IMG/VR virus record: IMGVR_UViG_3300003177_000003
Span: 1 to 39,556 of that record
Reading direction: 5' to 3' (one strand)
Source of the DNA: a virus
Length of the DNA: 39,556 bases
The notes under the pieces are model-generated. The model did no database searches. It was not told the origin of the DNA and saw only the letters and a list, made by a program, of their open reading frames with translations. This document shows, piece by piece, positions 1-39,556 of this stretch. Position 1 is the stretch's first letter. The number at the start of each line of letters is the position of its first letter. Made by a program: the position numbers and the translations under genes.

Positions 1-90
1 GACGTTTGGTTTCAAAGTAGCTGGAGAGACTATTAAGCTGGCATTTAACAAGCCTTTTGACGTTATCCAAGCAAGCTTTGCAAAGCTTGT
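1..90. repeat. Terminal overlap, identical to 39467-39556 (circular genome)
   Basis: The first 90 bases are identical to the last 90. The repeat lies inside the tape-measure reading frame, and the frame continues without a stop when the two copies are merged. An overlap inside a structural gene is what an assembler leaves when it linearises a circular or circularly permuted molecule. A genuine terminal repeat of a linear phage would more usually lie between genes. The unique length is therefore 39,466 bases. Confidence 0.93.
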
Positions 91-1462
91 TGGCGTTGTT
101 GCGAAAGGGCTGGAATTCCTCAAGCTTGGGAGTCATCAATCCAACAAAAATATGCTGGATTTTGCCGATAGCCTAAATGCAGGCGCAGATGGAGCCACCA
201 CATTCACAAAAAAACTTGAGGCACTCAATGCTGAACGCAAAAAACAGCTTAAAGCCAATGATAATTTTTATTCAGGTGAATTTGCAGCTGCGGGGGTTGA
301 AAATAACCCCTCAGCATCACCTTCAACAAATCCTGTGGTTGGGAGCACATCTGCTTTACCAGCGTTAAAAAGTAGCAAAGATAATGCCGCAGCCAAAGCA
401 GAAAATGAGCGCCAGCAATTGGCACAGCTGGCTATTGCAAAACAGCATGAAGAATCCTTGGCGAGAATCAATCTTAAACGTGAAGAAAATGCGCAATTAC
501 AGCGTATGGATAAACTCTCTGCATCCGAAGCTTTAAAGTCAGAGCGCAAGCTTCAAGCACAGATTTATGAGGCCGACTTGTTGGCTGCACAGCAGCAAGT
601 TAATTTGCTGCTTGATAAGCCTGTGCAGCATCAAACAGCGTTGAATAAAATTGAAACAATCCAGAGGAAGCATGATTTAAACATGCTTAAGATGCAGCAT
701 AAGCTCGCGCTTGAGCAGCAAAAACAGGCAGAGAAAATTGCCGCTGATAAAAAGAAAAAAGAAGCAAAAACACTGGCAGACCAGAAAAAGTTTTGGGACA
801 AAATGTTTGCACCAATGACATCGGCGTTTCAAAAATCAGTGAATGGAATGATTCAAGGCACACTAACCTTTCGCAAAGCGATGAAGCAGATGGGGCAATC
901 TATTGTGCTTGAGTTTGCCAGTATGGGCGTGAAGATGGTTGTGAATTGGGTGAAAGCTGAAGTAATGAAAACAGCCGCAACCGTAGCTGGTACAACAGCC
1001 CGAACAGGGGCTGAGGCGGCAGGCGCTGGAGAAACGCTATTAATTTCAGCCGGCACAGCTGCAAAAACAATCATGATGAAAGCATGGGATGTGATGGCTG
1101 GTGTGTATTCAGCCTTAGCCAGCATACCTTATGTAGGGCCTATCCTTGCACCTATTGCGGCAGGTGCAGCCTTTGGCGTTGTGGCGGGTTATGCTGGGCG
1201 CGTAGCCTCCGCATCGGGGGGGTATGATATTCCTGCCGGTGTGAATCCGATGACCCAATTGCATCAGCAAGAAATGGTTTTACCTGCGCACATTGCTAAT
1301 CCTTTGCGCGATATGATTTCGGGTGGTGGGCAAGGTGGTGGTAGCACTACAACAATCCAAGTCAACGCGATGGATGCGAAAAGCTTTGAAGGTTATCTGA
1401 AGAAGAATTCTTCCAGTATGTCGCCAGCTTTGAAAAAACTCAGTCGGAATTTTGCACGATGA
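1..1462 (+). CDS. Tail tape measure protein, C-terminal part
   Basis: This is the 3' half of the tape-measure gene whose 5' half is at 38082-39556. The frame is open from base 2 to the TGA at 1460-1462. Merging the 90-base overlap gives a protein of 948 residues. The part seen here has an Ala/Lys/Gln-rich helical stretch (bases about 360-800), then a hydrophobic Ala/Gly-rich segment (about 1080-1210), then a Gly-rich tail. Long helical rods with hydrophobic patches are typical of tape measures, which set siphovirus tail length and pass into the host envelope at injection. The stop overlaps the start of the DUF2460 gene by four bases. An ATG at 152 opens the longest ATG-initiated frame, but it is internal and not the real start. 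Confidence 0.9.
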   Translation, partial: TFGFKVAGETIKLAFNKPFDVIQASFAKLVGVVAKGLEFLKLGSHQSNKNMLDFADSLNAGADGATTFTKKLEALNAERKKQLKANDNFYSGEFAAAGVENNPSASPSTNPVVGSTSALPALKSSKDNAAAKAENERQQLAQLAIAKQHEESLARINLKREENAQLQRMDKLSASEALKSERKLQAQIYEADLLAAQQQVNLLLDKPVQHQTALNKIETIQRKHDLNMLKMQHKLALEQQKQAEKIAADKKKKEAKTLADQKKFWDKMFAPMTSAFQKSVNGMIQGTLTFRKAMKQMGQSIVLEFASMGVKMVVNWVKAEVMKTAATVAGTTARTGAEAAGAGETLLISAGTAAKTIMMKAWDVMAGVYSALASIPYVGPILAPIAAGAAFGVVAGYAGRVASASGGYDIPAGVNPMTQLHQQEMVLPAHIANPLRDMISGGGQGGGSTTTIQVNAMDAKSFEGYLKKNSSSMSPALKKLSRNFAR

Positions 1463-2124
1463 GTGATGCTGTTTTTCCCGTGCTGCCGGGGCTGGCATTT
1501 GACGTTGTGAAAACGCCAAATTTTTCAACGACTGTGCAGCGTTCGCGTTCAGGTCGTGAATTGCGTCGTTCAAATTGGTCAAGCCCCATCATGCGTTTTT
1601 CATTGAATTATGAATTTTTGCGTGATGAAACAGTGTTTGATGAGCTTAAAGCCTTGGCTGGCTTTTATATGCAGCGGCAAGGCTCGTTTGATTCGTTTTT
1701 GTTTTTTGATCCTGATGATAACGCGGTAGTGAATCAGCAATTTGGTGTTGGTGACAGCGTTACAACACAATATTATTTCAAGCGTGATTTCGGTGGTTCT
1801 TTAGCTAATTTGGGTCAAGCATTTAATATTGCAGACGGTGCGGCGATGTGGAGCGGTGATTTGAACGATCCTATGTGGAGTGGTGATTTAAACGCGCCAA
1901 TGTGGTCGGATATTATTTATCGCGCCACAGATTATACTATTTCAAGCTCCGGCCTGATCACATTTAATGCCGCCGTGCCCGATGGGGCAGTACTGCGCTG
2001 GTCAGGCTCGTTTTATTATCGTTGTCGATTTGATGCAGACAGCTTGGATTTCAATAAATTCATGCATCAGCTTTGGAGCTTGGGCACTTGTGATTTGGTT
2101 GGCTCATTGGATGCTCGTATATGA
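1459..2124 (+). CDS. DUF2460 family distal tail protein (GTA ORFg12-like)
   Basis: This 221-residue protein opens with a stretch ending FPVLPGLAFDVVKTPNFSTT and later has SFDSFLFFDPDDNAV. That pattern is characteristic of DUF2460 (TIGR02217) tail proteins, the counterparts of gene 12 of the Rhodobacter capsulatus gene transfer agent (RcGTA), which form the distal tail ring. The start ATG overlaps the tape-measure stop and the end overlaps the hub gene, so translation is probably coupled. Residues about 130-147 hold a 9-residue tandem repeat (MWSGDLNDP, MWSGDLNAP, then MWSD), which I do not associate with the family. The family call is by motif and gene order. Confidence 0.85.
   Translation: MSDAVFPVLPGLAFDVVKTPNFSTTVQRSRSGRELRRSNWSSPIMRFSLNYEFLRDETVFDELKALAGFYMQRQGSFDSFLFFDPDDNAVVNQQFGVGDSVTTQYYFKRDFGGSLANLGQAFNIADGAAMWSGDLNDPMWSGDLNAPMWSDIIYRATDYTISSSGLITFNAAVPDGAVLRWSGSFYYRCRFDADSLDFNKFMHQLWSLGTCDLVGSLDARI
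1846..1911 (+). repeat. In-frame 27-bp tandem repeat (2.4 copies) in the DUF2460 gene
   Basis: Units start at 1846, 1873 and 1900. Each encodes Met-Trp-Ser-(Gly)-Asp, and the first two give MWSGDLNDP and MWSGDLNAP. The copies differ mainly at third codon positions, so the protein repeat is kept. The repeat sits in a loop between two beta-rich segments of the distal tail protein. Confidence 0.85.
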
Positions 2125-2978
2125 GAGCGGCATCGCCAGAGATGATTGCTCTGCTTGCTGCGAATCAGTTCAGAATGGCTGATTTGTATGTAATCACATT
2201 ACATACAGGTGATGTATTTTATTATACCGATTATGATGTTGATTTGATTTATAATAATCAGCTTTATCTATCCAACAATATTCAATTTACACGCGATACG
2301 ATTCGCACGATTGCAGGCATCGAGGTGGACACGCTCAGTCTTGAGGCGTTTGCTGAAGCGGCGCACACCATGCTTGGCACGCCGTTTTTGCAAGTAGCGC
2401 AAAATGGTGGGCTGGATGCCGCACGGCTACACCTTTCTCGCGTTTTTATGCCGCAAAATAATCCAACTGACACCAGCGCAGGCACCATGATTCTTTTTTC
2501 AGGGCGTATCAATGTCGATGAAGTGGATCGAGGTTCAGCGCGATTGAGCGTAGTATCTGATTTGGAGCTTTTAAATATTCAAATGCCGCGCAATGTTTAC
2601 CAGGCAGGCTGCTTGCATACATTGTTTGATGCAGGTTGCGGCTTGAATAAAGCCAGTTTTGCACAGCCTGCGAGTGTCGAGTTTGGCAGTGATTTGTTGA
2701 CGATTAACACGACGGTGACAGGCGTTGATGACTATTACACACTAGGCACGATTACATTCACAAGCGGTGCAAACGCAGGCGTGACGCGCACGATTAAATC
2801 TTCACAGTTTGGCATCATACACCTAAGCCTGCCGCTTCGCGCTATGCCAGCAGTTGGCGATGGATTCACGCTGTATCGAGGCTGTGATAAACAACAATCA
2901 ACATGTACCAATAAATTTAACAATCTGATTCGGTTTCGCGGATTTCCATACATCCCGGTTCCAGAAACGGCAATCTAA
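2121..2978 (+). CDS. Tail tip hub protein (DUF2163 / phage BR0599 family, GTA ORFg13-like)
   Basis: This 285-residue protein carries the cysteine pattern of the BR0599/DUF2163 family: CLHTLFDAGC at about residues 160-169 and CDKQQSTC near residue 260, followed by the family ending NLIRFRGFPYIPVPE. In RcGTA the homologue (gene 13) is the baseplate hub, and as I recall it was modelled with a metal or Fe-S centre held by conserved cysteines. All four cysteines are present here. The gene overlaps the DUF2460 stop by four bases, which keeps the GTA order 12-13. It should bridge the tail tube and the fibre or host-recognition protein. Confidence 0.87.
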   Translation: MRAASPEMIALLAANQFRMADLYVITLHTGDVFYYTDYDVDLIYNNQLYLSNNIQFTRDTIRTIAGIEVDTLSLEAFAEAAHTMLGTPFLQVAQNGGLDAARLHLSRVFMPQNNPTDTSAGTMILFSGRINVDEVDRGSARLSVVSDLELLNIQMPRNVYQAGCLHTLFDAGCGLNKASFAQPASVEFGSDLLTINTTVTGVDDYYTLGTITFTSGANAGVTRTIKSSQFGIIHLSLPLRAMPAVGDGFTLYRGCDKQQSTCTNKFNNLIRFRGFPYIPVPETAI

Positions 2979-2989
2979 GGAATGAAAAC

Positions 2990-5080
2990 ATGGGAATACC
3001 ATCTATAAAAGATTTCACAACAGCGAATTCTCAATTGGAATTTCAAAATGCTCTAGGGCAATTATTGCAAGAAGCTTCAATCATGAAACTGGATGTAAGC
3101 TCGCTTCAAGCAGCTCAAGCAGCCGCTGGCTTGATATATCAAACAATTGAATTGGGGCTGGCTGGAACGCCCATCGGTCAATTCTTTGCAGTGATGCATT
3201 TGTCCGGCGACTCAGCCGATGTTTTCTTGAATAATTCAGGTACGGCTGAATTGACAGGCACGATGCCATACGGCAATGCTTCAGTGATTCAGTCTGTAAT
3301 AAATTCAGAACTAGCGATTCAATCATATCCAATCACACCTTTGATTAGCATTCATGCTATTGATTGCTACAAAACAGATGGGAGTTACATCCCAAATCGA
3401 AGCGCATCAACAGCAGAAGCAGATGGGAATAAGGCAGTGCGTTCATCTCCGGAAATTGATGACTTAACTATCAACAAATATGCAGGGCCGTCAGGCTTAA
3501 TGAGCGCAAAACTTCTGCCGATACTTTCATTATATTCTGTATTTTACATCGCAAATGGCGATTTACACCCGGGTGGAGTCTTGACATATCAAGCTAAAAT
3601 TAAGCTGAACACAGCGGGTTCTTCGCTGATAAAGTTTGGTAAAAATGGAGCTGAAACGACAGGAATAGTTGTTACAGACGCTGCCTGGGTGACTGTAACT
3701 TGGTCAGACGCTATGCCAGTGCCGCGCGGCACACCCATTACAGTCTGGATAAAGCCAGATGTATTCACAGGATATTATGAATTACTGATTGACGAAGTCC
3801 AGGTTTATAGTGGGGCGATACCGGCTTATGTATCTGAAAAACCAACAGGTCATGCTCGCGCATCTTTAATTGCTACGGGGGGAAGTCTTTTACGCAACGG
3901 AAACTTTTTAAAAACATCAAACAATGTGTTTATGCAAGCACCAGCATACCCGCTTCAGAGTTATTTTGCAGAAATAACTGTATTTATTTCTGTGAAACCA
4001 AAGTCTCACGGCGAACTTCTCGCGAATGGGGTAGCTACTGCTTTTTGTGTTGACACAAAACAGAACATAGGGGAAGGAATTAACACTCTTGCGCTGGGGA
4101 TTGTAGAGAAAGAGACAGCCGCAGGGCGAGGCATTGGAGCTGTTGCTTTTTCTGCACCAGCATCGCTATACAACGATATAACGTGTAATAACGGCTTTGC
4201 CATAGACCTTCGTGATAGCCAATTTTACATTTTAGGCGTTAGGGTGAAAGCTGATGAGTTCTCAGCGTTTTGTGACGACATTGAGTATCATCGAGAAGTT
4301 TTGGCAAACCCGGGTTTAAAAACAAATCTATTTCAGCTCGGCTCGGGGGGACAAGGATCGTGGCCGATAGATGGAGATATCGATTCTGTTGAGATTTTTG
4401 ACAGTTGGCTTAATGACAATCAAGCAAGTGCAGTCGTGGCAGCGATGAAGCAACGTCTTGCGCTGCGCGGCGGAGCTATCAATCAATTCAACAACTTGCT
4501 AATTGCTGAAGGAGACAGTCTGACTGTTCAGATGGGCGTTTCAAATCTTGCGATACAGCTTCCTTTTCAGTTCTCGCCATTTCTGAAAACAAAAACGATT
4601 GCAGTTTCAGGATCTAGATTATCAGACATTTCATTGAGACAATCCGAAACTATTTCGCTGATTAAATCAGTGGTCGCTTCGGGGCGCAGACCTATTTTAA
4701 ACTTGCTTGTAGGCGCAAATGATTCGCCACGCTGGGGAAGCACGACACCAGCTACTGTGCAGCAGTATAAAGATGATCTTGTCGCATATTGGCAGGCAGT
4801 AAAATCTGCTGGTGCAACGCTTGTCGCTAGCACAATTACGCCGATTAACGACCCGCTATTATTTACTGCGCGAGATTCGTTTAATATTTGGCTGCGAGCG
4901 CAGTCCGCGTCTTATGACGCATTAGCAGATTATGCTGCAAACGCAATAATTGGTCACAACGCTGCGGCAGCAGACGTTCTTTACTATGTTGATGGAACAC
5001 ACTTAACAAATCTTGGCTACCAAATTATGCTTGATAGCGTTTTGATTCCAGCTGTTGAGTCTGTGCGTTTACCTGAATAA
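2990..5080 (+). CDS. Tail-associated protein with C-terminal SGNH/GDSL hydrolase domain
   Basis: This 696-residue protein starts at ATG 2990 behind AAGGAA. The C-terminal ~200 residues show the SGNH-hydrolase blocks: AEGDSLT with the nucleophile Ser (about residue 509), VGANDS with the block-III Asn (about 576) and DGTHLTNLGY with the Asp-x-x-His pair (about 667-670). The middle (about residues 200-480) is beta-rich and resembles a LamG/concanavalin-type lectin fold, which is inference. The first ~80 residues are probably the attachment segment. Phage SGNH domains usually de-esterify surface glycans, so this is probably a fibre or depolymerase-like protein. It interrupts the usual hub-peptidase adjacency of GTA-like tails, so it looks like an acquired receptor module. 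Confidence 0.8.
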   Translation: MGIPSIKDFTTANSQLEFQNALGQLLQEASIMKLDVSSLQAAQAAAGLIYQTIELGLAGTPIGQFFAVMHLSGDSADVFLNNSGTAELTGTMPYGNASVIQSVINSELAIQSYPITPLISIHAIDCYKTDGSYIPNRSASTAEADGNKAVRSSPEIDDLTINKYAGPSGLMSAKLLPILSLYSVFYIANGDLHPGGVLTYQAKIKLNTAGSSLIKFGKNGAETTGIVVTDAAWVTVTWSDAMPVPRGTPITVWIKPDVFTGYYELLIDEVQVYSGAIPAYVSEKPTGHARASLIATGGSLLRNGNFLKTSNNVFMQAPAYPLQSYFAEITVFISVKPKSHGELLANGVATAFCVDTKQNIGEGINTLALGIVEKETAAGRGIGAVAFSAPASLYNDITCNNGFAIDLRDSQFYILGVRVKADEFSAFCDDIEYHREVLANPGLKTNLFQLGSGGQGSWPIDGDIDSVEIFDSWLNDNQASAVVAAMKQRLALRGGAINQFNNLLIAEGDSLTVQMGVSNLAIQLPFQFSPFLKTKTIAVSGSRLSDISLRQSETISLIKSVVASGRRPILNLLVGANDSPRWGSTTPATVQQYKDDLVAYWQAVKSAGATLVASTITPINDPLLFTARDSFNIWLRAQSASYDALADYAANAIIGHNAAAADVLYYVDGTHLTNLGYQIMLDSVLIPAVESVRLPE

Positions 5081-5081
5081 G

Positions 5082-5570
5082 ATGACTTCTGAATCATTAA
5101 AAAATGAATCGACGAGCTGGCTTGGCACGGCGTATCATCATCAAGCCCGCGTCAAAGGCGTGGGGGTGGATTGCGCCATGCTACTCTGCGAAGTGTTTGA
5201 AGCATGCGGCATGATTCCGCATGTTGATCCGCGTCCATATCCTCCCGATTGGCATTTTCATCGAGAAGAAGAAAAATATTTAAAGGGCGTTATGGATTAT
5301 GCGGATGAATTGAAGCCTGATGAATTGCCACAGGCTGGGGATATTGTGCTTTATAAATTTGGGCGTTGTATTTCGCATGCTGGTATTGTAATGGCGTGGC
5401 CACAGATTATTCATGCTTATCGTGGGCAAGGCGTGGTGCTAGCCGAGGGTGATCGTGGTGAGCTTGGCAAACGGCTGGCTGGTTTTTGGAGAATCAGGGC
5501 TTCGGATTGTCGATCCCCGATGCAAGCATTCGAGGATGACGCGAGTGAATATATTAAGGATGTGAAATAA
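5082..5570 (+). CDS. NlpC/P60 family tail peptidase (GTA ORFg14-like)
   Basis: With ATG 5082 the protein has 162 residues. I prefer this to the upstream TTG at 5055, which would overlap the SGNH gene by 26 bases. The NlpC/P60 catalytic set is visible: GVDCAML with nucleophile Cys31, ISHAGIVM with His99, and IIHAYR with His111 as third polar residue. The length matches phage NlpC/P60 proteins (TIGR02219). These sit at the tail tip and cut peptidoglycan peptides during DNA entry, as in RcGTA gene 14. The stop overlaps the ATG of the next gene by one base. Confidence 0.88.
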   Translation: MTSESLKNESTSWLGTAYHHQARVKGVGVDCAMLLCEVFEACGMIPHVDPRPYPPDWHFHREEEKYLKGVMDYADELKPDELPQAGDIVLYKFGRCISHAGIVMAWPQIIHAYRGQGVVLAEGDRGELGKRLAGFWRIRASDCRSPMQAFEDDASEYIKDVK

Positions 5571-8062
5571 TGGGCGGTTTATTCGGTGGCGGCTCGACCA
5601 TTTCATCAACAGAGCCGCGTATTGGTGCGTTGAGGGTGCAGACATCGAGTTACGGCTCGGTGATTCCCTTGGTTTATGGTCGCCAACGAATTTCAGGAAA
5701 TTTGATTTGGTTTGGTGATTTCACCCCGATTCCGCACACCGCAACACAAACAACAGGCGGCAAAGGCGGCGGTGTTACCCAGTCAAATACAACTTACACT
5801 TATCAAACAGGCTTAATTTTAGGTTTGTGCGAAGGCGAAATCCTTGGCATTGGAGCAGTTTGGAAAGGAAAGACAAAGCATGCCAGCCTTGTTTCAGCTG
5901 GAGGCATGTCCGAATTTTTGGGCGCAGATGGCCAAGCTGTATGGAGCTATCTAACGTCAAATCATGCGCCCGAAGCGGTGCCATATTCGGGTTTAGCATA
6001 TGTTGCACACGGCTCATACGACCTCGGCTCAAATTCATCGCTTGATAATCATAGCTTTGAAATTTCAGGTAAATTTCAACTCTCGGCAAGCGTTTTTGAT
6101 TGCGATCCAGCCGTTTTGCTGCTTGATTTTCTCACCCATCCCACGCATGGCGCGGGGTTCCCTGCTGCGAATATCGCCAATTTGGCTGATTTCTCGGATT
6201 ATTGTATAGCTGCGGGGCTGTTAGTCTCACCCGCTTATACAGAGCAAAAACCAGCGCAAGAGCATTTGCTTGCATTGGTGCAAGCTGTAAATTGCGAGTT
6301 TGTGTTTTCAGGAGGGTTGCTCAAAATCATCCCACGTGACGATGCTGTAATCACGGGCAACGGGGTAACGTATACCCCGAATATTGCAGTGCGGTATCAT
6401 TTAACCGATGATGCTTTTCTTGAAGGATCGGAGCTTGTTTGTCGTCGTTCAGCGTCGGCAGATGCATTTAATTCCGTGTCGCTTGAATTTGTAGATCGTG
6501 ATAATGATTATAATGTTGCGATTGCAGAAGCAAAAGATCAGGCGAACATTGAGGCGTTCGGTTTGCGTGCTGAAGATACGCAAAAGATGCATTTTATTTG
6601 TGATGCAGCAGTCGCGCAAAAAGTGGCACAAGCACGGTTGCAACGAATTTTATATATCCGCAATAGCTATGATTTTCAGCTTGGCTGGAATTATGCGCGG
6701 CTAGAGCCCATGGATGTCGTCACGCTTACAGATCCAGCTTTGGGGCTTGATCGTTATCCCGTGCGTATTGAAAGTATCGAAGAGGATGCAGATGGCGCGC
6801 TGCGTGTGATTGCCAATGAATTTCTTGCTGGGATTTCAAATCCCGCGTTGTATGCATCGCAGATTTCGGCAGGCTGGAGCAGCGGTCAGAATGCTTTGCC
6901 AGGCAATATCAATGCGCCGTTATTATTTGAGCCGCCATTGTCATTAACAAATGGTGGCAATGAAGTTTGGGCAGCTGTATCTGGAGGGTCAGAGTGGGGC
7001 GGCTGTGGCGTTTGGGTGTCGCTTGATAATGCAACCTATGAACGCGTTGGTGAGATTCAAGGTAGCGCACGTTATGGTACATTAAATGCTGCATTGCCCG
7101 CCCCCGCAGCGACCCCCGATATTGCCAACGTTCTTGATGTGCAGCTTAATGCGGAAGGTCAAATTCTTCCGGCATCGCAAGCAGCAGTGGATGCAGGCGT
7201 GTCGCTTTGCTATGTGGGTGGTGAAATCATGGCATACCGAGATGCAAGTCTGCTTGCATTATTGCAATATCAATTGTCGTATTTGCGGCGAGGCTTGGAA
7301 GGCACAAGTGCAGTTGATCATTTAGCTGGCGCACAGTTCGCAAGATTGGATCAAGCATTAATGCATCATGCATATCAAGCTTCGCTCGTGGGTAAGAACC
7401 TGTTTTTTAAATTCACCAGTTTCAACAAATTTAGGCAACAAGAGCAGAGTCTTGCTGATGTAACCGCATATAACAGAACACTGACTGGCGGTATTCCTTC
7501 AGGGCCGGCTAATTTCAGTTTGCAGCAGCCTTTTGTCGGGCTGTTTGCTAAGCTACAATGGTCAGCCGTGGTTGGTGCCACATCATATGATGTTGAAGTA
7601 TGGAGTGCGGGCATTTTGCGCGATGCATACGCGACAACAAGTACAACGTTCACGTATGCATTGAGCAATGCTTTACTTGATGGTGGGCCATGGCGTGATT
7701 ACGCGATGCGGGTTCGTTCCGTGTCAAACAATCTAAAATCAGGCTGGGCGCAAATAAACATCAGCAATCCAACACCAGCAGTGCCAGCCAATATTATCAT
7801 GGGCACAGTCACTGCAAACAGTATCGCATTAAGCTGGGACGCGATTATCGATGTTGATATGCAAGATTATCAAGTATGGGTCAGCACCACATCTGGATTT
7901 ATTCCCGATGCGACCACGCTCGCAGCTACAGTAACAAGCACAAGCGCAACACTTGCAGGCTTGACGGCTGGCACGACGTATTACATCAAACTTGCAGCGC
8001 GCGATCAATGGGGTGCTGCAACACTTAATTACAGCGCAGAAATCACGCAGGCAACACTTTAA
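5570..8062 (+). CDS. Host-specificity / tail tip protein (GTA ORFg15 'megatron'-like) with FN3 domains
   Basis: This 830-residue protein begins MGGLFGGGSTISSTEPRIG and continues with VPLVYGR-like and GNLIWFGDF motifs, typical of phage tail tip proteins of the Phage-tail_3/lambda J-like group. The segment AVLLLDFLTHPTHGAGFP (about residues 180-197) is a hallmark of this group. Two fibronectin type III-like beta domains occupy about residues 640-730 and 735-830, the second containing LAGLTAGTTYYIKLAARDQW. This is shorter than typical GTA homologues. It should form the tail spike that contacts the receptor. It ends immediately before the lysis genes. Confidence 0.85.
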   Translation: MGGLFGGGSTISSTEPRIGALRVQTSSYGSVIPLVYGRQRISGNLIWFGDFTPIPHTATQTTGGKGGGVTQSNTTYTYQTGLILGLCEGEILGIGAVWKGKTKHASLVSAGGMSEFLGADGQAVWSYLTSNHAPEAVPYSGLAYVAHGSYDLGSNSSLDNHSFEISGKFQLSASVFDCDPAVLLLDFLTHPTHGAGFPAANIANLADFSDYCIAAGLLVSPAYTEQKPAQEHLLALVQAVNCEFVFSGGLLKIIPRDDAVITGNGVTYTPNIAVRYHLTDDAFLEGSELVCRRSASADAFNSVSLEFVDRDNDYNVAIAEAKDQANIEAFGLRAEDTQKMHFICDAAVAQKVAQARLQRILYIRNSYDFQLGWNYARLEPMDVVTLTDPALGLDRYPVRIESIEEDADGALRVIANEFLAGISNPALYASQISAGWSSGQNALPGNINAPLLFEPPLSLTNGGNEVWAAVSGGSEWGGCGVWVSLDNATYERVGEIQGSARYGTLNAALPAPAATPDIANVLDVQLNAEGQILPASQAAVDAGVSLCYVGGEIMAYRDASLLALLQYQLSYLRRGLEGTSAVDHLAGAQFARLDQALMHHAYQASLVGKNLFFKFTSFNKFRQQEQSLADVTAYNRTLTGGIPSGPANFSLQQPFVGLFAKLQWSAVVGATSYDVEVWSAGILRDAYATTSTTFTYALSNALLDGGPWRDYAMRVRSVSNNLKSGWAQINISNPTPAVPANIIMGTVTANSIALSWDAIIDVDMQDYQVWVSTTSGFIPDATTLAATVTSTSATLAGLTAGTTYYIKLAARDQWGAATLNYSAEITQATL

Positions 8063-8084
8063 AATGCACAACAATGGAGAATAC

Positions 8085-8435
8085 ATGATTAATATATTTG
8101 GCGTAAGCCTGCACGGCGGTATTTTATCAGGCTTATTGTCCATCGCGTTTGGTTTTTATTATCGCTGGCGATCAGAAGTTAAAATGTCTGCAATACACTG
8201 GATGCTTGCAGCTAGCATGCTGTTTGTTTCAGCGGGTGCTTTTTATGAGCTGCTCGCTGATATCATCTTACCAAATGAAACAATGTGGCAGGTGTTAGCT
8301 GCGGTTTCAATGGCAATCATCACGCTTGAAGTGCTGGCTTTGATCATTGATGAAATAAAACTGCGAACACCGCGGTTAATTGATGCGGCATTTGATGCCG
8401 CAGAGGCAGTAATTTCAAAGTTTGGAGGCAAATGA
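8085..8435 (+). CDS. Putative holin (small three-helix membrane protein)
   Basis: I chose ATG 8085 because GGAGA sits four bases upstream (8076-8080); an in-frame ATG at 8064 is an alternative. The 116-residue product has three hydrophobic segments (about residues 8-24, 36-55 and 68-88), the middle reaching WMLAASMLFVSAGAFY, and ends with a short charged tail. It lies directly upstream of, and overlaps by four bases, the lysozyme gene. A small membrane protein in that position is usually a holin that times lysis by permeabilising the inner membrane. I cannot name a family. Confidence 0.62.
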   Translation: MINIFGVSLHGGILSGLLSIAFGFYYRWRSEVKMSAIHWMLAASMLFVSAGAFYELLADIILPNETMWQVLAAVSMAIITLEVLALIIDEIKLRTPRLIDAAFDAAEAVISKFGGK

Positions 8436-8860
8436 TGTCTGAAAGATTGCAAGGACAGCTCGTAAGACACGAAGGCATGCGTTTAAAGGCTTATAAAGAC
8501 ACAGTCGGCAAGCTTACCATCGGCGTGGGTCGAAATTTAGATGATGTCGGTATAAGTCGAGATGAAGCGTTATTGATGCTTGATCATGACATTAAAATTG
8601 CGCGCGCCGAACTGCTTCGCGCTTTTCCAGGCTTTGCGTCATTAGAAGAAGTTCGTTTCGACTGCTTAATAAACATGATTTTCAACCTTGGCATCACTCG
8701 ATTCAAGAAGTTCAAAAACACCATTGCTGCGATTGAGGCAGAAGATTACAACGTTGCAGCAGATGAAATGCTTGATTCTGAATGGGCGCGACAAGTAGGC
8801 AGTCGCGCAACAGAGCTAAGCTTGCAGATGCGTATGGGTTATTTCGTCAATTCAGATTGA
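8432..8860 (+). CDS. Endolysin, T4-type lysozyme (glycoside hydrolase family 24)
   Basis: This 142-residue protein carries the GH24 active-site signature. RHEGMRLKAYKDTVGKLTIG aligns with T4 lysozyme so that Glu14, Asp23 and Thr29 correspond to the catalytic Glu11-Asp20-Thr26, with the same 9 and 6 residue spacing. There is no cleavable signal peptide or signal-anchor, so release should depend on a holin. GGAGG (8424-8428) precedes two adjacent ATG codons (8432 and 8435). The enzyme hydrolyses the MurNAc-GlcNAc bond of peptidoglycan. Confidence 0.93.
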   Translation: MMSERLQGQLVRHEGMRLKAYKDTVGKLTIGVGRNLDDVGISRDEALLMLDHDIKIARAELLRAFPGFASLEEVRFDCLINMIFNLGITRFKKFKNTIAAIEAEDYNVAADEMLDSEWARQVGSRATELSLQMRMGYFVNSD

Positions 8861-8872
8861 AAGGAGCATTCT

Positions 8873-9448
8873 ATGAATATTTGGGATATTGCAAAAACAG
8901 TTGGGGCAAGTGCTTTGAATTTAGTGTTGCCAGGTTCAGGCAGCGCGATTCTTAGCATGGTGAATGAGTTTCTTCCCGATGATCAAAAGCTGCCTGCCGA
9001 TGCAACAGGGCATGAGGTTTCCAATGCAATTCAATCGCTGCCAGCCGATCAACGCGCGGCGATTATGGAAAAGCAGTTTGATGTGGATATTACGCAAATC
9101 AAGGAATCAAACGCGACAGCACGAGCGATGCTTGAAGCAGAATCTAAATCAACACATAGCACACGCCCCAAAATTGCATATCAAGCATTCCAAGTTGTCG
9201 CATCTATTTCGCTAATGATTGTCTTTGGTTGGTTATACGCTATCACAACAGGCAAGGCGGACATGGTGTCGGCGATTGTTGACGGCTGGCCATGGGTGAC
9301 AGCAATCATCTTACCTTTCGTAGGCTGGTTAAATAGCTATTTCGGCATCTTAAAAACCGAACACAAAAATCGCCTTGATGCAGCTGGTGGGGCTACGCCT
9401 GCACCATCGGGGATTGCGGGTATTTTATCGGCGGCTTTGAAACGCTGA
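8873..9448 (+). CDS. 3TM-type holin-like membrane protein (GTA_holin_3TM-like)
   Basis: This 191-residue protein begins with an amphipathic stretch (PGSGSAILSMVNEFLPDD). An acidic linker follows, then two strong hydrophobic segments at about residues 108-125 and 138-157, the second including WVTAIILPFVGWLNSYFG. The ending is Ala/Gly/Pro-rich. This arrangement matches the GTA-type 3TM holin family, often found next to endolysins. AAAGGAG precedes ATG 8873. With the upstream candidate, the lysis cassette has two membrane proteins, so one may be the holin and the other an antiholin or pinholin partner. Confidence 0.68.
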   Translation: MNIWDIAKTVGASALNLVLPGSGSAILSMVNEFLPDDQKLPADATGHEVSNAIQSLPADQRAAIMEKQFDVDITQIKESNATARAMLEAESKSTHSTRPKIAYQAFQVVASISLMIVFGWLYAITTGKADMVSAIVDGWPWVTAIILPFVGWLNSYFGILKTEHKNRLDAAGGATPAPSGIAGILSAALKR

Positions 9449-9488
9449 ACTTGCAAAAGTATAGTGCTATTGCAGCGGTGTTAATCCA

Positions 9489-10553
9489 TCATCCAACAAA
9501 TTCAGCAGCAGCTTGTTTGATTCGATCTGAATATTTGAAAATATCTTCAACGCTGTCAATCGGTAGCCGCTCCTCTGATTTATTAACGATAAAACCGATA
9601 TAAAGCTGGCTATGGTTAAAATGCAGGCGGCATATCTGCTTGCGAATCGTATCGTCCAGAATGATGCCGCAATAACTTTTTGTATCGCGCATATAAATGC
9701 GTTTAACATCGACTGTTTCCCGCAATATCGCACGAATGATATTGAATCCATCAACTTCTTCTTGCGTTGTCTCAATGCCTGGTCGTTTGTTTTCGTCTGT
9801 TTGTTCGGGTGTGTCTTCGATTGTAGGGGTGTCTGAATGGTCTGAATCCAAGGCGGATTGCAAACGGCTGCTTATTTTTTCATTGATAAACTGCTTTCTA
9901 GCTTCTTGGACAATGCTTGTAAAATCATCAATCACATTTTTGCGCATAGGGCCGTCATAAACACGCTTTAAAAAGAATTTTACAAAATCTTCAGAGGGGT
10001 TTTCTAATTCATCTTTAAGCACTTTTTTGATAGCACGGGTATATTTAAGCTTGCTTGCAGTAGTTAAAATATCATCGACTGAAAACGCCTGCTTGGTAAA
10101 CTTCTTCAGCTCATCTATTTGATGATCTTCAAAATCGAGCATATTAAATTCAAAGAAGGGTTTGGTATCCATTTTGTTGGGTTGATCCAGATCGGAATAG
10201 AAGCGGTAAATAATGCCATTTGTGAGTATGCCAAAGCGCGATTCTGTAGCATGAAAATAGCGATGAAGTTGCGATGCATGATCTTTATGCAAATCAGCAC
10301 CACACCATTTGCATTCAATCAACATAATCACGTTACCATCTTTCTTGATAGCGTAATCAACCTTTTCACCTTTCTTCGTGCCAATATCCGCAGTAAATTC
10401 AGGAATCACTTCCATCGGATTAAAAACATCATAACCAAGTGCCGAAAGAAAAGGCATGATAAAAGCGTTCTTTGTTGCTTCTTCTGTCTCAATCACCGCC
10501 TGTTGTTTTTCAATGCGCCCTGATATTTCTCTAAGTTTATCAATCAAATCCAT
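9489..10553 (-). CDS. PD-(D/E)XK nuclease with type I restriction R-subunit N-terminal (HsdR_N-like) domain
   Basis: This 354-residue minus-strand protein has an HsdR_N-like first half. A conserved start (EEATKNAFIMPFLSALGYDV, residues about 24-43) precedes a catalytic-looking Asp in EKVDYAI, the IECK element of PD-(D/E)XK nucleases, and YFHATESRFGILTNGI. The last ~100 residues hold an acidic linker and an IYMRDTKSYCGIILDD segment. No helicase motor or specificity subunit is nearby, so it is not a full type I system. GGAAGG precedes the ATG. It lies 38 bases downstream of the repressor on the same strand, so it should be expressed in the lysogen. A role in excluding other phages is inference. 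Confidence 0.8.
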   Translation of the reverse strand: MDLIDKLREISGRIEKQQAVIETEEATKNAFIMPFLSALGYDVFNPMEVIPEFTADIGTKKGEKVDYAIKKDGNVIMLIECKWCGADLHKDHASQLHRYFHATESRFGILTNGIIYRFYSDLDQPNKMDTKPFFEFNMLDFEDHQIDELKKFTKQAFSVDDILTTASKLKYTRAIKKVLKDELENPSEDFVKFFLKRVYDGPMRKNVIDDFTSIVQEARKQFINEKISSRLQSALDSDHSDTPTIEDTPEQTDENKRPGIETTQEEVDGFNIIRAILRETVDVKRIYMRDTKSYCGIILDDTIRKQICRLHFNHSQLYIGFIVNKSEERLPIDSVEDIFKYSDRIKQAAAEFVG

Positions 10554-10591
10554 ACCATTACCTTCCTTTCTTCTTTTTTACTGACTCCAAA

Positions 10592-11206
10592 CTAACTGGA
10601 GATGTGCTCTTTTTTTATTTGTGTGCGAACCTTTTCAGCCATGCAGTGAATAAGATCATAGGCAGTTTCTTGTTTATCGGCATTCAATACCCGTAAATCA
10701 CGCACAATATCAATTTCCATTTGACTTAAATTCTCAGGCATAGGCTCGCCACGGCCATCATACACAGCATGGACAGGGCGCTCGTTGGCTTCATGGATGC
10801 CGTGTTTTAAATAGCCAACCGATGTGCTAAGAGGCTCTGCGATCAGTTCAAGCTGTTGATCGGTCGGTTCAGCTGCGCCGCAAAGCCAAAGATCAACCGT
10901 TTCTACTGCGATCCTTCCATCACAAGCCGCAACCAAATCAAAAGCAGTCATCTTTTTCATCAAAGTCCGAATGCGCTGCTGAATGTCGGTTACTGAGAAC
11001 ATTTCACCTTCGCCCGTGATTAACCAGTTGGGGTCAACATCAAGAATCCTTGCCAAAGGCAATAAATTATTAGCAGATGGTTTTTTTGATGCCCCTGACT
11101 CAATTTGGGATATTGCCGACGGTGTAATGCCAGCTTTTCGTGCAAGTAGAGATTGCGATAAACCCTTCTTGTTTCTAGCAAATCTTAACCTTTCTCCGAT
11201 AATCAT
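10592..11206 (-). CDS. CI-like lysogeny repressor, XRE-family helix-turn-helix
   Basis: This 204-residue minus-strand protein has a clear XRE helix-turn-helix in the first ~65 residues (GLSQSLLARKAGITPSAISQ). After ITGEG there is no S24/LexA-type Ser-Lys peptidase motif. The C-terminal half must act differently, probably by oligomerisation, and RecA-triggered self-cleavage is not evident. Residues about 75-115 (FDLVAACDGRIAVETVDLWL) could be a second, degenerate HTH-like segment. Divergent arrangement with a small Cro-like gene across a palindromic operator marks it as the prophage repressor. AGGG precedes the ATG by seven bases. Confidence 0.85.
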   Translation of the reverse strand: MIIGERLRFARNKKGLSQSLLARKAGITPSAISQIESGASKKPSANNLLPLARILDVDPNWLITGEGEMFSVTDIQQRIRTLMKKMTAFDLVAACDGRIAVETVDLWLCGAAEPTDQQLELIAEPLSTSVGYLKHGIHEANERPVHAVYDGRGEPMPENLSQMEIDIVRDLRVLNADKQETAYDLIHCMAEKVRTQIKKEHISS

Positions 11207-11216
11207 TAGCGCACCC

Positions 11217-11268
11217 TATTAGTATTCTTTATTAGTATGCTTGAACCCCTCCTGTTAGCATGCTAACA
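11217..11268. promoter_or_regulatory. Repressor/Cro operator region (three related sites)
   Basis: O1 at 11253-11268 is a perfect 16-bp palindrome, TGTTAGCATGCTAACA. Two weaker relatives lie toward the repressor gene: TATTAGTATGCTTGAA (11230-11245, 11 of 16 positions match O1) and TATTAGTATTCTTTAT (11217-11232). These two are 13-bp-spaced copies of each other and include the exact direct repeat ATTAGTAT. Three graded sites between divergent repressor and Cro-like genes follow the lambda operator design. Assignment of sites to proteins is inference. Confidence 0.8.
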
Positions 11269-11269
11269 T
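11241..11269 (+). promoter_or_regulatory. Predicted rightward early promoter overlapping operator O1
   Basis: TTGAAC (11241-11246) and TAACAT (11264-11269) are spaced by 17 bases and each matches the sigma-70 consensus at four of six positions. The -10 element lies inside the perfect palindrome, so repressor binding should block initiation. The predicted start point is at about 11276, next to the ATG at 11277, so the transcript would be leaderless. Confidence 0.6.
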
Positions 11270-11276
11270 TCGCAAC

Positions 11277-11474
11277 ATGAAGAAATCATTAGCGATAAAA
11301 ACATTTGGGTCTGCCAGCTATTTAGCTCGTGTTCTTGGTTGTACGCCAAGCGCCATCTTTCAATGGCCTGACATTCTTCCCCTACGAATTGAGGACAGGG
11401 TTCTTGCAGCATGTGTTCGTGAAGGCATTGATCCAGCTCCACTGCTTGATGATGATTTAAAGGCTGTCTCATGA
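11277..11474 (+). CDS. Cro-like small DNA-binding protein
   Basis: This 65-residue protein has a single helix-turn-helix (SASYLARVLGCTPSAIFQW), resembling Cro/YdaS-type regulators. It is the first plus-strand gene after the divergent operator, the standard place for cro. There is no Shine-Dalgarno sequence upstream of the ATG, and the predicted transcript start falls at the start codon, so it is probably translated from a leaderless mRNA. It would repress the lysogeny operon and tune early transcription. Confidence 0.75.
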   Translation: MKKSLAIKTFGSASYLARVLGCTPSAIFQWPDILPLRIEDRVLAACVREGIDPAPLLDDDLKAVS

Positions 11475-11608
11475 TGCGAGCACCCAAGGTTCATTGCGAA
11501 GCAAAAGAAAGTGCTTTCGGCGGGATATTTTTTATCAACATCATCCCGAGACATTACAGCAACTACCAAAACAACATCCACCATCTTCAACAGGAGTTTC
11601 TAACGTGA
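11474..11608 (+). CDS. Small hypothetical ORF (44 aa) between Cro-like and CII-like genes
   Basis: ATG 11474 (or the adjacent ATG 11471) overlaps the Cro-like stop, and the ORF ends at TGA 11606-11608, overlapping the GTG start of the CII-like gene. The product begins MRAPKVHCEAKESAFGG and continues hydrophobic to Asn-rich, with no recognised motif. The overlaps at both ends suggest it may be translated to carry ribosomes across the gap. It has no good ribosome site of its own. Confidence 0.3.
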   Translation: MRAPKVHCEAKESAFGGIFFINIIPRHYSNYQNNIHHLQQEFLT

Positions 11609-12171
11609 ATCCGAACACCAAACCCATTACCCCCCAAACAAGCAAAGGCAATGAGCGTGATTTGATGCGTTTTCTGATGGCCTTGCAGGCGGCTGTTGAA
11701 GATGATGCTGAAGACAATCGCTTTGCGACCCGTGATCGCTCTATTCAGCCGCTTGGTACTAGCCATGCCGCAGAGATTACAGGGCGCAGTCGTCGTTATG
11801 TGCAGAATACTTTAAATCCGAACAACGAAACGAACCCTTTGGGCATCAAAGAATTTTATCGGCTTTGGGTGCGTGGTTTGGATATATCGGTGATAGAAGA
11901 GTTGGTGAGGCCGCGCGGAGTGGTGGTTTTCGAGTTGGGTGAAGCCGAAGCGCAGGATGGACATCATCTGTCTATGCACGCCATTCAGTTGGGTAAAGAG
12001 GTGGGTGATTTATTTGCTGAACTTGAGCGTGGTATTGACCCCATGGGTGAGGATGGGGCAGATATTAGTCTGCATGAGCTGGATCGCTTCACTCGTGAAG
12101 CCATGGAGATATTCCCCAAAGTATTGTTGCTCATCGAAGATATGAAAGCGAGGGCTGCATCATGTCGCTAA
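11605..12171 (+). CDS. Phage regulatory protein CII family (CP76-like)
   Basis: I chose GTG 11605 because AGGAG sits about eight bases upstream; the frame extends upstream to TTG 11494 without a ribosome site. The 188-residue product has the N-terminal HTH and linker pattern of the Phage_CP76/CII family: TSHAAEITGRSRRYVQNTLN followed by PNNETNPLGIKEFYRLW. These proteins bind DNA and activate or repress lysogeny genes in P2-like and related phages. Position just after the Cro-like gene supports a regulatory role. The C-terminal half is helical with an acidic stretch (about residues 130-165). The family call is from memory of the motif, not a search. Confidence 0.62.
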   Translation: MNPNTKPITPQTSKGNERDLMRFLMALQAAVEDDAEDNRFATRDRSIQPLGTSHAAEITGRSRRYVQNTLNPNNETNPLGIKEFYRLWVRGLDISVIEELVRPRGVVVFELGEAEAQDGHHLSMHAIQLGKEVGDLFAELERGIDPMGEDGADISLHELDRFTREAMEIFPKVLLLIEDMKARAASCR

Positions 12172-12428
12172 CCCGAAAGATTGAACGCCAACGCCAGATG
12201 GCTGAAAACAAACGTATCAGCCGCCAACGCGAGCAGCTCGGCGACACCACGTTAAAAGTGATTGCACTGCTCAAGTCATCACCACTTATCAATCGTCAAA
12301 CCTTCGCAGTTGATCTCTTTGCCAAAGATTGTCTTGGTGATCGCATCAATACGGCATGGCTGATTATTCGAGGTCGCAAGATTGAGCGTATTGATTTTGA
12401 TGAGCATGCGCAGGTTGCAGACGCATGA
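12162..12428 (+). CDS. Hypothetical early protein
   Basis: This 88-residue protein overlaps the CII-like gene by ten bases and the next gene by four. It has a very basic, helical N-terminus (RKIERQRQMAENKRISRQRE), then a segment INRQTFAVDLFAKDCLGDRI and a C-terminal IIRGRKIERIDFDEHA. The charge pattern suggests nucleic-acid binding, but no family is recognised. It is part of the early operon, as shown by overlapping stops and starts. Confidence 0.65.
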   Translation: MSLTRKIERQRQMAENKRISRQREQLGDTTLKVIALLKSSPLINRQTFAVDLFAKDCLGDRINTAWLIIRGRKIERIDFDEHAQVADA

Positions 12429-12619
12429 ACCATAACTGCGATAAATGCGACAAAGTTCAGTGCTATCCACAAGGTGAATGTCCGCTTAAAGATCAATGCT
12501 TGTGGCATGGCGTGAGCCACCAATCGGATACATGTGCTGATATTGATCAGTTTGATGGTGCGCATTTGAAACAAATGAAAGAAAGCGATTGTCATGTTGC
12601 TGAAAAGGCAAGCCAGTGA
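12425..12619 (+). CDS. Small cysteine-rich, probably zinc-binding protein
   Basis: This 64-residue protein starts MNHNCDKCDKVQCYPQGECP and holds seven cysteines, with CxxC and CxxxxxCxxxxxC spacing plus histidines. That suggests a small zinc ribbon or knuckle. The start overlaps the previous stop (ATGA). The following gene starts at GTG 12616 inside this stop. Function is unknown; small zinc proteins are common in early phage operons. Confidence 0.62.
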   Translation: MNHNCDKCDKVQCYPQGECPLKDQCLWHGVSHQSDTCADIDQFDGAHLKQMKESDCHVAEKASQ

Positions 12620-12999
12620 CTCAGCCAGCATGCATTGAGCGCAAGCCCTTGCCCGAGTGGGCTCCTTCGCCCGAGCAGCTGCTGATTCAAGGCAAGCTAG
12701 CGGCGGGTTGGTTGAGTGATAAATACTGGATTGATCTGGTGCCAGGGGCACAGGTTGAGTTGCCGGGTGATATTACTTTTACGTGCTGCATGGATCGCAT
12801 CAATGATGCTTTTGAACTACGTTTGGAATATCGCATTGGTGAGAGTGATCATTCTTTCAATGCTGTTTTGGGCGATTTTCTTGATCTATCTCTGATTACT
12901 GGTTTTCCGTGCGTTCTCATTCCCAGAGCTATCAAGCCATGCAGTGCTGAGCTACCTGCGGCTGTGCTGCTCGAATTCGCCAAGGTTGTACCGCAATAG
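12616..12999 (+). CDS. Hypothetical early protein
   Basis: This 127-residue protein starts at GTG 12616, overlapping the previous gene's TGA by four bases. No AUG start is close. It contains WIDLVPGAQVELPGDITFTC and a hydrophobic C-terminus. No family is recognised. It is followed by a 64-base gap with a hairpin at 13023-13042, so it may close the first early cistron block. Confidence 0.6.
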   Translation: MTQPACIERKPLPEWAPSPEQLLIQGKLAAGWLSDKYWIDLVPGAQVELPGDITFTCCMDRINDAFELRLEYRIGESDHSFNAVLGDFLDLSLITGFPCVLIPRAIKPCSAELPAAVLLEFAKVVPQ

Positions 13000-13016
13000 A
13001 TTTGGCTACGGTCAAT

Positions 13017-13042
13017 AAAAAAGGGGCTGCGCAAACAGCCCC
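13017..13042 (-). terminator. Hairpin with intrinsic-terminator form on the minus strand
   Basis: GGGGCTG (13023-13029) and CAGCCCC (13036-13042) form a perfect 7-bp stem with a six-base loop. Six A residues precede it on the plus strand (13017-13022), so on the minus strand it is a stem followed by T6, a standard Rho-independent terminator. No minus-strand gene is recognised nearby. In the plus direction it lacks a U-run. Confidence 0.6.
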
Positions 13043-13063
13043 AACGAAGAACAGGAGTATCTT

Positions 13064-13114
13064 ATGAACGAAGAACATAAATTCAACAAATATCTAGCTG
13101 GGGCTCAATCATGA
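13064..13114 (+). CDS. 16-residue leader ORF, translationally coupled
   Basis: ATG 13064 has a good ribosome site (AGGAG about six bases upstream) and encodes MNEEHKFNKYLAGAQS. The stop overlaps the next ATG (ATGA at 13111-13114), and the next gene has no clear ribosome site of its own. It is likely a leader that loads ribosomes for the zinc-type protein downstream. I know of no homologue. Confidence 0.4.
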   Translation: MNEEHKFNKYLAGAQS

Positions 13115-13293
13115 AGCGCCTGAGCTGTTTTTTAGGGCTGCATCATTGGGATTATTGGGTACACACCCGCAGCTGCTCATGCTGCCGTATCACACAATAC
13201 AGCAACAACAATAGGTGGAGTCTCATATACCGCAGTAATACACCCAGCCAATCATCGCAGACGCAGTTGCAGGGGGTGAATCATGGCGAGTAA
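13111..13293 (+). CDS. Small protein with DUF1660-like zinc motif
   Basis: This 60-residue protein starts MKRLSCFLGLHHWDYWVHTR followed by SCSCC. The order C, G-x-H-x-W, then paired cysteines resembles the short phage/prophage DUF1660-type proteins (Cys ... GHxW ... CxxC). The second half is Ser/Gln/Asn-rich and probably disordered. It overlaps the recombinase gene downstream by 11 bases. A zinc-binding role is likely; the biological role is unknown. Confidence 0.45.
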   Translation: MKRLSCFLGLHHWDYWVHTRSCSCCRITQYSNNNRWSLIYRSNTPSQSSQTQLQGVNHGE

Positions 13294-13942
13294 AGGATTT
13301 ATCAATCCATCGTCGCGAAAGTTTTTTGACCGCTATTTAACCCATGGTGAAGAGAAAAAACTTTATGCCGCCGTCAAACGTGTGGGTGATGTGTATGCGC
13401 AGCGTGACTTTGCTTGGATGATGCTCATTCGTCAGACGGGTATCCGTGTTGGGGCGTTATCACAACTCACCCGGCACGATGCCTGCCAAGCGTTAGCCAC
13501 TGGCTACCTTGATCTGAAACCCGAAATCATGAAAAAGAATCAAGGTTTGCGCATTCATCTTAACACGACGGATAAACAGGGTCGTGTGAGCGCTCAAACA
13601 GCTCTGCAACGATTGCTTGCACTGCATGCCCAAATGCATGGTGGTGATGATCCAGATAGTCCGTTGATTTTATCGCGCAACAACAAAGCGATGAGCATCC
13701 GCTCCTATCAATCGCGCATGGCAAACTGGTGCAAGGAGGCAGGCTTAAACGTGCCAGCCACACCGCATTGGCTACGCCATACCTGCGCCAAACGATTGTT
13801 ATCCAACAGCACCAGCACCAGTGAGGCTGGAAAGCTGCAAATTATCAGCGATCGGCTAGGTCACAGCAACCCCCGCAGCACCGCCTTTTACACCCTGCCT
13901 GATAAAGCCACATACATGCAATGCATTGAGGAGTCCTCATGA
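13283..13942 (+). CDS. Minimal tyrosine recombinase (catalytic domain only)
   Basis: This 219-residue protein holds the full tyrosine-recombinase catalytic set: Arg55 (QTGIRVGAL), His162 and Arg165 (HWLRHT), His194 (RLGHSN) and Tyr203 (STAFYTL). It lacks the N-terminal core-binding (SAM-like) domain of about 100 residues found in XerC/D and phage integrases, so it is effectively only the C-terminal domain. It sits in the middle of the early operon, overlapping both neighbours, rather than beside an evident attachment site. It may act in dimer resolution, in inversion, or as an accessory recombinase. It is one of three recombinases in this genome. Confidence 0.85.
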   Translation: MASKGFINPSSRKFFDRYLTHGEEKKLYAAVKRVGDVYAQRDFAWMMLIRQTGIRVGALSQLTRHDACQALATGYLDLKPEIMKKNQGLRIHLNTTDKQGRVSAQTALQRLLALHAQMHGGDDPDSPLILSRNNKAMSIRSYQSRMANWCKEAGLNVPATPHWLRHTCAKRLLSNSTSTSEAGKLQIISDRLGHSNPRSTAFYTLPDKATYMQCIEESS

Positions 13943-14340
13943 TAAGTGAAGTCGAACGCGCCAACGGCGACAGCATTAAACTAGAACACGATGGCAGTGA
14001 TTTTGCCATACAGGAGATCGACCGCATGCGAGCCTATGAGCTTGAAGCCCGGCGTTTGATTGCTGAAGGCAAACCAGCTCTCTACCGCTTAATGCCCATA
14101 GCCGAACTGGGCGATTCAGGTCAAAGCCGATATATCGCCGCTTTTTTATTGGGGCTCTATAACGGGCCGCGTTTTCCCTTCGATCTAACAGAGCTGCGCT
14201 GCCTTGATTCAGCATTGCAAGATGATTGTCTCACAGTGCTAAAAATGGACGCAAGAGCCTGCCTGAAGGAAGTTCACTGCTATTTCAACAACGGCGGCGA
14301 ACGCTTTGAAAACATGGCAAAACGATGGAGTCTCAAATGA
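13939..14340 (+). CDS. Conserved phage protein, DUF7673-like
   Basis: This 133-residue protein contains FLLGLYNGPRFPFDLTELRC (about residues 69-88) and later VLKMDARACLKEVHCYF, a pattern I associate with the phage DUF7673 family of unknown function. It overlaps the recombinase stop and the next ATG by four bases each. No enzymatic motif is seen. The family name is moderately sure, the function unknown. Confidence 0.6.
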   Translation: MISEVERANGDSIKLEHDGSDFAIQEIDRMRAYELEARRLIAEGKPALYRLMPIAELGDSGQSRYIAAFLLGLYNGPRFPFDLTELRCLDSALQDDCLTVLKMDARACLKEVHCYFNNGGERFENMAKRWSLK

Positions 14341-14501
14341 ATTTACGATGTTTCAAAATTACGACAGGAAAAGCTATTGAAGAGGCAAAGGTCATTATAG
14401 CCAAGAAAAAGGCTATGAAAGAAGCTTATGTGTGCCTAGTTCGTGAAATTGGTGCAAATGATGGTTACTGGCAGAGAAAGGGCATACTTGTCGCATTTTG
14501 A
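14337..14501 (+). CDS. N-terminal part of a probable two-frame protein (DUF5420-like)
   Basis: This 54-residue product begins MNLRCFKITTGKAIEEAKVI and includes LVREIGANDGYWQRKG. It overlaps the previous gene by four bases (ATGA). The pattern resembles the start of DUF5420-like phage proteins, which as I recall are longer. The remainder appears in the -1 frame at 14498-14848. In its own frame at 14477-14483 there is a heptamer A-AAG-GGC of the X-XXY-YYZ type; a -1 shift there would join the two frames without a stop. Alternatives are a real frameshift mutation or two coupled genes. Confidence 0.5.
   Translation: MNLRCFKITTGKAIEEAKVIIAKKKAMKEAYVCLVREIGANDGYWQRKGILVAF
14477..14483 (+). other. 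Possible -1 frameshift heptamer A AAG GGC
   Basis: The heptamer is in register with the codons of the 14337 ORF (AGA AAG GGC). Slipping back one base continues as CAT ACT TGT CGC ATT TTG AAA, the frame of the 14498 ORF, which is open from 14462. I see no strong downstream stem, so support is weaker than for the tail chaperone site. Confidence 0.35.
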
Positions 14502-14848
14502 AAAACACTGCTTTCGGAAAAGAACTACACAAGAAGCTTAAGTCTATTGACACAGTAAAAGATGATGACTTACTTGATTTTCTCGGCATTGCCCGCAAGC
14601 TATTTGATATTCCTTACATGCGATATTCAACAGCGCATATTCTGCCATACGAAGCCCCCGTAATTATCATACAAATGCCTTGGAAATCAGTCTCGCCAAA
14701 AGAAATTGAGGCATACAAAAAAGACAATGATGTGCATGACATGACAATGGATTTTCTTTGTTTCGAGCCTCTTCCAGAAATGATTGAAATTGAAAAGTAT
14801 GAAATAAAAGAACTCGTAGATTCTTATAATGCAAGTCTCAAAAAGTAA
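14498..14848 (+). CDS. C-terminal part of the two-frame protein, or separate small gene
   Basis: This frame starts at TTG 14498, overlapping the previous TGA, and gives 116 residues. It contains LLDFLGIARKLFDIPYMRYS and MDFLCFEPLPEMIEIEKYEI, which look like conserved globular sequence. No Shine-Dalgarno is evident for the TTG, so expression probably depends on coupling or frameshifting from the 14337 ORF. The two parts together would give a protein of about 170 residues. Base composition is more AT-rich than the flanking genes. Function is unknown. Confidence 0.6.
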   Translation: MKNTAFGKELHKKLKSIDTVKDDDLLDFLGIARKLFDIPYMRYSTAHILPYEAPVIIIQMPWKSVSPKEIEAYKKDNDVHDMTMDFLCFEPLPEMIEIEKYEIKELVDSYNASLKK

Positions 14849-14861
14849 GAGGAGTTAAATT

Positions 14862-15452
14862 ATGATTATATTTGATTGTGAAATTATAAAGGGCATTGCC
14901 AAGCATCCTGAAGATCGCATCGAAGACATCGAATACTGCGATGGTTGGAAAGATTTTGAGGGCATGGGTATCTCGGTGATCTGTGCCTACGATTATGCTG
15001 AAGATCGTCATCGTGTTTTTTGTCAGGATAACCTTGATGCATTTCAGGAGCTGGTTGACAGCACTGACATCGTCATCGGTTACAACTCCATTGCTTTTGA
15101 TAATCCGCTATGTGCAGCCAACAATATCAATATCCCTGCCTCAAAAAGCTATGACCTGCTGGTTGAAATATGGGATGCCGCAGGTATTGGACGTGAATTT
15201 CATTATCCAAGCCATGTTGGTTATGGCCTTGATGCTTGTGCCTCGCTCAACCTTGGCACGCAAAAATCAGGCAATGGTGCTATGGCTCCCGTTTGCTGGC
15301 AGCGCGGTCAGATCGGTGATGTGATTGATTATTGTCTCAATGATATTCGCTTAACCAAAGGGCTGATTGATATGGTCATCAAAGAAGGCGGCCTCCTCAA
15401 CCCGAAAAATGGCGAAGCGATTCTGATGATCGATACGGATCGGCTGACATGA
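14862..15452 (+). CDS. DEDD-type 3'-5' exonuclease-like protein (RNase H fold)
   Basis: This 196-residue protein has the DnaQ-like exonuclease motifs. FDCEI near residue 5 gives Asp-x-Glu (ExoI), IGYNSIAFDNP (about 72-82) gives ExoII, and YCLNDIRLT (about 154-162) gives ExoIII with the Tyr of the DEDDy class. It is shorter than DNA-polymerase exonuclease domains and stands alone, so it is probably a DNA-processing exonuclease used in phage replication or recombination. AAGAGGAG precedes ATG 14862. It overlaps the HD hydrolase gene by four bases. Confidence 0.78.
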   Translation: MIIFDCEIIKGIAKHPEDRIEDIEYCDGWKDFEGMGISVICAYDYAEDRHRVFCQDNLDAFQELVDSTDIVIGYNSIAFDNPLCAANNINIPASKSYDLLVEIWDAAGIGREFHYPSHVGYGLDACASLNLGTQKSGNGAMAPVCWQRGQIGDVIDYCLNDIRLTKGLIDMVIKEGGLLNPKNGEAILMIDTDRLT

Positions 15453-16048
15453 GCGCACCTACGCATGCCCACAAGCCAACATGGTTTGAATCAAACTCAG
15501 GCAAACGCATATATCCCACTTCTCCTGTGGCTGAAAATATCTGCATCGAAGATATTGCTCATGCTTTATCGCATTGCTGCCGTTTCGCGGGTCATTGTCG
15601 CGAGTTTTATTCAGTGGCTGCGCATTCGGTTCTGGTTTATCAGCTGGTTCTCGAACATACAGAATGCAAGCACACGCTTGCTGCAGCTTTGACCCATGAT
15701 GCTTCTGAAGCATATATCCACGACATCACACGCCCATTAAAGCAGCAAATGGCGTGGTACAAGAAATTAGAAACACGATGGGAATCCGTCATTATGGAAA
15801 AGCTCGGCATTGATGCTTGTGTGGTTGATTGGGCATTGATTAAAGATGCCGACAACTAAGCCCTGCGCCTTGAAGCCAAACATCTGATGCCATCAGGTGG
15901 CAAAGATTGGGGTATTCCTGTGCAGCGCGAATACACGTCGTATGACTACTTCTTTGATGAAGAAAATAGCACCAATCCATCAGAGCATAAAGCTGATTTT
16001 CTATGCGTATGGTTTAAAGAGCTTGAGTTGACGAAGGGGCTGAAATGA
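15449..16048 (+). pseudogene. HD-superfamily phosphohydrolase interrupted by an in-frame TAA
   Basis: The frame runs from ATG 15449 to TGA 16046-16048 (199 residues) with a single internal TAA at 15857-15859. The first 136 residues contain the HD-hydrolase metal residues: His in SVAAHS, His-Asp in LTHDASEAYIHD and Asp in IKDADN just before the stop. After it the same frame continues ALRLEAKHLMPSGGKDWGIP, which reads as the natural continuation, since related YfbR-like hydrolases run through an Ala-Leu-rich helix here. TTA (Leu) to TAA is the simplest explanation. All catalytic residues precede the stop, so the 136-residue product might keep activity on nucleotides. The downstream start overlaps the final TGA, so operon coupling is affected. 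Confidence 0.7.
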
Positions 16049-16245
16049 GCGCTTCAAAATTTATCGTAGAGCTTGAAGAAAGTTGCTGGCTCGCTGACTG
16101 GTCAGGCGACACGGGTCGCACATTTGTTAGAAATAATGCAAGGAAATATAAAACCGCACGCGGCGCAGCCATTGCTTTAGGTAGAGCCAAGGCTATTCCA
16201 TTCCGTAGATATGATAACGCGCTAGTGATTGAGATTAAAGAGTAA
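16045..16245 (+). CDS. Small hypothetical protein
   Basis: This 66-residue protein (MSASKFIVELEESCWLADWS ...) overlaps the HD hydrolase terminal TGA by four bases and the next ATG by one. It contains RKYKTARGAAIALGRAKAIP, a short alternating strand-helix pattern. It looks like the small beta-alpha early phage proteins often annotated as hypothetical. No function is assigned. Confidence 0.6.
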   Translation: MSASKFIVELEESCWLADWSGDTGRTFVRNNARKYKTARGAAIALGRAKAIPFRRYDNALVIEIKE

Positions 16246-16514
16246 TGGACATGATCAACGCACTTTTCGAGCTGGGCGGTGCCCTGGCTATTATTCCATC
16301 CATCAAAGCAGCCCTGCGCGATAAGCAAATCATGGGTTTATCCATCTGGTCCACCGTATTTTTTGCCAGTTGGGGCTGGTGGAATCTGATCTATTACCCG
16401 CACCTCGATCAAATGTTGAGTGCTTGTGCAGCACTACTTTTAGCAATCACGAACAGCATCTATTTGTGCCTGATTTGGAAATATAAATACAAATACAGGG
16501 ATTTAATATCTTAA
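16245..16514 (+). CDS. Small membrane protein, PQ-loop/SemiSWEET-like
   Basis: This 89-residue protein has three hydrophobic segments (about residues 4-20, 32-50 and 56-78). IPSIKAALRDKQIMGLSIWS in the first loop resembles the Pro-containing PQ-loop pattern of SemiSWEET-type triple-helix bundles (helix with Pro, then 'GLSIW'). Phages carry such proteins, but a transport substrate cannot be read from sequence. It overlaps the previous stop (TAATG). It could equally be a superinfection-exclusion membrane protein. Confidence 0.55.
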   Translation: MDMINALFELGGALAIIPSIKAALRDKQIMGLSIWSTVFFASWGWWNLIYYPHLDQMLSACAALLLAITNSIYLCLIWKYKYKYRDLIS

Positions 16515-16527
16515 AAGGGGAAACATC

Positions 16528-16758
16528 ATGAGCAACGAAAACCGTTTTAAAGACATCATCGCAAAGCAAATGCATATCAATCAAGATGATATTCAGTTGC
16601 ATCACGCGTTCAGCGAAGATTTGGGCTGTGATGAGCTTGATGAGTTGGAAATAGCATTCAGCATCAATGATGAATTCGATGTTGATCTAAATCTTGGTGA
16701 CTGGGAAGCCGTTCAGACCGTCAGTGAGGCACTTGAATTGATTGAGGTGGCATTATGA
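16528..16758 (+). CDS. Acyl carrier protein-like protein lacking the phosphopantetheine serine
   Basis: This 76-residue acidic protein aligns along its length with bacterial acyl carrier protein: FKDIIAKQMHINQDDIQ (helix 1), then DLGCDELDELEIAFSINDEF where ACP has DLG-x-DSLD-x-x-EL...EEFD, then a helical C-terminus (VSEALELIEVAL). The invariant Ser of the DSL motif is Glu here (DEL), so it cannot take 4'-phosphopantetheine at the normal site. AAAAGGGGAAA precedes ATG 16528. It could be a decoy or regulatory partner of host ACP-binding proteins, which is inference. The fold call is fairly sure, the role unknown. Confidence 0.7.
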   Translation: MSNENRFKDIIAKQMHINQDDIQLHHAFSEDLGCDELDELEIAFSINDEFDVDLNLGDWEAVQTVSEALELIEVAL

Positions 16759-17030
16759 ATCGACCGCGCAGTTATAATATCTGCAATCTCAAGGGTGAAG
16801 CGCGAAAGAGGATGTGGCACAAGATTCAAAGCGAACATCCAGCTCTAGCTGAAGATCTACAGGATGGAGCTTGCGCAAGGATTCTAAAAGCGTTTCCAGG
16901 CACAGCAGTGATCGTTGAACTCGATGAAGACAACAAAATAATCACAGGCATAGGTCACAGTGCTAAAAAACCAGCTCATAAGAAATGGAGCATGTCTTGG
17001 TGGAGCAAGGAACGTCATGGCAACAATTGA
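16755..17030 (+). CDS. Hypothetical protein upstream of the primase
   Basis: This 91-residue protein begins MNRPRSYNICNLKGEARKRM, overlaps the ACP-like stop by four bases and overlaps the primase start by 14 bases. A basic, Trp-containing C-terminus (HKKWSMSWWSKERHG) suggests nucleic-acid or protein binding. No family is recognised. Confidence 0.6.
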   Translation: MNRPRSYNICNLKGEARKRMWHKIQSEHPALAEDLQDGACARILKAFPGTAVIVELDEDNKIITGIGHSAKKPAHKKWSMSWWSKERHGNN

Positions 17031-19773
17031 TCAATTAAAAGAACGAATAGACCTTTACGACCTTGCGGAATGGCTGCTTATGGAGCGTCCCGGCAATAAG
17101 GGCAACTACAAAGCCCCGTGGCGCAAAGATGAGAAACCATCCTTGTCTATTTTTGCCGATGGTAAGGCATGGAAAGATCACACGGATGATGTTGGCGGAT
17201 CATGTGTGGATTTGGTGTGCCAGGTTAAAGGCTGTGATGTGGGTGAAGCCATTCGTATGTTGCACGATTACACAGGCTTACCGTTGGACAAACCAGAGCA
17301 AAGATCGGGTGAACCTGTTAAAAAAGCACTGCATGAATGGATTGCCGAACGTTGCTTGGGGCTCACCCCCGAACCCCCTTATGCAGAAATTGCCGAAAAA
17401 GCGACGGCCTACTTGAAAGGTCGCAGTATTTCCGAGAAAGCCATTGATGCAGCACTCAAAGCTAAGACGCTGGGGTTTAATACATATTTCAATCCGAAAG
17501 TTTTGGTCGGTGAATATGGGCATGGTGGTGATGCGATGGCGTTTGTTTCCCGCTCGCTCAATGCTGGCAACATTGCGGCTGTTGAAATGCGCTATCTTGA
17601 TGCTGAAAAGAATGGGGGTGTAAAATCGCAATGTCAGGGCAACAAGGCTGGTGTGGTCTGGTGTTCGGATTATCGCAAACTAAAAAATGCCCATTCTGTT
17701 TATATCGTTGAATCCCCCATCAATGCGCTATCAATTGATAGCTGCACACTACCTGCAGGCACCGTTGCTATTGCCACCATGGGCAAGGCGAATATTAAAG
17801 ACACCGATTGGCATTTTCTTTGTGGCAAACAGGTGTATGTCTGCATGGATAATGATGACAAGCCAGATAAGAAGGGTTATTTACCTGGCCCATCGGCTGG
17901 CTGGTGGCTGTATGAGACACTTACGGGTCTGAATATCGCGACCATGATTGTTGATCAACAAATGTGGGAATTCAATGACGTGAATGATGGGCTGCAAGCG
18001 GGTGGCAGTGCGGATATGTCTGATCGCTTAAAAATCTTTGAGCGTTGGATTATACCAGGGCTTTGGAGTGGTGAGCCACGTCGCCCTGGTAAACCGCGTA
18101 TGTATCTGCCTGTGCATGATTGGAGTCATTATTATAAGTTCAGTGTGCGCGCTGATTTCACCCACTATTACAAAAAAATAGAGACCGATGATGATGGCAA
18201 TGAATCCAAAGAGGTCGGGGATTTGTGTGGGTTCAGGATTGCAGCCCTCACCCGTATTTCTGTTGCCAGCTCAACCAGTGCCATGTCTGGGGATCCTGAT
18301 CAAATGCCGACCACGTTGTTTGCTGCATCTGTGCAAGTGCCCAGACATGGCACGAACCTGATGCGCCAAGTGTTTGATGATGAAAAGCTGCACAACGTCG
18401 ATCAATGGCGAAAATTCGCACCCGTTTGGCAAATTGGGGCATTCTCACGCATGCTTAATATCATGGAGAGGTCAGCCCATCTTGGTGAGCGTAGGGCAGT
18501 CAATTTTGTAGGACTGTGCTGGCGTGATGGTAAGCCCATTGTGAATGAATCGAGCGATTGTTATTTCACCGAACCCAAAAAGCAGTGTCCTTACCACAAT
18601 TTGGTTTTTCCATCGGCTCCAGTCAGTAATGCGGCTGTTGTGATTGATGCCTACCAGCGCACGTTTAAAGCCAATGCTGCATCGATGATGCTGATCTGGT
18701 CACTTGGTGGTCATCTCAAAGCGTTTCTTGGCTTCTGGCCACACATGATTATGCAGGCTGATAAAGGCTCTGGCAAATCCACACTGATTAAGCGTTTGGA
18801 ACGCAGCATCGCCATGAAAATGTTTTCGGGGCAATCGCTACAAACAGAATTTCGACTGCTGACATCCATTGGGCACACATCTCATCCTGTCGGCTGGGAA
18901 GAAATATCCGCTCGGCGACAAGATGTGATTGATAAAGCTGTATCGATGCTGCAAGAATCATATCAGTTCACCACCACAGGGCGTGGTGCAGAGCTGACCG
19001 AGTTCCTTCTATCCGCGCCTGTTTTGATGGCGGGGGAAGATGTGCCAGTTGATTCATTGACGGGCAAGCTGGTGCGCACGGAGCTGGTGCAAAAAGGCGA
19101 TATGATGGCGGATACACTGCCCGTATTCCCAGTTCGCGAATGGCTCGATTTCCTAGCCACCCAACGCAAAGATCAGGTGATGGCGCTGTTTCGCAATGTC
19201 GAAAATTATTGTCTCGATAAATGCATGGCAGAGCGTGATGATTCAGGCGCACAACGTATGACCAGCAACTATGCCTCAGTCATTACCGCATGGCAGCTTC
19301 TTTGCGAATTTTCCGGCATAGATCGAAACCAGGGCAATTTCATATCTGACACAATTGCGCAAATGAATCGCCACATCGCCGAAACCAAAGCGACCCGCGA
19401 ACCGTGGGTGTGGATTTTAGAAACGGCACTATCCGAAATCTCATCAGGTCAATTCCGCCACCCGTTTGAATGGCATGAAGTGGAAGATGCCAACGCCGAG
19501 ATACAAATGTGCTTATGCATCCGCTCTGGGCACATCATGGATCATATCAAACACGAAATGCGCTTACGTGAAAAATGGAATGCACTACCAGTCAAATCAG
19601 ATCGCGTATTTAAACGCCAGCTGTTCAATGCAGGAGTCGTTATATCCGACCGCGTTGACCTCACCATCGCGCATAAACGTTGCTGCCACTTGGTTGCAAT
19701 CAGTGTCCGTAAATTAGCTGAATTTGGGTTGCATGCCGATATTCCTGAAGAACCGAAAGAAGGAGGATTATAA
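17017..19773 (+). CDS. Primase-helicase (TOPRIM plus AAA/P-loop) replication protein
   Basis: ATG 17017 with AAGGA upstream gives 918 residues; the frame extends to 16960 without a ribosome site. The N-terminus (about 25-80) looks like a CHC2 primase zinc finger (YKAPWRKDEKPSLSIF ... DDVGGSCVDLV ... GEAIRML), but most zinc-ligand cysteines are missing. A TOPRIM domain follows, with VESPINAL (Glu about 231) and VCMDNDD (about 275-280). The helicase domain has Walker A ADKGSGKST near residue 583 and GWEEIS as probable Walker B about 43 residues later. It should prime and unwind DNA at the phage origin. The organisation resembles other phage or plasmid fused primase-helicases. Confidence 0.85.
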   Translation: MATIDQLKERIDLYDLAEWLLMERPGNKGNYKAPWRKDEKPSLSIFADGKAWKDHTDDVGGSCVDLVCQVKGCDVGEAIRMLHDYTGLPLDKPEQRSGEPVKKALHEWIAERCLGLTPEPPYAEIAEKATAYLKGRSISEKAIDAALKAKTLGFNTYFNPKVLVGEYGHGGDAMAFVSRSLNAGNIAAVEMRYLDAEKNGGVKSQCQGNKAGVVWCSDYRKLKNAHSVYIVESPINALSIDSCTLPAGTVAIATMGKANIKDTDWHFLCGKQVYVCMDNDDKPDKKGYLPGPSAGWWLYETLTGLNIATMIVDQQMWEFNDVNDGLQAGGSADMSDRLKIFERWIIPGLWSGEPRRPGKPRMYLPVHDWSHYYKFSVRADFTHYYKKIETDDDGNESKEVGDLCGFRIAALTRISVASSTSAMSGDPDQMPTTLFAASVQVPRHGTNLMRQVFDDEKLHNVDQWRKFAPVWQIGAFSRMLNIMERSAHLGERRAVNFVGLCWRDGKPIVNESSDCYFTEPKKQCPYHNLVFPSAPVSNAAVVIDAYQRTFKANAASMMLIWSLGGHLKAFLGFWPHMIMQADKGSGKSTLIKRLERSIAMKMFSGQSLQTEFRLLTSIGHTSHPVGWEEISARRQDVIDKAVSMLQESYQFTTTGRGAELTEFLLSAPVLMAGEDVPVDSLTGKLVRTELVQKGDMMADTLPVFPVREWLDFLATQRKDQVMALFRNVENYCLDKCMAERDDSGAQRMTSNYASVITAWQLLCEFSGIDRNQGNFISDTIAQMNRHIAETKATREPWVWILETALSEISSGQFRHPFEWHEVEDANAEIQMCLCIRSGHIMDHIKHEMRLREKWNALPVKSDRVFKRQLFNAGVVISDRVDLTIAHKRCCHLVAISVRKLAEFGLHADIPEEPKEGGL

Positions 19774-20021
19774 TGAGCGACCAAAATATTGAGGGTTTGA
19801 ATAAGCATTTGTTTGACCAGCTGGACAGATTGAGTAATGCAGGCTTGCAGGGCGATGATCTGAGAAACGAGATTGAGCGTAGCAAAGCAATTTCCAGCGT
19901 GTCAAAAGATGTGATTTCTTCGACAAAATTATCGCTGGATGCAGCTCGCCTGCAACATGAGATAGGTACACCCGTGAAGATGCCACGGATGCTTGCTATC
20001 GGACCACGGGTGCCAAGATGA
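19773..20021 (+). CDS. Conserved small phage protein of unknown function
   Basis: This 82-residue protein has a central helical block LFDQLDRLSNAGLQGDDLRN and ERSKAISSVSKDVISSTKLS. The pattern is familiar from short proteins next to HNH or replication genes in proteobacterial phages, but I know no function. ATG 19773 shares one base with the primase stop, and GGAGGA lies in the preceding codons. The stop overlaps the next ATG. Confidence 0.62.
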   Translation: MSDQNIEGLNKHLFDQLDRLSNAGLQGDDLRNEIERSKAISSVSKDVISSTKLSLDAARLQHEIGTPVKMPRMLAIGPRVPR

Positions 20022-20182
20022 GATTCAGATATTCAGCCGAGCAGCTTGATTTTATGCGCGAACAATATCCGTGCTTATCGCTGCGAGCATTAACGCATGC
20101 CTTTAATGTGATTTTTGAGATTGAGAAATCAGAGGGTCAAATACGATCTGCTCTAAAAAATCATAAGATTTCATGTGGTTGA
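20018..20182 (+). pseudogene. Split N-terminal fragment of an HNH endonuclease
   Basis: This 54-residue ORF (MRFRYSAEQLDFMREQYPCL ... IRSALKNHKISCG) matches the N-terminal helix-turn-helix-like repeat found ahead of phage HNH endonucleases. A second copy of that repeat lies in the next ORF, where AWVKDAYTRM and EFRSLIHNQGWVSG parallel LDFMREQY and QIRSALKNHKISCG. The two reading frames overlap at 20175-20182 and differ by one base. A frameshift in an originally single gene is the simplest reading; reinitiation is the alternative. Confidence 0.6.
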
Positions 20183-20771
20183 GCAAGCAGCTTGGGTCAA
20201 GGATGCATACACACGTATGAGGCACACTGAAATGCCTGAACCATTCATTGAAACATTTGGTGTGAATAAAAAAGCCCGTGAATTTCGCTCATTGATTCAT
20301 AATCAAGGATGGGTATCGGGTCGTGACGGGCGTTTTGATAAAGGGCATGAACCATGGAACAAAGGCACTAAAGGATTGACCGAGGCAAATTCGGGAAGTT
20401 TTAAAAAAGGAATGGTACCAATCAATCGTCGAGATATTGGTGATGAACGCATTTGCCCTAAAGACGGCTACATCCTGATCAAAATAGCTGAAAATAATCC
20501 GTACACAGATGCAAAGACGCGATTCAAGGCCAAGCATGTCTGGATGTGGGAGAAAGCCCATGGTCTAGTACCTGAAAATCACACCGTATCATTTATTGAT
20601 GGCAACAAGCTGAACTGCACGATGGATAATCTCGAGCTACTGAGCCGTTCAGCTCTTTTGCGTTTGAATCAATCAGGCATCAAAGATTTACCCGAAGAAC
20701 TACGTCCAAGCATGCGTACTGTAGCAAAACTTCAGGCTGCAATAGGGCTCCGCACAAAGGATGTTGATTGA
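20175..20771 (+). CDS. HNH endonuclease (C-terminal, catalytic part)
   Basis: The annotated start is GTG 20175; ATG 20217 is an alternative. The 198-residue product carries a DNA-binding repeat followed by KGHEPWNKGTKGL, the INRRDIGDERICPKDGYILI strand and the HNH core KHVWMWEKAHG ... HTVSFIDGNKLNC ... DNLELLSR (HNH_3-type, about residues 115-156). The catalytic half appears intact. The missing N-terminal part is in the overlapping ORF upstream in another frame. Such enzymes act in packaging, recombination or as homing nucleases; here it follows the replication gene. Confidence 0.8.
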   Translation: MVEQAAWVKDAYTRMRHTEMPEPFIETFGVNKKAREFRSLIHNQGWVSGRDGRFDKGHEPWNKGTKGLTEANSGSFKKGMVPINRRDIGDERICPKDGYILIKIAENNPYTDAKTRFKAKHVWMWEKAHGLVPENHTVSFIDGNKLNCTMDNLELLSRSALLRLNQSGIKDLPEELRPSMRTVAKLQAAIGLRTKDVD

Positions 20772-21062
20772 ATGAAGTGCATCAACTTCACGGCTGATCA
20801 ACATGATCAATTCCTGCGCATTCTTAATGGTCAGAAAAATTATGTCGTTGTTGATGTTCCTGAAGGTCATCAGGCATCAGAGGCTGCGGTTTTCGGCTTG
20901 GTTCAACTCTGCCCACACAAGGGTTTACCGATAATCCGAAGGGTATCTGGGTGGAGTCATCCTGCTATGCCTGGTCGTCATTGTGTGGTGCTTTTCCTTA
21001 CATCTAAAGGTACGCCTGCGCGTGTTGTGCTTGGGCAAGATGGTGATTCCGCGCATGGGTAA
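20772..21062 (+). CDS. Hypothetical protein
   Basis: This 96-residue protein starts MKCINFTADQHDQFLRILNG directly after the HNH stop. It has beta-rich segments (NYVVVDVPEGH, HCVVLFLTSKG). No family is recognised. It is the last clear gene of the early operon. A 31-codon ORF (21055-21150) overlaps its end and contains the first copy of the 28-bp repeat. Confidence 0.55.
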   Translation: MKCINFTADQHDQFLRILNGQKNYVVVDVPEGHQASEAAVFGLVQLCPHKGLPIIRRVSGWSHPAMPGRHCVVLFLTSKGTPARVVLGQDGDSAHG

Positions 21063-21101
21063 ATGGTTATCTGCAACGGGTTTTGGCATCAAACATGCCC
21101 A

Positions 21102-21129
21102 TGCGCGGGTGCGCGGCTTGTTTTGCCCC
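21102..21129 (+). repeat. 28-bp direct repeat, copy A (partner at 23357-23384)
   Basis: 26 of 28 positions are identical to 23357-23384 in the same orientation, including two tandem TGCGCGG units and the ending TGCCCC. The mismatches are C/G at the 16th and T/C at the 22nd base. The copies flank the serine recombinase gene and the non-coding repeat region, 2,255 bases apart. The sequences beyond the repeat differ on both sides. Confidence 0.85.
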
Positions 21130-21146
21130 TGCAGAGGCAATGAACA

Positions 21147-21341
21147 GTGAGACATACTGATCTTGTGCTCGGTACATCGGTTGGAAGTGTACCGATAGAT
21201 GCGGCTGAAGATGTGCTATCGTTGTTGATACAGTTGGATCCTGCACCCTGCAAGGAACCGCTGCACACACCAAAAGAATCAAGCGAGGTATCACATGGAT
21301 GCAGCAGCAACGTACACCCGATCAAGCACAGATCGCAGTGA
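21147..21341 (+). CDS. Doubtful small ORF upstream of the serine recombinase
   Basis: GTG 21147 opens 64 codons that overlap the serine recombinase start by 47 bases. The product has no recognised motif, and the overlap is longer than others in this genome. An inverted repeat lies within it (21169-21195). It may be non-coding DNA holding regulatory or attachment sequences. Confidence 0.2.
   Translation: MRHTDLVLGTSVGSVPIDAAEDVLSLLIQLDPAPCKEPLHTPKESSEVSHGCSSNVHPIKHRSQ
21169..21195. repeat. Inverted repeat TCGGTACA...TGTACCGA upstream of the serine recombinase
   Basis: Two perfect 8-bp arms (21169-21176 and 21188-21195) are separated by 11 bases, about 100 bases before the recombinase ATG. 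It is a candidate operator or recombination site; no T-run follows, so it is not a terminator. Confidence 0.55.
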
Positions 21342-22833
21342 TGGCGCATCGATAGCCGCACAAAATAGAGTGAATATGCGGGTGGCGCGCGATTTAAAGC
21401 TGCCAATCATCATCAAGTACTCCGATGTTGTTGAATCAGGGAAGGATCCTTTTCGCCCAGACTTTCAGAAGCTTCTAGCGGACATGAAGCATTTGAATCG
21501 TGGTTGGAACACATTGATTATCTACGATACGAGCAGGTTGTTCCGTGGTCAATTTTATGCGCAGATGTTTAAGCGCGATGCCAAACGCCTGGGCATTCGC
21601 GTTATCTTTTCAACCATTCCAGAAGGTCTGGATGATATTTCGCGCAAGATGCTTGAGAGCCAGTTTGAAGTGTTTGATGAAGCACACTCGATGATTTCAA
21701 AGAAAAAAGGCTTGGCGGGCATGGCTGAAAACGTGCGAGCGGGATTCAGGGCAGGGGGGCGAGCGCCGAACGGTTATAGGCTGAAACACCATGAAACGGG
21801 GGCTATTCGTGATGGCAAACCTGTTTTGAAGGCAACACTGGAGATCAATGATGATGCATCCATGATTTCCCGATACCTGAAAGATCGTGTCAAAGGATCG
21901 CCACGGCGCATTGCAAAACACCAATACGGCTTACTATGGTCAGAAAGCACGCTTGTTGGCATGGAATGGAATGCGCTTTGTTATGCAGGTCATACAGTGT
22001 GGAATGTATGCAATGAATTTAAGAAAAATGAAGGTTACACTGGTGGTAAGAAGCGTCGTCCGCGCAAAGAGTGGGTGATCTGCAAAGATACGCACCAGGC
22101 ATTAATTACAGATGCAGAGGCGGAGGCTTTGATCCACGCTCTGGAAACAAGCTCGCATTGCAAAGGGCGACGAAGCACAAGTAAACATCTGCTTGTTGGA
22201 TTGCTTAAAACACCATCTGGAGAGGTATGGAACGGGGAGGCAGGAAAGCATTACCGAACAACCGGGCGATGGTTAAACATGCAGGATGTGGATCGGCAGA
22301 TATTATCAGGGATTATGGCTGATATGCAGTCGAGAAGGTTCGTCCGCGCAATGCTCAAAGCCTCAAGAGCAATGAATCCAGCCAAGCCAATACCAGGCGA
22401 TGACATACGGTTGAAAGAGCAACGCGTCTCTGAGCGCATCTCTAAACTTCTATCCATGGCCGAACACCTAGAAGACCCTGCTCCATGTTATCGTGAAATT
22501 GATAAGCTAGAACAGCAGCGCAAATCATTCGCCCAACAGATCGTTCAAGTTCAATCCGAATACGAAGAACAGTCAGCCATCTCAAAACTTAGCGAAAGCA
22601 CCATTCATAAGATGCTACAGCGATTATCTGACAATATAGAAAAGGTTGATAGAGCAACGTTAAAAACGTTGCTCAATAGACTATGCGAAAAAATCCTGCT
22701 CGACCCGGAAACGCTAGAGTGTCAAATACACTATAGCATCCGAGCCGATAACAGGATTAATTTGGCGTCCCCAAGGGGATTCGATACTAATCCTGTGCTC
22801 AGGTATTCAACTGAGCTCAAACTCGCTGCGTGA
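21295..22833 (+). CDS. Large serine recombinase / integrase
   Basis: This 512-residue protein has the resolvase catalytic domain with YTRSSTDRS (nucleophile probably Ser11) and IIYDTSRLFRG (catalytic Arg motif), then FEVFDEAHSMISKKKGLAGM linking to the recombinase domain (RAGGRAPNGYRL). A helical, coiled-coil-like C-terminus lies at about residues 360-460. The region that normally holds the zinc ribbon (LLVGLLKTPSGEVWNGEAGK) has lost the paired cysteines. Such proteins catalyse attP x attB integration. Whether this is the phage integrase or part of an inserted element is unclear because a tyrosine recombinase lies next to it. GAGG lies about six bases upstream of the ATG. Confidence 0.88.
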   Translation: MDAAATYTRSSTDRSDGASIAAQNRVNMRVARDLKLPIIIKYSDVVESGKDPFRPDFQKLLADMKHLNRGWNTLIIYDTSRLFRGQFYAQMFKRDAKRLGIRVIFSTIPEGLDDISRKMLESQFEVFDEAHSMISKKKGLAGMAENVRAGFRAGGRAPNGYRLKHHETGAIRDGKPVLKATLEINDDASMISRYLKDRVKGSPRRIAKHQYGLLWSESTLVGMEWNALCYAGHTVWNVCNEFKKNEGYTGGKKRRPRKEWVICKDTHQALITDAEAEALIHALETSSHCKGRRSTSKHLLVGLLKTPSGEVWNGEAGKHYRTTGRWLNMQDVDRQILSGIMADMQSRRFVRAMLKASRAMNPAKPIPGDDIRLKEQRVSERISKLLSMAEHLEDPAPCYREIDKLEQQRKSFAQQIVQVQSEYEEQSAISKLSESTIHKMLQRLSDNIEKVDRATLKTLLNRLCEKILLDPETLECQIHYSIRADNRINLASPRGFDTNPVLRYSTELKLAA

Positions 22834-23087
22834 TCATCCTGTATTCACTGAAAGCTTCTTATTTCAATCAAATCGCCCCGGTAGGGGCAATCTATGCTTA
22901 TGTACTGCAAGTTAGCGCGGTATTGTTTTTTTCGTTTTCCCCCTCACCCCCTCAAGAAAAACCTTGCGGCACTATTTTCGCTTCGCTTTTTCTAAGAAGG
23001 AGGGGGGCGGAATCACTAGAACCCGCGCATTATAAGGTTTTCTTATGTAAGTTGTTGATGTTTGTAGACTTTCTGTGGCGAGTTCCC

Positions 23088-23129
23088 CCTATATCTGCGC
23101 GGTTTCCTCCTATATCTGCGCGGTTTCCT
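23088..23129 (+). repeat. Two exact tandem 21-bp repeats
   Basis: Units 23088-23108 and 23109-23129 are identical and each contain TATCTGCGCGGTTTCC. A third degenerate unit (TTTTCTGCGCAAG) follows at about 23131-23143. The core TGCGCGG is shared with the downstream iterons. Confidence 0.9.
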
Positions 23130-23229
23130 TTATTTTCTGCGCAAGCTATGTTTTCATCCTTTCCTTTACTCTCTCTCTCTAAATTAATGAAAAGAAAGAA
23201 GAATACAGTGAAAAAAAGGGGAAAAATGG

Positions 23230-23374
23230 TGCGCGGGTTAGTGCGCGGGTTAGTTGCTGCCTGCGCGGGTTAGAAACGCTGCGCGGCTTAACTCGCGCAC
23301 TTTCGCGCAGGAAAAAATGTATATATACCAACGATTATTGGGCAGATACAGGAAAGTGCGCGGGTGCGCGGGTT
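23230..23374 (+). repeat. Iteron cluster, core TGCGCGGGTTA
   Basis: Exact TGCGCGGGTTA occurs at 23230, 23242 and 23262. TGCGCGGCTTAACTCGCGCA (23280-23299) is an imperfect 20-bp palindrome formed by one direct and one inverted copy. TGCGCGGG recurs at 23357 and 23365. The AT-rich element lies between the palindrome and the last pair. Confidence 0.85.
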
Positions 23375-23384
23375 GTTCTGCCCC
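23357..23384 (+). repeat. 28-bp direct repeat, copy B (partner at 21102-21129)
   Basis: This is the second copy of the repeat that brackets the serine recombinase; it lies 48 bases upstream of the tyrosine recombinase start. If both copies are read in the frame giving RVRGLFCP, the two mismatches are synonymous (Gly and Phe codons). That hints at, but does not prove, a coding origin for the repeat. Confidence 0.85.
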
Positions 23385-23431
23385 CACCTACCTTTTGAGA
23401 TGTTAAAAATATTTAAAACTGGAGGGAAAAT

Positions 23432-24436
23432 ATGAGCGATCAACATAGTGCATTTATCGATAAATTCTTATTGCATAAGGAGATTAATGAAGGGCGTTCG
23501 CCGCGAACGTCTGACAAATATAGGCGATATTTAATCAAGCTTGAGCGCTTTCTTGGCGATACTCCGCTCTGTGATGTGACGAGAGACCGGTTGATTGATT
23601 TCACAGGCATGCATGCCCACAAAGAGTTAAATCTGTCGCCATCGGCAAGGAAGCCATTGATTTCATCGGTTAGAATGTTTTATGCCTGGTTAACTTCGAC
23701 AGGTGAGATTGTTGAGGATCCAGCAGCTGATATACCGTATCCAAAGAGTGGTCGCCCGTTGCCTGTGGCCATGCAGTTATCTAACGCTGAAAAAATACTA
23801 ATGGGGCCTGATCTTGGTACTTTCATTGGCGTGCGTGATTTGGCTATTCTCAGTGTGTTGCTTGGATGTGGACCTCGTGTGAGTGGGGTTTGTCGGCTAA
23901 ATGAAAGTGATCTTATCTTTTATAAAGATGATGAAGTTGAGCACTTGGCCATTCGATTTGTTGAGAAGGGAAAGCGAGAGCGGATATTGCCAGCACCGCT
24001 AGATACGCTGCTGATGTTGCGTGCGTACATGGGGCATCATGAGCTGGACGATATAGATCGCTCTATTGATGGCGATAAAGTGCTGTTTGTTTCAACGAGG
24101 AATAGGTCTATTCCCGATCATGAATATAATGGGGAGAATAGGCGGATTCATGCGAAAACGATTGATAGGCTTATTAAGCGGTATGGATCTGCAGCTGGGA
24201 TACCATGTGACCAACTGTCAGCGCATTCTTTTAGGCATTTGTTTGGCACAGAGTTGGCAGAAGATGATGTGACCACGATCATCATGCAGAGCCTTATGGG
24301 ACATGCGGATCCTAAGACTTCGGAAATATATGCTCACCTTGCCATGCGTAAGCTGCGAGCTGTTGTGAGTAAGTCGAATCCCCTAGCTAAGATAAAATCA
24401 CCAGTGAGCGGGCTGCGCAACATTATTGGCAAGTAG
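23432..24436 (+). CDS. Tyrosine recombinase / integrase (XerC/D-like)
   Basis: This 334-residue protein has both domains of a tyrosine recombinase. A SAM-like core-binding region (about 5-100, KYRRYLIKLERFLGD) precedes a catalytic domain with Arg149 (GCGPRVSGV), a possible beta-hairpin Lys in FVEKGKRERILP, His265 and Arg268 (AHSFRHLFG), His291 (LMGHADPKT) and nucleophile Tyr300 (SEIYAHL). TGGAGGG precedes the ATG by seven bases. The AHSFRHLFGT form is typical of XerC/D and Xer-like phage integrases, which may use host dif-type sites. It follows the origin-like region and copy B of the 28-bp repeat. Confidence 0.9.
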   Translation: MSDQHSAFIDKFLLHKEINEGRSPRTSDKYRRYLIKLERFLGDTPLCDVTRDRLIDFTGMHAHKELNLSPSARKPLISSVRMFYAWLTSTGEIVEDPAADIPYPKSGRPLPVAMQLSNAEKILMGPDLGTFIGVRDLAILSVLLGCGPRVSGVCRLNESDLIFYKDDEVEHLAIRFVEKGKRERILPAPLDTLLMLRAYMGHHELDDIDRSIDGDKVLFVSTRNRSIPDHEYNGENRRIHAKTIDRLIKRYGSAAGIPCDQLSAHSFRHLFGTELAEDDVTTIIMQSLMGHADPKTSEIYAHLAMRKLRAVVSKSNPLAKIKSPVSGLRNIIGK

Positions 24437-24442
24437 GAAATA

Positions 24443-24604
24443 TTGAGCGATCTAAAGCATACCCTTTCAAGGGCTCGCAACGGTTTAGAACTTACATTGG
24501 TGGACGCTGGTACCAAGCACAAGCCTATGTTTTCCAATCTATGTGAGAGTATTCAGAAATCGCCCTCCAAACGACCTAAAGCAGACAGCGTCCTAGAACT
24601 CTAA
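24443..24604 (+). CDS. Small hypothetical ORF after the integrase
   Basis: A TTG start at 24443, with AGGAA a few bases upstream, opens 53 codons to TAA 24604. The product (start LSDLKHTLSRARNGLELTLV as read) is polar and shows no motif. It is not overlapped by another plausible gene and fills part of the gap before the packaging genes. Codon use is ordinary, but the start is weak. Confidence 0.3.
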   Translation: MSDLKHTLSRARNGLELTLVDAGTKHKPMFSNLCESIQKSPSKRPKADSVLEL

Positions 24605-24677
24605 CTGCGCCATGTGACACAAGACGCAACTCAACAAGAAGAAGAACAAGCAATAGCAACATTCTAAAGGAGGTAAA

Positions 24678-25151
24678 ATGAAGACAAAGCGCAACTCAAA
24701 CAAAGGAATGAAGCATTATTCAGACAATACACAAGGGGTGGGGGCTCGGCATAGGCAACAGCCCACCAGCAGTGGGGGGGTAGGTTACCTGAACATATGC
24801 ACTGATCTTGAATCTTCGATTCAAAAAAAACGTGCGCAAGATCCGCGCATTTTGCAGTTAAAAAAAATGGGATTGGATTGGCGTTGGATGAAAATCGCCG
24901 AAAATATGGGTTTTGATTCATTTATCCAGATGTGGACTCTAATGAGCGAATTGTTTGATGATGAGAGATCATGCGTCAGATCATCAATTCCCCATGTAAA
25001 AAAGCTCATCCGATTTCAACGCAACATGCTGATTCACAATCTTCACGCTAAAGGCCATGATCTTCAGCAGATTCACGACACGGTTGAAGTCGTTTATAAA
25101 ATATCAATGCGCATTGATACAATTAGGGCTGTATTAAACACCCCAGATTAG
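24678..25151 (+). CDS. Putative helix-turn-helix phage protein upstream of the terminases
   Basis: AAAGGAGG precedes ATG 24678. The 157-residue product has a polar, probably disordered N-terminus (~40 residues). A helical core (GLDWRWMKIAENMGFDSFIQ) and a C-terminal segment RNMLIHNLHAKGHDLQQIHD look like a helix-turn-helix with a following helix. Position at the head of the packaging operon suggests a late-gene regulator or a DNA-recognition packaging component. Neither is proven and no family is recognised. Confidence 0.55.
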   Translation: MKTKRNSNKGMKHYSDNTQGVGARHRQQPTSSGGVGYLNICTDLESSIQKKRAQDPRILQLKKMGLDWRWMKIAENMGFDSFIQMWTLMSELFDDERSCVRSSIPHVKKLIRFQRNMLIHNLHAKGHDLQQIHDTVEVVYKISMRIDTIRAVLNTPD

Positions 25152-25201
25152 CATTTTTACGGCGTTTATTTTAGCTGTCAATTATGTGATTTTTTGCAAC
25201 C

Positions 25202-26119
25202 ATGGGTAAATTATCGCTAGATCCTAAAGACAGTATAAATTTTCGTTGCACGTGCGGGCACGCTTTTGAGTCCAGCCCCAACCGCACGGAAGATGCGGTA
25301 GACCGTCCTTGGCATCCGTTTCGTTACTTCACTGGATGTCCCAATTGTGGACATGAGGCTGAACAGGCATTTTGGGAAGTGAACCTTCTAAAGGCTTATT
25401 CAAAAGCCACGGGACCCAAGACGAAAGATGGCATTGCTGCGGTCACGAAGAATATCGAAGGGCACCCGACACCATCAGAGACCCAATTCACCCGATTTAA
25501 CGCATTGAAACACGGATTACGATCAGAAGTTGCAACATTTTTCCCAGCTCGCCCTGGTAAATATCCACAATGCGCCACTTGCGACCTGATTTACACATGC
25601 ACATCCAATCCAGCCTGCATGAAAAAAACCGAACTCTACATGAAGCATCACATCGCCTATGAAACTGGTGATCCTTCCATACTTTCAGGCTTGCGAGCCA
25701 CATTGCAGGCAAATATCCAAGCCGTGATTGATGATATGTTTCTGGCGATCATTCAAGATGGTGTGCGGCTTAAAACGCCACAGTGGTACTACGACAAGGA
25801 TGGTGATTTTCATTGGGCTAAAGGTATTGATCCCGCAGATCCAAACGGTGAAGAAGAGGTTGTTCTATACGAGATTCAAGCCCATCCATTAATCAAACTT
25901 GTTGGTGAACTTGTGTCGAAAAATGGCATGACTTTGAATGATTCAGCAATGACTATTCGACAAGCTGGCGATGGCGGTTCATCACCTGAAGATAACAATC
26001 AAGTGTCGGGTGAAGAGCTTCGCGAATGGAAACAGCGGTCAGACAGTCAATCCGAGCAGCTTATGCATATGATCAAGCGCAGCCAGAACGTCATCGACAT
26101 CACCCCATCCAATGGCTAG
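25202..26119 (+). CDS. Zinc-ribbon protein in terminase small subunit position
   Basis: This 305-residue protein starts with a zinc-ribbon-like module (FRCTCGHAFE ... GCPNCGHEAE). The segment SETQFTRFNALKHGLRSEVA is of the 'NALKHGL' type seen in proteins next to terminases. A second Cys cluster follows (CATCDLIYTCTSNPAC, about residues 124-139), and the C-terminus is helical. It overlaps the large terminase by eight bases. A role in DNA recognition for packaging fits the place; I rate it as a candidate small terminase subunit. No strong ribosome site is seen before ATG 25202. Confidence 0.6.
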   Translation: MGKLSLDPKDSINFRCTCGHAFESSPNRTEDAVDRPWHPFRYFTGCPNCGHEAEQAFWEVNLLKAYSKATGPKTKDGIAAVTKNIEGHPTPSETQFTRFNALKHGLRSEVATFFPARPGKYPQCATCDLIYTCTSNPACMKKTELYMKHHIAYETGDPSILSGLRATLQANIQAVIDDMFLAIIQDGVRLKTPQWYYDKDGDFHWAKGIDPADPNGEEEVVLYEIQAHPLIKLVGELVSKNGMTLNDSAMTIRQAGDGGSSPEDNNQVSGEELREWKQRSDSQSEQLMHMIKRSQNVIDITPSNG

Positions 26120-27785
26120 TCGCACTTCTGCTGCTGTTCGTGTATCGCTTCGTAATGTCGCTGAAGAGAGCATTATGCGCTATGCAGGCAATCACGCTAT
26201 GTGGCACAAATTCGTTCATAATGTTGAACTGGATGCCGTGCAACTGCTAAAAATGCAAGAAATGGACGATCACCCCAACAGTATCGATTTTGCATCTCGC
26301 CGTGGCGGAAAAACTGCGGTCAAAGAAATGTATAATCTTGAGATGAACGCCACCAATCAAGATCAGGAATTGGGTATTGTTGCACCTCGTGAAGCGCAAG
26401 CTCTGGTGAATTTGGGCTACCATCTCGATTCGATTCGCCAAAGTCCCATGCTTGAGAATTTTATAGCCTATAAGTCGGGTCGCAAACAGCTGGCGGATAC
26501 CTATTACCAGTTTGCCAACCATTCATTGGCCAGGGCTTACGGTATCATGGCGCAGGTCGATGGTGGTGATATGACCATGGCAAGTCTGGAAGAAGTCGAT
26601 GATATGCCCAAGGATCGTCTTTATTCCCGTTTTTTATTGATGATGGGGTCTGCCCGCCGTCTGCATGCCGCTAAAGAAAGCAAGAATAAACCTCAAATCC
26701 GCATTACAGGCGTATTTAAAGGTGCTGATACACTCACTGAAATGCTCGACTCAGGGCAATACCACGCAATTGGCTGCATGCATGGCGATGTTGCTAGGGG
26801 TGAAATACAACGGTTGATCCATGAAGGCTATTTACGAAAAGAAATGATTGATGTGGATGGTTATGAGTACCCAGTTCCCATCATGCATGTGTTAAATGGC
26901 ATTGAAATGGGCGTGATTGACGGCGGTTTTATCGGACTTATGCAAGATCAGCTTTCTGAAGATGAGTTTGTGCGTCAACTGCTCTGCATCAACGTAGCCA
27001 GCCGCAATCTCATTTGGGAGTTATGGATTCAGCGTGCCCGTCAGATTGGTTTGATGGCTCGCATTGAATTGGTACAGCCTTTGCCAGGCATGAAATACAA
27101 AAAACGCGGTTTTATATCGATGGGCTATGACCACACAGGTCACGGTGAGCAACCCGAATCCTCACGTTCTGCTGTTGTTATCGATGAGCAAATTGGCGCA
27201 CATACTTGCACTATATTTGCCCGCACATGGCCGCCCGGTACTGATGAAACCATCATCAAAAATGATTTGAAATCTATATGGGCGTATTTCATGCCTGACA
27301 TTGCTATGGGTGATGCCTATGGCATTGGCATGCTGACCACGCTTAACGATGAATTGTTTGCAGAAAAGCTCACCCATATTGATCGCCGGACCATTGGTGA
27401 TGGTGAGAGTACTGCCAGCACATGGGGCGAGTGGGCTTTTAAGCCAATCCGATTTGAGGGCATGATTAAGCATCAAATGGCACAAGCTGTTCGCAGTACC
27501 TTTAACAACAACCAAGCCGCCATCGCCTATGTGGATGATGCTGATGACAGCCCAGAACTGAATGACATAAAAATGCTCATCCGCCAACTCTCCAATATCA
27601 AGGTAGTGCCGACCAAAGGCAGTTATTCGAGCTACAAAATGGTCAAGCCGAAAATAGGCGATGATTTATTCGATGCGAAAATGGCAAGCACATGGGGTTT
27701 GCTCACACGTGGCGCTGTATCTCTCATCCCAACAGAAATCCATTTAGGCAAAAAGACTCGCGAGCAGCTGCTTGCACCACAGTAA
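26112..27785 (+). CDS. terL: Terminase large subunit
   Basis: This 557-residue protein has the ATPase motor motifs. Walker A is FASRRGGKTAV (about residues 60-70), Walker B is MTMASLEEVDD (about 154-164), and coupling-motif-like sequence (RITGVFKG) follows. The RNase H-like nuclease half starts at MGYDHTGHG with Asp340, has MGDAYGIG with Asp401, and a last acidic site in IGDDLFDAKMAS. The length is normal for TerL. It drives DNA into proheads and cuts concatemers. The portal gene follows 11 bases downstream, the standard order. Confidence 0.9.
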   Translation: MASRTSAAVRVSLRNVAEESIMRYAGNHAMWHKFVHNVELDAVQLLKMQEMDDHPNSIDFASRRGGKTAVKEMYNLEMNATNQDQELGIVAPREAQALVNLGYHLDSIRQSPMLENFIAYKSGRKQLADTYYQFANHSLARAYGIMAQVDGGDMTMASLEEVDDMPKDRLYSRFLLMMGSARRLHAAKESKNKPQIRITGVFKGADTLTEMLDSGQYHAIGCMHGDVARGEIQRLIHEGYLRKEMIDVDGYEYPVPIMHVLNGIEMGVIDGGFIGLMQDQLSEDEFVRQLLCINVASRNLIWELWIQRARQIGLMARIELVQPLPGMKYKKRGFISMGYDHTGHGEQPESSRSAVVIDEQIGAHTCTIFARTWPPGTDETIIKNDLKSIWAYFMPDIAMGDAYGIGMLTTLNDELFAEKLTHIDRRTIGDGESTASTWGEWAFKPIRFEGMIKHQMAQAVRSTFNNNQAAIAYVDDADDSPELNDIKMLIRQLSNIKVVPTKGSYSSYKMVKPKIGDDLFDAKMASTWGLLTRGAVSLIPTEIHLGKKTREQLLAPQ

Positions 27786-27796
27786 CGAGGTAAACC

Positions 27797-29146
27797 ATGT
27801 TTAACGCAATTAAAAAACGATTCGGAAAGAAGCCAGAAATCATTCAAAATATCGATATTGAGCACCCGCGCACAACAGAGACAGGCATTCGCGCCACGCC
27901 AGAATCTGCAATCAAATATATTTATCGTCAGTTCTGGGCGGATTTCGAACTTCGTGCCACGATTCTCGATATTCGCAACATGGATTGGCGTGATGGCAGG
28001 GTGAAGAAAATACACAACCGCACAGCACGCGATGCCATCAAGGGTGGCCTGATTCTCACCAGCACATCCAAAGAGATCACCCGCATTTGGAAGAGATTCG
28101 AGCGCAATGCCAAGCTCAACAAGCCTGCCAAACTTAAATCCGATGCGCGAGGCATGTTTATGGAGGGCAATCTACCGTTTCAATGGGTGCTTTCACCCGA
28201 TAGCCATGTGGTTGGCGGCATCCGCATGCCTGCCGATACCATCGTGCCCAAAGTATCATCTAGTGGCCGTTACGAGGATCCTGCCAAAGCATTCCACCAA
28301 GTCGATTTGAACACAGGCAGGGTGGTAGCTGAGTTTGCCCTTTTTCAAATGACGCTAGGTCGTATGGATCCAGACAATTTTGATGATATGGGGGCAATGG
28401 GTCGCCCATACCTCGATGCCAGCCGTGAAGTATGGAATAAGTTGATTATGACTGAAGAGGATCTGGTCATCCGTCGCCGTACCCGCGCACCACAGCGTAC
28501 CGCCCATCTTCTCAAAGGCATGGTGAAGGAGGATGTGGACAAATACATCGCTCGAAATGAAGAGGATATGAGCAGCATCACCACTGATTTCTACGTCTCT
28601 GGTGATGGCGATGTGAAGGCTGTTTCTGGCGATGCTAATCTTGATCAGATTGCTGATGTATCCTATTTGCTCGACACCTTCTTTGCTGGAGCTCCCGCCC
28701 CGCGCGGTTTATTTGGTTACACCGATGGTTTAGCTCGTGATATTTTGGAAGATTTGAAAAAGGATTATTTTGAGGAGGTTGATGCGCTGCAAGATAATGT
28801 TGCCGATGTGTACCAATCTGGCTTTGAACTGGAATTGCTGCTCTCGGGTATCAACCCAGCCGATGCGGAATATTCTTTAGCATTCGCTGAACGACGCACT
28901 GAAACCCCGAATCAAACCACCGACCGCGCCCTCAAATGGCAAGCAATGGGCGCACCAGATGATGAGGTTTGGCGCATGTTGGGCAAAGATCCCGAACGCA
29001 TTCGCGAGCAGCTCGAAGAGCAATCAAGACGGCACAATCCATATCCCGAACCAGAGAACATGAATCCCAAGCCAGGGCAACGTGTATCAATCACCCCTAG
29101 CAACGCGCCTAAAAACGAATCTGCCACATCAATCAGCAATAAATGA
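27797..29146 (+). CDS. Portal protein
   Basis: This 449-residue protein lies between the terminase and a Mu F-like head protein, the usual portal place. It has an N-terminal segment with many charged helices, a central VVAEFALFQMTL strand and PYLDASREVWNKLIMTEEDL. The long helix RRTRAPQRTAHLLKGMVKED is followed by FFAGAPAPRGLFGYTD, which resembles portal stem/wing segments. The C-terminus is disordered (Pro/Asn/Ser-rich). CGAGG precedes ATG 27797. The call rests on context, length and general pattern. Confidence 0.78.
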   Translation: MFNAIKKRFGKKPEIIQNIDIEHPRTTETGIRATPESAIKYIYRQFWADFELRATILDIRNMDWRDGRVKKIHNRTARDAIKGGLILTSTSKEITRIWKRFERNAKLNKPAKLKSDARGMFMEGNLPFQWVLSPDSHVVGGIRMPADTIVPKVSSSGRYEDPAKAFHQVDLNTGRVVAEFALFQMTLGRMDPDNFDDMGAMGRPYLDASREVWNKLIMTEEDLVIRRRTRAPQRTAHLLKGMVKEDVDKYIARNEEDMSSITTDFYVSGDGDVKAVSGDANLDQIADVSYLLDTFFAGAPAPRGLFGYTDGLARDILEDLKKDYFEEVDALQDNVADVYQSGFELELLLSGINPADAEYSLAFAERRTETPNQTTDRALKWQAMGAPDDEVWRMLGKDPERIREQLEEQSRRHNPYPEPENMNPKPGQRVSITPSNAPKNESATSISNK

Positions 29147-29159
29147 AGGCTTCCGACTG

Positions 29160-30284
29160 ATGGCTGACATCGCGACAAACCCAGCTGACAAACGTGCCTC
29201 GATTAAGCGTGCCAGCAAAAAGGCGCGCTCGGATTTGCGCAAGCTTGATGCACAGGTACGGGCTAATCTGGATCAGATTTATAGGCAAGCGGTTGCAAAT
29301 ATCTCTGCCGATATTGCTGCTGCCGCCGCAGGTGATGGTCATGTCCGTCTGGAAGTCATGCGCCAACTGCTTAATCAAGTCGAAACCCGCATATCTCAAC
29401 TCAGCGTGGAGATGGATAGACAGTTATCTCTCGGATTCGATCAAGCGGCTACTGCTGCCACAGCTCCGTTTATTGGTGTGGTTGAAGCGGCGGTATTGAT
29501 GCAAGTCAGTCACGATGCTGTTCAGTTTGTGCGTAATTTTATTGCTGAAGATGGCTTGCAACTCTCTGATCGCATTTGGCGCATTGATCGCCATGCCCGT
29601 GAAGTGGTTGGTCAAGCCGTGCAACAAGCTGTGGTGCAGGGCTATTCCGCATCGCAAGCCGCCGATGAATTCTTGCAGCGTGGTGATCGTATTCCAGCCG
29701 AACTATTGGCTAAAATGGGCAAAGCCAATGCCGCGCGCATGGGTCGAGAAGCGGGCAAGGCGTTATTGTTTGCCGATGGCTCGCCGCGCTATAATGCCAT
29801 GCGATTATTCCGCACCGAAATCAACCGCGCCCACGGTGAAGCTTATCAAGCCGCAGCCTTTGAACATCCCGATACTATTGGCACACGCTTCTTGCTTTCA
29901 CCGAACCATCGCCAGCAAGACATCTGCGATATGCATGCACGGGTGAATCGCCATGGCTTAGGCTCTGGTGTTTATCCCAAAGGAAAAAACCCGTGGCCAG
30001 CCCACCCTAATACCATCAGCTTTACCGAAGTTGTTTTCTCCGATGAAGTCAGCGCAGCTGATAAGTCAGGTAAACAGTCCCGCCCTGACTTTATCAAAGA
30101 TCAACCATCGGCGATGCGTACCTCAATTCTCGGCGGTCAGAAAAAGCGTGCCGCCTTCGATGCAGGCCATATCCCAGAATCCGCCATAGATACCCCATGG
30201 AAGACCATCAAAAAACGATTGGAGCGCAAAGGAATCAACACGGATAAATTTAGTATTAAAAAGCCGCAAACCACAACAACCTAG
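29160..30284 (+). CDS. Minor head / head morphogenesis protein (Mu gpF, SPP1 gp7-like)
   Basis: With ATG 29160 the protein has 374 residues; the frame extends upstream to GTG 29082 inside the portal gene. The first ~130 residues are Lys/Ala-rich helices. The C-terminal Phage_Mu_F domain shows LFRTEINRAHGEAYQAAAFE, DICDMHARVNRHGLGSGVYP and PAHPNTISFTEVVF. In Mu and SPP1 these proteins associate with the portal and are carried in the head. The candidate anti-CRISPR gene follows 45 bases downstream. Confidence 0.85.
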   Translation: MADIATNPADKRASIKRASKKARSDLRKLDAQVRANLDQIYRQAVANISADIAAAAAGDGHVRLEVMRQLLNQVETRISQLSVEMDRQLSLGFDQAATAATAPFIGVVEAAVLMQVSHDAVQFVRNFIAEDGLQLSDRIWRIDRHAREVVGQAVQQAVVQGYSASQAADEFLQRGDRIPAELLAKMGKANAARMGREAGKALLFADGSPRYNAMRLFRTEINRAHGEAYQAAAFEHPDTIGTRFLLSPNHRQQDICDMHARVNRHGLGSGVYPKGKNPWPAHPNTISFTEVVFSDEVSAADKSGKQSRPDFIKDQPSAMRTSILGGQKKRAAFDAGHIPESAIDTPWKTIKKRLERKGINTDKFSIKKPQTTTT

Positions 30285-30294
30285 AATAAAAAGC

Positions 30295-30323
30295 TTGCAT
30301 TGCTTCCGAAAAGGGAAGAGAAT
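30295..30323 (+). promoter_or_regulatory. Possible promoter and operator of the acr-aca candidate operon
   Basis: TTGCAT (30295-30300) and GAGAAT (30318-30323) are spaced by 17 bases. Between them lies the inverted repeat CTTCC-GAAAAG-GGAAG (30303-30318). Aca regulators bind inverted repeats in the acr promoter, so an IR in the spacer is the expected place. The promoter match itself is weak (three and four of six), so this is tentative. Confidence 0.4.
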
Positions 30324-30329
30324 ACACAC

Positions 30330-30650
30330 ATGGCGAGACGAGACACAAGGTCAGCCAAAACACAAATAGAGGTGATTGAAATGCCATTTGATAATTTACC
30401 AATAGAATTACAGGAAGAATTAAAAATAGAATCGGCTTGGTTTATCAGCTCATTAAAAAGTGATGATGTGCAATATATGCGAGATTCAGGATATACAGAT
30501 ATAGAAGTATTTGTTAAGTTTGTCCAAGAAGACACGTCACCAAACATTGACTGTGGTGAATTTCATTATGAAATATCATCGTTTGAAACAGCAAGCGGTA
30601 ATCCTCAAGTTTCGTCAATTTCAGAATCATTATATAATGCTATCGTATGA
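30330..30650 (+). CDS. Candidate anti-CRISPR protein (small acidic, upstream of Aca2-like gene)
   Basis: ATG 30330 gives 106 residues; an in-frame TTG at 30300 is less likely. The product has a short basic start (MARRDTRSAKTQ) and is then strongly acidic: I count 20 Asp/Glu against 8 Lys/Arg, with PIELQEELKIESAWFISSLK and a Ser-rich C-terminus. No family is recognised. It is more AT-rich than its neighbours, pointing to transfer. Its stop overlaps the ATG of an Aca2-like gene. The locus lies between the Mu F-like and Mu I-like genes, as acr genes do in Pseudomonas Mu-like phages. Acr function is inference from this guilt-by-association; a different moron is possible. Confidence 0.6.
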   Translation: MARRDTRSAKTQIEVIEMPFDNLPIELQEELKIESAWFISSLKSDDVQYMRDSGYTDIEVFVKFVQEDTSPNIDCGEFHYEISSFETASGNPQVSSISESLYNAIV

Positions 30651-31111
30651 ACAGCACCGAACTCCAAGCTATTCGCCGCCACCTGTTTTTTTCGGTGGCG
30701 GAAGCTGCACGCCTGATCTCGCACACGTCTGAGCGTGCCTGGCGCAATTGGGAGCATGGCATCGCGCCTGTGCCTGCTGACGTAGCTGAAAAAATGTCCA
30801 GCCTGTGTGATTGGCGCAGTGAGATGATCGACAGCATGGATCGTTTTTTGGTCAATGCTATCGAGCGCAACAAATTCAATGGCATGGGCATCTTGTGGTA
30901 TGCCTCAGCCGATGATTATGTTTCCTTACCAGATCGTGACTTGATTCAATGGCGACCGCACTGCTCTGTTATTGCTGAATTGGTGGCGAATTATGATCTT
31001 ACACTGGTTCCTTTCGACGAGGAAAATTATCAAGGTTGGCTAACAGATCACGGCTGGAAAGATTCCGAGAAGTTCCGCAGCCAGTGGGCAGGGCACAAGT
31101 TGGATGGGTAA
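30647..31111 (+). CDS. Aca2-like autorepressor (YdiL/DUF1870-type HTH)
   Basis: This 154-residue protein begins MNSTELQAIRRHLFFSVAEA and continues ISHTSERAWRNWEHGIAPVP, then an 'EKMSSLCDWRSEMIDSMDRF' helix and later a C-terminal domain with LIQWRPHCSVIAELVANYDL. This matches the pattern I remember for Aca2 and the related YdiL/DUF1870 proteins (ELQAIR...VSEAA...S.RSW..WE.G...VP), including the domain after the HTH. Aca2 represses transcription of acr operons through an inverted repeat at the promoter. The overlap with the upstream gene (ATGA) and a terminator at 31193-31218 define a two-gene unit. Confidence 0.82.
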   Translation: MNSTELQAIRRHLFFSVAEAARLISHTSERAWRNWEHGIAPVPADVAEKMSSLCDWRSEMIDSMDRFLVNAIERNKFNGMGILWYASADDYVSLPDRDLIQWRPHCSVIAELVANYDLTLVPFDEENYQGWLTDHGWKDSEKFRSQWAGHKLDG

Positions 31112-31164
31112 TGTGTGTAGCTTCCCTTGCTATAATTTTGAACTGCGCTTATGATACACACATA

Positions 31165-31321
31165 GGGGCTTCAAAACTCTTAAGCGCGGTACCCATGGCC
31201 GTAAACCATGGTTTTTTTGTGCCTTGAATATGGCTCGATAATGTTCGGGGTGGTGTGATTCTATGCAATAGCCTTCGGGTAAAGTTTCACGCGCCGTTCC
31301 GCTTACGGTTTTGAACACCCC
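31165..31321. other. Structured intergenic region with long imperfect inverted repeat
   Basis: The arm 31165-31186 (GGGGCTTCAAAACTC and on) is an imperfect reverse complement of 31300-31321 (CGCTTACGG and on), with about four differences over 22 bases. The 113 bases between hold the terminator at 31193-31218. A second nested stem is CGGGGTG (31246-31252) with CACCCCG (31316-31322), and GGCACC/GGTGC-type arms lie at 31322-31340. Possible meanings are a leader RNA for the following gene, a packaging or recombination site, or a remnant of the insertion that brought the acr-aca unit. No RNA family is recognised. Confidence 0.45.
31193..31218 (+). terminator. Rho-independent terminator after the Aca2-like gene
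   Basis: CCATGG (31193-31198), a seven-base loop, CCATGG (31206-31211), then seven T residues. It lies 82 bases after the Aca2-like stop and should insulate the acr-aca unit from the capsid genes. Confidence 0.82.
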
Positions 31322-31368
31322 GGCACCCTTCAAAAGGTGCTTATTCAAATAAATAAGCGGAGGCCTTC

Positions 31369-31624
31369 ATGGCTACATCAAACGCACCAGACACATCACC
31401 CACCCCCATCCCAAGATCCTTTGCTCGATTTATTAGAGAGCATCGATAATCTCAATCATTTGCGCAGTCGGATAGAATTTATCATGAATAGCCTCACCCA
31501 ATCCTCAAACTGGATTGATGAAAAAGCTGCTGAAGGGTTATATTACACCCTGTCCACGGTAGAGGCTGATATGACTGATGTGCGTGATGCTGTTGATTCT
31601 GCCCGCATGACGGCGTTCCCATAA
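31369..31624 (+). pseudogene. Small head-region gene with probable frameshift in a C-run
   Basis: ATG 31369 has a strong ribosome site (GGAGG at 31359-31363, five-base spacer) but its frame stops after 26 codons. The neighbouring frame, open from 31337 to 31624, gives sensible sequence: SQDPLLDLLESIDNLNHLRS ... DEKAAEGLYYTLSTVEADMT. That frame has no good start until an internal ATG at 31484. Joining the two frames at the C-rich tract (about 31408-31420) would give one protein of about 84 residues, so a one-base change there is the simplest reading. The function is unknown; the sequence looks like a helical hairpin. Confidence 0.5.
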
Positions 31625-31637
31625 AGTAGAATGGCCA

Positions 31638-31669
31638 GATAAGACCGCCTGCGGGCGGTCTTCCTTATC
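31638..31669 (+). terminator. Strong hairpin, probable terminator upstream of capsid gene
   Basis: AAGACCGCC (31641-31649), a four-base loop, and GGCGGTCTT (31654-31662) form a 9-bp stem, with outer GATAA/TTATC pairing possible. The following sequence (CCTTATCATAATT) is only moderately U-rich, so termination may be partial. Confidence 0.65.
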
Positions 31670-31718
31670 ATAATTCTACGGCGTTTTTTTTGTGTTATGG
31701 GTGCTTGAAACTATCCGC

Positions 31719-34217
31719 ATGCAGAAATCCGTCATTATCCGTCTCTCTGAATCCCCGTCATCGGCAGTGCGTTTCCTGTCCGGTCTGAGTGTGTCCCTCA
31801 GCGATGGTAAAAAGCAGAGTTGGATCACGCTGACGCGCACAGGCACATTTTCCGATCCTCGTTATGGTGAATTCGATATTACCACCGATATGCTTTTATC
31901 CATGGTCTCCAATTTTAAACTGGGAACTTATGGGCAAGATATTGTGGTTGATTTGAATCACGACATCAAAGGCGGAGCAGCTGCCGACATCAAGGATCTG
32001 AAAGTTGAAGGCTCTCGTTTGCGCGCACTGGTTGAGTGGACGAGCCAAGGCATTGATGCCGTGAAAAACAAGCGCATGAAATATCTTTCTGCTGAATTTC
32101 ACCCCGATTATAAAGATAATGAGCAAGGCAAAAAGCACGGTCCTCTATTGATGGGAGCCGCGCTCACCGTGCGTCCGGTGATCAAACATCTTGATCCTGT
32201 TGAGCTTTCTGAAAAGGGCAGTCCATCGCCCGTTTATATCCATCCCGAATTAATTAAAACATTTGCTGAGGAGGCAAAGACTATGAAAAAGAAATATTTA
32301 GCACTGCTAGCCACCATGATGGCTACTGTGACATTGAGCGAAGCAGGGCAAACATTATTGAGCAAAGCTTTTGCTGTTGTGCTTGGTGAATCGCCAGAAG
32401 AAGAAAGTGCCAAATTAATGCTAGCAGAATACGAATCTATGGCTAAAACCTTAGCTGCGGCAGAAGCCAAGGCTCCTGGTGCCGAAATTAAATTATCATT
32501 GCCTAGCAATCAAGGTTTCAGCCCTGAAGATGTTAATAAAGCCGTAGCCAAAGCCTTGGCAGAACGCGATACCGCCGCTGTTAAGCTGGCAGCCGATCTT
32601 GATACCAAAGTTAAATTATTCGCCGATATCATCAACAAGGTTGAAGGCTTTTCCGATGAAATGAAGAAATCACTTTGTGCTGGTAGTGATATGATCAGTG
32701 CTGATATGTCTGATGATCAAGTGAAGAAATTCGCTGAACATCAAATCAAGCATGGTAATGATATGGCCGTTGCCCAACAGCTTGCATCCATGGGTTATGC
32801 CGCCAAAGGCTCCGTGCAGATTCCCGCGTCCACGCAGGGCGATGTAATTGCCTTGCAGGAGCATATTGATACCAACATTGGTCTAAAAGGTAAACGCAAT
32901 GATCTAAATATCTTCTGCACCCATGTATTGGCTGAATTTGATCGCACCCATGCCCGCGAATTAGCTGAAGAACGCAAACTGTTGGCTGGTGGCACAACAG
33001 GCATGGTAGATTCAAATCTACCTGCTGGTTATCGCCTTAACACCATCGCCGAGTTCGGTACAGGTGTCGCGACGACTGTGGGTATTCCGTTTGAAGTACG
33101 CGATGTTTCCAATGTCACAAACGATGGCATCACTTATGAAGGTCAGGAAATCAACGCTGCATCCATTATTCAAGATTTGGATATGGCTTATGTAAATGCG
33201 ATGAAGATCTCGCTGAATATTTCCAACGAAGTCATGTTCTTCACTGCCAACAACGGTGCGATTGATTGGGATGCCTATGGTCGCAATGTGCAATCGAACG
33301 CTCGCATTATCCGTGAATTGGTTGTGCGTCGTATTTGTAATGAATTGCAACGTTCCGCTGATGCTTATGGTGCTGTTGCCCGTGCCAACGATACGTTGAC
33401 GACTCAAGTGGATGGTGTGCGCAGTCTGTTTAAATCAACCTACTTCCCCATCGTTCGCCCGTTGCAGGTGCGTGATCTTAAAGGTACTGCCATCGGCAAC
33501 CCTGAAAACCCAATCACCGTCCTGCTCGGCGGTGTTACGATCCAACCCTACGATGGCACAGGTAATCAGGCTGCAGGCACGTATTACCGCGTCATCAACC
33601 ACAACCTTGGCTTTCTTCAATTTGTCACTGAAGCCAAGATCATCACGCCTGTCGTGCCAGCCAATGCGACTGCTTTGGTCGTGAGCTATTCCGAAGCGAC
33701 CAACATCACCAAATTTGATTTGGATGTGCCTGGCGGCTCCAACCTTGAAGATCATCTCAATGGCTTGTTGCGCAAAGTCGGCGCTCGCAAAGCAATCTTA
33801 TCGGGTGATCGATTCATTGATGAATCCAATATGTTCATGCTGATGAGTCCAACATTGAATAACACCGTCACTGATGCCCGCGCATTTGTAGAATCACAAT
33901 CGCGCAACGGTACAAGCCTCAATGGTCGCGGTGATCTATCCACGATTAAAGCCATCGAAGCTTTTGGCACCAACGCTCCGAATATCGATCTCGGTGATGA
34001 GCGCATCATCATGGGTGAAGCGGGACTGATGGGTTATGCCATCGTCAAACCATTCGAGACGGGTCAACCATTTGAAGGCGTAGGCCCTAACGGTTTGCCA
34101 ACAGGTAAAAAAGTGGCGTATGGCGAAGAATACAATGCTATCAAGCTACCAACACCATTGCGCAATCGCTTAACCAGCGTGTTGGCTTATTCCGTTGCAG
34201 GACGTGCAGCAGCATAA
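31719..34217 (+). CDS. Fused prohead protease (Mu I-like) - scaffold - major capsid protein
   Basis: I chose ATG 31719; GTG codons at 31692 and 31701 are alternatives and none has a clear ribosome site. The N-terminal ~170 residues match Mu I-type proteases: WITLTRTGTFSDPRYGEFDI, His in VVDLNHD (about 81), Ser in MKYLSAEFHP (about 124), then LMGAALTVRPVIKHL. An Ala/Lys/Glu-rich scaffold segment (about 190-370) follows. The last ~470 residues look like a major capsid protein (GYRLNTIAEFGTG ... VRSLFKSTYFPIVRPLQVRD ... KKVAYGEEYNAIKLPTPLRN). All three roles in one frame imply proteolytic release of the capsid subunit. An internal start at 32283 should supply excess scaffold-capsid. Confidence 0.85.
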   Translation: MQKSVIIRLSESPSSAVRFLSGLSVSLSDGKKQSWITLTRTGTFSDPRYGEFDITTDMLLSMVSNFKLGTYGQDIVVDLNHDIKGGAAADIKDLKVEGSRLRALVEWTSQGIDAVKNKRMKYLSAEFHPDYKDNEQGKKHGPLLMGAALTVRPVIKHLDPVELSEKGSPSPVYIHPELIKTFAEEAKTMKKKYLALLATMMATVTLSEAGQTLLSKAFAVVLGESPEEESAKLMLAEYESMAKTLAAAEAKAPGAEIKLSLPSNQGFSPEDVNKAVAKALAERDTAAVKLAADLDTKVKLFADIINKVEGFSDEMKKSLCAGSDMISADMSDDQVKKFAEHQIKHGNDMAVAQQLASMGYAAKGSVQIPASTQGDVIALQEHIDTNIGLKGKRNDLNIFCTHVLAEFDRTHARELAEERKLLAGGTTGMVDSNLPAGYRLNTIAEFGTGVATTVGIPFEVRDVSNVTNDGITYEGQEINAASIIQDLDMAYVNAMKISLNISNEVMFFTANNGAIDWDAYGRNVQSNARIIRELVVRRICNELQRSADAYGAVARANDTLTTQVDGVRSLFKSTYFPIVRPLQVRDLKGTAIGNPENPITVLLGGVTIQPYDGTGNQAAGTYYRVINHNLGFLQFVTEAKIITPVVPANATALVVSYSEATNITKFDLDVPGGSNLEDHLNGLLRKVGARKAILSGDRFIDESNMFMLMSPTLNNTVTDARAFVESQSRNGTSLNGRGDLSTIKAIEAFGTNAPNIDLGDERIIMGEAGLMGYAIVKPFETGQPFEGVGPNGLPTGKKVAYGEEYNAIKLPTPLRNRLTSVLAYSVAGRAAA
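32283..34217 (+). CDS. Internal-start product: scaffold-major capsid without protease
   Basis: GAGGAGG at 32268-32274 lies eight bases before an in-frame ATG (32283), a far better initiation site than any at the 5' end of the full gene. Translation here gives 644 residues beginning MKKKYLALLATMMATVTLSE. The plan resembles lambda C/Nu3, where a scaffold is made from an internal start of the protease gene. It would solve the stoichiometry problem of a protease-capsid fusion. The starting residues also look signal-like (Lys then hydrophobic), which is probably incidental. Confidence 0.65.
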   Translation: MKKKYLALLATMMATVTLSEAGQTLLSKAFAVVLGESPEEESAKLMLAEYESMAKTLAAAEAKAPGAEIKLSLPSNQGFSPEDVNKAVAKALAERDTAAVKLAADLDTKVKLFADIINKVEGFSDEMKKSLCAGSDMISADMSDDQVKKFAEHQIKHGNDMAVAQQLASMGYAAKGSVQIPASTQGDVIALQEHIDTNIGLKGKRNDLNIFCTHVLAEFDRTHARELAEERKLLAGGTTGMVDSNLPAGYRLNTIAEFGTGVATTVGIPFEVRDVSNVTNDGITYEGQEINAASIIQDLDMAYVNAMKISLNISNEVMFFTANNGAIDWDAYGRNVQSNARIIRELVVRRICNELQRSADAYGAVARANDTLTTQVDGVRSLFKSTYFPIVRPLQVRDLKGTAIGNPENPITVLLGGVTIQPYDGTGNQAAGTYYRVINHNLGFLQFVTEAKIITPVVPANATALVVSYSEATNITKFDLDVPGGSNLEDHLNGLLRKVGARKAILSGDRFIDESNMFMLMSPTLNNTVTDARAFVESQSRNGTSLNGRGDLSTIKAIEAFGTNAPNIDLGDERIIMGEAGLMGYAIVKPFETGQPFEGVGPNGLPTGKKVAYGEEYNAIKLPTPLRNRLTSVLAYSVAGRAAA

Positions 34218-34223
34218 ATGCGT

Positions 34224-34257
34224 AGGGAGGAGCTTCGGCTCCTCCTTCCTTTTTCTA
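34224..34257 (+). terminator. Rho-independent terminator after the capsid gene
   Basis: GGAGGAGC, TTCG tetraloop, GCTCCTCC (34226-34245), with outer A-T and G-T pairs, then TTCCTTTTTC. This is a classic UUCG-capped terminator just after the capsid stop and fits high-level capsid expression with reduced downstream transcription. Confidence 0.9.
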
Positions 34258-34285
34258 TTAGAAACATATTTGGTTAGGAGCTCAC

Positions 34286-34681
34286 ATGAACGAAGTACCC
34301 GTACACAATAAACATGAATATGCCATCCATGTCGGAGGCAAAACAATTCCACCCGGTGAAACACGTATGGTTGATGAATCCATGCTGCCAGACGCTGCGC
34401 AGCGCATTAACAGCGAAGCTATTGAAGTTGAAGAGCAGTCTGATCCGTTGTTGGATCTGCTTGATTTGTCGATTCCTAAGCTCACTGATAAGTTGTCTGG
34501 TTTATCGCTGGATGAGCTGGATCAGCTTGAGCAAGCTGAAAACGATGGGAATACCCGTACGGGAGCCATCAACGCGATTGCTGAAGCACGATTGCTTTTG
34601 GCTAGCGAGGGTTCCGATGGTTCTAGCGATGATAATGACAACTTAGATGAATCTGGTGAAGGCAAATCTGGTGAGTCATAA
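34286..34681 (+). CDS. Acidic head-associated protein (possible decoration or completion factor)
   Basis: This 131-residue protein has a beta-rich N-terminus (KHEYAIHVGGKTIPPGETRM). A helical domain with SIPKLTDKLSGLSLDELDQL and RTGAINAIAEARLLL looks like the small HeH/Rho-N-like domain common after capsid genes. The tail is acidic and disordered (SDGSSDDNDN). TAGGAG precedes ATG 34286. Both sides have terminators, so it forms its own unit. Exact function is unknown. Confidence 0.65.
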   Translation: MNEVPVHNKHEYAIHVGGKTIPPGETRMVDESMLPDAAQRINSEAIEVEEQSDPLLDLLDLSIPKLTDKLSGLSLDELDQLEQAENDGNTRTGAINAIAEARLLLASEGSDGSSDDNDNLDESGEGKSGES

Positions 34682-34701
34682 AAAGCTACAGCCGCAAATA
34701 G

Positions 34702-34728
34702 AAGGGGTGGGTTCGCCCGCTCCTTTTT
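34702..34728 (+). terminator. Rho-independent terminator
   Basis: GGGGTGGG, TTCG, CCCGCTCC (34704-34723) form an 8-bp stem with two G-U pairs, followed by TTTTT (34724-34728). It is a second UUCG-capped terminator and sits just before the connector genes. Confidence 0.85.
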
Positions 34729-34745
34729 GCGTGGCGGTTTGATCC

Positions 34746-35375
34746 ATGTCTGGATCCATGTCTCAAGCGGATTTAATCACTGATCTCAAGTCATCGTTGA
34801 ATGATGCAGCCAATGTTTTTGCAGCTGCCAACGATGCCGATTTTATTCGTCATCTGGATCATGCCGCACAGGACTTTAGGCGAGTGCGTCCGCGTGTGTT
34901 ATCCAGCTCGGTTACATTGGTAGCAGATCAAGACAGCTATGACGCGCCAGCCGATGCTCTTGATGAGCATTCGATGCAATGGGGCAAGAATAAAAAACGC
35001 GATTTGAAGCCTTGGGATGCTCAGTGGCCAGGCGCATTGCCCCGCATCAGCATTGCAGGCGATCCAAGCGCTCGCCAATTGTTTTTTTCACCAGCTCCAT
35101 CACAACATCAGATCAACGTATTGGGTTCAGTTTGTGCATTTCGATATTTCGCAGCCCACAAGATTGATGCTATTGCAGCCAATACTACTATTAAACCAGA
35201 AAATAGGGCGCTTCTATTGCTGCGCGCGCAAGCGGAGGCGGCAAAAGAAATGTCCAGCCGAAATATGCATAAACCTGTTTCTATGCGTGATGGCATCTCA
35301 GGTGGGCGCATGACGGGCACACCGACAGCATTATTCAAGCAGCTTATGGATATGTTCGAGGCACAAGCCAAATGA
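34746..35375 (+). CDS. Head-tail adaptor/connector protein
   Basis: This 209-residue protein follows the capsid genes and precedes the HK97 gp10-like protein, the place of the adaptor. It is helical in the first 60 residues (LITDLKSSLNDAANVFAAAN, LDHAAQDFRRVRPRVL). A beta segment DSYDAPADALDEHSMQWGK and a C-terminal helix rich in Arg/Ala (NRALLLLRAQAEAAKEMSSR) follow, as in connector proteins that dock on the portal. ATG 34758 is an alternative start. The stop overlaps the next ATG. Confidence 0.65.
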   Translation: MSGSMSQADLITDLKSSLNDAANVFAAANDADFIRHLDHAAQDFRRVRPRVLSSSVTLVADQDSYDAPADALDEHSMQWGKNKKRDLKPWDAQWPGALPRISIAGDPSARQLFFSPAPSQHQINVLGSVCAFRYFAAHKIDAIAANTTIKPENRALLLLRAQAEAAKEMSSRNMHKPVSMRDGISGGRMTGTPTALFKQLMDMFEAQAK

Positions 35376-35863
35376 GCACTATTTCTATAAAAATAATCGG
35401 GGCAGAAAAGCTTGCGAGTGGCATGTCAAAAGCCCCCGGTATTATTCAGCATGAGGTGGACATATCATTATCCCGTGCAGTACATGAAGTGGCACGTCTG
35501 GCAAAACAAAAGAGTCCAAAAGCATTCAGTCATCTTGCCAACAGCATTATCTCAGGGAAGACATTCAGCCTACAGCACTTTGTGAAATCTGGCATGAATT
35601 ACGCCTCTGATGTTGAGCATGGCACGGAGTCAGGGCGACTTCCTAACCGTCAGCACATTGTTGAATGGATGCGCGTTAAAGGTATCAAACCTGCGAATGG
35701 CTCTATCAATAGCGCATCATTCCTGATTGCCCGTTCTATTGAGGCTAATGGAACCAAGGCACAGCCGTTTATGCATCCAGCCCTGAACGAGAAGCGCTCA
35801 CGTATTGTTGAGTTGGTGAGTGAGGGTGTGCAGCGTGCAATGGGTAGGATTGCCCATGGCTGA
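35372..35863 (+). CDS. HK97 gp10-like neck/head-closure protein
   Basis: This 163-residue protein has an N-terminal strand (ISIKIIGAEKLASGM), a long helix (HEVDISLSRAVHEVARLAKQ) followed by KSPKAFSHLANSI, then YASDVEHGTESG and a C-terminal TKAQPFMHPALNEKRSRIV. The 'AxxVExGT ... QPFMxPAL' pattern is typical of HK97 gp10 family proteins. The gene overlaps its neighbours by 4 and 8 bases. Confidence 0.85.
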   Translation: MSTISIKIIGAEKLASGMSKAPGIIQHEVDISLSRAVHEVARLAKQKSPKAFSHLANSIISGKTFSLQHFVKSGMNYASDVEHGTESGRLPNRQHIVEWMRVKGIKPANGSINSASFLIARSIEANGTKAQPFMHPALNEKRSRIVELVSEGVQRAMGRIAHG

Positions 35864-36329
35864 TCGCGAAACGTGCGTTGCTAAACTGGCTGAAATACTT
35901 GGCTCCATAAGCATGGTAAATGGCTTTGGTGTGGATCTTGGTTCACCCATATCGCGCAATTTACACACCATTGATGAGATGAATGATACCGAATTCGACA
36001 CCCTGATTGTGGAAGATAACGGCGATGGTGAAAAAGAGCGTGTGGAACGTATGTCAGGGGATTTGGTCAAGGTTGTTTTTTCAGTGCCAGTGATTGGCTA
36101 TGTGCGCAAGGGCGCATCGGATGCATCCGTCACTACGGCAATTAATCGATTAAATAAGGCTGTATCCAAAGCAGTGGGTCAACGCACAGTGCAGCAAATT
36201 GATGGCGTGTGGCTCTTGGTTAAAGCACTGCCATTGCTAGGCAGGTCAGGATCAGAGAATGGCGACTACGGTTGGTTCATCCGCCCCATAGAAATGCATT
36301 ATCAGGCGCGGTTGGATAGTGGATTTTAG
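35856..36329 (+). CDS. Tail terminator-like protein
   Basis: ATG 35856 gives 157 residues. It follows the gp10-like gene and precedes the tail tube, the usual place of the tail completion or terminator protein. It is a mixed alpha/beta sequence with TLIVEDNGDGEKERVERMSG and a C-terminal YGWFIRPIEMHYQARLDSGF, a common strand at the end of such proteins. It caps the tube and joins head to tail. The call is by position and general pattern. Confidence 0.62.
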   Translation: MADRETCVAKLAEILGSISMVNGFGVDLGSPISRNLHTIDEMNDTEFDTLIVEDNGDGEKERVERMSGDLVKVVFSVPVIGYVRKGASDASVTTAINRLNKAVSKAVGQRTVQQIDGVWLLVKALPLLGRSGSENGDYGWFIRPIEMHYQARLDSGF

Positions 36330-36347
36330 GATAAATAGGAGAGCATC

Positions 36348-36542
36348 ATGGCAGCAGAAAAAAGCACAGCGAAAGTTAAAGCAGGTGAACCCTGTCAAAC
36401 GGAACGTATCATTGATCAGGCATTTTCGGACTTGGTGGCGAATGTGCCATTGCTGCGCCAAGCAGAGCATCACAACATGGTCTTGCAGACAAAAATTAAA
36501 CTTAAAAAAGAGATTAAAATAGAACAGGGAGTATCATCATGA
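36348..36542 (+). CDS. Small Lys-rich hypothetical protein before the tail tube gene
   Basis: This 64-residue basic protein (MAAEKSTAKVKAGEPCQTER ... KIKLKKEIKIEQGVSS) has a good ribosome site (AGGAGAGC) and overlaps the tail tube ATG by four bases. No family is recognised. A small helical protein here may assist tail assembly or couple translation of the tube. Confidence 0.6.
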   Translation: MAAEKSTAKVKAGEPCQTERIIDQAFSDLVANVPLLRQAEHHNMVLQTKIKLKKEIKIEQGVSS

Positions 36543-37258
36543 TTCATTTCGGCACAGGTCATTTGTATGGCATAAATACAGCAGCCAACTCAACACCATT
36601 CAAGTTTGCAGCGTTGCAGGATGTCTCTATAGACATCACACAAACGGTTAAATCGCTCTATGGTCAATCAAAGTTTGCGATTGATCAACGACAAGGTCAG
36701 GCGAAAATCACGGGCAAGGCAAAAGCAGCTTCGTTGAATGGTCGTATGGTCAATGAGTTGTTTTTTGGTGAAACCTTATCAACAGGTTTACTTGTTCCTG
36801 CGGTTGCTGAAGCAGGTACTGTGACCACCAATATTGTAACGGCTGCCAATGCAGCAACATTTGATACAGATCTTGGCGTGATTGTTGCCAGTACAGGCTT
36901 GAGCATGGCTAAAGTAGCGGCAACGCCAGCCCAGGGTGAATATAGCGTTGCAGCTGGTATTTATACATTCAATGCAGCAGATGCTGGTTTAAACGTGCTT
37001 ATTGATTATCTCTATACCACCGCGTCAGGCGGAACGAATATTGATATTGGTAACGCAACGATTGGTAAAACCACTCGGTTTATGGGTGTGTTTTCGGGTC
37101 TGTCAGAAGGTAAGTCTGTGACGCTCAAGCTTAATTCTTGCGTTTCAAACAAGCTTGCATTTGCAACAAAAAAAGAAGATTACACCATCCCCGAATTTGA
37201 TTTTGAAGCGGGGCTTGATGCTGCTGGATTGCTTGGCGTGTTGTCGGTGGCTGACTGA
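36539..37258 (+). CDS. Major tail tube protein
   Basis: This 239-residue protein is beta-rich with LYGINTAANSTPFKFAALQD at the N-terminus and IDITQTVKSLYGQSKFAIDQ. Ig-like repeats follow, and the C-terminus is SNKLAFATKKEDYTIPEFDF EAGLDAAG-like. It lies directly before the tail chaperone gene, the universal siphovirus order. It should polymerise into the tube around the tape measure. It shares one base with the chaperone start. Confidence 0.82.
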   Translation: MIHFGTGHLYGINTAANSTPFKFAALQDVSIDITQTVKSLYGQSKFAIDQRQGQAKITGKAKAASLNGRMVNELFFGETLSTGLLVPAVAEAGTVTTNIVTAANAATFDTDLGVIVASTGLSMAKVAATPAQGEYSVAAGIYTFNAADAGLNVLIDYLYTTASGGTNIDIGNATIGKTTRFMGVFSGLSEGKSVTLKLNSCVSNKLAFATKKEDYTIPEFDFEAGLDAAGLLGVLSVAD

Positions 37259-37572
37259 TGGCTAACGAAGTGAAAAAAAACATGATTGACGGTACGAAAA
37301 TCACCCTGGGCAAACATGAATACATCATTCCCCCGGCCCCTTTTGCATGTGTTGAAAAATATGAAGATGTTTTTATGGGTCGCGACACATCGCCAAAGCC
37401 AAGTGTGATGTTCGACATCCTGCATATGAGCTTGCAACGCAATTATCCAGATTTAAACCGCGATCAGCTGCTGATGGATGTTGATATTGCGAATATGGGC
37501 AATGCCTTTGAATCGGTGATGTTTGTCAATGCTGAAGACAGTGGCACTGAGGGTGGGGTTGAAAAAAAGTAG
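37258..37572 (+). CDS. Tail assembly chaperone, zero-frame product (gpG-like)
   Basis: This 104-residue protein begins MANEVKKNMIDGTKITLGKH and ends GVEKK at TAG 37570. It lies between tail tube and tape measure and carries the slippery heptamer in its last codons. This is the frame-zero chaperone, which in lambda (gpG) keeps the tape measure soluble during tail assembly. The TGATG overlap couples it to the tube gene. Confidence 0.82.
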   Translation: MANEVKKNMIDGTKITLGKHEYIIPPAPFACVEKYEDVFMGRDTSPKPSVMFDILHMSLQRNYPDLNRDQLLMDVDIANMGNAFESVMFVNAEDSGTEGGVEKK

Positions 37573-37844
37573 ATGATGAGGCTATAGACTGGGGATATGT
37601 CTATAGCCACATCGTTGCAAGCACAGGGTGGGATTGGGATTATATTCGATGGAATATGGATTTGCCTCGCTACGCAGCGATGTCGCGATATTGGGATCAG
37701 AATCCACCCATGCACATGATGATGAAATTTAGGTTGCGGGCGGAAGGTTTTGAAGTTGGTGAGGATCCAAAGAAAAAAGAGCAAAACGAAGGTTTATCTG
37801 CATTTATGCAGGCATTTCAAGCGGCGGGAGGTTCAAGTGGTTGA
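37258..37844 (+). CDS. Tail assembly chaperone, -1 frameshift fusion (gpG-T-like)
   Basis: A -1 shift at A AAA AAG (37563-37569) continues as GTA GAT GAT GAG and stays open to TGA 37842-37844, giving a protein of about 195 residues. The extension has DWGYVYSHIVAS, WDWDYIRWNMDLPRYAAMSR and a Lys/Glu-rich then Gln/Ala tail. Without the shift, this second part has only a late internal ATG (37656). It corresponds to lambda gpG-T, which links the tape measure to tail tube subunits. Confidence 0.82.
37563..37608 (+). promoter_or_regulatory. Programmed -1 frameshift signal (slippery site plus stem)
   Basis: The in-frame heptamer A AAA AAG (37563-37569) is followed after 10 bases by a perfect 10-bp stem GGCTATAGAC / GTCTATAGCC (37580-37589 and 37599-37608) with a nine-base loop. 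The heptamer is one of the most slippery in bacteria, and spacing and stem are in the range known for bacterial frameshift stimulators. Confidence 0.88.
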
Positions 37845-38066
37845 GTTATTGCTATCGATGAGGTCCCAGATGAATGCTGCAATCAAAATGATGGCTGCAA
37901 TCAGCACAACCATGCTGTCTCCCCATAAATATAATGCAGGCAATCCGAATGCCAAGCCTCTCAAGGTTTTCCCTGTATTGCCGTATGGCTTGCAGCTTAA
38001 AGCCCATCTAGCAAGCTCTAGGATGGAAATGAAACCTAAGGTGGTGATTGATAGATATAGTAACAT
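37833..38066 (-). CDS. Antisense small membrane protein in the tail operon (candidate moron)
   Basis: This 77-residue minus-strand ORF fits the otherwise empty space between the chaperone end (37844) and the tape-measure start (38082). It has two hydrophobic segments: the N-terminal MLLYLSITTLGFISILELA and a longer WGDSMVVLIAAIILIAAFIW near the C-terminus, with KPYGNTGKTLRGLAFG between. No ribosome site is seen, but a TGCTATACT extended -10 lies seven bases upstream of the ATG, so a leaderless mRNA is likely. Plus-strand frames across the same bases are not gene-like. A role such as superinfection exclusion is inference. Confidence 0.55.
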   Translation of the reverse strand: MLLYLSITTLGFISILELARWALSCKPYGNTGKTLRGLAFGLPALYLWGDSMVVLIAAIILIAAFIWDLIDSNNSTT

Positions 38067-38073
38067 GAGGCTC

Positions 38074-38082
38074 AGTATAGCA
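38074..38082 (-). promoter_or_regulatory. Extended -10 promoter for the antisense membrane gene
   Basis: On the minus strand the sequence reads TGCTATACT (TGn plus a good -10), seven bases before the ATG at 38066. A TTGACT lies further upstream at a 25-base spacing, too far for a normal -35. The promoter overlaps the start of the tape-measure gene. Confidence 0.45.
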
Positions 38083-39556
38083 TGAGTAGTAATATGGGAC
38101 TAACAGTCAAAATTACTGCTGACGGGAAAGATTTAGAATCCGTTCTGGTTGATTCCAGCAAGCTGACTGAAGATTTAGGCAGGGCTGGAAAACAAGCTGG
38201 CATCGCTGTTGAAAATGGTATGAATAAAGCAAAACGGGCGAGCACGGGGTTTTCTTCAAAAACGCGAAAAGGCATTGAGTCTATTTCAACCCAGCTTGGG
38301 CGCATGCAAACGCTTGCTGCATCTGCTTTCGCCGTTACACAGGTATCAGCAGGCATTCAATCGCTATTTGATATGTCTGATGCTTACTCCAATACCACTG
38401 CACGGTTGAATCTGGCAACAAAATCTCAAAATGAATATAACACGGCTTATCGCGAATTAACCAAAATCACCCGCAATAGTTTTGGAGATTTTGGTGCCAC
38501 GGTGGATTTATACTCAGCCATGAGCCGTGCTACGCAAGAGCTGCATTTGCAACAATCAACGCTGTTAACGGTTACAGATACGGTTAACAAGGCTATTAAA
38601 GTTTCGGGGGCAAGCAATATTGCAGCAGAGGCCGCAACAACACAGCTGGGACAAGCCATGGCATCAGGTGTTTTACGTGGTGAAGAGCTCAACTCCATCA
38701 TGGAGCAAACTCCGCGCATTGCACGCGCCATTGCTGATGGTGCAGGCATTGCCTATGGCGATTTAAGAAAAGCCGCTGAACAAGGTCTTTTGACCTCGGA
38801 AGTGGTGATTAAGGCGCTTGAAAAAGAGGCTGCGACCATTGATGCTGAATTTTCTCGCATTCCACCAACCATAGCATCGGCAACACTGCAAATTCACAAC
38901 AGCATGGTTCAAATATGGGGCGATTTCACGACAACCAGTGGCGCAGCTTCTGGCTTAGCTGATTCCATTCTGTTTGTAGCCGATAATCTAAAAGCGATGG
39001 CACTGGCAGGCGTGACAGCGATTAAACTGCTTGCAGGCGCATATTTCGGCAATCTCATCAAAGCCAAGCTTGCCAGCATTGCAGCGACCAAGGCGGCTCA
39101 GGCGGCTGAATTTCAAGCCGCTCAAGTGGCGGTTGCAGCGGCTCAGCGTAAAGTGATTGCAGCCAAAGCATATTTGGGCACAACGCAACGCGCGACAACC
39201 GCTGTTTTGGAGCTTGCAGCGGCAGAAAAGGTGCTTGCAGCAACAGGCGCGGCACGCAGCGCAAGCATCATGCGAAATATTGGGTTAAGTCGTAAGGGCA
39301 CGCGTGAATCGCTTGCAGGGCTTGGTCAAATCAATGTTATTTCAAATATTTTATTTGCAGCATGGGCAGGCTGGGAGATTGGCACTTATATGTCGGATCA
39401 GTTTTCAGTTGTGAAGCAAGCAGGCATTGCTATGGCTGGAGGACTTGATGATTTACTGGTGAACATGACGTTTGGTTTCAAAGTAGCTGGAGAGACTATT
39501 AAGCTGGCATTTAACAAGCCTTTTGACGTTATCCAAGCAAGCTTTGCAAAGCTTGT
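38082..39556 (+). CDS. Tail tape measure protein, N-terminal part
   Basis: ATG 38082 is in frame with the start of this window after merging the 90-base overlap. GAGG lies about 11 bases upstream; ATG 38094 is an alternative. The N-terminus (MSSNMGLTVKITADGKDLES ...) and YSNTTARLNLATKSQNEYNT are typical of the lambda H-like tape-measure domain. GVLRGEELNSIMEQTPRIAR is the best family landmark (about residues 198-217). Ala-rich heptad-like repeats follow (AATKAAQAAEFQAAQVAVAA). The gene is cut only by the window edge and is otherwise complete. Confidence 0.9.
   Translation, partial: MSSNMGLTVKITADGKDLESVLVDSSKLTEDLGRAGKQAGIAVENGMNKAKRASTGFSSKTRKGIESISTQLGRMQTLAASAFAVTQVSAGIQSLFDMSDAYSNTTARLNLATKSQNEYNTAYRELTKITRNSFGDFGATVDLYSAMSRATQELHLQQSTLLTVTDTVNKAIKVSGASNIAAEAATTQLGQAMASGVLRGEELNSIMEQTPRIARAIADGAGIAYGDLRKAAEQGLLTSEVVIKALEKEAATIDAEFSRIPPTIASATLQIHNSMVQIWGDFTTTSGAASGLADSILFVADNLKAMALAGVTAIKLLAGAYFGNLIKAKLASIAATKAAQAAEFQAAQVAVAAAQRKVIAAKAYLGTTQRATTAVLELAAAEKVLAATGAARSASIMRNIGLSRKGTRESLAGLGQINVISNILFAAWAGWEIGTYMSDQFSVVKQAGIAMAGGLDDLLVNMTFGFKVAGETIKLAFNKPFDVIQASFAKL

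Follow-up and report, generated by a model that had tools for sequence, protein, structure and literature searches.

A candidate anti-defence operon under an Aca2-family repressor among the head genes of a phage

The virus record IMGVR_UViG_3300003177_000003 (39,556 bases, the whole of which is here called the window) carries a small operon at 30295-31218, between a minor-head F-like gene upstream and a Mu I-like protease gene downstream, in the order promoter, small acidic gene, HTH gene and terminator-like hairpin. An earlier note had taken it for an anti-CRISPR (acr) gene, encoding a small protein (hereafter the cargo), with its Aca2-like repressor. The features of the locus are:

30295-30323, plus strand: sigma-70-like promoter (TTGCAT, 17-base spacer, GAGAAT), recognised from its sequence and shared spacing
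30303-30318, no strand: predicted operator, the 16-bp inverted repeat CTTCCGAAAAGGGAAG with arms CTTCC/GGAAG, lying between -35 and -10
30331-30357, plus strand: leader RNA hairpin (TGGC..GAC / GTC..GCCA), candidate second repressor-binding site by fold z and position
30369-30374, plus strand: Shine-Dalgarno sequence GAGGTG of the cargo gene, conserved in two related loci (L002, L007)
30381-30650, plus strand: cargo gene, 89 aa, pI 4.05, orphan; by operon context a candidate anti-CRISPR or other anti-defence protein
30647-31111, plus strand: Aca2/YdiL-family repressor, 154 aa, with a C-terminal DUF4447-like extension (Pfam, PDB and fold matches)
31193-31218, plus strand: terminator-like hairpin and T run, not above chance on its own

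The two genes do overlap, as had been claimed, through an ATGA at 30647-30650. The terminator said to close the operon is present as a hairpin with a T run, but such sites are no more frequent than in shuffled sequence (1 found in the operon region versus 1.7 expected). The supposed AT-richness relative to the flanking head genes applies to the cargo gene (GC 0.32, third positions 0.20), but not to the HTH gene (0.51, similar to the flanks). Of the proposed Mu-like neighbours, the I-like protease has a Pfam match (PF10123), whereas the F-like protein was named from position and motif and has none. The phage also encodes tail genes, a primase and three recombinase genes (13283-13942, 21295-22833 and 23432-24436; one with a tyrosine-recombinase Pfam match, one of the large serine type and one further integrase), and no transposase was seen among the phage proteins scanned. 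It therefore seems not to be a transposable phage of the Mu type, and its likeness to Mu, judged by gene content, appears limited to the head genes. Adjoining the operon, at 31244-31332 (plus strand), there is a match to the Rfam family sRNA-Xcc1 (RF02221; 44.9 bits, just below the curated cut-off of 53; E 5e-7 in 300 bases). The family is known from integrons, transposons and plasmids, and the match here is in a phage; it was not found in five related phage loci.

A profile search of 30647-31111 bore out the family proposed for the second gene: the protein matches Pfam PF08965 (Aca2_YdiL, DUF1870) at 9.3e-23 (81.1 bits; cut-off 23.8), and among PDB sequences the solved Aca2 proteins come out on top (2e-17 for the best, weaker for the others), with YdiL at 2e-7 and SO3848 at 6e-4. 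Its structure model (pLDDT 89) finds Aca2 as its best Foldseek match (7ezy, 6e-9; also 7vjo and 7b5j), SO3848 following after the Aca2 structures. Arg30 in the recognition helix, which is required for repression by the Aca2 of phage ZF40 (PMC8434428), is kept, and is invariant in the alignment with ZF40. At the level of sequence, membership of the Aca2/YdiL family is thus firm. In a tree of 18 family members the window repressor forms one clade (97/93) with its nearest relatives, those of L002 (74% identity) and L007 (42%); this clade lies inside a poorly resolved fan with Aca2 proteins, and E. coli YdiL is placed elsewhere on a long, weak branch, a resolution too low to place the repressor in Aca2 proper. 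Classical Aca2 lacks the C-terminal extension of the window repressor. A genome scan gave no relatives of the latter, and whole-genome samples yielded either nothing or just two distant matches.

The inverted repeat that had been noticed in a possible promoter indeed lies between TTGCAT (30295-30300) and GAGAAT (30318-30323), and by chance the 110 bases ahead of the start would contain a repeat like this in a promoter-like context with a probability of 0.002. The operator of L002 differs from it by one base and that of L007 reads GTTCC..GGAAC, while the 17-base promoter spacing is common to L002, L007, ZF40, Pmp12, CFP3, Photobacterium and Serratia. A strict rule (i.e. a promoter-like pair enclosing a 5-6-5 inverted repeat in the bases before the cargo start) was applied to 13 Aca2-like operons with a cargo gene, from phages, plasmids and viral contigs, and was passed by 9 of them, against 0.21 expected from shuffles. 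In three of the four failing operons a palindrome is found at the same place, missed by the rule; the failures include a Streptomyces phage and a Streptomyces plasmid, whose palindromes have CTTCC..GGAAG arms, and the repeat of a Photobacterium plasmid (L038) reaches 4 of 5 under the rule. Stand-alone E. coli ydiL did not pass. Most of the further viral Aca2 loci fetched later also have the operator at this place, although their repeat-to-start distances are less independent, since the start codon was picked partly with the help of the repeat. The two Streptomyces operons (L042:600-770, of phage Gilgamesh, and L043:400-605) carry acidic cargo beside their promoter palindrome, and with them the operon anatomy extends past the proteobacteria.

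The same anatomy bears on where the cargo gene starts. The earlier note had read a 106-residue protein from the ATG at 30330, which was rejected as the cargo start: this ATG sits at about the expected transcription start and at the hairpin, has no Shine-Dalgarno sequence, and would be only 11 bases past the repeat. In L002 the equivalent upstream frame stops at a TAA ahead of the cargo start, and in L007 at a TGA within the Shine-Dalgarno stretch, so that the ATG belongs to the leader. A start at 30381, behind GAGGTG, gives a distance of 62, and with the window counted in this way the distance is 54-62 in 11 of 12 Aca2-like loci; from these sequence comparisons the cargo is most likely an 89-residue protein.

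Between promoter and Shine-Dalgarno sequence, the window leader forms a predicted hairpin (fold z about -3.9). A hairpin 3' of the promoter recurs over eight loci (combined Fisher p 5e-8), and twelve loci, examined over a slightly altered stretch, give p 6e-7. Its position is conserved across loci, but the classical Aca2 motif is not: a covariance model (R1) built on the classical Aca2 leaders of 13 loci failed to detect the leader of the window, which scored 5.9 bits (E 5.4 in 1.3 kb). The Aca2 of ZF40 reportedly represses itself at the RNA level too, binding RNA as well as DNA and blocking translation. An Aca2-RNA complex has been described (PMC11239489). By analogy, RNA-level autorepression by the window repressor is plausible, a leader hairpin lying at the corresponding position.

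As had been claimed, the cargo is an acidic protein (17 acidic versus 4 basic residues, pI 4.05) that fits no family: nothing significant was found in Pfam, NCBIfam, PHROGs, PADLOC, PDB, phages, plasmids or viral contigs. Comparison with known Acr families likewise gave no homolog, and the structure model, made without an alignment, was poor (pLDDT 62) and returned an empty Foldseek search. As a positive control, AcrF8 was recovered in Pfam at 7.7e-64; AcrIF9, however, is absent from Pfam and was recognised solely by the PDB search, so that absence from Pfam alone means little. What the cargo does share with anti-CRISPRs is its setting: it is small, and its operon, carried by a mobile element, includes an aca gene.

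More can be learned from the cargo of other operons. L002 and L007, the loci of the nearest repressors, lie in other phages and at other genomic places; they keep the operator and leader, while their cargo is unrelated to that of the window, with no significant similarity between any two of the proteins. L002 encodes two acidic proteins of 164 and 95 residues (pI 4.05 and 4.15) between the terminase and portal genes of another phage, and L007 a 111-residue protein (pI 7.9) behind a holin-like gene. The cargo in CFP3 has a pI of 9.3, that of the ZF40 operon is AcrIF8 (PF25699) and that of the Photobacterium plasmid is AcrIF9 (5e-39). Cargo that changes in this way while repressor and operator are retained is characteristic of anti-CRISPR operons. 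Two viral contigs also carry recognisable cargo with an Aca2-like repressor, namely an AcrIF9-like protein in L050 (53%, 6e-23) and an AcrIF8-like protein in L053 (53%, 1e-28).

The place of insertion was surveyed in viral relatives found by the portal protein and in seven relatives from genomes (marine gammaproteobacteria and assorted MAGs), by comparing the interval between the F-like and I-like genes. This interval is short or empty in L011, L015, L017, L021, L025 and L027, the first three having the site empty. Elsewhere it is occupied by F proteins extended by HExxH-bearing tails of two dissimilar kinds, by a HEPN gene, by membrane proteins or by an HTH gene. The genes at this spot in relatives thus proved variable, as had been anticipated, and by sequence comparison the interval is an accessory-gene site. 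In Pseudomonas Mu-like phages, acr genes lie in a low-GC variable region (PMC4378225). The F-like head proteins with extra HExxH-type C-termini (L008:4041-5786, L013:2276-4021, L010:8332-10143 and L014:8350-10137) are each followed by a small gene; at the operon's own site, these tails and small genes resemble polymorphic toxin tails of the MuF type and their immunity genes. In the same interval, L010:10348-11383 has a TPR-like gene followed by one with a HEPN domain (PF05168, 6e-6), two genes that may form a defence or toxin pair carried by the phage, and L026 holds a membrane protein gene.

If the cargo is not an anti-CRISPR, it could be a DNA mimic, or an inhibitor of that sort, acting on restriction or some other defence system under the control of an Aca2-type repressor. 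Its composition, the equally acidic cargo of L002 and the missing Acr homology are what such a protein would lead one to expect, but the identifiable cargo in such operons consists of type I-F anti-CRISPRs, and the pI values of the L007 and CFP3 proteins make clear that acidity is not an operon rule; on balance this explanation is unlikely. Considerably less probable is an accessory gene that serves the virion or lysogenic conversion (e.g. decoration or superinfection exclusion), on which Aca2-like control would be incidental. The gene does lie between head genes, where related phages place other kinds of gene (the HEPN gene and membrane protein mentioned above), yet its own promoter and autorepressor set it apart from the late operon, and repressors of the same kind with the same kind of operator carry AcrIF8 and AcrIF9.

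Least probable of all is a toxin-antitoxin pair in the order of HigBA or MqsRA (i.e. a toxin followed by an autorepressing HTH antitoxin). The gene order and overlap would suit it, and the DNA-binding domain of the HTH protein resembles HigA2; this resemblance (E 0.04) is, however, confined to the HTH part, while the fold over its full length is that of Aca2 (E 6e-9). Moreover, the cargo is acidic and matches no toxin family, and whereas a toxin would co-evolve with its antitoxin, relatives have unrelated proteins in its place.

It seems, then, that the reading as an acr-aca operon stands for the Aca2-type repressor, the operator and the layout, all of which are well supported, but not to the same extent for the cargo, which has no homolog and is linked to anti-CRISPRs by association. 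The repressor alone does not decide the matter, given that just 3% of Aca2-like proteins are encoded downstream of a known acr gene (PMC9410906). This published rate lowers the odds of an anti-CRISPR, whereas the phage location, the matched operator, the cargo exchange and the site raise them. By its association with an Aca2-type operon, an anti-CRISPR is the single likeliest defence-blocking role for the cargo, though with somewhat less than an even chance, while an anti-defence function of some sort is likely. Overall, the locus is probably an accessory operon of the acr-aca2 kind that regulates itself and occupies a variable site among the head genes of a temperate phage, with a cargo that would most likely act against host defence.

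In such an operon, the promoter at 30295 would fire upon phage entry and the 89-residue acidic protein would be made, most likely blocking a host defence. The co-translated Aca2-family dimer would then occupy the inverted repeat in the promoter spacer and turn transcription off. It could in addition attach to the leader hairpin and prevent translation, like the Aca2 of ZF40. Should the cargo indeed be an anti-CRISPR, new families would be represented both by this protein and by the three cargo proteins that the sister loci encode. The fullest version, in which the orphan founds a new anti-CRISPR family, L002 and L007 add three more, and one Aca2 subfamily with the C-terminal extension acts on the CTTCC repeat to control transcription and on a new type of leader hairpin to control translation, is rather unlikely. 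Regardless of the cargo's function, Aca2-like operons combine a small cargo gene with a palindrome inside the 17-base spacer of the promoter, most of the loci having a leader hairpin too, and this fixed anatomy, with its 54-62 bases from repeat to start, can be used to detect such operons and correct their start codons, even if cargo and repressor are remote from anything known.

Of the known systems, acrIF8-aca2 of Pectobacterium phage ZF40 is built in the same way, with a small cargo gene before an Aca2-family repressor, a 16-bp inverted repeat between -35 and -10 at 17-base spacing, a leader hairpin between promoter and Shine-Dalgarno sequence, and a start 57-62 bases past the repeat. The window cargo, however, is unrelated to AcrIF8, the window repressor is 40% identical and 38 residues longer, the repeat is CTTCC..GGAAG instead of GTTCG..CGAAC, and the leader hairpin has another sequence, without the second hairpin over the Shine-Dalgarno sequence. 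The AcrIF9 operons (Photobacterium damselae plasmid p1, i.e. L038, and viral contig L050) share the operon order, operator place and leader length, but have AcrIF9 as cargo and a repressor of classical length. The anti-CRISPR loci of Pseudomonas Mu-like phages use other Aca families (Aca1). With these transposable phages, in contrast to which the window phage has integrases, the window shares variable low-GC accessory genes among head genes (PMC4378225). Finally, Shewanella SO3848 (PDB 2ox6; DUF4447) is chromosomal, beside an SMI1/KNR4 gene and without phage context (PMC8434428), but it has the same C-terminal extension past the Aca2 core and matches the window repressor in fold over its full length.
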